From NCBI RefSeq assembly GCF_040954645.1, contig NC_092809.1:135087914-135151913 (forward strand): a stretch of DNA of 64,000 bases, in the 5' to 3' direction. This DNA is from Diabrotica undecimpunctata. Lineage: Eukaryota > Arthropoda > Insecta > Coleoptera > Chrysomelidae. The translations under genes were made by a program, and so were the position numbers. Under the pieces are notes generated by a model. That model ran no database searches and had not been told where the DNA came from. It saw nothing but the letters and a program-made list of their open reading frames with translations. Positions 1 to 64,000 of this stretch are shown here, piece after piece. The stretch's first letter is position 1. Every line of letters begins with the position of its first letter.

Positions 1-59
1 TTAATCCCAATGAAAGAAAAACCCAAATCTGCAACCTCCACGTGGTAGAAGATGGGCAA

Positions 60-2620
60 CATCTATCTATAGATGGCCAATGCATTAAATAGATATCTCT
101 TGTCAATTATCATGGCTATTATAAGTGACAATTTCACAACTACTAATCATGGACATCGGATACCAAGATCCGGCAGGGGAGGCAATTCTCAGTTAGACCG
201 CGGGGACTCCCAGTTCGCCAACATGCGAAAACCCCGCGTCAGGCACAAAAATATAAACGAACTGCAGATAGGTACCTGGAATGTGAAGTCTGTATATGAA
301 GCAGGGAAGATTCACAATATAATACATGAGATGAGGCGACTTAAAGTCAATATAATGGGAGTAAGCGAGACATCTGGCGAAATCGAAGTCGACGGTGCCA
401 AAATATACTACTCAGGAAATGAAGATATTCACCACTATAATGGAGTCGCAATAGTGGTTGATCGCAGTTTTTGCCAGGCTGTAACTTGTTTTGTTCCTAC
501 ATCGGATAGAGTGTTAATGATCACAGCCCAAACAGCGCACAGAACCCTTAATATCTTACAGGTGTACGCCCCCACTGCAGATAAAGATGAAAATGAAATA
601 GAAGAGTTTTACAATGACATTAAAAAAGCACTAGACAGCACCAATAATAGAGATATAACAATAACAATGGGGGATTTTAATGCCAAATTAGAAAAAGGCA
701 ATTAAAGATACGCTGAGTGGTTACAAAATCGATGAAGCTAAGACTCGATGGATGACAGATGAGATCCGGCAACTAATGGACAAAAGATGATCATACAAAA
801 ACAAAAATGTAAACGAATACAAAGCCACACACAAGGAGATCAGGATAAAAATACGGGCATCTAAAGAGAAGTGGTACAACGACAAATGTTTAGAGATAGA
901 AGAACTCCAGAGAAATCATGACAGTTTTGAATTGCTCAAAAAAATTAAAGAATTAGCAGGTATAAGACGGTCCAACAATAGTAACACCCTGGTTGATACG
1001 AATGGTAAAATAATATCTGATATCAAAGGCAAACTAAACAGATAGAGAGAATACGTACAAGAATTGCTTAAGGATGACAGGACAAAACAAGATAGCATGA
1101 ACGATGATATAGGTCCAAATATAATTAAGGATGAAATAATACATGCAATAAATCTGGCAAAATCTAATAAAACTGCGGGGCCTGACACAATTCCAACTGA
1201 AATAATTAAATTAATATCAGAAGATCAGATCAATGTATTAGCAGACTTATATAATACGGGTATTATTCCGAGAGATTGGCTCAAATCAACATTTATTACA
1301 TTACCAAAAAAACCTAATGCAAAGGAATGTAATGAGCACCGTATAATTAGTCTAATGAGTCACACACTAAAAATATTCTTAAAAATTGTCCATTTAAGAA
1401 TGTTCAGAAAAGTGAAGCAAGATATTACTGAAACCCAATTTGGATTTAAAAATGCCATGGGTACACGAGAGGCATTATTTGGATTTAACGTCCTCATGCA
1501 AAGATGTATGGATGTAAACCAACCACTCTATGTTTGTTCTATTGATTACAATAAGGCGTTCGATAAGGTCCGACACAACCGTCATATACAGTTACTTAAA
1601 GATAAACACATTGACAAAAAAGACTTAAGAATAATAACTCATCTCTACTTTAACCAAACAGCAAAAGTCAGGGTAGGCAAAGAACTTTCGGAGGAAGTAG
1701 AGATAAAAGAGGCATAAGGCAAGGTTGCATACTCTCCCCCTTATTGTTCAATCTATATTCGAAAGAAATAATTAAAAAATCACTCAAAAATGTAACAATT
1801 GGAATAAAAGTCAACGGCAGACCCATCAACAACATCAGATATGCCGATGATACTATACTAATTGCAGAGAATATACAAGATCTACAGACACTTTTAGATA
1901 ATCTAGTAAATGCTAGTAAGGAAAGCGGACTAACGCTTATTGCTAATAAAACAAAATTTATGACAATTTCCAAAACATAACAACAAGACATTTTAAACAT
2001 AAGAGGGGTTCCAATAGAAAAAGTAAAAAATACAGATATCTTGGTACAATTATTAATGAAAATAACGAGTATACAGAAGAAATGAAAATGAAAATTGGAC
2101 AAGCTAGAGCAACATTTAATAAGATGAAAGAAGTATTATGCAGTAGAGACCTTAGTTTACAACTTAAAATAAGAATATTACGTTCATATGTGTTTTCGGT
2201 GGTGCTGTATGGGGTGGAGGCCTGGACATTAAAGAAAGAGGTGTGTGATCGACTTGAAGCATTCGAGATCTGAACCTACCGAAGAATATTAAAAATAAGT
2301 TGGATAGACCGAATAACAAATGTTGAAGTCCTCAGAAAGATAACAAAGGAAATGGAAATCGTGAATACGATTAAGATAAGAAAGTTACAATATCTCGGTC
2401 ACGTTATGAGAGGGGATAAATATGTGTTGCTACACACCATAATGCAGGGAAAACGAAATATTGGAAGAAGACGCATCTCCTGGCTCAACAATTTGAGAAA
2501 GTGGTATACTTACAGTTCCGTCGACTTGTTCAGAGCTGCAATCTCAAAAGTAAAAATAGCTGTGATGATTACCAACCTCCTTAAAGGAGACGGTACCTAA
2601 AGGAGAAGATTTATTGGAAA
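60..2620 (+). pseudogene. RTE-like LINE: APE endonuclease plus reverse transcriptase, broken
   Basis: The endonuclease part (73-705) has IGTWNVKSVYEAGKI, GVSETSGEI and ends at MGDFNAKLE. The later part of the domain with its SDH motif is missing, replaced by a deletion. The RT (1064-1980, frameshifted near 1717) has AGPDTIPTEII, IDYNKAFDKV, RQGCILSP and the catalytic IRYADDT. The post-RT tail (2082-2600) has VVLYGVEAWTLK, KLQYLGHVMRG and GRRRISWLNNL, typical of insect RTE-type elements often mis-annotated as craniofacial development protein 2. Several stops and frameshifts make it non-functional. It lies in intron 4 of the gd-like gene. Confidence 0.9.
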
Positions 2621-2867
2621 TAAATTACAATATCGATTAAACGGTTCAAAATTTGATTTCCACGTCGGATTTTGAGATTCATTTTCTAAGTGGAAATCGA
2701 AACATAAAAATAAACGTATTTTTAACTAAAATTGCAATTAAATGTGTTAAAGATAGTAAATAAACACAAGAAAAAAATCTTTAAAAAGATTTTACGCTAT
2801 GTGTAAATTTACATACGTCCAAAGTCAAATGAAAAATGAAATAAATAAACATAATAACTGTACTTAC

Positions 2868-3116
2868 TGTGAATAATACTGCCCGTGTTCGGTTTTTGTC
2901 CATTATTTCCAGTATTATAAATATTGTCATTAGTGAAAAATGGATTTCCCTTGTAAACATCTGAAGGACTTTCAGTAACTGGTTGTTGTTGTGGTTTTGG
3001 TTGAAAATTAAATTGGTTCGGCGGTAGCGTGGGATTGAAGTTAAATTTGTTTTTGTCAGTGTATGTTGGTCGCTTTGTGTTTCCGTATTGGTCTATTTCG
3101 TAGAAATGAAACGAAG
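2868..3116 (-). CDS. gd-like serine protease, coding exon 4 (low-complexity linker)
   Basis: The acceptor ATTTACAG and donor CACA/GTAAGTAC bound 249 bases, 83 codon equivalents without a stop in the joined frame. It opens ASFHFYEIDQYGNTKRP and continues as a Pro/Gln/Asn-rich linker with QPKPQQQPVTESP and several Asn-Pro-Phe-like pieces. Such linkers separate the GD_N domain from the protease domain in this family. The phase-1 exit shows that more exons follow beyond base 1. The linker itself is not family-diagnostic; assignment rests on splice sites, frame and position. Confidence 0.75.
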
Positions 3117-3689
3117 CTGTAAATACATTTTCTATTTTAGTCAGTATATTATACTAAGGCTTAAACAATATTTTATTTGACATTAACATATGAAATTGTG
3201 TTCTCGGGGATGTTAACTTTTGAGAGAATCCTAATCAAGAGAAGATTTTAATCCACATGGTCAATACAACTAAAGATATAAAGTAATAAAATGTAGAAGT
3301 ATGTTCTGGATTTCGAAATTATATTGGAGATGATATATTGAAATTGGCAACATCATTAGATATAGCTAATATTAAAACAAGTTGGCGAAATAAAGCAAGT
3401 CAACCTATAATAAATATATAAAATGAACAAAATCATTCTCATATCAACTATTTAGTTCATATCGAAACATTAAACCGAGCAAACGATTAAATGTCTCCTC
3501 TTATCAACGTCCGGTTCTCGAATTGAACAGATAAATGTTATTGTAAAGTAACGAATCAACACAAACACCAGGTATGAATAATATACAAATATACCAGCAA
3601 ACAACATCTTTCACCAATATGATATTTCCCCAAATCAAGAGCAATTTATAAATTAAATCAAGACATGCATTACCATCCATTCAATGGCA
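3117..3689. other. Intronic sequence, nothing recognised
   Basis: AT-rich intron 3 sequence between coding exon 4 and the LINE that follows. No open frame, RNA gene or repeat structure was recognised. Confidence 0.5.
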
Positions 3690-6345
3690 CTACAGCCCAA
3701 ATCGGGCCTTGGCCTCCTTCAATAAGCTTCTCCAATCATTTCGATTTACCGCTGTTCTTTTCCATAAACGCGTTCCCAGGCAGTTCCTGGGATCCTCATC
3801 GACTTCGTCTTCCCATCTCTTTTTATGTCTTTCAACAGGTCTTTTTCCCTGCATTCTTGCATTTAGTAATTTTCTGGGGATTGTATTCTCATGCATGCGG
3901 ACCACGTGCTCTGCCCACCGTAATCTCTGCAGTTTAGTGTATTGTGCTAGAGTTGGTTCGCTATATTGCTCGTATATTTCTCTATTATACCTAATTCGCC
4001 AGTTGTTGTTTTTACTTATTGGACAATAAAGTGTTGTTGCGCCGGTCTATTTGATCTGGTTTGTATGAGTAGTTTTGTTTTATTTGTATTTATTGCTAGC
4101 CCTACTGCTTCTGCACTCTATTTCAACTCAACGTAGGTTTCTTCCGCTGCATTCACTGTTCTGCTCATTATGTTTATATCATCTGCGTATGCTGCTAATT
4201 GGGATGATTTGTTTGTAATTATGTCATTTCCACTCACCGTCAACCGTCTAATTATATGTTCAAGAACAAGATTAAAGAGCGTTGGAGCCAGTCCATCGCC
4301 TTGTTTCAGTCCTTGCGTTATCGTAAACGCATCAGTGATCTGTCCCTGAATACATACATGTGCTTTTGTTTCTGTCATTGTCATTTGCACTAGTCGTATT
4401 AATTTTGATGGTATGCCAAATTCTTCTAATATATTAGGTAGAATTGTTCTATCTATTGAATCATAGGCTTGTTTAAAATCTACAAAGAGATTGTAAACGT
4501 CCATGTCATATTCCCATGCTCTGGCCAGTATTTGTTTAACTGTAAGTAGTTGGTCAATGGTAGATCTATTTTGTCTAAACCCTGCTTGATATTCCCCGAT
4601 GATTTTTTTCGTGAGAGGTTGGAGTCTTCGATTAATGATGTTTGTGAGTATTTTGTATCCCGAACAAAGTAAAAAGATGCCTCTATAATTCTGACACAAC
4701 AAGTTGTCTCCTTTTTTATGAATAGGGTAGATTATACTTTTCTTCCATTGTTGGGGGATTTCTTCTTCTATCCATATCTCTCGTATTAGCTGGTACATCT
4801 GTTGTGTCAAATTCCTTCCTCCTTGCTTGAGTAGTTCTGCCGATATTTTATCTATTTCAGGTGCTTTATGACTTTTTTGTATGTGGATTGCCATTTGGAC
4901 CTCCTCTAGCGTTGGGGTCCAGTTAATTCATTTTCTTCTCCATCTTCCCCCAGTTCTTGTTGTTGTATCTCCTGCCGTGCCTGCTGCTGCGTCTGTTGTT
5001 GTAATGTAATTGTAATTGTGTCCCTTTGCTTAGTAATTCCTTAAAATATGTCATCCAGGTTCTCTTAATTTCGTCCATACCGCTAATGATTTCACCCTTC
5101 TTATTTTTGCAAAGACTAGTCTTCGGTTTGTATCCCTGTCTTAGATATTTGATAAATTGGTATGCACTACGTGTTTCGTTTTCCTTAAACTCCCTCTCTA
5201 TGTTTAGTATCCGTTGATTTTTGTACTTTCTCTTTTTCTGCATGCACAGTTTATCTGCTCTTCGTCTTTTGTTCTTAAGTTCTGTTTTTCTTTCTCTAGT
5301 ACGTCTAAGTATATAATTCTTATGTGCTTCATTTCTTTCCTGTATAGCTTGTTTGCATTCTTCATCGAGCATGTTTCTTCTCTCCGTTGTGTCTTTGTTC
5401 CTAGGACTCCTTTCGCTGTGTTGAGTATGATATTGCTTATTTTGTTTCATTGGTTTTCTATTGTGGAGTCTGCTCTGTTTTCTTCGAGTAATTTTTCATC
5501 CACTGTTCTCTCAAATCTTTCTTGTACCTCAGAGACTTTTAGGTTATCTAAGTTTAGTTTTTCTTGTTTTGGATATTTTTAGTTTGTCGACTGATTTTGC
5601 ATCTAAACCGTATCTGTACTAGCAGATGGTCTGAGTCACAGCTTGCACCACGTCTGCTTTTTACATCTAATATACTCGTCGCCATTCTTTTTTTAGCCAG
5701 TATATGGTCTATTTGATTGATTGTATTTCCGTCAGGTGATATCCAGTTGCCCTTGTGTATGTCCCGATGTAGGAAGCATGTCGAATTGGTAATCATATTC
5801 TTTCCAGCTGCAAAATCTATTAGAAACAGACCATTCTCATTTGTGTCTCTATACAAACTATGTTTTCCTATTACCCCTATGTACTTCTCTTCTTTTCCGA
5901 TCTTGGCGTTTGTGTCGCCTATCACAATTTTATGTCATTTCTTGGTATTGAGTCATAAATTTGTTATAGATCTTGATAAAAGGCTACCTTATTGTCTTCT
6001 TCCTGTTCATTTGTGGGACAGTGTACATTTATAAGGGTTATGTTTTTAATAAAAAATGCGTTTTTATCCTAAGCTTGCAGATTCTTTCATTAATGGCTTG
6101 AAAGTCTGTTATCCGGTGCTTCATTTTATTATCTACGATAAAGGCTACTCCAAATTCTTTATTTCCTTCATCTTTACCGCTATACAGTATAGTGTGTGTT
6201 TTAGTGTCCCATATACCTTTTCCCAACCATTTAGTTTCTTGTACTGCAGTGATTCCTATTTTATATCTTTTCAATTCAATTCGTGTAGAAGGATCATCTG
6301 TGTTTCTGGTCTATTGAGCGTTCAGACATTCCATGTTCCAAGAAA
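3690..6345 (-). pseudogene. RTE/BovB-like LINE with endonuclease and RT, minus strand
   Basis: Reading leftward from about 6345, the EN N-terminus is decayed but keeps GITAVQETKWLGKG. It continues as GDTNAKIG, GNWISPDGNTINQIDHIL and the catalytic CDSDHLLVQIRF. A Lys/Arg-rich linker (4923-5450) leads to a well-kept 258-aa RT piece (4118-4894) with IYPIHKKGD, YQAGFRQNRSTIDQ, FVDFKQAYDS, LKQGDGLAPTLFN and the catalytic AYADDINI. The tail (3690-3905) has RMHENTIPRKLLNAR and WRSLLKEAKARFGL. Frameshifts separate the blocks. It is nearly full length but dead. Confidence 0.88.
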
Positions 6346-6449
6346 TGCATTACACAATACCAAAATTAATAACAGAAATGGCCAGAAATTCGACAGACTG
6401 TCATTAACAAGCGATGACTAACCTGAAACTGCGAATGTGTGAACTCATG

Positions 6450-7075
6450 GCAAGTCTTTAAAACTACAAACCCAGGTAAATCAGATCAAATATGAAAACA
6501 GACAAAGAAGACTCGAACTTTCGAACAAATATTATAACCTAACGAATATAAACGAAAATCAAACCAATCAAAGTGAAACAGCACCAAGAAAACCTAAATC
6601 ACCACCAATATTTGTTTATGGTGTAAGCGACTTTCCAGAAATGAGAAAGAAATTAACAGAAATAGCTGAATAATACGAAACCAAGACCATAGCAAATAAT
6701 GCAGTATAAATACAGTCTAAAGTTGTAGCGACTCAGAAACATACCAAAAATTATCAAGATATATGAGAGAACAGCATAACATTATTTATCATATATATCA
6801 ACCAAAGAAATAAAAAGCATACAGAGTCGTAATTAAGTATCTTCACAATTTACATGCAACAGAAGATATCAAAGAACTACTGACAAAACTGGGTCACAAG
6901 GTAAAAAACCTCAATATTATTAAACGTGGGATTACAAAAGAGCCCGTAAAAACCTTGAACCATCAGACAATAACCAAGATATTTTTAGAATTCAGAAATT
7001 ACAACACTGCAATGTACAAATTGAACTACCCATAAAAAACACAAATATGGCCATTTAAAAACATATTGCTCCATA
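6450..7075 (+). pseudogene. Jockey-like LINE ORF1 (PRE/C2HC-associated domain) fragment
   Basis: A decayed frame reads PPIFVYGVSDFPEM, then YRVVIKYLHNLHATEDIKEL after repair by eye, then KVKNLNIIKRGITKEP, KIFLEFRNYNTAMY and KLNYP. This order matches the gag-like ORF1 of jockey-clade elements (the domain before the zinc knuckles). Stops interrupt it several times and the C-terminal knuckles are absent. The matching jockey RT at 8540-9128 is on the opposite strand, so the two are not one insertion. Confidence 0.6.
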
Positions 7076-7360
7076 AAATAATGTCACCTTTACATTCAAT
7101 AAAAAACCACCCCTCACCCTCAATTTTAACTAACATAAATAATATTGGCACCTTTTGTACCATACCTGATGTAAGGTTTGGTTAAATTAGTAGTTTTACA
7201 ATTTGTAATTTTTTTAGCTTCGTAAAGATTGTACTTTACCGGTGACCTGACGATGGCTAGAAATCTATAGTGGTCAAAACCGGTCGTGGTTTACTAAACA
7301 AATATATTGTGAATAAGTCTGTTATTTATTTCCACTACCCAGTGTGACGTAAGTATTCCA
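7076..7360 (+). repeat. Repeat tail with degenerate hammerhead-like block
   Basis: It contains ACCGGTGACCTGACGATGG followed by GGTCAAAACCGGTC. This resembles the conserved block of Penelope-like or retrozyme repeats (CTGATGA ... GAAA ... self-complementary stem ... TC), but the core has substitutions (CTGACGA, CAAA) and stem II is poor. Treated as a degraded repeat end only. Confidence 0.3.
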
Positions 7361-7361
7361 A

Positions 7362-8524
7362 AGAATGGTGGTTCATCATTCAATCTTCGCTTATCCACTG
7401 CTGGACATAGATCTCCCTCATAATTTTCCATCTATTTCGATCTTGTGCCTCTTGCATCCAATCTATTATCTGTCATTCGAGCCACGTGACCTGCCCAGTT
7501 CCATTTCAGTGTTGCTACTCTCTCTACTGCATCAGTCACTCCTGTTCTTTGTCGTAGCTGGCGATTTGGGATCTTGTCTCGTAGTGAAACGCCCAACATA
7601 GCACGCTCCATCGCCCTTTGACACACACGGATCTTTTGAACTGTTCTCCTTGTCATGGTCAACGTTTCCGCACCGTAAGTTAACACTGGCAAAACACACT
7701 GATTAAACGTTTTTCTTTTAAGGCATGTTGGTATATCAGACGATTTGAAAATATGGTTCAGCTTGCCGAAGGCTGCCCAAGTCAGTCTTATACGACGGAG
7801 AAGCTCAACGGTTTGGTTATCTTTTCCTATACGAATCTCATGACCTAGGTATTTATAGGCCATTACCTGGTCTATGGATCTTGTTCCTACGCATATATCT
7901 TCGCTGACTACAAGATTTGTCATCATCTGGGTTTTAGCTATATTTATTTTCAATCCTCCTTCTAGCGAGGAAAGGTAGAGCTGATTTAAAAGTTCTTTGG
8001 CCTCATCTATCCTATCAGCTATTAATACAATATCATATGCAAACCTTAGATGGCTAAGCTTTTCTCCGTTTATGTTTATTCCCTTGTCGGTCAGTTTTGC
8101 CCTTTTACATATATATTCCAAAAGCGTAGTGAACAGTTTCGGCGATATGGTGTCCCCCTGGCGTACTCCACGTTGTATCAGGAATTTCTGGGTTTGACGA
8201 TCACCCACTCTAACACTGGCTGTTGCGTTTTGGTATATGGGTTTAATTATATTTATATACCGATAGTCAATTCGGCATTCTGTCAAGGCTTCCAACATTT
8301 TTTGTTGATTTACGGTGTCGAATGCCTTTTCATAGTCGACAAATATTAAAGCTAGTGGTTTATTATATTCAGTGCATTTTTCTATAAGATTTTTTATTAC
8401 CATTAGGTGATCGTTTGTTCCATAGGCTTTTCTAAAACCAGTCTGTTCTAGGTGCTGATAAAATTCAAATTTATTTTCTAGTCGTTTCGTAATTATTTTT
8501 GTAAATAGTTTATAAATATATGAA
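7362..8524 (-). pseudogene. RTE-like LINE reverse transcriptase and tail, minus strand
   Basis: A 323-aa open frame (7432-8403) plus a 5' extension to 8524 spans most of the RT: LEQTGFRKAYGTNDHL, IFVDYEKAFDTV, RGVRQGDTISPKLF, then LRFAYDIVLIADR, then LPVLTYGAETLTMT, ERAMLGVSLRDKIPN and WAGHVARMTDNR. The catalytic box reads FAYD instead of F/YADD, so one metal-binding Asp is lost although the frame is long and open. The tail beyond 7432 is frameshifted and ends near the 'QQWI' region. It is 5' truncated against the jockey fragment at 8525. Confidence 0.88.
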
Positions 8525-8539
8525 ACTAGACTATGAAGA

Positions 8540-8946
8540 GTAGAAGTGAAGGATTAGAAGTATGGTGGTATTATTTGCTTAATTTTAAAAAGAAAGCCTT
8601 TATGCCAAACTTTATCAAAAGCTTGACTTACATCTTGTGATACCATTGGGCAATATTAATCTTCTTCTAATGCGAAGTTGATTTTCTGGGTTAGTCGGTG
8701 GTATTGCTCGATAGTTGAGTGTGCTCGTCGAAATCCAAACTGATAATCTGCGATCCAGTCTGCGCCTGTAAAGTCTTTATCTATTCTTTTTATTAAAAGT
8801 GTTTCTAGTAATTTGGAAATTGTTGATAACAGACTAATAGCTTGATAAGATGAGACTTCACTGGGATCATTTTCTGGTTTTGGGAATATAAGTATTTCTG
8901 CACTTTTTAGATTGTTAGGCAATAATTTTATACCTTAATGTTGCGT

Positions 8947-9033
<87 letters not shown>

Positions 9034-9128
9034 ATTACTATACCCTTTTGGGACAATTCTTTTAGCATTTTTGATGTTATTTGGTCTATTCCTGGTGAGT
9101 TCTTGATATTTAGTCTCAAGATTTCGTC
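8540..9128 (-). pseudogene. Jockey-clade reverse transcriptase fragment, split by (TA)n
   Basis: The N-terminal RT block has IKNSPGIDQITSKML (9035-9128). After a (TA)n tract the frame resumes at LKSAEILIFPKPENDPSEVS, then ISLLSTISKLLETLL, FGFRRAHSTIEQYHRL and QDVSQAFDKVWHKGFL near 8560. These are jockey-type RT motifs. The fragment stops before the catalytic YADD. Confidence 0.8.
8949..9033. repeat. (TA)n microsatellite inside a jockey RT
   Basis: About 40 uninterrupted TA units. They lie between two RT blocks that would otherwise be nearly adjacent in the protein, so the tract expanded within the dead RT. Confidence 0.95.
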
Positions 9129-10230
9129 TTAAGTTCAGTTAATGATCATCTACTACAAATTATTAAAACACTTATAGAAAAGGGCACAGAATACAACCAT
9201 CCTATCTTTCTTATAATCGTAAACTATGAAAAGGCATTTGATATTATAGATTATCATAAAACGCTTCGAGAATTGGCTGACTGCGGCATCGACTACCGAT
9301 ATATTGCCTTGATTAAGAGTATCTAAGAAACTAGTACAGCGTGTATCCGACTTCATGAAAATACCAAAAAGTTCCGAATAAAACGTGGAATTAGACAGGG
9401 TGATACTATCTACTCGAAATTGTCTACAGCTGTTCTCGAATATAGTTCAAGCAACTGGCAGAAGAGGATAATACGGAAATTATTATAAATTTAAACTACC
9501 TAAGATATGCCGACGACCTCGCTATAATATCTGATAGAGTTGATAAAGCTACAAAAATTCTGAAAACGCTCTATGAAGCATTAAAAACAATTTGGTCTTA
9601 AAATTAACATTTCCAAGACAAAATTTTTGACCAACCTTGTAGTCAGTGAGAAAATTCAGATTGAAAGCCATAGCATCGACCAACTAATTAGGACATGAGA
9701 TTCGCTTAAGCCGATATAATCAGACAACTGAAATACAAAGAAAGGTAGGTCTCAAATGGGCTGCCTTCTCGACATTTTTATGTCTTAATTATCCAGTTTG
9801 TTTAAAAAGAAACGTTTTTAACCAATGTGTTTTACCGGTCCTTACATATGGTGCAGAAACACTCGCTTTGACAAAAGGAACAATAAATAAAATAAGAGTT
9901 ACACAAAACGCTATCGAAAGATCAATGTTAGTTACCAAACCTAGAAATAGAAAGAAGAATATGAGTCACGGATGCAGTTGAAAAAATAGCCATGGCTAAA
10001 TGGGCTTATGCCAGACGTTGTCAGACTGATGATTGATAGATGGACCAGAAAGATTCTTGAATGGCGACCAAGACAAGAGCCGTATAGATACAGAGGACGG
10101 CCACTGACTAGATGGACGGATGGTATAAAGCGAATCACCACAAATTGTATGCAAGAAGCTCAAGATTGAAATCCGTGGTAAATTTTATGGGAGGCGTACG
10201 TTCAGCAGTGGAAAAATTTACGCTAGTTAA
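9129..10230 (+). pseudogene. RTE-like LINE RT, heavily decayed
   Basis: The readable order is SVNDHLLQIIKTLIEKGTEY, NYEKAFDIID, IKRGIRQGDTI, LRYADDLAIISDR, LPVLTYGAETLALTK and a partial GHVARM-type tail. It is a close relative of the element at 7362-8524 but on the other strand. Multiple stops and frameshifts are present. The catalytic YADD survives. Confidence 0.8.
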
Positions 10231-11075
10231 TGATGGTTGTTAAAACAAGGTTCATGCCTCTTCCTATCTCGAGGAGCCCTATTTAGTAGGATATCGTGTT
10301 TAACGTTATCAAAAGCTTTTTGATAATCTATGAAATATACAAAAACATCTGGGCGTTGGTCGTAGCACTTTTGAATTAATAGTTTGACTGAAAACAAAAC
10401 CTCTCTTGTACCTAATCTTTTCAAAAAACCAAATTGTGTCTTTTCGCTATTTTCTTTACATTTCGAGTATATTCGAGAGTCTATACTTAAAAAAAATACT
10501 TTCAGAGCATGACTCATACGATGAGTCGATAGTCACTACAGTTTTTAGGATGTACCTTTTTCGGAATTGTTACAAAAGTTGATTTTAACCAGTCAGTTGG
10601 AATTTTGCCTAAATCATATATTTGGTTGAACAAATACGTGAGATGCTTAGGCCGAATATTTCAAGAATATCTGCAAACACATTATCATGATCCGGACTGT
10701 TTCGATTCTTCATTGCATTCAGAGCTTCTTGAACCTTAGATTCAAGAATTTAGTGTCCAGACCATTCTTACCAGTTGCCAGGTTTTCTAGCATCTCTCTG
10801 GTGTTCAAACAATACTTGAGCATATCTTTTGCATACGTTGCATAGCTCTACCGGATCCAAGATCAACTTTCCATTATGTTTCAAGGATGTTGTTGATGCT
10901 TTTTTTGTGATACCAGTAATATTATCTTTTATATGGTTTCATATACCATTCGGACATTAAAATTATGGATTGTTGCTTGCACATAGTTCTGTCAGTTCTG
11001 ATTCAATTTTGTCTATAATTGTTGGTTCCCATAATCTATCAATGTTATATCCCAACGTTTTTATTGATTTGTATC
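10229..11075 (-). pseudogene. RTE-like LINE RT N-terminal fragment, minus strand
   Basis: The open frame 10227-10517 has MSHALKVFFL, KTQFGFLKRLGTREVLF and FVYFIDYQKAFDNVKHD. Sequence to about 11075 encodes the preceding linker in broken frames (PKKVHPKNCSDYR near 10540). It resembles the 1-2.6 kb LINE family. The YADD part is missing. Confidence 0.75.
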
Positions 11076-11296
11076 GATAGTATTGTGAGTTTAAATTAAA
11101 AATCAGCAATTAAAGGCTAATGTAGTATATTTAAAAGACATAAAGGTGCATATCCACCAAATTCTCCATCAGACTTTATAGTAATTTCAAGAGTTACTTT
11201 ATCGTATGCTTGTTAATTTTTAGCAAAGCAATTTTTAAAACTAAACTTTAGCTCTTTCTAAAAACACAATTAAATAAATATAAATAAGCCACTTAC

Positions 11297-11437
11297 CGTC
11301 AGGTGGTTCTCCTGCAGGATAGTTATTGACTGGTATAAGATTATTTTCTGGGGCTATATTTGAACTCGACAGTGGTGAAATATTAATCCTCAAAGTATGT
11401 TGCAGGTTCACAGTCGTTATAAAAGGCACTGAGTTCA
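11297..11437 (-). CDS. gd-like serine protease, coding exon 3
   Basis: The acceptor TTTTCTAG and donor GACG/GTAAGTGG bound 141 bases. Entry after a phase-1 intron joins A from exon 2 with TG to make Met, followed by NSVPFITTVNLQHTLRI. The 'ITT(V/I)NL.HTL' motif directly follows the ICTGP segment in gd-like proteins, which supports this order. The rest is a Ser/Asn/Pro-rich linker ending in GEPPD. The exon leaves in phase 1. Read unspliced, an upstream Met with a hydrophobic run imitates a signal peptide, but the acceptor lies inside that run, so this is an internal exon. Confidence 0.85.
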
Positions 11438-11447
11438 CTAGAAAACA

Positions 11448-12050
<603 letters not shown>

Positions 12051-12539
12051 TTAAAACTAAAATCTTAGGAAAATGCACGCAGGAGTGAGATTAAGAATCA
12101 AAGGAATATGAAACCAAATTAATTCAGTCTCATTTAAAGACATGGAAAATACTCCCAAACAAATAATGAGAATAATGAATTTATATAATCAATATACGAT
12201 TCAAAAATAACGTGACATGGGTGACCGTTTATTCTTGTCGGACATTGTCTCAGACTATTTTACAATCTTCTAGTAGAAGACTTTAATTTTAGGAGAAACT
12301 AATCAATCTCAAAAAAATATAAAGATGATACATCAAGGTTTTGGGGTAAAATAACACTAACGAAAAACTTAAAACTGAAATAGAGACAAACTTTGAAACA
12401 CATAAAAACATATATAAATATAAACCAACTGAGAAACAAGTTGTAGAAGAACTACATTTAAAAAACACAGTACAGTGGTGGCCTGAACATTGTCTAGAAG
12501 AATAATGTCAAGACGCAGGGAGGTAAGATAAGTCATTTA
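12051..12539. other. Intron 2 sequence, unassigned
   Basis: A-rich sequence, probably old repeat debris. I could not match any motif. Confidence 0.4.
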
Positions 12540-13428
12540 TTGTCTATAAGTTTAAGCAAATTACAGGATGTTTCTGATTTTGTTGTTATATTGGGCATTA
12601 AATCTGATCCTTGGTTTAATACCCCAGTTTTTAGTGTAATTGGAGGTTCCGTATTGTTATCTTTTTTTCTTGATCTATATAACTGTGTAGAACTCTTCGA
12701 CTATTCTTAATATTTCATCTCTGTTCGTTGTTTCTTCTCCAGTTCTATTGCCTGTTTTGCTTTTACTACATTGTAGTTAGTTATGTCTTTTCTTATTGCC
12801 TTTGTGATTGTCTTATTTATCTGATTTATCGCTTCTTTGCTTGTAGTGTTATCTCCTTTCATTTGTCGCCTTAGTTCTATAAGGGTTTTCGTGGGTTAAC
12901 TCAGTTTTTCATCTTTTTTGCTTCTCGGACAATATTTAGTTTGAGCCTGTTGCATTGTGTTGACTATTTGTTTGTTCAATATATTGATGTCTGCTGTTGT
13001 TGTATCTTTCAATGAGTTACCAATATATTTTTCGAACTCCTGAATGTTAGTTGGTTTTGTCTATTTCTTTGGTTGTTTCTTATTTATCATTTTGAGTCTT
13101 TCTTTTTCGGTTGATATCGTTATTTTAGCTCTTACTAACATATGATCACTGCTTGTACTAAACTGGTTTAGCACATTTACGTCTTTAAATAATTATTTTT
13201 TGTTTGTTAAGAAATAGTCGATTTCGTTCCTTGTTTTTCCATCAGGACTTTCCCATGTCCATCTTCTGTGTTTTTTCTTTTTAGAGAAGCTGTTCATTTG
13301 ATAGAGATTGTTTTTCAAAAGGAAAGTCAGTAGTTGTTTGCCACTATCATTTCTGCCTTCGCTTCCAAAATTTCCCAATATTATTTCAGAGGGGTCTTCC
13401 TTAGTGCCTATTTTGGCGTTGAATCGTT
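12540..13428 (-). pseudogene. RTE/BovB-like endonuclease C-terminus and linker, minus strand
   Basis: Reading leftward: NAKIGTKEDPSEIILGNFG, RNDSGKQLLTFLLKNNLYQM, RRWTWESPDGKTRNEIDYFL and, after a stop, VNVLNQFSTSSDHMLVRAKI, which keeps the catalytic SDH motif. A Lys/Thr-rich linker follows to about 12540. The RT is absent. It abuts, head-to-head, the plus-strand RT of the next LINE, suggesting inversion or two insertions. Confidence 0.8.
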
Positions 13429-13435
13429 AACAAAT

Positions 13436-14543
13436 CGTTAACAAAATCAGAAATCAAAGAAGCCCTGAAGAAAATGAAAAATAATCGAACCCCGGGTGAA
13501 GATGGAATAGTATCAGAAGCACTAAAAATTGGAGGGGATGTATTACTTGAAAAAATTAAACAACTTTTTAATATCTGCCTTCACAGCGCCAATATTCCAA
13601 CAGACTGGAACAACGGTACTATGATTCTATTACACAAAGCAGGAGACAAAGCAAATTTAGAGAATTTCAGACCAATTAGCCTCCTCAGCCATATATATAA
13701 GTTGTTTACGCAAATACTAGTTAAGAGAATGGAAAGAAAATTAGAGACTTATCAACCAAGGGAACAGGCAGGATTCCGAAAAAGTTACGGAACAAATGAC
13801 CATCTACAAAGTATAAAAACTCTAATAGAGAAAGCAGTGGAATACAATAAACCTCTAGTTCTAATATTTATCGATTTTCACAAAGTCTTTTGACACAGTT
13901 GAGCTAAGCAAAATATTACAGGCGCTTAAAGAAAGAAATAGAACTCGTAGATAGATATAAATACCTGGGACATGAAATTATGATCGGCAGGGATAACCAG
14001 ACTCATAAACTGAAGAGAAGAATCGGCCTTGGGGGGCAGCATTTGGAAAACTGAGAGAAACTTTTAAAAGTAAGCTGCCCACATGTCTAAAGAGAAAGGT
14101 ATTTGATCAGTGCGTCCTCCCAGTCTTGACGTACGAAGCAGAAACACTTACCTTTACAAAAGCAGCAGCTACCAAACTGAGAGTCACGCAGAGAAGAATG
14201 GAGCGGTCCATGTTAGGAATAACTCTGCGAGACAGAATAACCAACGAATACATCAGGAGAAGAACCGGAGTGACTGACATCATCGAGAAGATAGCCAGAC
14301 TAAAATGGAGATGGGCAGGACACATAGCCAGAATGACAGTTGGGCGATGAACAAAGAGGTTATTGGAATGGAGGCCAAGGGAAGACAAGAGAAGCGTCGG
14401 TCGACCACCTACAAGATAGACTGACGATTTAAGAAGACCCAATAAAAACTGGATGAGAGCGCCGCAAGATAGACGGGGTTGAAAACATGAGGAAGAGGCC
14501 TATGTTCAGCAGTGGACTCTTGAGGCTGGATGATGATGAGGAT
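13436..14543 (+). pseudogene. RTE/BovB-like LINE RT with core deletion and 3' end
   Basis: The first block (13474-13893) has RTPGEDGIVSEALKIGG, ILLHKAGDKANLENFRPISL, REQAGFRKSYGTNDHL and IFIDFHKVF. The frame then jumps to DRYKYLGHEIMIGRD, so the section with the catalytic YADD box is deleted. The tail has LPVLTYEAETLTFTK, ERSMLGITLRDRITN and KWRWAGHIARM. The 3' end is GGCTGGATGATGATGAGG, the TGATGA-type tail of RTE elements. Confidence 0.85.
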
Positions 14544-14549
14544 GTTTCA

Positions 14550-15975
14550 GAAAGAAAAAAAATAATCTTGATTCGAAAATAATTGTTCAACGAAGAATGC
14601 AGATCTATCAACCAACAAAAAAATAAAGCACATTATATATTTCAGCAGTGCAGAACGAGATTATTTCTGAAAGATTATAAAAACTTTCGACCAGAAGGAA
14701 AAAAGAACGAAAACGTTCTAAACGTAATTGTTAACCACCACAATAGAAAAGAATAGATTTTATCAAATGATAAATAGCTGCAAAAAAGAACTAAAACCTA
14801 GAATAATAGCCTTCAAAGATAGGAATGATTCTGTAATTAATGATAAGGAACATTAGTCATACTAAACAGATGGGCGAATAATGTTGAAAAACTGCCTAAT
14901 GGCAATCATAACGATGAGATTAAGGTTCTCATGATTCAAATGAATAAAAATGATCCGTGACTACTCGCTGCCGAAGAAAAAACTAGAGAAGCCATTTTAG
15001 AATTGAAAAATAACAAAGTTCCTGGTTTGGATAATCTCCGTGTCGACCTTTCTGAAAACAGCGGTGACATCCTTTTAAAACATATGCCTAAATTAATAAC
15101 TGAAATCTGGCAACAGAAATAAACACCCAAAGACTGGAAATTAGGCATAGTCTCTACTCCACAAAAAGGGAAGTCCCTACCACATATTTGTGAATTTAAA
15201 AGACGCATACGACTTAGTCAATAGATATAAACTTCTCCATGCTATGGTAGATTTCCAAATACCGCCTTCCAACTACCGGTATCTTCTTCAATTGAAGTTG
15301 CACTTAAAAGAGCAGCGAACATGGTCAGAATCCAAAATGATTTTTCTAAGACCCTTTCATTGCAAAAATGGACTAAGATAGGGTGATATACTATCGTGTC
15401 TTTTATTTAACCTGGCTTTAGTAAAATTAATTCGAGTGTCGCAGATTAATACGAATGACACTTTCTTGACATCTTTAACAAATCGGTACAATTTCGGTGG
15501 AGATGCCGTCGACGTCATAGCTAAGTCCACAGAGTCTATAAACGAAGCATTCAAATCCTTAAGGACGTTTGCACTAAGAATGCTATATTGGAATTAGAAA
15601 GTCATAAGTTATGCTATATTAGAATTTAGTACGGACAATACTTGAGATTCCCTTGATACTTGACTGATCAGTCACAAATGAGGAGGCACTCAGAAGGATG
15701 AAGAAGAACCGAGAAGCACAGACTGTTATGAAATCTCGAAAGTTACAATATTTCAGACACATTATGCGAAATGAATCCAGATATGCCCGCTTACAAGCTC
15801 TTCTGCAAGAAAAAATATTTGTAAAGCGAGGTCCAGGAAGAAAAACATCCTGGTTAAAGAACCTGGTTCAACACAATATCTGTGCAGATTTTCCGCGCTG
15901 CTGCAGTGAAGATAAATATTGCCATGATGATGGCCAACATTCGTCACGAATAGGCACGTCAAGGAAAAGAATTTA
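14550..15975 (+). pseudogene. RTE-like LINE, strongly decayed
   Basis: Recognisable pieces are REAILELKNNKVPGLDNLRV, DWKLGIVSTPQKG, VNLKDAYDLVNRYKLLHAM, then a corrupted catalytic region (FGGDAVDVIAKSTESINEAF), then SRKLQYFRHIMRNESRY and VKRGPGRKTSWLKNLVQHN. The YADD box is lost (GGDA). Stops are frequent. Confidence 0.75.
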
Positions 15976-16302
15976 GTAAAAAAATAGAGAAATTAACAAG
16001 AATTGGATTTGAAAACACTAGAGTAAAACATAACTGATGGGTATAAACAGTGAAAAATATAAAAACAGCAAACAAATAAGCTTAGACCCAAAGTAAAAAT
16101 GAAGGCCAAATAAATCATGTACAGACAAAAATGAAGATCTTCGATTTTTGTTATGTAGGAGTGTAATGCTATTGTGTTATGACCTTGAACACAATACTAT
16201 TAATCAAACGTTTAGTGCAATTGATCACATTCTTATTTCGTAATCGATTTGCACCTAATTTAAATAAATGTACTATTTATAAAAATATTAATTAGCTCTT
16301 AC
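15976..16302. other. Intron 2, left of exon 2: nothing recognised
   Basis: AT-rich intron sequence immediately downstream of coding exon 2. No feature seen. Confidence 0.5.
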
Positions 16303-16474
16303 TGGGAACTTTGGGTCCGGTACAGATCAAGTTGCCATTGACTACGATCTGTGTAATTTTTGGAGGTATGTTTTGCCAGGATGGAAAATATACGTAATAC
16401 ACCAGTGGACGTCCGTTGGATATGTTAATAGCAGTAGCTTTTGGATTGATCACTTCTATTTTACCATTGTATCC
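16303..16474 (-). CDS. gd-like serine protease, coding exon 2 (core of GD_N domain)
   Basis: This exon is too short to stand out as an ORF. It is bounded by a TTTTTAG acceptor and a CCCA/GTAAGAGC donor. It enters in phase 0 and leaves in phase 1, giving 57 codons plus one base. The peptide carries GYNGKIEVINP, GRPLVYYVYFPSW, then TQIVVNGNLICTGPKVP. The last part is the hallmark 'NG..ICTGP' segment of gd N-terminal domains. It matches exon 1 in frame and domain order. The Tc1/mariner-like element of intron 1 begins about 230 bp upstream of the acceptor, yet the splice site looks untouched. Confidence 0.85.
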
Positions 16475-16700
16475 CTAAAAAGTGTTAATGTATTTATACT
16501 ATTTACATTTTAGTTAATATTAATAGAATAGAAGCTATAGAATCAAAATACCAATCATACGTGTGTTGGAAAAATCAAAAAACGATCTCGAATCTCCACA
16601 TCTTGTGGTTATTGGCATTAGAAATATTAAAATTGCGATACATTATGATACAAGTGTCGAATATATCAACATAAAAAGGAAAATCACAAATTTATACATA

Positions 16701-17003
16701 CAGTGTGTAAAAGCCAAATGGAATAAATTCATTATTTAGGTTACTGTACATATTTTTAAAAAATCCTAAAACACGTCAAATTTAAATTATAACTTGACAT
16801 TATTTAACGTGAAAATGCAACCCTTACCTTCAACCCCCTTAGAATGACAGGTACAATCCCCAATTTTTAAAATAGGAAGTATAGGCTTGTGATATATCGT
16901 TTGAAAGGTCTTTTCATTCTCCATTAAAAAATGTTGTCGCTTTCAAGTTTATTAAGATTAATTAAGGTAAAATAAATTAAAATCATGTGGTTACCGAAAT
17001 TCG
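16701..17003 (+). repeat. Left long terminal inverted repeat of the Tc1/mariner-like element
   Basis: Inverted partner of 18357-18659, with shared landmarks GTCAAATTTAAATTATAACT and CATGTGGTTACCGAAATTCG. The left arm has about 11 extra bases near its outer end, and the arms differ by scattered substitutions. Confidence 0.88.
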
Positions 17004-17078
17004 CTACAATACAATCAAAAACTAAAATGTAATGCAAAACGTAATAAAATGTAGAACACGAAAAAAAAACTATGAATG

Positions 17079-18160
17079 TTAATGAAGTAGATATTCAAAA
17101 TGTTCACCGCGAACGTCTTGGCAACATCCTAATCTCAAATAAAACTGTCTTCTAACATTATTTAACATAACAGCCGTGATCGACCTAATCTCAAGCGTTA
17201 TTCGTTCTTTTAAGTCATTTAAATCAGAAGGTTTAGTTTTGTACACATGGCTCTTCACATATCCCCATAAAAAGAAATCTAATAATGTAAGATCAGGTAA
17301 TCGCGCTGGCCATTCAATCGATCCTCGCCTCCCTATCCACCGATTGGGAAATATTGTATCGAGGTACTGCCGGACATTAAAATGGTAATGTGGTGGTGCT
17401 CCATCCTGCTGAAACCATATCGTATTCGCTGGAATTTGAGGGTTTCCTGGATCAGGATATATATTTGCCAACGTTGGAATGACATTATTTTGAGGTAGTG
17501 CCAAATAATTGTTGCCATTCAAGTTGCCCTCAATGAAAAAGGGACCAATGATATTGTTTCCTACAATCCCTGTCCAAACATTATTCTTTTGAGGGTATTG
17601 AGTGCGTTCTTCTCTCATCCAGTGAGGATTTTCCGTGGCCCAGTAGCGGCAATTTTGCCGATTAGCATGATCGTTAAGTGAAAAAGTACACTCATCAGAA
17701 AACATAACGTCTTCTAATTGGATAATATTGTTATCCAACGTGTCCATCATTTGCTCACAAAAAAAAGTTCTCCTATCAAAATCGTCTTCCATGAGCTACT
17801 GAGTAGGTATAATCTTATAGGGACGCAATTTATTTTCTTTTAATATGTTGTCGATGTATGGCTAGCATTGAATGTAGTGGATGCCTGTCTACTCGATGTA
17901 TGTGGATTTTTCTGAAACTTTAACAACACATCTAATTTGAGTTCATCACTCAGTGCATTGGCAGCTGCTTTTTTTATCTGCCTTACATGACCAGACTCGC
18001 GAAACTGCTTCTCTATTTTACTTATTGTTCCTTGGGATATAGACGGTAAATTAGGAAATTTCTAATGAAATAGGAGAGCTTCCTGTTGTGTATGGGTGTT
18101 ATCTCCGTAACCAATCATTTGTAAAACTGTTATTTTATGCATTTCCGTTAACCTAACCAT
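17079..18160 (-). pseudogene. IS630/Tc1/mariner transposase, broken
   Basis: The start MVRLTEMHKITVLQMIGYG opens a helix-turn-helix region (SISQGTISKIEKQF, SGHVRQIKK), followed by a stop and a frameshift near 17855. A 237-aa open frame then carries the DDE/D domain: MFSDECTFSLN (first Asp), WFQQDGAPPHYH (second Asp) and LPDLTLLDFFLWGYVKSHVY (third acid, Asp). The spacing from the second to the third Asp is about 36 residues. The usual S-P-D is L-P-D here. It is related to Tc3/mariner-like transposases with an aspartate as third acid. Stops make it inactive. Confidence 0.85.
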
Positions 18161-18356
18161 TTTTCAGAATTGAATTGAACGAACTTTTTATTTAAATTAA
18201 AATACTGACAACTTAAATAAAACAATTTACTAATGCGTGTTAAAATAACGTTGCCACGGAAATTATTTAAAGTTTTTTAATGGTTACCATCTAAAAACCA
18301 CATTGCTATGGTTTTTGTTCACTTTCTCATTATCAAGACCTAAACGGGAAATAAGT

Positions 18357-18656
18357 TTTGAGTATATTTTAGCGAATTTCGGTAACCACATGATTTTAAT
18401 TTATTTTATCTTAATTAATCTTAATGAACTTGAAAGCGACAACATTTTTGAATGGAGAATGAAAAGAACTTTCAAACGATATATCACAAGCCTATACTTT
18501 CTATTTTAAAAATTGGGGGTTGTACCCGTCATTCTAAGGGGTTGAAGGTAGGGGTTGCATTTTCACGTTAAAGAATGTCAAGTTATAATTTAAATTTGAC
18601 GTGTTTCGGGATTTTTTATAAATATATACAGTAACCTTCCATTTGGCTTTTACACA

Positions 18657-18659
<3 letters not shown>
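18357..18659 (-). repeat. Right long terminal inverted repeat of the Tc1/mariner-like element
   Basis: Inverted partner of 16701-17003. It ends GGCTTTTACACACTG before the flanking TA. Confidence 0.88.

Positions 18660-18711
<52 letters not shown>
18660..18711. repeat. (TA)n microsatellite at the transposon border
   Basis: About 25 TA units starting exactly at the TA target duplication of the Tc1/mariner-like element. Confidence 0.95.
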
Positions 18712-18714
<3 letters not shown>

Positions 18715-19440
18715 GACTATAATAAAAATATTTTTTTAAACAGGTTTTGTCTGTACCATGTTTGTAATGGTATTATGATAATCCCCTTTCATAGTTTTTC
18801 CTCCTCTTTCGTCGATTACATATTTGTCTTGATCTCATATTAATTACTTATTTCTTCTTCTCTTCTATTTTCTCAATTTGAAAGGAAAAAAGATGATTTC
18901 GAAACCTTTTGTTGACGCGAATTCCAAACTGGATATTAAAGTAGCAACCATTCCATAAAATAACAAAATTTCTATCAACTTTTGAGAAATATTTGATGAT
19001 TCTTGTAAAACTAACTAGTAGGTTTTCATTTAAAGAAAGTAAATTACAATTTCCGAGCATAATCACAGCATTAAATTAATTAAATATGCCATTGTGCAAA
19101 CATTTCACAGTCGTCGATGAATAACAAATAAACCGCAATGAAACGGCTAAAAATGTATGAATTATAAGTGTTTTCCAACAGATGTATCGATAATGGATTT
19201 TAAATTAATGATGCACTTTGAAAACATGTAAATTAAAAAAATAGAATTGAATAGTTAGATACATCCTATACCTAATTATAAACGGATATTTGTAAACTAC
19301 CATGAAATTTGTGGTTATTCTTAAGAAATGAACAGTTTAATCGTCATAATTTGTCTGGAGGAATTTTTCACAAAATTTGTAACTGTTTATAATAATATGT
19401 AATTAATATAAATTTTTGTGCATTATTTTTAAAATAGCTT
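18712..19440. other. Intron 1 sequence, nothing recognised
   Basis: AT-rich, with short fortuitous frames only. Confidence 0.5.
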
Positions 19441-19449
19441 CCTAAAATA

Positions 19450-20010
19450 GGTGCCAGAACAGTCGAAACAAAGTATCCAGTCTTAAAGAAAAGGAAAAAA
19501 CGGACACACAAAAATTATAGAGGGATCAACCTATTATGCACAGCCTCAAAACTATTTACACAAATTTTGACAGAGGTGTCACAAGCTGGAATCGATTAAG
19601 AAAAGCTAGGATTCCGAAATAATACATCCACCAATATCCATTATCAGACAAATAGGCAGATAGCAAAAAGCTATTGAATATAATAAAGTTGCCTTCATGT
19701 ACTTCATTGATCTTACGCGAGTCTTTTATACCGCAAGGCTTGCCGATGTTCTGAAACTATTAAAGGAAAGAAGATTAAAACCAAAACCAATTGCAATTAT
19801 TCTAAAACTGAAGCTGTCCAACAAGATACCAGGCGCAACAGGAATTAGGCAAGGGGATATTCTGCTCAGTCCTATTTAACGTCTTTATGGATCATATCAT
19901 TAAAGTAATGAAAACCGCGGGAAGAGGTAATAGAATAGGCATTACCGAATTTAAAATAATATACTATACTGATGATGCAGTAATAATATCTAAAGGTGAG
20001 GACTATCCAA
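19450..20010 (+). pseudogene. RTE-like LINE RT, heavily decayed
   Basis: Pieces in different frames: YRGINLLCTASKLFTQIL, LGFRNNTSTN, MYFIDLTRVFYTARLADVLK, TGIRQGDILLSPI and YYTDDAVIISKGEDY. The order of RT motifs is right, and the catalytic box is YTDD. It is not functional. Confidence 0.7.
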
Positions 20011-20440
20011 GGCTACAAAAAACCAAAAAGACGAGCAGAAACAACCAACACTAAGCAACTATGTAGAACGACAGAAATAAAGATCCCAAACCTAATTACT
20101 AGAAAAATTCTTAAAGATACAGTAATATCAGGACCCTGTTTAACTTTTACGGGAGAGACCGCATTGATAAAATGGGTAATAATAGACTTTGAAATATGGC
20201 AAAGAAAGAGAAACCGAACACCAGTAGACAATCTAGAAGACCTCCCAAAGCACAAGCAGACCATCCTTAAAGTTGGAAATCGGAATCAAAACTTCGACTG
20301 CAACTTTAAAAAAACAAAATATTGTCTTAAAATAGCACGGAGAAAAAGAAGATGAAAATAAAATTATCATGAAAAGAGCATTTTTAAATTTACAAATACA
20401 CAATGCAAATATACGATAAATTGCATACTATACGATATCA
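20011..20440. other. Unassigned segment with a 119-codon open frame
   Basis: A plus-strand open frame (19996-20355) begins in the LINE remnant and runs on through Lys/Arg-rich sequence without any motif I know. It may be ORF debris from another retroelement. Confidence 0.3.
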
Positions 20441-20449
20441 AAGAGCTCA

Positions 20450-22115
20450 CAGATGATTGCATAGCCATGAGGAGAAGGATAACGAGGGCCAGGGACAGAG
20501 CAGGGATAAACTCTGTTGTCGTCAAGCAAATACAGCTAATCGAAATAAAATAGAAACTGTGTGACAAGCTGGATGTAGATATCATTGATCAGGGATATAA
20601 GATCATAATGAAAAAGTTTCATGCGTACCCCTCATATGAAATGCCACAAGACAAAAGGCGTAAGGTACCACAATAACATAACCTGGGTGGCTTTTGGAGC
20701 ACATGAATGCATTGCTTAAAGCTCAGACATTTCCTGAAGCTTGGAGGATATTAAGGTTGGTACTGATTTCCAAAACTGGGGAGAAATATCGCCTCATATG
20801 CCTCCTCTCATGCATCAGAAAGTTGTACGAGAGGATGCTGCGAGGACGGATCGACGACACTATTGAGAGATCAGAAGACCTATCCCCGAGACAATTTAGA
20901 TTCTGCAAAGGGAAGAGCACAGTTGACGCAATTTTGAGTGTAATTGAGGCATTGCACAATATTGGGGATAAACAGCGCTGGACGGCTCTGCTGCTCTTCG
21001 ATGTTAGAAATGCATTCAACACTCTGCAGTGAAAAGACGGAGTGTCCTAACTATCTGATGAATGTGATGGCGGAATATCTTTTCAAGAGAAAGATTATAG
21101 TTAAAAAGGGCACGCTCGTTAACGTAACGGCTGGAGTTCCACAGGAATTGGTTTTCGGTCCGAAGCTATGGAACCTGGCATATGACGGGGTCATGAACTG
21201 CAAATAAGGAGAAAGTATAACCCCCTTCGCTATTGCGGATGATTTCGCTGTACAGATAGTAGCGCCAGACGAGCCAGATCTCCGATTTCGGGTAAAACAT
21301 ACGGGCAACGTCATGAAGGACTGGATAACAGATCATGAATAGAACTCGCAGCAGAGGAGACCCAAGCTATCATTTCAAAAAGTAAACGGACAATACAAGG
21401 GCTAAGACTCGAATGTGCAGATGTACAACCAATATCAAAGAAATGCGTCAAATATCTGGGAGTGACGCTATACGAATATGACGAATAGGGAAAGCATATA
21501 AGTGTGGTACCCTAGAAGGCAGCGAAGAGTGCGGCTGCGATGGGGAGAGTGATGCTTAACATTGAAGGAGCCAAATCAGAAAGGAGAAGGGCCTGACATA
21601 GTGTTTTGCAGTCAATCATCCTTTATGTGGCATCAGTTAGGAGTGAGGCAATAGAGATACCGACCTACAAAGGGCCCATGATACGAGTAGACAGAACGAG
21701 TAGCATGCGCCTTCTTCTTCTTCTTAGAGTGCCGTCTCCCTACGGAGGTTGGCAATCATAATGGCTATTTTTATTTTTGAGCGTGCGCCTAGAGGACTAT
21801 ATCTGCTGCGGCGTTGGGTTGTGTTCCTCTGCACGTGTTAGCAGTAGAAAGGAGACATCTTTATGAGAGAAGAGAATATTTGACAGCAGCTATAAAAAAA
21901 GAAGAAAGAGAAAGATCAATAGAACGATGGCAAAAAAAGTGAAACAACACGGAAGATGTTGCTCAGCGGACCAAGATAGCGGATCCCGAGCCTAAGGGAC
22001 TGGATGGGCTGTGGTTACTGGATTACTTCCTGACGCATTTGCTCACAGGACATGGGTGTTTTAGGACACATCTTCATAGATTCAGAAAGACAGATACAGA
22101 TAAAAAAGTGTAGTC
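20450..22115 (+). pseudogene. R1/LOA-type LINE: RT and C-terminal region, broken
   Basis: A linker (RRRITRARDRAGINSVVV) leads to RT motifs FPEAWRILRLVLISKTGEKY, ICLLSCIRKLYERML, FRFCKGKSTVDAILSVIEAL, LLFDVRNAFNTL, VTAGVPQELVFGPKLWNLAYDG and the catalytic FAIADDFAVQIVA. The C-terminus (21840-22110) reads RHLYERREYLTAAIKKEERE, QKKWNNTED and FLTHLLTGHGCFRTHLHRF, characteristic of R1/LOA-type elements. The codon pattern is less AT-rich than in its neighbours. Stops and frameshifts are present, and a 67-bp LINE tail has inserted. Confidence 0.82.
21713..21779 (-). mobile_element. 67-bp 5'-truncated RTE tail insertion with 11-bp target duplication
   Basis: The minus strand reads the end of an RTE ORF (MAIMIANLRRE-like) and finishes in (AAG)n. 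It is flanked by AGCATGCGCCT (21702-21712) and AGCGTGCGCCT (21780-21790), an 11-bp duplication with one mismatch, inside the R1/LOA-type LINE. Confidence 0.75.
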
Positions 22116-22384
22116 AGCCTTACAGCGGCCATCCTACTTTCGAAGTATTTGTTGGTAAGAGAAAACCAATAAAATATCCGGTAAATGCCTAACTAATAGT
22201 GACGAATGGGTCACAGCTGATTTAAAAAGTAAGCCAACTCTGCCAAATAATCTTACATACCTCCTATGCCACGAAGACATAAACGGAGACATAATACGGA
22301 GTCTAAACCGTCGCTCGCCGCTCGCCATCAAATCAATTCAGATTTGGAGAACTAAAAAAAGAAACTGAAAATATAAAATGGGAC
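22116..22384. other. Unassigned intron 1 segment
   Basis: No motif recognised. Slightly GC-richer than its surroundings in the part with CGTCGCTCGCCGCTCGCC. Confidence 0.4.
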
Positions 22385-23800
22385 GCTACTACCGAGGAAC
22401 ATCAACGGGCAGAACAGGTCGTATTGGATTTTTAATCAACAAGAAATAGAAACGAAGAATAGTAGAAATAACTAGTATTTCGTATAAAGTACTATATTAA
22501 CCTTACAACTATAAAAGAAATACAATATACAAATTATAGAAATATGCGCCCAATGATTACTCACAATGACGAAGAAATAGATGAACTCTTTAGTAACGTA
22601 ACTAAAGCCTTAAATAACAATAAAAGTCACCTTAAGTATTTAATTGGTGATTTTAATGCCAATGTCAAAAAAAGAAACGGCAACGAGCAAGTCATGGAAA
22701 AGTATGGAATCGGCGAGAGAAATGAAAAGAGAGTAAGACTAGTCCAGTTTGCACACTACTAAAACATGCTTATTGCAAATACATTCTTTTAGAAAAAAAT
22801 CGAACAGAAAATGGATTAGGGTATCACCAAACTAAGAACGAATTTGACTTAATTTTAACCAACAAGATTACTACAATAAAAGATGTCAGTGTAATAAATA
22901 AATTGTACATAGGCAGCGACCATAGATCAATTACAGCAAAAATTGTTTTAGATCTGAATCTGGAAGGAATAAAATTGTTCACAAATCCAGCAGTTACCGG
23001 TATAAATATTACCAATCCAAAAAAAACTCATATCACTACCAAAGGACAATTATTGATGAATGATTACATGACCAAATCGACAGCTCTCCATTACTGGAAA
23101 TTACCCTTGATAGTATCAAAGAAATCGGAGGTCCGCAACAACAAAATGAACATAGTAAACTGTCTGATAAAACCAAAACAAAGAAGGAAAATTAAAGTAA
23201 GTAGCAACATACCGAGAGTACAATACACAGAATTTTGTAAAACAGGAAAAGTATAAAGGTAGACATAAGAAAATACGATGAAAGACTGATAGAAAACTCA
23301 ATCGAAAACAAAAAAAAAACAAAACAAAAAAAAGCATTAATTATTGGGGAGAAGCAAATAGTTGCTCTAACAAACGAAAACACCAGATTTACAGACAGAA
23401 ATGAAATAATACAACTCGTGAATAAATTATAATAATAACTAATACAATGAACTATACAAAGCCCCTGAAATACTTGAAGAAGCAATTAGTAACCAAGAAG
23501 ATGTAACAGAAGTCCGTTCGAAAGAAGTACAATCCATAATTACAAAAATTAAATGCAGTAAAGCAGCGGAAATGATGACATAACAGTGAAACTGTTTAAG
23601 TACGCTGACAAAAAACTGGAAAATCTTGCAAAAATGTAGAAAAATGCTGCATACTACTAAATGCATACTACCAATCATGATATACGTCTGCAAAACTTGG
23701 ACACAAAAGCAAAAGATAATAGCGAAAATAAAAGTTTAAAGGTCCATAAAGCGATGCATACTAGGTATAACAAAGAGATATCGAAAAAGAATATATAATC
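22385..23800 (+). pseudogene. RTE/BovB-like LINE (EN, linker, part of RT), 5' portion of a split copy
   Basis: Endonuclease pieces are KEIQYTNYRNMRP, LKYLIGDFNANVKKRNG, NEKRVRLVQFAHY and the catalytic GSDHRSITAKIVL. After the linker, APEILEEAISNQEDVTEVRS and KCSKAAENDDITVKLFKY appear. The frame then jumps, by internal deletion of the RT core, to LPIMIYVCKTWTQKQK and KRCILGITKRYRK. The element continues after the ribozyme-bearing insertion, at 24749. Confidence 0.8.
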
Positions 23801-23933
23801 AGAAAAAGACAGCAAAGATTTGATTTCACGTACAAAGCGTCCATGTATCTGTTAATACGTACTTACAGAGTAGATCCGAATAAAATGAAAAAGACAGCAA
23901 AGATTTGATTTCACGTACAAAGCGTCCATGTAT

Positions 23934-23975
23934 CTGTTGATACGTATTTCGACTTAATAAGTCTCATCAGAACAG
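23934..23975 (-). ncRNA. Type I hammerhead ribozyme, copy a (inverted)
   Basis: Same 42-nt ribozyme on the minus strand: CTGTT at 23975-23971, core, stem II, GAAA, loopless stem III and AACAG at 23938-23934. Cleavage is predicted after the base at 23939. It lies head-to-head with copy b, so a read-through transcript could fold back over more than 80 nt. Confidence 0.9.
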
Positions 23976-24053
23976 TTATTCATAGGCATTTTATTGTTGC
24001 TTCTTAAAAGACAGAAAAGATTTATTTTTCACGTTGAGAACGCCTATGAATAA

Positions 24054-24095
24054 CTGTTCTGATGAGACTTATTAAGTCGAAATACGTATCAACAG
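24054..24095 (+). ncRNA. Type I hammerhead ribozyme, copy b
   Basis: The conserved CTGATGA core is followed by stem II (GACTT-ATT-AAGTC, perfect 5 bp), then GAAA, then a loopless stem III (ATAC/GTAT) and the cleavage nucleotide C at 24090. Stem I pairs CTGTT (24054-24058) with AACAG (24091-24095), perfect 5 bp. All core nucleotides of the hammerhead consensus are present. A loopless 4-bp stem III matches the retroelement-type variants reported to act as dimers. Predicted cleavage is between 24090 and 24091. Confidence 0.9.
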
Positions 24096-24451
24096 ATACA
24101 TGGACGCTTTGTACGTGAAATCAAATCTTTGCTGGCTTTTTCATTTTAATCGGATCTACTCTGTATGAGTACAAGAAACAAATTCGTTAAGGATTTCTGC
24201 TTACTTGATAGACATGTCGTGGAATGCAAATTTTAGATTCTCCATGTCTCTATTAACATCTTTATCAACGTCTGTTATACCTTGCAATTTTAGAAGGTTC
24301 AGATTAAAGCAGAAATCTGAATTTGTTTCAAAACTATCTTACCGATTTTTCTATCAGATGTCGCTATTGCGTCCATAACGAAGCCATTTTATTGTTGCTT
24401 CTTAAAAGACAGAAAATATTTATTTTTCACGTTGAGAACGCCTATGAATAA

Positions 24452-24493
24452 CTGTTCTGATGAGACTTATTAAGTCGAAATACGTATCAACAG
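24452..24493 (+). ncRNA. Type I hammerhead ribozyme, copy c
   Basis: The 42 nt are identical to copy b, 398 bp downstream. Predicted cleavage is after C24488. With copy b it would release a 398-nt RNA (24091-24488). Confidence 0.9.
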
Positions 24494-24748
24494 ATACATA
24501 GACGCTTTGTACGTGAAATCAAATCTTTGCTGTCTTTTTCATTTTATTCGGATCTACTCTGTATGAGTACAAGATACAAATTCGTTAAGGATTTCTGCTT
24601 AGTTAATAGACATATCGTGGAATGCAAATTTTAGATTCCCCATGTCTCTATTAACATCTTTATCAACGTCTGTTATACCTTGCAATTTTAGAAGGTTCAG
24701 ATTAAAGCAGAAATCTGAATTTGTTTCGAAACTATCTTACCGATTGAT

Positions 24749-25060
24749 TATATAATCGATTACAGAAAACCAAAGTTACTACTGTAATCCACAGAATTAA
24801 ATCTTAAAAATTTCAGTAGGCAGGACATTTAGCGAGAAGAACTGAGAATAGATGGTCCACTAGAATAGCACTGTGATATCCAAGAGGCGTCAAGAGACCA
24901 AGAAGACTTCCAAATTGAAGATGAAATGACTATGACACAACGGACTTATGACATAAAGGAAAAAAGCCGGTACCACATGGCACAGAAAAGCAAATATAAG
25001 ACAATCGTGGGCAGAAATGAAGAACGGCTATGTATTACGCTGAGATTGATGGTAATGATT
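24749..25060 (+). pseudogene. RTE/BovB-like LINE, 3' portion of the split copy
   Basis: It resumes with the 9-bp duplicated target, then KTKVTTVIHRIK, QAGHLARRTENRWSTRI, YPRGVKRPRRLPN and GQKRTAMYY-like residues, the normal end of the BovB-like tail. It joins exactly to the part left of 23801. Confidence 0.75.
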
Positions 25061-25659
25061 AATGCCTAGTCATTCTCCTAGCTACTAGCCCAAATTCATA
25101 GAAGGAGTAGAAGAGGATCGCCAAAGAGGATTCGCTTAAAGAGGCTAGACTACCTGTGAAAGGAATTTTGTAATAAAATATGCCCCAAAATAAAATCAAA
25201 CGGAGAAATGAGGAGCTCAATGTGTTGAGATTAGTTACTCTGGAATTAGATCGAACTCGTTTGAATCGATGGGTCAATATTCATCTGACATTGACCAGAA
25301 TCAGAATTAAATAAACACACGTCGTCGTAATTAAATGCACAAACAAGACAGTAGCCGTGCTCCTCGAGAGACCCGATAACATTTCAAAAGACACGGCTAT
25401 TTGGATAAATAATTATATGAATATGAAGTACGCCAAAAAGTTACAGAGATCAGGAAACCCCCAAATTGCTTCAATAAAAGATATGATATTATCACCCGGT
25501 TGCCTTCCCAGCAAAACCTCACGTAAACGAACAACATTATTAAACAGTAAGCAAAACGTAAGTTATACTTATTATCACTGGCTCTGAACTTTTATGCACC
25601 TTGGTTTTAAGTGCCATTTATTACCTAGACAGTTTGATTCCCATATAGATACTAGAGAA

Positions 25660-25662
<3 letters not shown>
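25061..25662. other. Intron 1 start region, unassigned
   Basis: It contains a 76-codon plus-strand frame (25357-25587) with no recognised motif. It may be retroelement debris. Confidence 0.4.
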
Positions 25663-25728
<66 letters not shown>

Positions 25729-25730
25729 TT
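25663..25730. repeat. (TA)n microsatellite, imperfect
   Basis: About 33 TA units with an ACA interruption, 160 bp downstream of coding exon 1. Confidence 0.9.
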
Positions 25731-25887
25731 ATATACGACTACCAATATCTAAAATGTCTAAGCCTCTATGTTGATCTATATTAAACGGTTATCAAAATTC
25801 TACAAAACACACGTAACTGTTTAAAAAGTTATTACAAAAATGCCAAACTTTTTTTCTTGACAAATATATAAAAAAAGTTGTTCTTAC

Positions 25888-26109
25888 CTGCACAGCATTT
25901 CCAATTGACATCTCTAGATTCAAAATAACCTTATTTGTACTAGTTGGGACTATAATCTGAATTTCTCCATACAAGCCGTTCTGATTGTCGTATTGGTAAC
26001 GAAATATAGACGGACAAGGACTTTCCACGTTTTGAGATCTGATTCCTAGGCTATTGAGTATTATCAGATAAGCTATTAAAAATAAAACTAATTCTGTTCG
26101 ATAAGTCAT
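25888..26109 (-). CDS. gd-like serine protease, coding exon 1 (signal peptide and start of GD_N domain)
   Basis: This exon encodes 74 residues. The start ATG sits in an ACAAAATGA context and is followed by a hydrophobic stretch (LVLFLIAYLIILNSLG) typical of a signal peptide, so the product should be secreted. After cleavage the sequence has VESPCPSIFRY and GLYGEIQI, which match the opening of GD_N domains (Ser-Pro-Cys-Pro, then a Tyr/Gly-rich strand). The exon ends GCTGTGCAG before GTAAGAAC, a strong donor in phase 0. The open frame reads past the donor for a short distance, but those residues lose family resemblance. Confidence 0.85.
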
Positions 26110-26191
26110 TTTGTACAGTAAACTGTAACGTTATATCACAAATATATAAATAAATAAAAATCTTAATCTATAATAAATAAATATTTATGAG

Positions 26192-26199
26192 TTTATATA
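26192..26199 (-). promoter_or_regulatory. Candidate TATA box for the gd-like gene
   Basis: The minus strand reads TATATAAA about 83-90 bp upstream of the start codon. A start site about 30 bp downstream would leave a 5' leader of roughly 55 nt. The region is AT-rich, so chance matches are likely. The alternative is a spliced leader, since TTACAG lies 15 bp upstream of the ATG. Confidence 0.3.
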
Positions 26200-26439
26200 T
26201 ACAACAAAAAGCGTTGATGTGTGCCTTTGTTCAGACTTGGGGTAGTTTGAGGTAGAAGACGTGTTTAGCCTGAAACAAAAACAATTAATAAATAAATATA
26301 CCAACAAAAATGTTGCAATAATAAATATTAAGTGACTATGTGACAAATTCTACTTGATGGAGAGATAAGATAAATCATTATTATTTTAGTATATCTTCTT
26401 ATTGCCATGCTCATATAGTGCATTGGCGAATTTGCGAAT

Positions 26440-27465
26440 TATCTTAAGGCCAGACGTCTGTCTTTTGCGGCATGCAAACATTTTTGCCCTCTTGTGTACG
26501 TAAGAGGAGTCTACGGCGCCAAAAATTTCTTAATCAACAGCTTGTGGTCAACAGTATGGGGTTCTCAGTTTTTTAGACAAGCTATGCCACAAAACAGATT
26601 CAAGGATATTATAAAATATCTCAAATTTGACGTAAAGCAAACGAGATCTGATCCATTGAAAACCAACAAATTTGCTTTAGCCTCTGCGGTTTGGAATGGA
26701 TTTTTAGAAAATAGTAGTGCATGTTACAAACCGAGAATAAACCTCACCGTGGACGAACAACTACTCTATTTTAAAGCCAAGCGCCAGTTCACACAATACA
26801 TATGAAATAAGATGTATGGCCTGAAATTTTGGCGTTTGGCTTGCGTGAAATCAAAATATAAAGATACAGGTGTTGGTAAACACGTTCTTTTGCAGATAAT
26901 AGAAAATCAACTAGGAAAGGGCAAAAAGGTTACGCCAGATAAGTACTTCACATTGACAAAATTCACCAAGGCATTGCCAAAGAAATCAACAAGTCTTGTG
27001 GGTAGTTTGAATTGAAACAGAAAGGATGTTTCTCTAAGTGCAAAACGTGAAAATCGAGAATTGTATGTTATCCATATATTCCAAAGCGACGAAAATATGT
27101 CACTGCATACCAAGGTAAGAGTTACAAAAATGTGCTTTTGTTGAGCTCGTTGTATCAATCAGTGGATGTTGCTGTCGATGGAAAAAAACTTTCTGAAGCA
27201 GTAAGTTTTTATAATCAAACCAAATCTGAGGTTGATGTAGTGGACCAAATAACGTGTGTTTATTCTACAAAAGTTGCTTCAAGACGATGACTTATGTACA
27301 TATTTTATAATATTCTTGACTTAGAAGCCATAAATGCATGCATTATTTATAAAGAAGTAGGTTGAAAATATTTTGTAAAGGCAATTCTGTAACAAGGCGA
27401 TGTGTAATAAATGCCGAAAACTGCAAAGTGTATGGTGTTCCAAATGTTTAATGTTTAAACAATGA
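26440..27465 (+). pseudogene. piggyBac (PGBD-type) transposase, 5'-truncated and broken
   Basis: Open blocks show GVYGAKNFLINSLWSTVWG, RQAMPQNRFKDIIKYLKF, FALASAVWNGFLENSSACYK, INLTVDEQLLYFKAKRQFTQ, then YGLKFWRLACVKSKY, KKVTPDKYFTLTKFTKALPK and STSLVGSLN. Further frames keep VDVVDQITCVYSTK-like and FYNILDLEAINACI residues and end with a Cys-rich CNKCRKLQSVWCSKC motif, the C-terminal zinc-binding tail of these transposases. The catalytic Asp of TVDEQL survives. The N-terminal acidic region is missing. Confidence 0.88.
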
Positions 27466-28110
27466 AACTAAAAAAATTAAATGAGATTCTATAGTCAAGA
27501 GTGAATATAATTTCTTTAAACTTGGTTTTAATTGATTTAAGAACTTGAGGCCAAAATAATCCCTTCTTGCTTTTTGGGTGGGTATGATAAGCCCGACTTT
27601 CTAGTGTTAAAAATTAGTGCTAGTGCCCGTTCTTTTCCTTTTCTTTTTCGTTTTCTCTTTATATCTTGGGCCTGTTCCAAACTTCCTAATAGTTTAGTAT
27701 TAGATAACAGAGAAACTACTTAGTGTAATATTTCCTGGTGCTTAATGTATACCAATGATAAAGTGTTATAGTTTATTTTTATGAACGAGAGAGTAATTAG
27801 CATAATTTTAACTGGTAGCTCCGACCACTCCATGGGCGTGCTCAAGATTAATTGAAAAATTACTTTGAATAATTGTAAAAAATAAATGAATTATTTCAGT
27901 GTTATAAAGTGTTATGTGTATGTAAACAAAAGTGACCTCTTTTATCACACACTATATTAGAACTGACTGGCCTACATTAAAAAGGGTTTTAAAAAATTCA
28001 CATTTTTTTTAATTTTTAAAAATTACAAAAGAGAAAAAGAGTTTTTAAAACCGTCTAAGGTATGTTAAATAGATGAATAAAAATATTAATACAAAACTTA
28101 CAGCTACTTG
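27466..28110. other. Spacer between piggyBac and DDE_3 transposase
   Basis: AT-rich, with no frame or inverted repeat I could assign. It should include the 3' non-coding part of the following minus-strand transposon. Confidence 0.4.
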
Positions 28111-29425
28111 TTACAAATCCAAATCAGACTCAGAAGATGAACTTTCAGAACCAAGATTTATAATAACTGGCTCGATCATTTTATCAGTAATATTGTCCAG
28201 CTTCCACATTTTTTTCTCTTCTTTAATAGTGTGATTTACTGCCTTTTCCCAGTTTTCAGGTTTTACATTATTTACGGCCTCCAAAAACAACTGTTTAACA
28301 TCATGAATTTTAGAGTGGTATTTTTTCTTGAAACTTTACTCTTTATCTGTGCCCATACCAGTTCAATCGGGTTTAATTCACAATGATATGGTGGGGATCT
28401 AAGTACTGTCATTCCACGATTTTTGGCAATTTCATCAATTTCGTATTTTTTAAATTTTTCTTTATGAAGGGCACACAACGAATAAAGTTCCGTTCTTATA
28501 GATCCGGGATGGTACGTAATATTTTTTGAACTCAGCCAATTCTGCAAGTCTTTTTTTAACCACTTGGTTGTGGGCAGTCCTTCTATAAGTCTGGAGTGAT
28601 AACTTGCATTATCCATTACTATTACACAGTTCTTAGAAAGAAGATCTATCATTTGTTCGAACCATTCTTGAAAGACATCAGCGTTCATGTCTTCATGGTA
28701 GTCACCGGTACGAGTTGATTCAAAAGTTAATAAACCACCTTCAACAAAACCGTCTGAACTGCCAATGTGTACTATTATCAGCCTGCGTCCCTTTCCTGAT
28801 GGTGGGTTTAAACCAGTAGATAAGTTATTTACAAAAGCGTGCCTTTGACTTGTAACAGTTTCATCCTGCCAAAATTTATTTGGTGTATGACCCTCGTTGA
28901 TCCATGTTTCATCAAGATAAAATATTTTTCTTTTTTGGTTTCTCATTTCCTTTATGGTTCTTAGAAAATGTCTTCTCCATATGACAATATCGCTTCTTTC
29001 TAATAAAATAGACTTTCTGGGATTCTTTTTCCAGCGGAAGCCTATTTCTTTTAAAAGTTTCCATAACCCTTATCATCTCGAACTGAGACAAGAACTTTAT
29101 CCAATGTTGGAAATTCTTGTCTAAAGAAGAATTAATGCACTTTCCGTCGAAGTCCTTCTTTAAAATGATATTCTATTTGAAATTTTGGTTTCCCTGGAGC
29201 ATTACGTGGCATTTGAAAACTACCACATTTCTCTTCTTTAATAACTCTGTAAATCGTAGATTTCCCAACACCAAGTGTACTGCTAACTAACTCAACGGTC
29301 TCATCAACACTTTCACATAAACGTTTGTCTGTAAATGATTTAAAACAATTAAATATTAATGTTTTTTCATTAACTGTTAGAGGACCAATTTTTCGGCGTT
29401 TACACGGCACTTCCAAATTTTCCAT
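28111..29425 (-). pseudogene. DDE_3-type (IS630-like) transposase, nearly intact with frameshifts
   Basis: The start MENLEVPCKRRKIGPLT leads to a helix-turn-helix segment (ETVELVSSTLGVGKSTIYRV). After a frameshift comes GFRWKKNPRKSILLERSDIV and then the 224-aa open catalytic part: KIFYLDETWINEG (Asp), NCVIVMDNASYHSRL (Asp) and PPYHCELNPIELVWAQIKSK (Glu). Another frameshift leads to the C-terminus VNNVKPENWEKAVNHTIKEE, ending in an acidic Ser-rich tail SESSSSESDLDL. The total of about 438 codons matches a full-length protein. The catalytic triad is intact. Confidence 0.85.
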
Positions 29426-29668
29426 AACACTAGTATACACAATAAACTGCACCTTGCAACTGAAGTACCTACTTTTAGTGAACTGTTAAGAATTTTGAAT
29501 ACGCCACTTGGACCTTCCTATATACAAAATGGAAAAACCCACTATCACATTTTCTGTGGAATAAGTTTAGAAGGTAATTATCTAGTCAATTACTGTCGTA
29601 GATTCCTGGAATTAAAGAATTAAATGTTTGATTGTTGAAACCCTTACTTCGTGGAATGCACTCATTTC

Positions 29669-29696
29669 AGATAAAATAAAACGTTTTATTTTATCT
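29669..29696. repeat. Perfect 28-bp palindrome
   Basis: The half-site AGATAAAATAAAAC is followed immediately by its exact reverse complement. It could extrude a cruciform or mark a fused pair of terminal repeats. Confidence 0.9.
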
Positions 29697-29740
29697 AAAG
29701 AATTATCTTTATTTTGCAAATAGGGAGGTACTTATTAAAC

Positions 29741-29768
29741 TTTTATTGGTTATATATAACCAATAAAA
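29741..29768. repeat. Second perfect 28-bp palindrome
   Basis: The half-site TTTTATTGGTTATA is followed by its exact reverse complement, 44 bp from the first palindrome. Confidence 0.9.
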
Positions 29769-31154
29769 TAAACATCTTACATTTCTTGCAAATTCATTAG
29801 TACCTGTTAACCTCCATCACTCCGACACTGGCAACCTTATTTAGGGATTAGTAAGCCCCACAACTATTGTATTCTATTCTGCTCCAACCTTTATACCTGG
29901 TGGTCATACTCAATTTAAAATTGTTTTCCTATATACTTCTGTAAACTTGTTGACAAATATCTGTTTTTCATTGAGTCACCCGTATCAACAGTTTAGGGAT
30001 TTGCATACATAATTTATTGTTTTATTACTCTCTCATACATAAAAATACACTATAGTAGGAAATACTGAAATGGATTTAGAACAAAAACTAAAACAGTTGA
30101 AACAAGTTCTTGAAGCAAACGGTTAGTTCTTAGTTAGACATAAAAGGAGTCTTTGGAATATTCATTGGATGGTAAATCGATTGTGAAAAGTAATAGTTTT
30201 AAGTACTTATGTAAAGGGTATATAGCGGGATGAATGAGGTAAGATGAATGAATGAAGAAAGCGAGGGTGTGTTGTGTGACAGAAATACATACTAGAATAT
30301 TGGTCACAAGCTCTTGAAGGAAAAGTTTGAAGAAATTTAAGGATAATACCTGAGTATTTAGAATATTTATTTTAAGTAAATTGATTGCAAATGATAGTTT
30401 TAAGACTCAAGAATAGATATTATACAGTTATGGGGATATGGATGAAGATGCATGCAGTAGAATTAAAACCACCGGATCCATGCAATGGAAAGATTGTTAT
30501 GTGATAGAGAGATTTCACAAAAAACCTCCCAGATACTTAGTCATAGATATCTTTTTATGCTATTTTATCTACTCTACCATTGAGCTTTTCTTTATATATC
30601 ATAAAAATATACCACACATGTGGTATATTTTTAATATTTTCATTATCATTCAATAAAATATTATTTGTAAACATGTATTTAAACAATTAGAAATCAATTA
30701 TTAAAATATTATTCAAACATTATGTATTTCATTTGTAAAACATTTTTTATTATGTACCCAACTGCTATTTTGCAATAGCATTTCCAAGGTAATGAATTCA
30801 GAATAATTTTAACACTTTTTATACAGTTGCAATGGTTTTATGACAAAATAACTTTAACCTTTTGATTACTAACAAATAGACATCCGGATTTAAAGGTAGA
30901 TATTGATATTATAATCGATTGATGCTTATGTTACAAACAATAGGATTTGCGAGTTACATAATACGATCAGTTATACAGGTTATACAGGGAGTTTCACAGA
31001 TATCTCTGAAAATACTTGACTTTAAAATGTGAAAATTTGCATTTCCTGATAAATACATGTCGCTGATATACGTCCAAAATAAAGTTATAGCTCGCTATAA
31101 CTTTCGGTAAAATCGGAAATGGACATCAACTTTTTATTAGTTTTAATAGAACAT
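29769..31154. other. AT-rich segment with weak exon-like pieces
   Basis: Mostly featureless. An ATG at 30070 opens MDLEQKLKQLKQVLEAN before a GTTAGT donor-like site. At 30426 an ATTATACAG acceptor-like site precedes a frame with DEDACSRIKTTGSMQWKDCY. The two could be exons of an unknown plus-strand gene, but neither matches a family I know. Confidence 0.25.
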
Positions 31155-31837
31155 TATTCGCTCCGTGCGTGACCATGGTAGGGGTACCTTGAAACGATGC
31201 CAGCGTGCGTAGCGGCCAAATATGACAAAATTGGACCTTTTGGCTGCTTTTGGATCCTTTTACGCATAAATTTTATCAAAAATGGGTGCAAACACATGTT
31301 GCGTATTTAATTGTACTAATAATAACAAAAATAGTGAGTGTAGTTTTATAGGTTTCCAAAGATTACATATAAATTAAAGAAAAGAAAAAGATGGATTCGT
31401 GCTATTAATATGAAAAAGTAAATATCACATAATTTCATTTTTATGCAATTGAAAATGAAAAATTTAAATAATTTACCTTAAATGATATTTCATAAGGTTT
31501 CAAGCTAACTGCAGCCTGCCAGATGACTTTAGCTTTTATATCATAATTTTTACTATTATTGTTTTTAATTACATGCTCTTCCACATGCAAAAACTTGATT
31601 TGCCAGTACTAGATTTTTCCGTTTGGGGTTGAAAAGATAAAGTTGATGAATTTTTGGAAACCTAGTTTTTAATACTAAATTTATTTTGTACATAAACTGA
31701 AAAATATAATTAAAAAACTAATTATTAATAATTGTCAATTTCGTATCTATTTAACATATGTTTAACCTCAAATTGGGAGGTCCAAAACTGTCAGATGAAG
31801 GCGGTAGATGTCGCGTCAGTCACGCACGGAGCGAATA
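31155..31837 (+). mobile_element. Short inverted-repeat element encoding a THAP-like zinc finger
   Basis: The 19-bp perfect terminal inverted repeat TATTCGCTCCGTGCGTGAC is found at 31155-31173 and, inverted, at 31819-31837. If the outer TA is read as target duplication, the ends are TTCGCTCC. Inside, an ATG at about 31283 opens MGANTCCVFNCTNNN, FIGFQRLH and, after a stop, KRKRWIRAINMKK. This has the Cys-x4-Cys start and Trp of a THAP DNA-binding domain. THAP domains belong to P-type transposases, but P elements leave 8-bp duplications, which I do not see. It is non-autonomous: no catalytic domain fits in 680 bp. Confidence 0.65.
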
Positions 31838-31842
31838 TACTA

Positions 31843-33713
31843 CAGTGAAACATAGATAATTCGAATCTCGGGAACAATAAAAAAATTCGAATTATCCAAA
31901 AATTCGAATTAAAAATATATCCACAAAAAACAAAGATACCTACAAAAACATTTGTAAACGATAAAAATCAACAATAGTTGACTATTTTTATCGCTTGCAG
32001 ATGTTTTCCTTGCTATTCTTGCGCGAATTTTGTCAACCAAAAACATGGGCCAACAAAATTTGGCCAAGAATACCAATTAAAACATTTGCAAACTATAAAA
32101 AATGGTCAATTATTGTTGATTTATTGGTATTTTCGGCCAAATCTTGGCCGATAAAAAATGCACAGTGGGAAAGGCTCATTAAAACAATAAAACATTTGGT
32201 CTCAAGAAATTTATTGAAAGTGAAAATACATATTTGTTACAATTAATGAAAAGACAGACTAATTTTTTCGAAAGAAATTCGAAATTTTTAGCTGCTTTTT
32301 AGAATTTAGTTTCTTGATAATGACAAATGATTCTAAGATGTTCATTGAACTAAAAATATAGCGACTTACGTCATTTTTACTTTCAAAGTGCCGTCTAAGT
32401 TGCGTGATATGGTTTATTCGGCGTATATGTAATCCGCAACTGATGACGCGTCGTCTTCATCACTCTTTTGTTTTTCATCATTATCCTTAAGAACTTCAGC
32501 GATGATCTCTGCATTGGTTATTTCAACACATGCTCCAACATCTTTATCCACGTTGACAAAATCTTCATAAGAGATGGCAGGATCAGAAATGACGTCCCCG
32601 CAACAGTCAACTAAAAGCAGCTCTTCTGCTAAAGTGTCTTTTGCATCCCCCTTTTTTTATGAAACCAACTTTTTTGAAACAGTGTTTGATCGTTTTCAGC
32701 GTTACTTTCTCTTAAGCATTCTTACACATTTGGGATGCTTGTAGAATGTCTAACATTATTTTAAGGGAGTCGCAATCTTCCGTCAGCATGTTTTCAACCA
32801 AAAAACCCCTGTAAAAATGTTTAATATTTTTTATGACACCCTGGTCCATAGACTGGAGAACTGAAGTCATGTTGGCAGGAAAGAAATATATTTTACATTT
32901 TACATCAGTGCGATAGTGTTGTCAATAAATAAAATAACTTTTCTTTTTTCTTTAATGAACTTTTTGTCTAATTTTTCAGCCATTTCTCGAAAAGATCACT
33001 AGTCACCCAAGCTCTTGCGCTGCTCACATATTCCACTGATTTTGACTTGACGTTTTTAAAACAACGCGGATTAACCGGCTTGCCAATCATCAGTAGAGGC
33101 AGTCTTTCTGATCTGTCCATGTTTGTACCAATTAGGAGAGTGACTCTTTCTTTACTTAGTTTTCCTCCATGACATTTATCGTTTTTAAATGCCAGTGTTC
33201 TGTCAAGAGTGCATTTAAAAAAAAGGACCCATCTTATCAACTTTGAAGATATCTCTTTCATCTATATCCTGAGTCATCTCCTCCAAATATGTTTTCCATT
33301 GGTTGGCTTCTTGCTGGTTATCGGCCCCACTTTCTCCACAAATGGATTTGAACGAAATTTTGTTGCGTTCTTTGAAGTCATCGAGCTACCCTGTACTCGC
33401 GTTCAAATTGTTTTTCCCCAATTACATAACAAATTGTTCAGCTTTGCTTCTTATAAGGGGACCACTCATAACTGTCTACATTTGGATTTTCTGGCTCCCT
33501 TAACCTTTTTCGATCTTTACCGCACTCACTTTCACTGTTGATAATTTTTTCTTTATTCTTCAAGTAGGTGGATAATGTGTTTTGGAGGAATTCCAAAGTC
33601 CTTGGCAATCTCATATTTTTTCTTCGTTCCTTTTTCTACTTCTTTAATTGCCGCTATTTTTTTTCCGATAACGTCAAAGTTTTGTATGTTCGAAGTTTAC
33701 CATGCGACGACAT
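31843..33713 (-). pseudogene. Tigger/pogo (CENP-B-like DDE_1) transposase and left end
   Basis: The start MSSHGKLRTYKTLTLSEKK at 33713 opens a CENP-B-like helix-turn-helix (YEIAKDFGIPPKHIIHLLEE). The catalytic part (32968-33261) reads LDRTLAFKNDKCHGGKLSKE, VTLLIGTNMDRSERLPLLMI and KPVNPRCFKNVKS, which are Tigger hallmarks. The remainder to about 32390 is frameshifted. The left end begins CAGTGAAACATAG preceded by TA, fitting Tigger-type termini, directly next to the THAP-like element. The right terminus was not found. Confidence 0.82.
31944..32008. repeat. Imperfect stem-loop within the Tigger 3' region
   Basis: One arm has AAACGATAAAAATCAACAAT and the other TTGACTATTTTTATCGCTTG, giving about 25 paired bases around a short loop. 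A related AT-rich inverted block follows at 32080-32150. Confidence 0.5.
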
Positions 33714-34065
33714 CTTCGCTCAATACGAAGTGACATACTGACGTGATATGCGGTGACCGTAATACCGGCGCTAGGGTTTTCGTTACGGACAGACATACAG
33801 ACATACAGAATAAGCAAATATATTACATACTGTGAGTTTTTATTTGTCTGTAAATATGTTCGATGTAATAATTGTCTTTAATAACAATTTTAGTGCATTA
33901 CTGATGAAGCTAAAAAACAGTAGCGCGAAATATTTATAGAATAGAACTGTTTATCATCTACAATTTTTATTTAAAAATTTTGTCTAGAAGGCATACGCAA
34001 AAAACTATGTTTTTCACTTTTTACCCTTTACCATTCTTTTACTTTACCCCTCATATATCTTTTAG
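33714..34065. other. Unassigned spacer
   Basis: It contains short GACAGACATACAGACATACAG repeats near 33786 and otherwise AT-rich sequence. No gene seen. Confidence 0.4.
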
Positions 34066-34069
34066 AATC

Positions 34070-34640
34070 CGAGTGGATTACCTGAGCCCTCTGTTGTTCA
34101 ACCTGAATATGGATGAAATATTAAAAAAGTAAGAACGAAAAAAGAATACAAAATGGGAGAAAAACAACTTTAAATAATCCGCTTAAAACAACTTAAAATA
34201 ATTCGCTATGCAGACGCAGCAATACTAATATTTCAAAATGATGCATATTTACAACGTATGCTGTATTAATTTAATATAACTGCCACGAAATTTACCATGT
34301 TAACTTCCCCAAAAAAGACAAAACGCAAGGTTATAAAAACAAATCTACTAAGATGTAAATTGGAGCTGAAGGGTCAGATAATAGAACACATGATGGATCT
34401 AGCTACAGAAAGCTCGAAATGGAAGTGGAAGATCAAGTGAATAGAGTAAACAGAGCCCAAGAGCCTGAATGAAACAATATAGACAAATAAAAGTATCGGG
34501 AATTTACAATACACTCATCAGACCAATATTGATATAAGCGGCAGAAACACGAGCTGATAAAGAGAGAACAAAAAGAATGCTAGAAACAACAGAAATGAAA
34601 ACTGATGGAACGATCAAATAAGCCGAATGACAACAAATAC
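34070..34640 (+). pseudogene. RTE/BovB-like RT catalytic fragment and tail, decayed
   Basis: YLSPLLFNLNMDEILKK, then the catalytic-box region IIRYADAAILIFQNDAYLQR (second Asp changed to Ala), then LLRCKLELKGQIIEHMMDLA and, in broken frames, RVNRAQEPE and IYNTLIRPILI. It is 5' truncated just upstream of the RQG..LSP motif. Confidence 0.72.
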
Positions 34641-35285
34641 AATAGTAAACATGGCGAGATAATGGTAGTGCCTTGGATATATTCATGTTTAATATACGTT
34701 TATATTCAACTTAATACTAAACAAAAAAATTCGGGATCAGTTTTATTTTTATGACTGACAGACAAGCAAACCATTTATTAACATCACACATTAATTTTTG
34801 ATAAAACGCCCAATCACACAATTTTTTCTTATGTAACAACTATAATGCAAAAAGAAATTTTTGAATGTATCGTTCTTTGCTTCATTACTTTCTTTTTGTT
34901 TCTGAAACACCTGGTTTAGTCCAGTAAACATACGAAACTAAAAATAAACTTCTTATAAAAGGAACGATTTTAACTTTCACTGGAGTGCATTATTTACACT
35001 CTCACTTTTTTGAGAATTACGTAATGTTTAATAGGATTGCACATACAGTGTTTGTGCCTTGTATTGTATTAAATACGTAATATGAATGTAATACAATATA
35101 ATTGTATTTATATTGATATCCAATATTATATAGCAATAAAATTATTGTTTCACGGGAACAAAAAAATCTTTGGTCAGTTTGTTGAAATTTATAAATTATT
35201 TTAACTGTCGAAATTGTGAATCTTTTTATTTTCTCTTATATTTTTTTGCAATAAAACCGAATTCAGGGCACCGGATTTTGTCCTG
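34641..35285. other. Nothing recognised
   Basis: AT-rich spacer with no supported feature. Confidence 0.5.
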
Positions 35286-35289
35286 TGCT

Positions 35290-35650
35290 AGTTACCTTAC
35301 TTATTATTACTGCAACTTAAATTTTTTTCTGGTCCAGATACAGTTTTTCCGTAGCTTATTCCCTTGCTATATACCTATAGGTACTGTGTTTTTTTATATT
35401 GCCTCCAAACCCCACTTTCTATACTTTTCCACAAATTTCCTTAACATATATTTTAAATCTTGCTCGTCCTGTCCAATAACAATTTGATCATTAGCGTAAT
35501 GTAATGTATAGAGTATTGCATGGTCTACCAGCAGTTCATTTCTCCTACATTTCTATTTCCACTCTCTGAGAGCTTAATCAATGTATATGTTGAATGATAC
35601 TGGAGGTATACAGCATCCCTTTCTAATTCTTTTAGAGACCAGAAGGCCTC
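35290..35650 (-). pseudogene. RTE-like RT catalytic fragment, minus strand
   Basis: The minus strand reads GCCIPPVSFNIYID, then LHYANDQIVIGQDEQDLKYM and KYRKWGLEA. This matches the catalytic region of the LINE family at 52-53 kb (there FADDQVILAEDQDD). Here the box is YAND, so the first catalytic Asp is changed to Asn. Confidence 0.72.
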
Positions 35651-35756
35651 ACGATATTTATTTCCCAATTTAATTTTAGATAATGAAGAGTTTGGTATCC
35701 AGCATAAAGTACGTGCCTTCAAAGACAGTGATGGAATGTTAGCTAAATCATGCAGG

Positions 35757-36025
35757 ATATGATGGTGATAGAAAAGTTATTCATGTACCAAACAAAATAG
35801 CAAAACAAAGAGCAAAGAAAGCAAAAGATTTACAAGAGATTAGATTTATCCGAATTGAAAATAATGAAATACTTATTCACGAAAACAATGTCAAAAAGAG
35901 ATAAAAAAAAAGTACTTTGCCAGTCTACTTAATGAAGAATTTGACAGAAACCGATTGAGTTAACGAAGAAAGTAACAGCAATGATCACCAAAACAACAAA
36001 CGAGATTATTATTATACATAAGCGA
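35757..36025 (+). pseudogene. RTE-like LINE linker fragment
   Basis: Frames with KVIHVPNKIAKQRAKKAKDL, IRFIRIENNEILIHENNVKK and LLNEEFDRNRLS resemble the linker between endonuclease and RT. No catalytic part is present. Confidence 0.5.
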
Positions 36026-36159
36026 GGGCAGAGGAACTAAGTCCCTATTATGCCCAAAAACAAAGAAATTTCATTAATAACCTACTAGTAAAAAACAAAA
36101 ATTACAAATAAAAGAAATAAAATTACAATTTTTGGTTTAAAAGAAAAACAATATTTTAA

Positions 36160-36830
36160 CTATAATGTAAAACGGTCAACTGTTTTTGAACGAGTCGGTA
36201 GAGGGAGCAGAGACAATGTTATCGTTAAGGTTATTCCAGGACTCAAAAACTCTATTTGGTAAAAAGTTCTCCCTTGATCTTTTAAAAAAATTTTCTTTCT
36301 TCAGTTTGAACTGATGACCTCTGAGGCGTTCATCTTAATTAATGGTAAACATTTCATCGAGATTTCCAAAATTAAATTTTAGTATTTTAAAAGTTGTAAT
36401 TAAGTCTCCACGTTGTCGGCGAAGTTAAAAAGAAGTTAGGTTAGCCATACTAAGTCTTTCTGCATAAGAAGGTCTTCTCGGTCCCAAAGAAATTCGAGTG
36501 GCTTTTCTTTGGACGTTTTCCAACATAGTCTTGTCTCGAATCAGATCAGGATACCACGTTGGTCCAGCGTATTCAAGTATGGGTCTTACGTACAGAGTGT
36601 AAAGTTTACAGAATGATTGCATTGAAACTCTCGAAAAACACCTCCGAATAAAATACAGTCTGGAGTTCGCATGTTTACAAATAGAGGTAATATGGTCGGA
36701 CCAAGTTAGGCTGCTGTTTATGATAACACCAGATCGTTATACAAAAACAGAATCTAATGGCTGCCCGTTAACAAAGTATAATTTACTATTATTACTATTT
36801 TAAAAAATATAGAAAGGAAAAATAGTTAGA
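36160..36830 (-). pseudogene. CR1/L2-like LINE, RT thumb and C-terminus, minus strand
   Basis: Reading leftward: WSDHITSICKHANSRLYFIR, LYTLYVRPILEYAGPTWYPD, MLENVQRKATRISLGPRRPS, YAERLSMANLTSF and, after a frameshift, RGDLITTFKILKFNFGN and LRGHQFKLKKENFF. This is the conserved post-catalytic end of CR1/L2-type elements. The catalytic YADD lies outside the fragment. Confidence 0.78.
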
Positions 36831-36835
36831 CCAGA

Positions 36836-36837
36836 TG

Positions 36838-36926
<89 letters not shown>
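36836..36926. repeat. (TA)n microsatellite, imperfect
   Basis: About 90 bp of TA units with a few AAATA interruptions, next to the 5' side of the CR1/L2-like fragment. Confidence 0.95.
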
Positions 36927-36928
<2 letters not shown>

Positions 36929-38518
36929 ACATCAAAGACCTTACCTATAATTCGATTTCTCTCAGGTTGTACTTTCGTGGCTCAGTATCTTTATTTTTGT
37001 ATTTGCAAGTATGAAGACCAACATAAATAATAAAAACAAAAATATCCAATAAATGTAAAACTCATCCATATATTAAATCGAAATAAAATTAAGTAATAAA
37101 AAAAATTTTAAATTCATTAAAGATTACTATACCTGCTATATAAAATCATAAAATTAAACAGAATAAACTCATACACACACAGGTCATATTTTCCTAACGT
37201 TCTCTCTTGTTCTAGGAATTAATGAGAAAATTGTTTCTATTTACACTGTCACCGATAAAATATTTTTAATCCTCTCTAAACTCCCTGTGAATATCTCTTG
37301 AAAATAAAAAAAAATTTATAATTTGAAACTTTTTCTATGGTTCTAACTCCTTCTGATTCAGCTGCTCAAGTTGATCTTCACCTAAGGAAAATTATTTCAT
37401 ATCCAAATTGCCGAGCTTCTGCTGCTTCTAACTTTCCAAATCTTTAATCCTCTCAAAAAGACATAGACAGTATAGCACCAATTAATTTGTATTTAAAGAA
37501 CTTACAATTTTGAACTTTGGAGATCTCTGCTTGCATTTTTTGGATGCTACCACAAAACTTTCCAAATTTTCTGTCACTACTCACTTTACTCACCGGCAAA
37601 AAAAAACAACAATATTTATTTTCTTTTATAATTTTACGAAGAAAACAAAAACACCTTTTTGTTTCAAATCTTGTACCGAACTCCTTTGTTTCTTTTCTTT
37701 CAAATTCAAAACTCGATTTTCTCTCCTACATTTCAAGAAACTACATATCTTGCCCCTTATTCCTACTTTTCTTTATCCTCGTTTCATCCCAATAAACAAA
37801 CAAAATTACTACCGGTTTCTTGTCGACACAAAATCTACGTCATCCTAGCCCATTTGGAATATCCAACATCGGAATCTATTTTTTGACAGCATAAAAAATA
37901 ATTTACTACTATTATAGCAAACATTTCTTACTAAAACCCTAATCTTTACTACTTATCTCTTGGTACAATCGCTTACGAATAAATTTTAATATTAGGAAAG
38001 TCTCAAGACCGCATTTTAATTGTCAATGTTCATTATTTCATACAACTACCTTGATTTGTCCTTTTAAATCTATTCAGGAATAACAGTTCTTAAAATCACG
38101 TTAAATGTATATACTGCCTGCAACTACACTCTTCTACCTTTGAAGTTTTCAATAGCATATTTTCTTTTTCTTTAATTTAACACAATTTTTATATCTCTAT
38201 AATTATGTTTTAGAGTCTTTTTTCTTGGTAACAGCTCTTTGCTGTAATTTACTATGTAGCGTATGCGCGGAAAAAAGAGGAATTTAATATCAATATCACA
38301 GTAAGTAATATGAATCTTTTTTCTAAAGATTTAGTAAGCTAAATATCCACTATATCTTCATCAAATGAAACGCCCTGTATATATTTATATATTTTTTTAC
38401 CGTCAAGTATTTATGCATTTTTACTCTAAAGTAAACGTTTCATGATTTATGGGCTAAAGTTGGTTTATACAGAAAGGGACACAAAAATAAAGACAATAAT
38501 AAAAACTGGGTCAACTTA
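36927..38518. other. AT-rich segment, nothing recognised
   Basis: Three overlapping plus-strand frames (37510-37886) are Phe/Leu/Ser-rich and alternate in frame. That pattern points to a pyrimidine-rich strand, not to coding sequence. Confidence 0.5.
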
Positions 38519-38880
38519 CCTTAAGACAAAAGGCTGGTGGTTTATATCACGCTATAAACAACATATTGTTATACTTAGAAAATATCACACTAAAGTAATC
38601 ACAAAGTAATACAAATTTGTGTCACAATCACAGTCTATAACTCATTCATAATGTGTACACGAATTATTATCACCCACGCCTTCTTTTCCACCTCTAAACA
38701 TTACACTTTGGTGACAAAACCATTTAAAATTTCGATATTCCTATGAAATAAATGTGTATAGTCGTTTTTCAAGATCAAGTCCGTTTTTTCAAGTTCAAGT
38801 TTGTGGATTTCTGTCAGGTTTGAGGCAGACTCGACCGTTGTGTTAAGCACGAGAGAGTGTTGTTGTTGTTGTGTGGAGAT
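38519..38880 (-). other. Possible non-coding first exon (splice donor only)
   Basis: The minus strand has GTCTTAAG/GTAAGTTGACC, a near-consensus donor, after about 360 bp lacking recognisable repeats, with a slightly GC-richer part near 38800-38900. It could be a 5' leader exon of the gd-like gene, whose ATG exon has TTACAG 15 bp upstream, or of an unrelated transcript. No acceptor partner is proven. Confidence 0.22.
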
Positions 38881-39418
38881 GGCGCTTAGACGCTTATTTT
38901 TTTAAGAATGAGAGTAAAACATGATATTATACTTCATTAAACATTCGGGTCTGGGAAATCCTAACTAGCACGCCTACCCAGTTGATTGGAAGGGAGAAAT
39001 GTGATTCAGGAGGCTTGGCCAGTAGCGTCACTGGGTCCATTTAAAAAAACTAACGAAATTTTCGCGATATTGAACAACTCGTTTTTGCTACATAAGGTAT
39101 TGATTGAGATGATCTAGTAAATTCTGTAGACATATAAGAAAACATGTATGATTTAAAATAATATTGAATGAACAAACTTGTACTAAAAATATGGAGAAAA
39201 TTTATAAAAAAAAGATTTTTCCGTAATCCTCTAACATTTTTTAAATTATTTATTTACACATTTACAAGCAGCTGTTGAAAACTATAAGTTAATATGAAAG
39301 TTGTAAAATATGTGAGAGGAACAAGATAAAAATAAAACCAAAAAATCCTGGATGACTGAAGAGATACTGATAGATACTTGTGAAAGAAAGAAAACATGCT
39401 AAAATAGAGAATAATTGT

Positions 39419-40450
39419 GAATTTTTTGTTGAAATTTTTAAATTGATTGCAACCTACCGAAAAAAAACTAACGAAAACTAAAAGTAAAAACCAAAAAATA
39501 AAGTTTTTGGTGGTAGGGGCAAAAGGCGGGGTAAAATTGCGAGTCATGTTATAATCACATAAAACGTAAAAAAAATAATTCAGGTTGTATCGATCTCAAA
39601 AAATATTATTAGCCCCGCAAAAGTTCATAAAAACAATGAAAAAATATAGTCTTTTGGGGTTTAAAGGCTTTTTTTGAATGTCCTAAAAGACTTACTTCCT
39701 TCAAATTAAACATAACGTATAAACAACCTTGATTTCATCCATTCTGAAGTCTATAAAATGAGGAAAATCCCATAAAAACCAGTTTTTCATGTTTTTGAAG
39801 CAGGTACACTGCACGGAAAAATCTATAAAAAATTATAAATATATTTTTGATAAAATACACAAAACCAAAAAATTAAATCTGCATTCATCTCCAACAAAAA
39901 CTTAAACGCTTTTAAAAAAATTCATTTTTAAATTATGTACACTTAACCTACGGGTCTATAAAAAATAGACAAGTTATGTAAAAGCCTCACGTACGCCTGT
40001 GAATTTTTTAAAATCTTTAAATTGATTGCAACCCACTGAAAAAAAAATAAACCACGTTTTTGGGTGTAGGGTGAGAGTGACGAGCTAAAATTATGCTCTC
40101 CTATTTTTTATACCTGACATAAAACGAAAAAAAAAAATAAAAAAAAATTATTATGATTGTATCTATTAATCCTAAAAAATGTAATTAACCCTTCAAAAAC
40201 TGGCAAAACCCTTGAAAACCCTTGAAAAAACCTTTTTGGAGGTTTGCAAGTCTTTCGCCCAATTTTTAAATGTCCTTAAGGTCCCAGTTACTTCAAATTA
40301 TATGTTACCTATACAAAAATCTTGATGTTATGATCTATTTTATAGTTTACAAAATGTGGAAAATCCCTACAAAACTAGTTTTTAGGATTTTTGAAAGTGG
40401 TACAACTTCAGAAAAATCTGAAAAAAATTAAAATTTTTTTTTTGAATATT
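39419..40450. repeat. Two diverged tandem copies of a ~580-bp unit
   Basis: Landmarks recur with an offset of about 582 bp: GAATTTTTT then TAAATTGATTGCAACC (39419 and 40001), TTTTGGGGT/TTTTTGGAGG blocks, 'AATGTCCT.A', 'GGAAAATCCC' and 'ACTTCAGAAAAATCTG'-like ends. The copies differ at many sites, so the duplication is old. Origin unknown. Confidence 0.7.
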
Positions 40451-40889
40451 ACACAAAATAAAACAAACCGTCAATTTAAGATACAGAAGAGGCCCAATGA
40501 TAATTCTTTAAGGGCCTCTAAATTGTGTCGGCCCGCTTGCTGACGGAGCATTTGCAACAATACAAATTTGGGTTTACTTGCGGACAAGACGAAAGATTAG
40601 ATTCACAGGTAAATAAATTCTTATGAAGTGTATGCGTTTTCGTACAATATTTTCAACTGCAATAATCACAAAATAATAATAAAAAAAGTAAAGAAATCGC
40701 GAGAACGAACATCCCTTTACACTTTATCCAGGATTAGGACTGGCAAGGTATAAAATAATTTTTTTATTGGTATAAATAAACTAACTTTATATGTATATTG
40801 GAGTGTTTAGAACTGTTCTCTATTTTTTCTGTATAATTTTATTTTTTGTTTTGATTTTTTGTTTTCTCCTATATCTACTAAAAATTTTT

Positions 40890-41865
40890 ATTCAAACTAA
40901 AAGCAAGTGCTTTTAAACATCTCTTCACGTCTTTCGTATTTTCAAAAATGAAAAGAGTCTTTTCTATCTTTATTTCTTTCTTGCTGCGTCCCCTTTTACT
41001 TGGGCCCAAATCAACTCTATAGGATTTAATTAACAGTGATAAAGGGGTAATTAGAGTACTGTAATGTTAAGTTTTTTGGCTATTTCGTCCACGATATGCA
41101 TTCTTGATGAGTATGAAGGTATGTGTTGAATAGCGATTTGCAAAAGCTCCAATTTTAGAAGGTCATCTCCAAATATATATTTTTATTAGTTAACCACTGT
41201 CTAATATTCTCTCCTTTCCACGCTATTGTAGGAAACTGTTCGGTTTGCCGTGAATGATATGTGGGTAATTATAATCCTCCCTTTTCCCGACGGTGCATTT
41301 ATACCTGTGGACAATACCTCCAACACAACTTGACGGTTGCTTTTAACATTGTTGTCTTGTCATACCTTGGAAACCGTATGGTCTTCATTTATCCATAATA
41401 TATTCTTTGGTTTTTTCTCTGTGCTGTTTACTTTTTCGATAATACTACCTTTTCCAAGAAACGATTTCTGAACTCTCCATTAACATTGATTTTCCGTTAA
41501 TGGTTTCTTCGACAATCGAGTTTTACTGATACCCAGTACATCATCATCTTGCAATGCGGCATGAATTTTTAAAATTGTTGGAATTTTCTTGGCAAAATAA
41601 AAAGAATGAACCTTTCTTCGAGTTACATTTTTAACATTTTCAATAATTTCCAGTGATCGTCTCCCTATTTTACAACAGGATTCGCGATGACCTCTTCTTT
41701 GTCCTCCTTTCTTAAATTATAAATTGATCTCTTGGAACATCCTGTGTACTTTGCGTACAACTCCACAACACTGTCTCCAGATCACGTAGGATTATCGCGT
41801 TGTAATGCTTTGAAAACATTTAATATGATGATCTTTTCGTTGGCCGAGAACATAGTGAGCATAGT
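40890..41865 (-). pseudogene. DDE_3-type transposase remnant
   Basis: Reading leftward: MFSANEKIIILNVFKALQRD, SGDSVVELYAKYTGCSKRSI and YNLRKED (helix-turn-helix), then broken pieces corresponding to IPTILKIHAALQDDDVLGIS, a WINEDHTVSKV-like first catalytic block, LPTYHSRQTEQFPT near the second Asp and LNPIELIWAQVKGDAARK near the end in shifted frames. It is related in layout to 28111-29425 but divergent and much more decayed. Confidence 0.6.
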
Positions 41866-42035
41866 GAGAAAGTCGCTAGGAATTTCTCTTTTATTTTTCT
41901 TCAATTTGCCCATACAGGTACGGCCTCTTTTCTTTAGCTCCTGAACTAAAGGTATGGAACTAAACCAGTTGTCCGCTGTCACATTACAGTTTGCGATTTG
42001 AGATTGAGTTTGTAAGTTTCAGAACTTATTGTGTG
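41866..42035 (-). pseudogene. piggyBac transposase, inner fragment
   Basis: It reads CNVTADNWFSSIPLVQELKK, RTCMGKLKKNKREIPSDFL. This includes the conserved TADN(W/F)FSS motif with a catalytic Asp. The frame then runs straight into the DDE_3 helix-turn-helix, giving a chimeric open frame. The piggyBac C-terminal half is absent. Confidence 0.8.
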
Positions 42036-42547
42036 GGTATGGAGTATTTTTGAAGTCATAGAAGTATGACATGATAAGATAATGAGTAAGAGAGAGACAG
42101 AAGATATATTTTCTCTCTCTTCCTTTCTCGAGAATAAAAATGTTCCTTTTGTATATATATTTAATATTTCTATATATAATATTATATATATAATAAAATA
42201 TTTATTATTATTATTATTTATGTGATATGTTTTGTATTATTTATTAAATCTTCATAATTATTTTAGTCTTTTGTATTTCAGATTAATAATCTCAATAAAT
42301 CACTGTATGACCTAGAACTGTCAATTTTGAAATTCGTTTGTGTCATGTCTAATTTTCAAATATTTTACGTGTTTGGTTCATACGCTGGTTGATGTGAGTT
42401 CGAATCCCAATATGAATTTCCTTGTTTATTTTTGAAATATTTAAAAACCCCACGTTAATTTTATTAAATATATGTAATATACGGAAAAATGATAAATTTT
42501 AAAATAAAATGAAAATTTACAACATAATCCGAGTTTTTGGTTTTTGA

Positions 42548-43207
42548 AGTTATACTTCTATACGCGCGTTCGACTTTGGAAATTTCCACGGGAGTGAATC
42601 GGAAATTTATAAATTAAAACTCGTAAATATCTCAAGAAAGTTCAAATGTGTACTTATATACACAACAAACAACAATTAAATATTGTATTTGTTAATGTCA
42701 GATAAATTAACAGTTGTATCACCAAACAATATTTTTTTTATTAATATTTTTATCATGGTAAATTAAACATATGCGTAACTAAGTTACGTATATTGTCAAT
42801 TTTTAAATACTTATGTATATTGCATTTTAACTTGTATTGTATTATTATATTGAATTATCTTGCAGTGTATTGTATTGTATTTTTATTATAATAACAAAAT
42901 TAACAATGAATTTTACTGCAGAGTATGTGTAAAAAAAATTTTTGCATTCAAGTCCTTTTATACATATATGAAAATAAAAATATATATTTTCATTAAAATA
43001 TTGATTCAATCCTTCATTTACTTACTATACTCCTATTACAGGTCAAACGTTTATATACAGCAAACGATGCACCATATACCTGTATACCTAATTCTTTTTC
43101 GCTTGCTGCTCTCTCTTACCTATAGCATTACATATGTAATGATTGTGCAGATTGACTCCCATATAAATTTGTTACTACGAGCGCGTGTATAGAAGTATAA
43201 CTTCTAC
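42548..43207. mobile_element. Short inverted-repeat element inside piggyBac
   Basis: GAAGTTATACTTCTATACGC opens at 42548, and its inverted partner (GCGTGTATAGAAGTATAACTTC type) ends near 43192. It is followed by an 8-bp hairpin GGCAGTCC-CACC-GGACTGCC. A second, inverted partial copy lies at 54830-55245. The long apparent frame inside (42860-43192) recurs in that copy with frame breaks, so it is probably not coding. The insertion separates two piggyBac blocks. Confidence 0.6.
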
Positions 43208-43237
43208 CGGCAGTCCCACCGGACTGCCACACCCGTT

Positions 43238-44092
43238 TTATTTTTCATTTTCGGAAAGCATCATACCATCACTTCCTTTTCCACAATATATGTATCCATC
43301 ATAAAAATAATTACTTCTTGCATCAGTCATGCATAAAATCTTTATGCCATATTTAGATGCTTTTGCTAGCACGTACATTCTAAATTTACATCGACCTCTG
43401 AAAGCAACCAGCATCTCATCAATACACACAGAAGATACAAGAGTTAAGAGTTCTTGAGAATTTTCAACAAGCCTTTGAAACATGTCCAATACAGCAGCTG
43501 CTGTATTTTTAGTTTTTCGTTCATCTCAATCATCGGGGTTATCAAATCTCAAACAAGATAAGAGAAAAAGATAACGTTTCTGTGACATTGTGGCCCTAAA
43601 TTTATCTCGCCCTGTAGCATCTGTAGCAAAGAGACTCCTCTCGGTACGTTTATTATTTGATTTAAGAATTTTAGTGTATATCAAAAGTCCCAGAAAAGCG
43701 CGAATCTCTAAAGTAGTGGTTTCTTGAAGGTAGCTTGCTGAAGTTTTATTAGTATAATTTATTTTTTCGTAGTCTATTTGGACGTTGGTCCATTGGACGA
43801 TTTCTTTCGGATTGTTACAAGTATTTTTGCTTTCTGACGTAAACCAGGTAATTGCAAAATAATGTTATGCTTTCTTGTGCGGACGTTTTTAGGTGGTTGG
43901 TTCTTGCGCCGTTCAAATCCATTTTTTCCAACAAATGTTCCAGATGCAGGTATATCGTCTTCATTACCTATATCATTATCGGATTCGTCATTATCTGCTG
44001 ATTGTTCAGAGTCAGTAAAATGTTCACTCTCACTCACGTGATATATTTTAAATTTAAACCCGTCTGTCAGACGGAGTATACCAGTTAAGGGT
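43238..44092 (-). pseudogene. piggyBac transposase N-terminal and middle part, with terminus
   Basis: The minus-strand end reads TTAACCCTTAACTGGTATAC at 44096 downward, a typical piggyBac terminus with TTAA target site, followed by a GTCTGTCAGAC palindrome. The frame starts MSESEHFTDSEQSADNDESD, the usual acidic N-terminus, then FERRKNQPPKNVRTRKHNII. The block 43238-43489 has VCIDEMLVAFRGRCKFRMY (catalytic Asp) and YGIKILCMTDARSNYFYDGY. Frameshifts separate the blocks. The middle is continued at 41866-42035. Confidence 0.85.
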
Positions 44093-44096
44093 TAAA

Positions 44097-45079
44097 TGTT
44101 AGTCCTTTATCCATGATGACTTATTGTGTTATATTTGTTTGCTATTGCCAATGGTAATTATATTCACAGGAGCAACCAGTCACAATACAAAATTAAAGTT
44201 ATTACTACTTTCGAATATTTTCTACTTTACTATTAGGTAATAAACATTCTCCTCTATCCAAGAAACCGAAATTTTCTTAAAATATTATTGGTTTTACAAA
44301 TTCATGGAACTCGATATTTTGCTCTTTACAATATGTATTTATTTAACCTTTAGTAACCTGTAAAATAAATATATTTCTAAAACCTATTTTAGGAAATTAT
44401 TATCCTCGAGATATATATTATGTAAGTAAAAGTATAGGATTTTGCAAAATTGGACCGACAATGTTTGTTAGATAACTCACGAAAGGAAGTTCATTCTCAC
44501 GATTTTTTTACTTATTTTATTGTTGTTTGATTTTATTTGTTGTTTGAACTGATTATTGCAGTTAAAAACCTAATAAGTAAATGCCTCTATTTCTTAACAA
44601 TATATTTACATAAAAAGATAATGTTTCATCTTGTCCGCAAGTGCCCCACTATTCTTCTAAATTGTTGACACTAGCGTTTAAGACCTACCTTTAAAACTAT
44701 TTGATGAACGTTTATATATTTTTCTTCTATCTTTATGAATTTATTATGTTAATTTGTTCAAATTTTTGTGATATTTAGAATTAATTTTATAGCGCCAAAA
44801 TGTGAGTTCCACATATTTTACATAAACATATTTTACTCGCTTAAATCTTTGTCTATCATAAATTTGAAAATGGATAAGGAACTTAAAACCCGTTACACCT
44901 ACGATAAAAAACACCTGTTAAATAATGAATAATATTTAGCAGGAAATGCCAATGTGCTAATGATAATTTACCGGGAAAATGTCTGAGATGTTTGATATTT
45001 TTGGATATTGATATCTGTTTGATATAGAGTTAATAAATGATTCGATTTATTTTAATTTGTTTAATGTTTCTATATTATT
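44097..45079. other. Presumed 5' leader of the DDE_3 element, then unassigned AT-rich spacer
   Basis: No coding frame. It includes the right-hand 19-bp inverted repeat at 44624-44642. Confidence 0.4.
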
Positions 45080-45251
45080 GTTTATTTATAGAAAAAGACT
45101 TTTATTATATGCAGATGATTTGGTTTTGATGGCAATCAATCCGAAGGTGCTACAGCGGATGATTAATGAACTGGAAAAATACTGTAGGATGTGGAATCTA
45201 AAAATAAATTTAGATTAATCCAAAATTCTTGTATTCAGAAGAGGAGGTGGT

Positions 45252-45971
45252 GTGATCAGGGAATCTTGGAAGCTGAATGATCGAGTATTAGAGGTAGTGA
45301 ATAACTATTTGGGAATGATACTAACACCTAAGTTGTCGTTTAAAGCTCATCTAAAAAAGCGCCAGAGTTTGGCAAAAGTAGCAATTCACACGGCTTGGAG
45401 TAGGTTAGTGTCTAAGGCTGATATACCCTTTTTGGCTAAAGTAACAGTGTATGAGTCGGTGATAAGATCAATTTTGACTTATGGTTCTCAGGTATGGGGT
45501 CTATTTGAGTACGATGAGGTGCAAATAATCAGAAGATTTTATAGAAAAAAAATGTTCTCTTGTCCAAGGTATTGTCCTAACTTTATGTTAGATTTGGAGA
45601 CAGGTATTGCTAGAGTCAGCCTATATACAATGAATTTACATCAAAAATATGTTAAGAAAATACTAGGATATTCGAGTGATAGGTTGCCAAAATTTCTTTT
45701 GAAAGAAATGATAAGAGCAAGGTGTGGCTGGTGGAAAGATTGGATGAGCATGGGAGACAAATTTGGAATTGAGGTAAGGTGTGAATGGGAATGGAGAGAA
45801 AGCTGGCCTAATATGATTGAGAATATGATAGAAAAAAAGAAGGAGGAGATACAGCGTCAGGCTGAGAATAGGGCACTCGAATCAAATTTTTGTGGACACT
45901 ACAAAGAACTGCGAGAAGAAGGAGTAAACATGCATTATCTACTGGAAATGGAAAATTTTGGGGACATATGA
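45252..45971 (+). pseudogene. LINE post-RT region, 239-aa open frame
   Basis: It follows the catalytic YADD block. It has RVLEVVNNYLGMILTPKLSF, VYESVIRSILTYGSQVWGLF and LDLETGIARVSLYTMNLHQK, the thumb and C-terminal region of a LINE RT, then a Trp/Glu-rich helical part (GWWKDWMSMGDKFGIEV). It ends at a single in-frame TGA before the next block. The true protein would have started upstream, so the Met is arbitrary. Confidence 0.75.
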
Positions 45972-46004
45972 TGGCTCTTCAAATTAAGATGTGGAGTTCT
46001 ATAT

Positions 46005-46259
46005 TTGAATGATCGACCTGGCAGAAATGATGAAAGAAGGTTTTGCTCAATGTGTAACACGAAGGAAAGGGAAGATGTGATACATTTTTTGGGAAAATGT
46101 TCGGTGTTGAGACATATTAGGTTAAAGTGGTTGGGTAGACATGAACTTAGTAGAGTGGAAGTAGTTACAATGATGAGACAGGGAAAGGCTGAGTTAGCAA
46201 GTTATTGTGGGGAAGCATGGGCGTATAGGTATGAGTTAGTGAACCTATTTAATTACTAA
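46005..46259 (+). pseudogene. LINE C-terminal zinc-binding block
   Basis: It continues the previous frame after one stop codon: RRFCSMCNTKEREDVIHFLG and KCSVLRHIRLKWLG. Cys-x2-Cys ... His-x4-Cys is the C-terminal zinc-binding motif of many LINE proteins. It ends RYELVNLFNY with a TAA, most likely the natural stop. Confidence 0.75.
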
Positions 46260-46760
46260 ATCTATTAGCATGGTGTTATTTCAATAGTATTAAAATATTA
46301 AAATTAGTATTAATAATTTATTTGCGAATAGTTATTATCTTTTTATCTGTCTTGTCTATCTTGACTATCTTGTTATTATTATTATTATATCAACAGCTTT
46401 CATCCCCTCTAAGGGACACATTCAATCATTTTAAATGCAATATATACCTTACTGTTATACTTTGTTATTACTGTTTAGTCTAGGGCAAAGTGCTACTTAG
46501 TAGGATATACACATTTAGTTTATTACTTACATTTATATGAATATTTACTTAATTTATTTTTTATTAATTTTAATGAACTTGTTAGATGTAATGAGCCTTA
46601 GTGTAATTTTTTGTATATTAATTAGGGAATAATATTAAATTGCCAACCCTCCTGATGGCATGTGCCAAGGAGAACAAATATCACTAAAAGGGAAAATTGT
46701 ATTTTTTTTTAATGGGAAATAAAAAGACATTATTGATTGATTGATTGATTGATTATAGAA

Positions 46761-47335
46761 AAAATACGAAAAAAAATAAAAAATTAAACATCAAATTCAT
46801 TCAAATACAGCTTTTTATACCGTTGGTATCAGCTGATTAGTTATTTTTTGTACAATTTTTTCTCCTTAATGTTCTTTTTCCTATACCATGTCCAACTATT
46901 GAACTTTGTAAATCATGCAATAATATTTTTCTTTATGGCAGCTCGAAATAGATAAGCGAATGTCTTGCGACATCACTCACGGAGGTTAGTCTAGGGGCCA
47001 CAGCTAGGTCCCGCGACCTTTTTAATTCTGATGGATCCACCCAAGTTTTTTTATTGTTTTTTGGCTCCTGACGAATTTCGAGAGTGACTTTCGATCCGAT
47101 CCGTCAAACAATTCTAATAAACAATTTAATTGTTTGTAAGGCTCTAGCTCGTAACCTAAGAGAGATACAAACAGTTTTTTAAATAAAGTTTGTTTCTTAA
47201 AAAAAAAAAGAAAATTAAATATTTACTAAACTTTAATGCAATAACTAGAACTCGAGATATTGCAAAATTAGTACAAAATGGTTGCAAATTTGGTGTTTAC
47301 ATATTTGAGATCTATTTAATTCTCTATTTTAATAT
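46761..47335. other. Unassigned spacer
   Basis: It includes a GC-richer stretch near 46970-47110 (GGCCACAGCTAGGTCCCGCG). No recognised feature. Confidence 0.4.
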
Positions 47336-47339
47336 AAGT

Positions 47340-48300
47340 AGACTTAGACAAATATGCCAATAAAAAAGTATGAAATATGAGCATAAATATGCAGTATTTT
47401 ATGCAAAAATGTGCAGTATTTTATGCAAAATGTGCATATTTGTCTAGAAAATATGCATGTAATAAAAAAGATTTACAATATTTTTCTATTTACAAAAATA
47501 CTTAAAATATTATAAATCCACAACATATACAATTATTTTAACATGTTCAAAATTTTCTAATAAAAACTTATGGCTTCTATCTGAATACATATATTTGTAA
47601 ATGGAAAAACTTTCGACATCAACTGATGTAACGGGGACATTTTTCAAATTTACTATAATAGATGGTTCTAAATTAAGTGGTTCGGTAACTACTAATTTTT
47701 TCCATGGTTACTTTATATTTTTAAAAAAATTCATTTCCGATAGTACCTTTAACGTTTTGACACAATCACTCAAATTCTTTTATTAAAACTGTACTCTCTA
47801 ACAATGATAATTTGAAGGATTCTAATTGAGTTATAGTTTTCTGGACAAAACTATAATTTGATTTTATGAATGACAGTTGCTGTTAAAGAATGTTATTTTG
47901 GAAGGCTTGCATAGCTTCCCATGAAGATAGGCAAATCTCATCCGTTAAAAGGTTAATTATTTTTTTTTAAATCAACAAAAAGATCAGCATAGAAATTAGC
48001 TGCTTCCAACCATGTTTCCCAACGTGTTAAAATGGATTGCGGTGGCAGTGGAACAGCAGAAACCATATCTCTGTAACATTGTATGCTTACAGGTGATTTC
48101 AGGAATACCTTTTTGATGCTCGCTATTAAACTGTTAACTAGTGGAAATGTTTTTCTTACTTTCTCCGCAACTCTGCTTATTCCATGCGCTAAACAAGTGA
48201 GATACATTAAGTTTGGATAAAATATTTTTAAATTTTGTCCTGTTTTCGCCAAATATGGTGCGGCATCAAATAAAATAAGCAATAGTTTTTCCTTAGGCAT
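47340..48300 (-). pseudogene. hAT transposase (CGGBP1-like group) C-terminal half, minus strand
   Basis: The 115-aa open block reads LLLILFDAAPYLAKTGQNLK, YLTCLAHGISRVAEKVRKTF, FLKSPVSIQCYRDM and LPPQSILTRWETWLEAANFY. Broken frames continue NLLTDEICLSSWEAMQAF and finally VPVTSVDVESFSIYK, SDRSHKF, LENFEHVKI, the hAT dimerisation end. Non-coding TATGCA/TGCATA-rich sequence (47340-47460) looks like its 3' terminal region. It is the same protein group as the element at 60731-63533, but a different subfamily. Confidence 0.8.
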
Positions 48301-49530
48301 GTCGTACGGCCGTAACGTTCTCCTGGTGTTCAGGAGTTTCTGAACGTTCTACGACCGCCGCTCTCAAAGAGGATCTCAAGTTTCTAGAGTTCATCTCCGT
48401 TTCAAGGAGTTAATTTGGGATTCCGGCCTCTACGTATAAGAAGCTTCGCCGAGCCTCTGTAGTAGGTGAGGGGACACCGGTAATCAGAATTCTCTAACAG
48501 TTCGAGCTTTCTTACAGACAGTATTCTTACAATGACTTAATATTTGTGTTAGAATTCTGACGCGTGGTGTATGTCTCAAATTCCACAGACATGCCGGCCT
48601 TCTCACTTCGTGTAGCCGCGTTCCCTCTCATCAAGAGAGGCACGAGATTGCCGGTCGTATCGACTCCTCTTGCTGCCCGTCGCTTCGTGTTACTACCTTT
48701 CGCCAACAGTATTTCCTATAGTTACTATTTGCATTAGGTTTCTGGCGACGAAGCGCTATCGCAGCTCGACCTTGATCGGAATAGCAATTACAAGTCCCCG
48801 TCGGGGCATTTATTCGCTCTTTTCCGTGACAGGTCCCAAAGAACGCTGTGGTTAGTTCAACACAATTTAAAATAGTTCTAAGACCAATGTCTTTTCTATT
48901 TCAAAAGTCGTGTTCTACTGCCAGGGAGCGTTCGATACGCCGGTTCTCGTGCTCTTGTTGATTTAACTTCTAAATTGGATTAAGTCTTCTTGGACTTGAC
49001 GTCTTCGACGATAGTAGGATATTGGTTAAATAATAGAACTCAAAGTAGCGTGGTAGCACACCAGGCCAACAAGGTCTAGCGGGGCTAGTAGTATATGATG
49101 ACTGGATCCCGATCAAGTAAGCAAGCAATTTGATTAAACCCAGCCTGTGAGAAATGTTCACCCCTATTACGTTCGGGTGTAACAATTCATTGGAACGAGG
49201 TGTGTTAACTCGAGTAAAAACACGAGTCACCCCACCGCGCTCCAATGCTCCAGACCATCCCTTTTCCCCTATAGCACTCTGATGCGCGATAGGGGCACAA
49301 CTATCAGCCAAATGCTCTTCATGTGGAGGTCCTGGGTAATAGAACCCCAACAAGGTTTCCTAACCGAATGCAAAACTCAGGACAGCGCATTGTCGCTATA
49401 ATCCTGTTATCTTAATGTGGCTTATCCACGAACTAAAATTGCTTACTTGGGCCTTAAGTCTCCGCTGTAAGCCCCGGCTCAGTTCGGCGACTTGGTGCTA
49501 AAGGGGTTGGGTCTTAGGTGCCCAGGTTTT
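48301..49530. repeat. Unclassified GC-richer repeat
   Basis: About 1.2 kb with base composition clearly different from the surroundings, bounded on the left by the hAT fragment and on the right by T-rich sequence. A 290-bp part (49115-49400) recurs at 53627-53915. A minus-strand frame (48970-49353) reads GALERGGVTRVFTRVNTPRS, but I know no family for it. It is not recognisable as rRNA. Confidence 0.6.
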
Positions 49531-50585
49531 GGGGTTTTTGTTAATTTTTTTTTATTGGCTTACGCCGGTTTTTGTTATTATTTTTTAATTTTTTTGGTGG
49601 TCGAGGCCGGTTTTTTGTGTTTTTTATAATTTTTTTTGTAGGTGGCCCTGAAACAAAAAATCAGAATAAGTGTAAAATGTATACTATAATACTGAAAAAT
49701 ATATAAAATATAGAACGATATGACAATATAGAGTTTATACTCTTTAAGGAAAAAATAATAATAATGATAAATTAAAAAATACATCATTATATCCAAGAAG
49801 TTGCCATAATTTGTATGTTAGTTTTAATAACTACTTTACTGTACATCTCGAAATTGACAAATCAAAGGTAAGCTACGCCGTATTATATTTTTTCTCAAAG
49901 TTTGATATCATTGTAGAAGATTAAAGTAGGTATATAAAACCGTAAAAATATTTTTTAATAACAATATATTAGAGCTTTAATATCTGGTTTTCTGAATTGA
50001 TATCCAAATTAAGTGAGACAAACATAATGACCGGTTTGATAATTTTCTTTATGACGTACTAATTTTTTTCAGTGACGCCCTGTTTAAATTGGCTTTTTCA
50101 GAGACTGTTTAAGCCAGCGTAGTAAATCATGACGTAGTTAATTAAAAGCCAAAAGCTGAATTTGGTATTTCTACTTTGTCGGTTGGTTACTACTTCATCA
50201 GTTTGGAAAAGGTGATATTACTAGAAGACTAAATGAATAAAACATTTTATGACTACATTCCCAACATAAAATGGCAAATCAATTTATTGTGATTAATTCG
50301 GTTAAGAAAATATTTGCTATAAATCAGCATCTTAAATTTAAATTATAAATTTAAATAAAATAAAGATTATTTAATTTTATATACTCATAATAATTATAAT
50401 AAATCATAACTATGGACTGCTTTCCATAAATATTACTAAACTTACAAAAAAATGTTTAAAAAATAGAAAAAAAAGTCATCAATATTGACTTTCATTTAAA
50501 TTACATCCTTGTAATAAAGTTAGAAGTGTTGATTAAAAACCACTTCATTAACTGACAAATTATTTTAAATATAATTATTACATGA
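49531..50585. other. T-rich and AT-rich spacer
   Basis: It starts with poly-T-like blocks and two short GCCGGTTTTT motifs. The rest is featureless. Confidence 0.45.
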
Positions 50586-50589
50586 CGTT

Positions 50590-51555
50590 CGAACAGAGAA
50601 CGGAAACACCAAGTACATCAACATAAAACGAGGAGTGCGCCAAGGGTGCATTTTATCCCCCTATTATTTAATGTATGTGCCGAGCATATAATTAGAGCTT
50701 CTCTTGAAGATCGCTCTGACGGTGCCAGAGTCAATGGAATCATCATTAACAATATAAGATATGCCGATGACACCGTAGTATTAGCAGAAACAGAAGACCA
50801 ACTAAAAATATTGATGAACATATTATCAGAATAAAGTCACAGGCTGGGCTTGGACATTAACTTTTCCAAAACCAAAATTCTGGTATTCCATAAAAAACCC
50901 CCATGAACAAGTTACACCTAACATACAAATGAATGGTATCACCCTTCAGAGTTCCCAAAGCTTCATATACCTGGGCAGAAAACTAAATAGTCAACTGGAC
51001 GACTCAAAAGAAATTAGAAGACGCATTGAAATAGCAAGATCTGGTTTCATAAATATGCGTAAAATGCTCTGTAACCACAAGCTATCAGTCTCAATAAGAT
51101 TGAGAACACTAAAGTGTTATATGTGGTCTCTATTACTATATGGTTGTGAGACCTGGACATTAAAACAGTATGACGTCAACAAATTAAATTCATTTGAAAT
51201 GTGGATGTACCGCCGAATGCTAAGAATAAGCTGGACCAGCAGAACTACGAATAAAGAAGTACTGAGAACAATGAACACACGCGCTCATCTGGTCAATACT
51301 ATCAAAATTAGAAAGACGTCATATCTAGGACACATAATGCGCCATAGGGAATTTGAGCAGCTCCAGGTAATATTAGAAGGCAAGATTTAAGGTAAAAGGG
51401 GCATAGGACGAAAGAAAGAATCTTGGCTACGAAACATTAGAGATTGGACCCACAAAAAGGAAATGAATTAGTCATTAAGCCCAGAATACAGAGATATTTG
51501 CCATATTGATCGCAAATCTCAACAGAGAAGGCACTTAGGAGGAGGAGGGGGTCAT
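50590..51555 (+). pseudogene. RTE-like LINE, 5'-truncated RT and tail
   Basis: It starts at INIKRGVRQGCILSP. Then LLFNVCAEHIIRASLED, IIINNIRYADDTVVLAETED (catalytic YADD intact), LGLDINFSKTKILVF, QSFIYLGRKLNSQLDDSKEI, LLYGCETWTLKQYDVNKLNS, RRMLRISWTSRTTNKEVL and KTSYLGHIMRHREFEQLQVI. It belongs to the same family group as the LINE at 60-2620. Frameshifts near 50830 and a stop near 51390 disable it. Confidence 0.85.
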
Positions 51556-51559
51556 GACG

Positions 51560-51730
51560 TGATAGGACGTGAGAGCTTACATGAAGAGTCAAATGATAAC
51601 TGGTTGAGACTAACAAACTTTGCAAGTACCAAAAATATATGATAGTAGGAGGAACAAGATTCTTCCATAAAATAATACACAAAGGAACATGGAAATCCCC
51701 TGACAACAAAACCGTTAAACAGTAACACTA
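51560..51730 (+). pseudogene. RTE-like endonuclease fragment
   Basis: ESLHEESNDNWLRLTNFAS, KNMIVGGTRFFHKIIHKGTW and KSPDNKTV match the centre of an APE-type LINE endonuclease (compare NGLFLIDFAAGKNMITNSTC in the 3.7-6.3 kb element). It follows the preceding LINE tail directly. Confidence 0.7.
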
Positions 51731-52264
51731 CTATTGCTATAGATAAAATAGAATATAATAACAAAACAATAGAATTTTTAAATAATCAAAATATTGAAAT
51801 AGTAAACAAAAATCCGAAAGAAAAATATCAAAAATAAATTAAGCTGGCATGAGAAAATCCAAAATCAATATTAAATTTAATAGAACAGAAATACCTCCAT
51901 GCCATGAACCCACAGCCTCCTAAATTATACTTTTTTTTATTAAACTACACAAACCTGATCACACAATGACCTGTAGTTTCTTTTTATACAGCTCCGCATT
52001 ATGAACTTTTAAAAAAATTGGTAGAGATTTATTTTAGGACACTAAGTTTTTAGCTAAATTGACCGTAAAAAATACAATGAAACTAGATACTTTTAACTAA
52101 CTATTTACAATAAAATTTTTAGACCAAAATACTACAAATCAAAATAAAAAAATATTACAAAAGATTTAAAAACATCCCGTATTCAAACAGATTTTATAGT
52201 TGGTGGACATACGTAGTCAATGTACTGGTATGTTTTGCAGGAACTAACAGGCAACTTGATTAAT
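51731..52264. other. Unassigned A-rich spacer
   Basis: No feature recognised. It probably includes decayed LINE linker. Confidence 0.4.
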
Positions 52265-53612
52265 TTTTATATATATATATATAACGAGTTTATTACAGCT
52301 ACCGCCGTTTCTCACAACCTAGCTTCCAACGCTTGCGATCGTTCCAGTCATCTACTTGTAGACCCCTATCTTCCATTGCATCTTTTACTTCTTGTCTCCA
52401 CGATCTTCTTGGTCTTCCCTTTTTCCTGCGGTCGGTGGGGATCCACTGTAACATTCTCTTTGGCCATCGTTGATCATTCATCCCTTCTACATGGCCATAC
52501 CATTTCAGCCTTTTGCATTCTATAGTTTCCAGGACGTCAATATCTATGCCCATACGCTCTCTGATTTCAGTATTCCTTACTCTATCTCTTCTAGTGAGTT
52601 CGCAACATCTTCTCCAATAATTCATTTCCATTGCTTTTATTTTGGACGCGTCATTTTTATTTATTACCCAAAGCTCTGAACCATATGTAGCAATGCTTTC
52701 TATGATACTTTTGTATATCCTAATTTTTGTGTTTCGGGTGATGTGGTTATTTCAAAGTATACTATTCAGTTTACGTATTGCTGAATTTCCTTGACCAATT
52801 CTAGTAGCTATTTCTTTTGTATTCCGACCATTGTTTGTAATGTTTACACCGAGATATTTATAGCTATCAGTATTTTCAATTTGTTTGCTTCCTAGTTCTA
52901 AGTGATTTCCTTCACCTCCAACTACTACGTACTCTTCTTCATCTATTTTTCGTAACATGTAGTGGATATCATCTTGATCTTCTGCAAGTATTACTTGGTC
53001 ATCAGCAAAATGCAAGCTGTACAGTGTATGTCTCCAATTTTAACACCCATAGGTTCACATTTTCTTTTCCAAATATCCAAAACCCCCTCCAAATAAATCT
53101 TAAAGACTGTAGGTGTAATGCAGCAGCCTTGGTGAAGTCCTGTGGTCACTTTTATCTTTTTTGTCACTTTTTGTCCAATCTTTATTACACTCGTCATATC
53201 ATCGTACAACTCCCTTACAGCATTAATGTAAATCGGTGGAATATTCTTGTCTTCTAGCACCTGCCATAGCTTAGCTAATGGGACACTGTCATACGCTTTT
53301 TGAAGATCAATAAATACCATATGTGTCTCCATATTATGTTCTAAACGCTTTTCTATTGTTTGTTTTAGGCAGAACACATTGTCTATACAAGAACGACCAG
53401 TACGAAAGCCACACTGATCTTCAGCGTCTTCCCAGCAATCTTCAATTCGGCTTTTAATTATCTTCCCGTAGACTCTACAGATTGAGTTAGTTACACTAAG
53501 CCCTCGGTAGTTCTTACAATCTTTTCTGTCGCCTTTATTTTTGTATAGATTGCTGATATATGCAGTTTTCCATTCTGGGGGTTCTGCAGTTTTCCATTCT
53601 GATTAATTTTTA
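52265..53612 (-). pseudogene. RTE-like LINE RT and 3' end, minus strand
   Basis: Reading leftward: AYISNLYKNKGDRKDCKNYR, CRVYGKIIKSRIEDCWED, QCGFRTGRSCIDNVFCLKQT, MVFIDLQKAYDSVPLAKLW, TTGLHQGCCITPTVFKIYLE, the catalytic MHFADDQVILAEDQDD, SYKYLGVNITNNGRNTKEI and the tail RLKWYGHVEGMNDQRWPKRM ending WKLGCEKRR with a stop. Motifs are well kept, with few frameshifts. The 3' end runs into a TA tract (52269-52283), a likely tail. The 5' side is cut by the GC-richer repeat. Confidence 0.88.
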
Positions 53613-53626
53613 TCGTATATTAATTC

Positions 53627-53915
53627 AGCAAGCAATTTGATTAAACCCAGCCTGTGAGAAATGTTCACCCCTGAGAATTACGTTCAGGTGTAACAATTCA
53701 TTGGAGCGAGTTGTGTTAACTCGAGTAAAAACAGGAGTCACCCTACCGGGCTTCAATGCTCCAGACCATCCCTTTCCCCTCTATAGCACTCTGATGCGCG
53801 ATAGGGCACAACTATCAGCCAAATACTCTTCATGTGGAGGTCCTGGGTAATAGAACCTCAACATGGTTTCCTAGCCGAATGCAAAACTCAGGACAGCGCA
53901 TTGTCGCTATAAATA
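53627..53915. repeat. Second copy of the GC-richer repeat (partial)
   Basis: Same strand and order as 49115-49400: shared landmarks GTAACAATTCATTGGA, CACTCTGATGCGCGATAGGG and CTCTTCATGTGGAGGTCCTG. A few small indels interrupt the long frame of the first copy, arguing against conserved coding. Confidence 0.88.
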
Positions 53916-54577
53916 TTAATTCATTCCACAGCCAAATTGAACTTACTCCGATGTCAAAAAATAACTTTAAGATAGAATTAAATATCATTGAGCAAATAGC
54001 AGTAAACAATGGGTAGAACGAACAAACAATAAATAAAATCAACAACTACATAAGAAAGCCTTGAAATTATAATTTCCACCACCAGAGAAAAAACCGAGTA
54101 CCTTCTGCTCGATTACATATACAGACAAGATATCAACAAAAATAGCCAAACACATAAAAAAGAAAGGAATACCACCAGCTTTTAGAACAAACAACAACTT
54201 AGACAAATATATTAAAAACAACAAGATCCAAAAGAAAAAGCATTTATACAGTGATGTATACAAACTTAAACGTGACGAACGAAAACTTACATCCGTCAAA
54301 CTGGTAGAACTTTTAACAAACGTGTAGCAGAACATAAAGGGGATTTCAATAATAAATCCGATTCAGATTCCATGTACGCGCTTTACCTCCTAGACCACAA
54401 TCATTTTTTTAATGACAAATTTTAAATTCTTTACATCCAAAATAAAGGTCTTAAGCTATCTTTATTAGAATCTATGGAAGTTAACAAATTAAAAAATACA
54501 GACATAATTCTGAATGACCAACTTGAGACAAACAGTTCTTCCCTCCTCAACCTATTCAGTTAGAGACTATAAAGTTC
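53916..54577 (+). pseudogene. Penelope-like element 3' part with GIY-YIG endonuclease remnant
   Basis: Frames read FHSQIELTPMSKNNFKIELN, VNKINNYIRKAL, KPSTFCSITYTDKISTKIAK, KKGIPPAFRTNNNLDKYIK and VYKLKRDERKLT. The GIY-YIG part follows in broken frames: GRTFNKRVAEHKGDFNNKSD, SMYALYLLDHNHFF and SLLESMEVNKLKNTDIILND. This order (linker, K-P-A-F-R-T-N-N-N-L, then endonuclease) is specific to Penelope-like retroelements. The RT core is missing. Confidence 0.8.
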
Positions 54578-54588
54578 AGTTAAAGACT

Positions 54589-54756
54589 TATTCTTCAGTG
54601 CCTTATCCGGTCCGGATGTTGGCGATCATCAAGGCTATCATGGTTTTGTTGACTGCTCTGCGAAACAGCTCCGCTGAGGTCATCCCAAACCATTGTTGGA
54701 GATTTTTCAACCACGAGATACGACGGTGTCCTGGTCCTCTTCTGCCAAATACTTTT
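54589..54756 (-). mobile_element. 168-bp 5'-truncated RTE tail insertion with 11-bp target duplication
   Basis: The minus strand reads VFGRRGPGHRRISWLKNLQQ, WFGMTSAELFRRAVNKTM and IALMIANIRTG, the very end of an RTE-type LINE protein. AGTTAAAGACT flanks it exactly on both sides (54578-54588 and 54757-54767). It interrupts the 3' region of the Penelope-like element. Confidence 0.9.
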
Positions 54757-54786
54757 AGTTAAAGACTACATACCAAAAATAGATCA

Positions 54787-54820
54787 TTTGAGAAAGGCAC
54801 TCTACCGAAACAGCTGTAGT
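54787..54820 (+). ncRNA. Degenerate hammerhead-like motif of the Penelope-like element
   Basis: Stem II-like GGCACTCTACC, then GAAA and a loopless stem III ACAG/CTGT followed by A mimic a type I hammerhead. The 5' core, however, reads TTGAGAA in place of CTGATGA, so the catalytic G8 context is lost. Probably inactive. Confidence 0.35.
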
Positions 54821-54829
54821 GATAAGATA

Positions 54830-55245
54830 CTGGCAGTTCAGTGGGACTGCTGGTAGAAGTTGTACTTCTATACACGCGTTCGCCGTTACAAATTTATATG
54901 GGAGTCAATCTGCACAATCATTATATATGTAATGCTATAGGTAAGAAAGAGCAGAAAGAGAAACAGAATTAGGTATATAGGTATATGGTGCATCGTTTGC
55001 TGTATATAAACAACATTTGGCCTGCAATAGGAGTATATTAATTGAAGTATTAAATCAATATTTTGATGAAAATGTATATTTTTATTTTCATATATGTATG
55101 AAAAGAATTGAATGCAAAAAAAATTTTTTACACATACTCTGCAGTAAAATTCATTGTTTATTTTGTTATTAATATAAAATACAATACAATACACTGCAAC
55201 ATAACTCAATATAATAATACAATACAAATTAAAATGCAATATTCA
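54830..55245 (-). mobile_element. Second, partial copy of the short inverted-repeat element
   Basis: It carries GTAGAAGTTGTACTTCTATA, CAAATTTATATGGGAGTCAA and the whole block matching 42830-43207 in inverted orientation, including the hairpin next to the terminus. The opposite terminal repeat is missing. The long minus-strand frame here mirrors that of the first copy. Confidence 0.75.
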
Positions 55246-55495
55246 AATCATATCATTTTCTATTTTGATGTTAGCTTTCTGATTCCAATATAGATTGAGA
55301 ATTATTCGCAGATCTTTATTATCTATGTCTTTTCTGTCAAGAATGTCTCTTAGCTTATCATGGCGTACTATACCAAACGCTTTTTCAAAATCTATAAAAC
55401 ATGCATGTACTTCATGATTAACGTCTAAGCATCTTTGTGTAAGAACATTCAAACCGAAGAGAGCTTTTCGAGTACCTTCTCGAGTCGAAATGATT
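55245..55495 (-). pseudogene. RTE-like RT fragment, minus strand
   Basis: It reads TRKALFGLNVLTQRCLDVNH, HACFIDFEKAFGIVRHDKL and ILNLYWNQKANIKIEND. This is the finger/palm block of the LINE family at 60-2620 (compare VCSIDYNKAFDKVRHNR). Ends before the catalytic box. Confidence 0.8.
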
Positions 55496-55504
55496 GGAAT
55501 CTAT

Positions 55505-56340
55505 TAAACCAAAGAAAGATCACCTACCATTGAAGAGGTTGCCCAAGCCATTAAAAAGCTCAAAAAGAAAAAATTACCAGGAACTGATTAAATTTTTACT
55601 GAATGGTCTCAAGCCGTGATATGCCCGTTACATAAAAAAGGCGATCAACTCCAATGTGACAAATACAGAGGTATAACCCTGTTAGCAACTGCTTACAAAA
55701 TACTAGCAAATATTCTCTACAAAAGGCTACAAGTTTGCAAAGTGGGCATAGTTGGAAAATACCAGGCTGAATTTACTTTAAAAAAATTAACAATTGACCA
55801 TATTCATCCAATAAACAGATCCTCGAAAAAACATTAGAATTTAACATTGAAACCCATCACCTATTCATCAACTTTAAGGCCGCATACGACAGTGTCAAGA
55901 CAACAGTACTATACCAATCAATTCGTGCTTTTGGTATAGCAGAAGCACTATTTTGATTAATGAGAATGATAATGTCTAACTTAAAAGCTAGTGTTAGTAT
56001 ACAGGGAGAAATTCTCGAACCTTTGTAAAAGGATGAACTCAGGCAAGGAGGTGCCCTGGCTTGCCTTCTATTTAATATTATCTTGAACAAGTCAATCCGA
56101 GACATAGATATTAGAGACTGCGGTACTATTTACAATAGATAGATACAAATCTTACCATAGGTTGATGCAATTAACATAATAGCTCGTCGCAAACGAGATC
56201 TTAAGCATTATTTCCTAGAATTGGAAACGACAATCAAACAGGTCGGTTTAGTCCTCAACGAAGATTCTCCTCAAGCAAATAAATTAAAAGACAAATAAAG
56301 CTTACAAATAGAGCATACTATGGAATCTAAAAACAATCCA
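55505..56340 (+). pseudogene. RTE/BovB-like RT, decayed
   Basis: SPTIEEVAQAIKKLKKKKLP, EWSQAVICPLHKKGDQLQCD, KYRGITLLATAYKILANILY, KYQAEFTLKKLTIDHI, then frameshifted NFKAAYDSVK and LRQGGALACLLFNIILN. It resembles the element at 3.7-6.3 kb. The catalytic box is not preserved. Confidence 0.78.
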
Positions 56341-56814
56341 CTCAAGATATATCCAAAAAAGAACTAAAATTATTATATACAAAACACTGCTGGGAAAATG
56401 TAACACGAGGTATACATTTTACACAAAGTCGACTTCAGAGGTGAAATGTTAAAGTCAACAGGTAAAAAGTAGCCAACAAGTAAAAAGCAGCCAAGATTAT
56501 TCCGATATTGTATCCGCTTTTTCAGTCTTCCGGCTCAATATTTTAATGTACTTAATGTTAAAGAAGAAAAAGAAATTATATATGTTTCATTACCGTTTTA
56601 AAGAACCACAGCTACGTACAGTAAATGTTTCATATGTGAATATTGAGTTAAATACCCATTAAAATAGAAAAAAATTGACAAAACCTTTTTATTTATCAAA
56701 TTATCAATTTTTGATTTATATTGCTTAGCGTAAGTGGTCCATAGGGCCAAATCTGGGGTTCAGCTTAAGGTTTTGATTTTAATTTTAAAAAAAAGTTGGT
56801 TAAATAATAGTTTA
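56341..56814. other. Nothing recognised
   Basis: AT-rich spacer with a short duplicated motif AGTAGCCAACAAGTAAAAAG near 56465. Confidence 0.4.
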
Positions 56815-57205
56815 ACTAGAAATATAACACAAACCAACGAAAAATTGCGAAATATCCGGAAAACCAAAGATTCCAACCAGATTTTTATCTTTTAAATCAT
56901 CACAACTTCTGTTGTAAGGACCCAAAATGGTCTATTCAGACTCCAAATTAAAGGTATTGATGACAACTGATGGCATAAATTATTTTCAAAAGAGTAGCGT
57001 ACCTCTAATTACCAAAGGTATAATTCAAAAACGGTGAAAACACCGGAGAACCGAAGTGACGGGTCAAATCAGATTTTGGTCTTTGAAATCACCATAATGA
57101 TGGTTCTAAGGACCCAAAATGATTCAACTAAGGTCCAAATTAAGGATATTGACATATTGACATGGCAAAAAAAGGTTTCTTCATTTTTAACTACCTTGTA
57201 GCGCC
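56815..57205. repeat. Two tandem copies of a ~192-bp unit
   Basis: AAGGACCCAAAATG recurs at 56916 and 57108, with neighbouring matches CCGGAAAACC/CCGGAGAACC, CAGATTTTTATCTTT/CAGATTTTGGTCTTT and CAAATTAAGGATATTGA-like blocks. Divergence is moderate. Function unknown. Confidence 0.75.
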
Positions 57206-57629
57206 TTAGAAATTCTGAAAAAATTCTGGAATATTTTTTGGTAATCGCACATCATAAATATATATATATTTTTCGAGTAATATAATTTTTTTGTTATTTT
57301 TTTATAGGCGTTTCAAATTTTCAAACGCCCAAATCAATTTGAATGTTATGCCAACTCATTTTTGTTCAAACAGGTTTGTAGAGCACAAAAAGACCTTTAA
57401 TTAAAAAAAAAAACAAAATATCATTTGATAAAAAATTAAGCGAGTTATGGTCAAAAAAGATTTTTAACGTTTTATGGAATTTTCAGGTTATGTGCCAATA
57501 TTTTGGGCTAAAATTTAATTGATCTTCATTTTTTGTGATGCTGAAGATTACCCCAAAATTTGGAGTACGTTTCCGTTGGGGCAATTTTGACAGAATTATA
57601 CGACTGTGTTCTTTGTTTTATTGTATTCA

Positions 57630-57880
57630 TATTTATCCTTGTATTAAAATTAAAATATTTTAAGATATTGCATATTTTGCAGTTTCATTTCTTACAAAAC
57701 CAATACATCAAGAATTAATAATACAATTTGTTTTAAATTTAAACCACACTGTATTTAATGTAAACTTTAAAATTACTCTTATAAAAAAGTGCATATATCT
57801 AAATTATAAATGCATATTTTCATATTATTGCATATTGCATGCATATTTAAACTTTTTTTTGTGCATCTTTTCCAGTCCTT
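57630..57880 (+). repeat. Probable terminal region of a hAT element
   Basis: TGCATATTT-type motifs recur and the block ends GTGCATCTTTTCCAGTCC. Similar TATGCA-rich ends accompany the hAT fragment at 47340. No transposase frame remains here. Confidence 0.35.
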
Positions 57881-58655
57881 AATAATAATATACTCTAATT
57901 TTACGAGCTTTTATTTTATTGGCCATTAAAATTATTTTCCACGAGGTTTCAGAAAAGCTATCCACGCCAATGAAGCTCTTCTTCAAACATTGTTTAAAAT
58001 ATTCTAAGAGCCTACTTAACGATGATATCTTGGTTTGCCCAAACTACATAAAAGATGTTTATCGACGCCATTAAAAGGTATTCGGTGCTCGCTGAATACT
58101 TTCTTATAAATAATTGTCTTGGAAAAGAAATGCTCTTTTTATTTCCTAGTAAAGTCGAGAAGTGTTTTGTATGACAAACGAAGCTGGTATAAGCAGACAA
58201 ACTTTTCGAACAAAATGGAAATAAATCTGTTTGGATTTTTATACAGAGTGTACACAATACTTTTTTTGAAATATGTCTTATAAGGTAAGTATTTTATTAA
58301 AAAATCAACACTATAATTTAAAGCATAAATCTTACATTATTTCTGGCTTCTACTCATTACCAGATCGCAGCAATTATGGCATGGATTTGGCCCCTTTTAT
58401 TTCTGCTTTGACAAATTTGGTAGTGGATATGGTAAACCATGTCCTGAGTTTTATATCCATATATTTCATATCTCAGTTACTGTCGTCTGCAGAATATAAT
58501 AATTTTTATATGGTTTAATTGTTCATAGTGTATAAAAACATTGTATTTCTTTCTTACCTTGTCTTTATTATTTTTTTGCCATCAAATTACTGGGATACTC
58601 TTAGCCCATTAGCACACAGAGTTAGTCAATAAGGCATTCTGAGTTTTACGTTTTT
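57881..58655. other. Unassigned segment
   Basis: The plus strand 57955-58060 reads STPMKLFFKHCLKYSKSLLN and DDILVCPNYIKDVY before stops. This may be part of an unknown element. No family recognised. Confidence 0.3.
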
Positions 58656-58729
58656 TTTTGAAGTTTCGAGGGCACATACGCGTCGGATAATTAACAGCGT
58701 TCCAGTTTCTTTCAAAATATTAAACCTCA

Positions 58730-58900
58730 AACATGTTTTTCTTCCAACGAAGAAGAAGCAGTACTATTGTTGAGCCTGGAGGCGTCCAAGAAAAAGAAAA
58801 AGAAAAGTAAACGCTGGGTGCATCCAATTAATAGCAACGAGAAGATCAAGGAGAATATAGGGCTCTTTTTGCTGAATTACTTGAAGATGAAAGTGAAGTA
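58730..58900 (+). pseudogene. PIF/Harbinger-like N-terminal exon
   Basis: The frame AVLLLSLEASKKKKKK leads to RWVHPINSN and, after a one-base shift, REDQGEYRALFAELLEDESE, resembling the N-terminus of Harbinger transposases ('WVHP.N..R...GEF..L...L..D'). A GTAAG donor-like site follows. No DDE domain on this strand nearby. Confidence 0.55.
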
Positions 58901-59337
58901 AGATGAAAAAAATTGTTACTAAACCTTTTATTGTTACGGGTTTTAGTAAGTATCTGAATCCGAAAGTGTATACGCTACGATCTTATCATAGTTAGTGAAT
59001 TCTTAATAAGATTCAATTGAGACAGACTAATATTTACTCCAACCGTACCACCTGGAGTGATAGTTCTTACACCGTCGGATTTTCGACGGTGTTCGTCCAC
59101 AATTTTATCCCTTATGATGCCTTTTTAAATTTAATTTTCAATAGTTTAGGAATCTTACTACTTAAAAGAAAAAGGAGTTAGCTTTTTTACATATTCAGTA
59201 AGAAATAGAAAAATGGAGTTATCCTGTTTTTTTGAACATCTTTTAAAACAAATTAATATAAAGAACTAAAATTCAAAAGTATCAAGAAAAAATAAAATGT
59301 TACAGTATAAAAAACTTAGATTTTAAAAAAAATGTTT

Positions 59338-60560
59338 ATTTATGAGGTAGATTATTGTAGTAGGAATGATAATCAGTTGGGATGGAGGTTTTTCGATCTT
59401 CAAGATCCTGGAACTTTCTGATGGTTAATGGCAATCTATCAGAATGGAAGTTTGGCAGCTGAGCAAACTCCTTTGGATTAGTCATTTTTTCACGCCGTTC
59501 CATTCTTCTTCAAAATTTACTTTATAAAATACGTATATTTCAGGGCTCTGATTTCATTAACCTTGAAAAGAAAAATTAAAAATGTTTACTACCTTACCTG
59601 TCAAAGGTGAAGAAAAAATTTACCTCGAGATTCCCCTTCATTTTTCCAGGTTGAATGAATTTAAGAAATTTGACATCATTAAACGACTTAAAAAATGAAT
59701 GTGCTAAATATTCAACGTAGTATGGTTTTGGATTTTTGCGAGTGCTTCGGCAAATACCAATGTATTCAGCAGGTACATTAATAATTTTATTTCGAAGTTT
59801 TTTTTTCGATGGAGGCATGCGTAGAATCTACCTCCATCTATGTGTGACCTACTTCAAGGTACTTCTGTTCAATAACGATGTTCCTGGTCATCGCCACATT
59901 CATCAAAGCATTTGAGACCGTAACGTTTCGATTTTAAGCTGCGCATCCGTCGCTGTATATCACTACTTTTTTGTCTGTGGTGTCCAAGATTTGTGGTAGA
60001 ACTTTATCTATAAGAAAGTATGAAATGATAGAAGCAAATTCTTCAGCGGAAACTCCACCTTATATCTCATTCCATAAAAAGCAGTATGCTTCCTTAGTTT
60101 TTAAATCCAATGCACAAAAAATTATGCACATTAAGTTTAGATTTGTAATACAGTAATGATACATTAAATTTTAGTGCTGTAGCAGAGCCTGAACATTAAC
60201 TGCAAATACGTAATCTTCAGCACGAGCCTGCTCTTTTCTTGTTGTGTGTTTCTTGTATTCATCTTCAGATATAAAACCCAATTTATATGACGTGCATTTT
60301 TCGCAGGCGTCTTTTTAGGGATGAAATAATGATATGTTTTCCGTATCTAAAGTGTTATTAAATTTTGTCACTGATACAGACAATACGTTGTTTGTAGAAC
60401 ACCAGTCCGAAACATAATAATCATAAAGCGACTGTTTTGATAACAACCATTTGGGCACGATTCCACACGTTTAAACTACTTTCTAACGGTTCGCGCAACA
60501 CGGAGTTGGCGCTTTTACCGTATTGGGGGTTTTATGCATGGAGGTAGCTTGTTTTTGGGC
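59338..60560 (-). pseudogene. Unassigned DDE-like transposase remnant
   Basis: Reading leftward in broken frames: VPKWLLSKQSLYDYYVSDWC, DACEKCTSYKLGFISEDEYK, KEQARAEDYVFAVNVQALLQ, IIFCALDLKTKEAYCFLWNE, KVVIYSDGCAA (catalytic-looking Asp) then NRNVTVSNALMNVA, KYLEVGHT then MEVDSTHASIE, KIINVPAEYIGICRSTRKNP and KPYYVEYLAHSFFKSFNDVK. It finishes with a short C-terminal block near 59350. The Cys-x2-Cys element and the 'SDGC..QNRN ... GHTQMEVDS.H' order form a repeated insect protein family I know only as transposon-derived. Confidence 0.6.
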
Positions 60561-60730
60561 AGGCTATTTAAAAGGCTTACGATAAAAATTAGGAGTTAGC
60601 AGTTTGTGAACTGATATATAGCTGGGTAAAGAAAGCAATACACAAATAAAACGATATTACGAAAAAAGTGGAGTTAGCTTAGTTTGCAAATTAAGCCATC
60701 GATATATATATTTTTACTCTACATCATTAG

Positions 60731-63533
60731 TAAAGCTCGGATTATAGGCAAAATGCCTTTTTTGCCTATTTTGCCTATTTTTGCCCATTGTTTTTTGCAC
60801 TTTTTGCCTTTTTTCGTAAATTCCGCTTATTTGTGCCTTTTTTAAAATTTCATGGTACCACCCATGATATTATTCTATTACTAAACCATTCTATAATAAA
60901 ATTTTGGGTCAATAATAAAATATTAATGGTTTGTTTATATAACAAATTTCTAGGAAAATGTACCTAATCGAGACTTGAGGGTTAACTATTTGGAAATCCC
61001 TAAACTTTATTAGTTTATTATCAGTTGTACAGTCGGTTACTGTATCAGAGTTTAGTCACAAATTGCTATATCCTAGTTTAGTTTTGTTGCGTATACCGAA
61101 AAGCAAAGAACACGTTTTAAAAAGGTTTAGACATTTGTGTGAAAAGATGACATCTAAATTAAGGCTATGGATCGCACCTTATTCGGAACTTTCTCTAGAA
61201 GGAGATGGAGCATTTTGTAAACCATGCGGCAAATCGGTAAGTTTTATTTTTTCTCGTCCCACAATATAACTAAATTCTAGAGCAGTTTTAGAATTCTAAT
61301 TATTTTTTTTTAATTCTCAGATTTCAAGTAGAAAAAAGTACTTTACTGACCAGCATTGTGGAACCCCACTTCATAAACGTAATTTGGAAAAATAAAATTC
61401 CTCTAAGTAAGCCCAAATATCTCTGCGGGATAGTTTCAGCAGTTCAAAAAAAAGGAGGAAGACGCACTTAAATTTGATTTATGCCAGATGATGATTGCAT
61501 CCAACATTCCTCTATATAAAGTTAATAACCCTAGTTTTAAATGCTTTTTCGAAAAATATCTTAATAAATCCTTACCGGACGAGAGTACATTGAGAAAACA
61601 TACTGTGGAAAAATGTTATGTGGAATGTATTTCAAAAATTAAGGCTGTTTTAGCAGTTCAAGTACACTGCGATTTGAAATGGGCGTATCACTTACTTTTC
61701 TACACTGCTTACGCGAGACCATCTTTACTCAGTACCGCCGGCCGACGGGTAGTTTAATGACAACAAATACATTATTCTCCATTCAAATTAGTTTTAACAC
61801 GAACTAACTGACCGTACGTTCATGAGATTTGACGTCACGAAGGCGATAACGATGAAACTAAGCCTAATGATGAGTAACACGTTTCACTATTAGATTTCAG
61901 TATTTCTTAGCAATTTTCTTTAAAATTGGAACACGCTTTTCTCGACTATTACTGGACACAGAAAGGTGAAACAAAAATCAACGATTACAGAAAAAAAAAC
62001 TCTTTCGAGTGATGGGCGTAAAAAGTTTGGTTATAATAGAACGTTAAACAGTATATTCCAATTTTTTAACAGAAGTTTCAAAAAAATAAAAAAAGTAAAA
62101 CCATCAGTTTAAAGGCAACATAATTTCGAATAAAGTGTCCAAATTTCGAGACATTTTGTCAGTAAATAACAGAGAAAACACTGTCCCTAGGTTTTGGTGC
62201 ACCGATAAAACAGCCTTAAGCGGGAGTTAGAGGGCAATTTTTTGTATATTATCGTGGATGAAACAACAGATGTATGCGGCAGGTATATAGCTAATTTAAT
62301 GATTGGAATTTTAAACGAAAACTTTGCGAGAAAACCTTATTTAGTTGCCGTTAAAGAATTAGAAAAAACAAACAATTTAACAATAAGTCGATTTATACAA
62401 GATAGTTTAACAAACCTCTTTTTACCCAACGCTATACCAGTGAATAAAATAGATTTAATGCTTTCAGATGCTGCGGCATATATGTTAAAAGCTGCTGTTA
62501 ATTTAAAGATTTTTTTATCCTAATTTAATTCATTGCACTTGTGTAGCCCACGGGGTAAATAGAATTGCTGAAGAAATAAGAAATCTGTTTCCGTTGGTAA
62601 ATAATTTTATAAATTTTATGAAAAAAGTTTTTGTAAAGACTCCGTTGAGGGTGCAAATATATAAAGAAAGACTTCCCGGTGTCCCTTTGCCACCTAAACC
62701 AGTAATTACAAGGTGGGGAACCTGGCTCGAAGCAGTTTTTTTTTTACTTTGAACACTGCAATGAAATAGAATTAGTTATGTCAGAATTTGATGATGATAT
62801 TTCCGAAGCCATTCGAGAAGCAAAAAAAAATATTAAAAAATCCCAAATTGAAATAGGAACTCGCTTATATCAATAACAATTATAAATTAATAGTAACCAC
62901 ATTTAGTTATCCACAAAAACAAGAGATAAATTTATGTGAGTCAGTAAAATTAATAGATAATTTAAACACGAAAATTAAATCGGCACCTGGAAGTAACGGT
63001 CAATTAATTTAAAAAAAAATGAAATATGTTTTCGACAAGAATGAAGGTTTTTCGTTTTTATCTAATGTTGCTAAAGTTTTGAATGGGACATTTTCCGAGG
63101 AATTTCAAATTATGCCAGATTTATTATCCGCTCTGAAATATTCTTAAATTACATCTGTCGATGTCGAACGTTCGTTTTCAATGTACAAATTAATTTTAAG
63201 TGATCGAAGACATAGTTTTAAGACCGAAAATATTGAAAAACATTTGGTATTTTTTATTAATGATAAAATTTTTAGTGGTTACAATGTTTAATTATTAATT
63301 TACAGTTATTTAGTTACTAGTTTATTTATACTAATGTTATGATTATGATGTTTAAATATACCTGCCTTAAGTTAATATTACGTTAATTCACTTTGTACAA
63401 TAAATAATAAGTTATATTCCTTTATTGCCTATATTTTGCGTAAATGTTAATATTCCTGCCTTTTTTAATAAAAATCTTTGCCTATATAGGCGCCTTTTTC
63501 TTCAATTTTTGTTGCCTATAAATCCGAGCTTTA
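60731..63533 (+). mobile_element. hAT transposon, complete ends with 8-bp target duplication
   Basis: Both termini read inward TAAAGCTCGGAT(T)TATAGGCA, and ATCATTAG flanks each side exactly (60723-60730 and 63534-63541), the 8-bp duplication expected for hAT. Length is 2803 bp. Sub-terminal regions carry repeated TGCCTATTTT and AAAATAGGCA motifs, probable transposase-binding sites. The transposase lies on the plus strand and is interrupted by stops, frameshifts and a non-homologous ~550-bp stretch (61660-62200). Confidence 0.93.
61063..63292 (+). pseudogene. hAT transposase, CGGBP1-like group, with intron
   Basis: Exon 1 ends FCKPCGKS at a GGTAAGTTT donor. After TTCTCAG the frame resumes ISSRKKYFTDQHCGTPLHKR, so the zinc finger (Cys-x2-Cys ... 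His ... His) is split by a short intron. Then come LCQMMIASNIPLYKVNNPSF and LPDESTLRKHTVEKCYVECI. After the foreign stretch: LKRELEGNFLYIIVDETTDV (catalytic Asp), KIDLMLSDAAAYMLKAAVNL (second Asp), [37 protein letters not shown], and at the end ITSVDVERSFSMYKLILSDR and NIEKHLVFFINDKI, the hAT dimerisation region. About six disabling changes are visible. Confidence 0.88.
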
Positions 63534-63541
63534 ATCATTAG

Positions 63542-64000
63542 TTCCCATCTCTCTTGCGATTTTAGGCTAAGCTTCTGCTTTTTTTGTCACGATTTTTATA
63601 GTTATTGTCACTCAAATATATAATAAACATTTTTCTCGAAATAAAACTAATTTTTCTGTCTTTCTGCGAACAGACCGCCAGACCGCAATGGTTCTTACTG
63701 ATCGCCAAGGCACGGCCCAAGGTCTGATCGTTGACAGAGTGTGTTATTAGGTTAGAATGTAAGTTCTACAAAGAACGCAGAACTCAGAACGCCTGACCGC
63801 TGTCTGTGTGCGAGTGGGCTTATGACTTAGACCGAAACATTAAGAACGAAGAAACAGAAATACTGGTGCAAACAGAAATGAGTTGCTAGTGAAAACATTT
63901 ATTGCTATAAGATAAAATTATACCATAAGCGAATAGAAGTTGCGATAAGATTATACCATAGAATAAAATTTTTATATAATTTAATGGATGTCCCCCATTG
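63542..64000. other. Right edge, nothing recognised
   Basis: A GC-richer stretch near 63670-63830 (CCGCCAGACCGCAATGG) lies in otherwise AT-rich sequence. It could be the start of another repeat running off the window. Confidence 0.4.

What the first reader, a model, noticed from the sequence alone, without database searches (positions are those of the whole stretch)
23934..24493. Three intact type I hammerhead ribozymes with loopless stem III in an insect intron
Each 42-nt copy has the invariant CTGATGA, a perfect stem II hairpin, GAAA, a self-complementary ATAC/GTAT stem III, C at the cleavage site and a perfect 5-bp stem I (CTGTT/AACAG). All three copies keep every base, although the surrounding DNA is decaying. 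This variant is known from Penelope-like elements and animal retrozymes.
Basis: partly seen in the sequence, partly recalled or inferred. Interest (0 to 1): 0.92.

Follow-up and report, generated by a model that had tools for sequence, protein, structure and literature searches.

The report
Insect hammerhead retrozyme, inserted from both ends
A tiny non-coding jumping element with self-cutting RNA sits in what looks like an insect gene's intron, and its copies across the genome suggest that it is copied into DNA from both sides of the break, starting at two fixed spots of a rod-like RNA circle.

Summary
In detail: three identical 42-nt type I hammerheads lie at 24054-24095(+), 24452-24493(+) and 23934-23975(-). 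They belong to one 0.94-kb insertion (23802-24745) flanked by TATATAATC, inside a dead LINE, probably in an intron of a gd-like protease gene. It is a non-coding retrozyme: a 398-nt unit, about twice in direct orientation plus an inverted truncated part. The host genome (1.74 Gb) holds many dispersed copies and a second, 386-nt family whose hammerhead passes the Rfam cut-off and differs by compensatory changes.

New, as far as my searches reach, is the insertion anatomy. Copies are often head-to-head; both outer ends are then RNA 3' sides at two fixed unit sites, about +50 and +255 nt from the cleavage site. In 38 of 41 inverted insertions (listings) one end is at each site. Target duplications are mostly about 12 bp. 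In predicted circular folds of both families the two sites usually share one loop. I read this as reverse transcription primed by both nicked DNA strands on a circular or multimeric RNA, as shown in vitro for a Penelope-like enzyme. The enzyme here is not identified. Cleavage, circles and expression are untested.

The parts
23792..23800 (.). left target site duplication TATATAATC
23802..23990 (-). antisense arm: unit 55-188 (23859-23990) and unit 96-158 (23802-23864), outer end at site A
23934..23975 (-). antisense hammerhead copy
23985..23990 (.). head-to-head junction with 6-nt overlap of the two arms
23985..24382 (+). first direct 398-nt unit
24054..24095 (+). hammerhead 1; predicted cleavage 24090/24091
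   Evidence: cleavage site by family knowledge
24141..24150 (+). RT initiation site A (unit 157-166), inferred from where copies of the family end
24345..24354 (+). RT initiation site B (unit 361-370), inferred from where copies of the family end
24385..24745 (+). second direct unit, ending at site B (unit 363)
24452..24493 (+). hammerhead 2; predicted cleavage 24488/24489
   Evidence: cleavage site by family knowledge
24749..24757 (.). right target site duplication TATATAATC
23656..23778 (+). decayed LINE coding sequence left of the insertion
   Evidence: tblastn with a LINE frame of the same window
24763..24864 (+). continuation of the same LINE right of the insertion
25882..26022 (-). gd-like serine protease exon, GD_N profile positions 1-48 (27.3 bits, cut-off 29.6)
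16304..16483 (-). GD_N match, profile positions 45-104 (40.6 bits; one TAG inside); the element lies between the two matches

Best explanation
It is a genomic copy of a non-autonomous metazoan (non-LTR) retrozyme. Multi-unit transcripts are cut by the type I hammerheads into about 398-nt monomers and circularised (inferred from the known family; not tested here). The circle folds as a rod. A retrotransposon-encoded RT with an endonuclease, most likely Penelope-like, nicks both DNA strands about 12 nt apart and extends both 3' ends on the RNA. One end starts at site A (about +50 nt from the cleavage site) and the other at site B (about +255), which lie on opposite strands of one loop of the rod. 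Because the template is circular or multimeric, each cDNA can run through several units. The two cDNAs are then joined head to head. Shown from sequence: the head-to-head arms, the two fixed 3' ends, their pairing one of each per insertion, the target duplications, and the same anatomy in a second family. Predicted: the rod fold and the shared loop. Inferred: cleavage, circularity, the enzyme and the order of events.
For: Dispersed family: 178 matches from 40 scored of 1,819 first-look candidates. Second family: 138 matches, 40 scored of 2,204. Outer ends, family 1 (150 of 178 rows were listed and pasted): 40 clusters, 21 with both orientations, of which 19 are A+B, 1 A+A, 1 B+other. Family 2 (all 138 rows): 40 clusters, 20 with both orientations, of which 19 are P+Q, 1 Q+other. 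Finer alignment of fetched loci turns four family-1 clusters that look one-sided into A+B: the window, L018, L025 and L033. The rest have one 3' end: family 1, 11 A, 2 B, 2 other of 15 (after that correction; not every cluster was fetched); family 2, 11 Q, 8 P, 1 other of 20. Target duplication of at least 9 bp in 21 of 27 two-ended insertions, 12 bp commonest, against 1.9% for swapped flanks. Compensatory change between families in stems I and II. Circular folds z -4.4 and -4.7. Both end ranges share a loop in 24 of 30 and 10 of 15 copies, against 0.048 and 0.030 for rotated ranges. A purified Penelope-like protein cleaves and extends both strands with internal initiation (PMC11167929, main text). 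Penelope copies have inverted pLTRs, 8-10-bp duplications and an optional tail at one of the inverted ends (PMC3846280, passages).
Against: No RNA or activity data. The window hammerheads are below Rfam cut-offs. [quoted passage not shown] here the two ends differ, and a circle is only assumed. Local Penelope families end in other sequences and 9 of 10 printed loci run into (TA)n (by eye), so they are not shown to be the mobiliser. Six of 27 two-ended insertions lack a duplication of 9 bp, as do 7 of 7 one-sided family-1 elements and 15 of 20 one-sided family-2 loci. The loop result rests on predicted folds of related copies, fails in 6 of 30 and 5 of 15, and depends on how the sites are defined (3 of 24 and 8 of 12 with single points). 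The two double-sided covarying pairs are one family-to-family contrast; the number of such pairs is reached by 211 of 500 shuffles and that of further pair types by 500 of 500. In the window, unit 2 lacks a variant (unit 118) that the other three segments carry, which a single monomeric circle does not explain simply.
Confidence: 0.75

Rival explanations
1. The arrays are ordinary satellite DNA moved by DNA-level recombination; the inverted parts are later rearrangements.
For: Tandem 386-398-nt units; hammerhead satellites are known in animals (passages).
Against: Target duplications in 21 of 27 two-ended copies, one of each fixed end in 38 of 41 inverted copies, short dispersed arrays (at most about eight and a half units among the 80 clusters).
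Confidence: 0.05
2. The retrozyme RNA is copied by a LINE (not Penelope-like) enzyme with twin priming, the second site being chosen by microhomology.
For: Twin priming gives head-to-head products in LINEs (recalled); LINE-type RT frames abound in the window; the window copy sits in a LINE.
Against: LINE twin priming uses variable internal sites (recalled), here both sites are fixed; no poly(A) tail is evident at the ends (by eye).
Confidence: 0.25
3. The head-to-head form arises by self-priming (fold-back) of a cDNA on an antisense template, as the authors of PMC3846280 propose for Penelope copies, not by priming from both DNA ends.
For: Proposed there for head-to-head Penelope copies with palindromes at the junction (passages).
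Against: Fold-back predicts arms that are mirror images at the join. In 12 of the 14 family-1 joins readable the arms start more than 10 unit positions apart (L018 and L031 within 4; L012 left out as ambiguous), and the outer ends are two different sites.
Confidence: 0.08
4. The element is a short derivative of a local Penelope-like element, using its own terminal signals.
For: Shared hammerhead, GIY-YIG Penelope elements in the genome, two fetched copies (L089, L090) with antisense and sense hammerheads on either side of the frame.
Against: No sequence relation seen by eye between the Penelope ends and sites A/B; minimal hammerhead without stem III; 9 of 10 printed loci run into (TA)n.
Confidence: 0.15
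5. A non-autonomous DNA transposon with terminal inverted repeats.
For: Inverted arms and short duplications.
Against: Many one-sided, 5'-truncated and variable-length copies; the two ends lie at different unit sites.
Confidence: 0.03

Closest known systems
Metazoan non-LTR retrozymes with type I hammerheads (Cervera and de la Pena 2020, PMC7229834; abstract, sections 13, 14, 17 and passages read)
   Same: about 170-400-nt non-coding tandem units, type I hammerhead, low GC (about a third in the matched stretches), target duplications longer than 4 bp, predicted self-paired circle
   Different: the parts I read describe no head-to-head form and no fixed pair of 3' ends; the word 'inverted' does not occur in the main text
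Penelope-like elements (PMC3846280 passages; PMC11167929 main text)
   Same: head-to-head inverted copies, short target duplications, two alternative 3' ends (tail), internal RT initiation on both strands, hammerhead
   Different: they encode RT and, in canonical members, GIY-YIG; minimal hammerhead; the two starts there are 30-40 bp apart and used alike on both strands, here about 200 nt apart and one per end
Rfam Hammerhead_1 (RF00163)
   Same: core, stem arrangement and a loopless stem III in the model itself
   Different: the window copy scores 19.6 bits, under the cut-off of 34
RAGATH-1 hammerhead (RF03152)
   Same: core and stem I
   Different: 19.7-22.1 bits at the three copies against a cut-off of 56.3

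Membership tests
Type I hammerhead ribozyme | CUGANGA, GAAA, stems around the core, H at the cleavage site, stem I open | tested here: met
   the stem III of one molecule was taken as 2 bp without a partner
Type I hammerhead ribozyme | Rfam RF00163 score over the gathering cut-off | tested here: not met
   window copy 19.6 bits; related family 2 in the same genome 39.5-42 bits
Type I hammerhead ribozyme | self-cleavage in magnesium | not testable with these tools
   needs transcription in vitro
Metazoan non-LTR retrozyme | type I hammerhead in tandem units of about 150-450 bp | tested here: met
   398 and 386 nt
Metazoan non-LTR retrozyme | no protein-coding frame | tested here: met
   no stop-to-stop frame of 110 aa or more overlaps 23802-24745; shorter frames not examined
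Metazoan non-LTR retrozyme | no LTR, primer binding site or polypurine tract | not tested
   not searched for explicitly
Metazoan non-LTR retrozyme | dispersed, many copies, target duplications over 4 bp | tested here: met
Metazoan non-LTR retrozyme | accumulates as circular RNA | not testable with these tools
   no RNA data
Penelope-like element | encodes RT and (in canonical members) a GIY-YIG endonuclease | tested here: not met
   no frame of 110 aa or more in the element; such elements exist elsewhere in the genome
Penelope-like element | head-to-head inverted copies with short target duplication | tested here: met

The most novel reading that the evidence does not exclude
The retrozyme circle is a two-handed template: one internal loop of the rod presents two priming strands, so that both nicked DNA ends are extended on one RNA circle at once, giving head-to-head multimeric insertions. 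This would be the integration mechanism of animal retrozymes in general, and the loop would be the recognition signal that earlier work could not find.
Probability: 0.4. Interest if true: 0.82.

Novelty: new variant of a known kind. Interest (0 to 1): 0.62.

Why it matters
A review states that metazoan retrozymes show no conserved motif from which the mobilising retrotransposon could be deduced (PMC7761336, section 'A general Model'), and the 2020 paper leaves open whether the circle is DNA-primed or primed by a small RNA, naming Penelope-like elements as a strong candidate (PMC7229834, discussion). Two fixed, paired 3' ends in two families are genomic evidence for DNA priming at defined sites, and they give a concrete template for in vitro tests against Penelope-like and LINE proteins.

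Tried and rejected
Rejected: micro-RNA precursor matches, all under their cut-offs, which arise from the long inverted repeat. Rejected: selection inferred from intact copies. Tried: consensus folding of both families together recovers stem II, part of the distal arm and stem I, but not the proximal arm as a whole, because the alignment breaks there; family-wise arms pair better with themselves (-33.3 and -49.5 kcal/mol on average) than across families (-26.4 and -14.0). Loop test: a first version took the first 14 of 30 family-1 and 14 of 15 family-2 monomers; 14 of 14 shared a loop in family 1 and 2 of 2 in family 2, the other 12 lacking the exact motif. A second version with single points gave 3 of 24 in family 1 (6 dropped for want of the motif; background 0.064) and 8 of 12 in family 2 (3 dropped; background 0.055). 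I then used the observed range of ends on all 30 and 15. The result depends on that definition; the range was taken from the end data, with one outlying A end (unit 171) left out of it. Penelope origin of the end signal: no likeness seen by eye; not tested systematically. Host naming by a protein search gave nothing.

Stem III energetics: nearest-neighbour values give +0.1 kcal/mol for the 42-mer with a 2-bp stem III, -3.1 without stem III, -4.8 for its best (non-hammerhead) fold, and -15.7 for a double hammerhead against -18.7 for the best dimer fold; these ignore tertiary contacts and only say that dimers are plausible.

Full report
What is there. They belong to one insertion from 23802 to 24745: an antisense arm (unit 55-188 and unit 96-158), a 6-nt overlap, one full 398-nt unit and a second unit cut at position 363. 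TATATAATC flanks it at 23792-23800 and 24749-24757, with 1 and 3 extra nt at the ends. A LINE frame matches on both sides of the insertion (E 3e-6 left, 8e-6 right, 1.2e-9 together; stops inside). GD_N matches at 25882-26022 (27.3 bits, cut-off 29.6) and 16304-16483 (40.6 bits, one TAG inside), both on the minus strand and covering successive parts of the profile, make an intron likely.

The hammerhead. Rfam lists nothing over cut-off in the window; the short stretch scores 19.6 bits for RF00163. The main support comes from a second, homologous family, 63-66% alike over up to about 330 aligned columns, whose hammerhead scores up to 42 bits. On 10 + 10 monomers (chosen from the 30 + 15), 99.6% of 238 cells pair, and one pair each of stem I and stem II changes on both sides between families. 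Paired cells, cells with a double change and covariation score exceed all 500 shuffles; the number of pairs with a double change (211 of 500) and of further pair types (500 of 500) does not stand out. With two families this is a single contrast. Of 71 family-1 copies of the motif in fetched loci, 33 carry the dominant sequence over the 60 nt compared (a few copies near locus ends may be counted twice). Within families the motif is not clearly more conserved than the rest.

Anatomy of the families. Family 1: 178 matches, 40 of 1,819 candidates scored. From the 150 listed rows, 40 clusters result: 21 hold both orientations, and their outer ends are A+B in 19, A+A in 1, B+other in 1. Family 2: 138 rows, 40 clusters, 20 with both orientations, P+Q in 19 and Q+other in 1. 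Together 38 of 41; with independent ends at even odds that has a probability near 5e-9 (hand arithmetic). Short pieces missing from the listing make some clusters look one-sided: finer alignment shows A+B for four of them (the window, L018, L025, L033). Site A is unit 157-166 (one end at 171) and B unit 361-370, about +51 to +60 and +255 to +264 from the cleavage site (unit 106/107); in family 2 Q is about +50 to +56 and P +250 to +261 (as used). The positions relative to the ribozyme are thus kept although the sequences differ. One-sided copies have one 3' end, mostly at a fixed site (13 of 15 in family 1 after the correction, 19 of 20 in family 2), and a variable 5' end. At 14 readable head-to-head joins of family 1, the arms overlap by 1-6 nt in 8 and are separated by 1-38 nt in 6; in 12 of 14 the arms start more than 10 unit positions apart, so the joins are mostly not palindromes (read; L012 left out as ambiguous).

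Target duplications of 9 bp or more occur in 21 of 27 two-ended insertions (15 family 1, 12 family 2), 12 bp being commonest (9 of 27); swapped flanks give 1.9%. Two of the 21 lie in TA repeats, where the duplication is ambiguous. One-sided copies show them less: 0 of 7 in family 1 reach 7 bp, 5 of 20 in family 2 reach 9 bp.

Template. Units within one insertion differ less than units of different insertions: 2.0% (same orientation) and 3.1% (opposite arms) against 3.8% in family 1; 3.1% and 2.9% against 3.8% in family 2 (23 and 32 loci). Most variants are private to one unit (302 of 365 and 302 of 327), as expected from decay after insertion; of the variants at sites covered by both arms, 20 of 210 and 6 of 124 are shared by both. 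This fits one template RNA per insertion but does not prove a monomeric circle, and the window's own units differ at unit 118. cDNAs cross the cleavage site repeatedly (up to about eight units, C8:47931753), so the template was circular or multimeric.

Fold. Circular minimum-energy folds of one unit each are -93.9 (family 1) and -107.7 kcal/mol (family 2), z -4.4 and -4.7 against 60 shuffles each. The ranges of the two ends share at least 3 unpaired nt in one loop in 24 of 30 and 10 of 15 genomic monomers; the same two ranges rotated round the circle do so at 0.048 and 0.030. Other definitions gave 3 of 24 and 8 of 12, and 14 of 14 and 2 of 2 (part of the copies). The copies are related, so this is two observations rather than 45.

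Enzyme. A Penelope-like protein from Anolis cleaves and extends both strands in vitro, starting internally; but its start sites do not differ between strands, and unprocessed RNA is its main substrate (PMC11167929, main text). Penelope insertions in a rotifer have inverted pLTRs, 8-10-bp duplications and an optional 31-bp tail at one inverted end; the authors favour self-priming for the head-to-head form (PMC3846280, passages). The host holds such elements: 73 GIY-YIG matches (150 of 6,686 candidates scored), a 605-codon stop-to-stop frame with an RT-like FVDD motif (by eye) and GIY-YIG (L089), and minimal hammerheads. But in 9 of 10 printed loci the end runs into (TA)n, and the end sequences do not resemble A or B (by eye). 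I therefore hold 'Penelope-like' as the leading guess (about 0.6) and not as a result.

This locus. A transcript of the whole insertion is predicted to pair all 42 nt of hammerhead 1 with the antisense copy.

Literature. Searches for 'twin priming' with 'retrozyme' or 'Penelope-like', retrozyme with target duplication terms, Penelope with head-to-head and duplication terms and a wider one listed no paper that, from titles, abstract starts and term counts, describes paired fixed ends in retrozymes. In one search no listed paper holds both 'twin priming' and 'retrozyme'. Most subscription papers are not held; the one on Penelope hammerheads cleaving as dimers (title in the reference list) is not held and was not read. 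Papers seen: PMC7229834 (abstract, sections 13, 14, 17, passages), PMC7761336 (passages, section 9), PMC11167929 (passages, main text), PMC3846280, PMC6155905 and PMC8490949 (passages). The odds are as first written, except that the self-priming rival was added on re-reading.

Noticed in passing
L089, L090; also L071, L075, L077, L082, L084, L086, L087: Penelope-like elements with minimal hammerheads; sense and antisense hammerheads flank the frame in L089 and L090; 9 of 10 printed loci (not L076) run into (TA)n at the 3' end (by eye).
   Followed up: partly
family 2: Among 16 one-sided copies with a readable 5' end (4 query-boundary ones left out), 6 end at sense 331-361, just downstream of the hammerhead cleavage site; none of the family-1 one-sided ends read lies at the matching place.
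   Followed up: no
window 23864-23990 with 24039-24165: A 127-bp, 98% complementary inverted repeat that would form a long hairpin RNA; it draws sub-threshold micro-RNA family matches.
   Followed up: partly
window 42814-43229 / 54831-55245; 49112-49401 / 53619-53912; 16690-17020 / 18356-18670: Three repeat pairs of about 290-420 bp at 89-93% identity, unidentified.
   Followed up: no
window 28272-29069(-), 17079-17795(-), 26419-26805(+), 43526-43864(-): Frames of DNA transposons: DDE_3 by Pfam for the first; the second has no Pfam match and looks mariner-like, the last two look piggyBac-like, by eye only.
   Followed up: no
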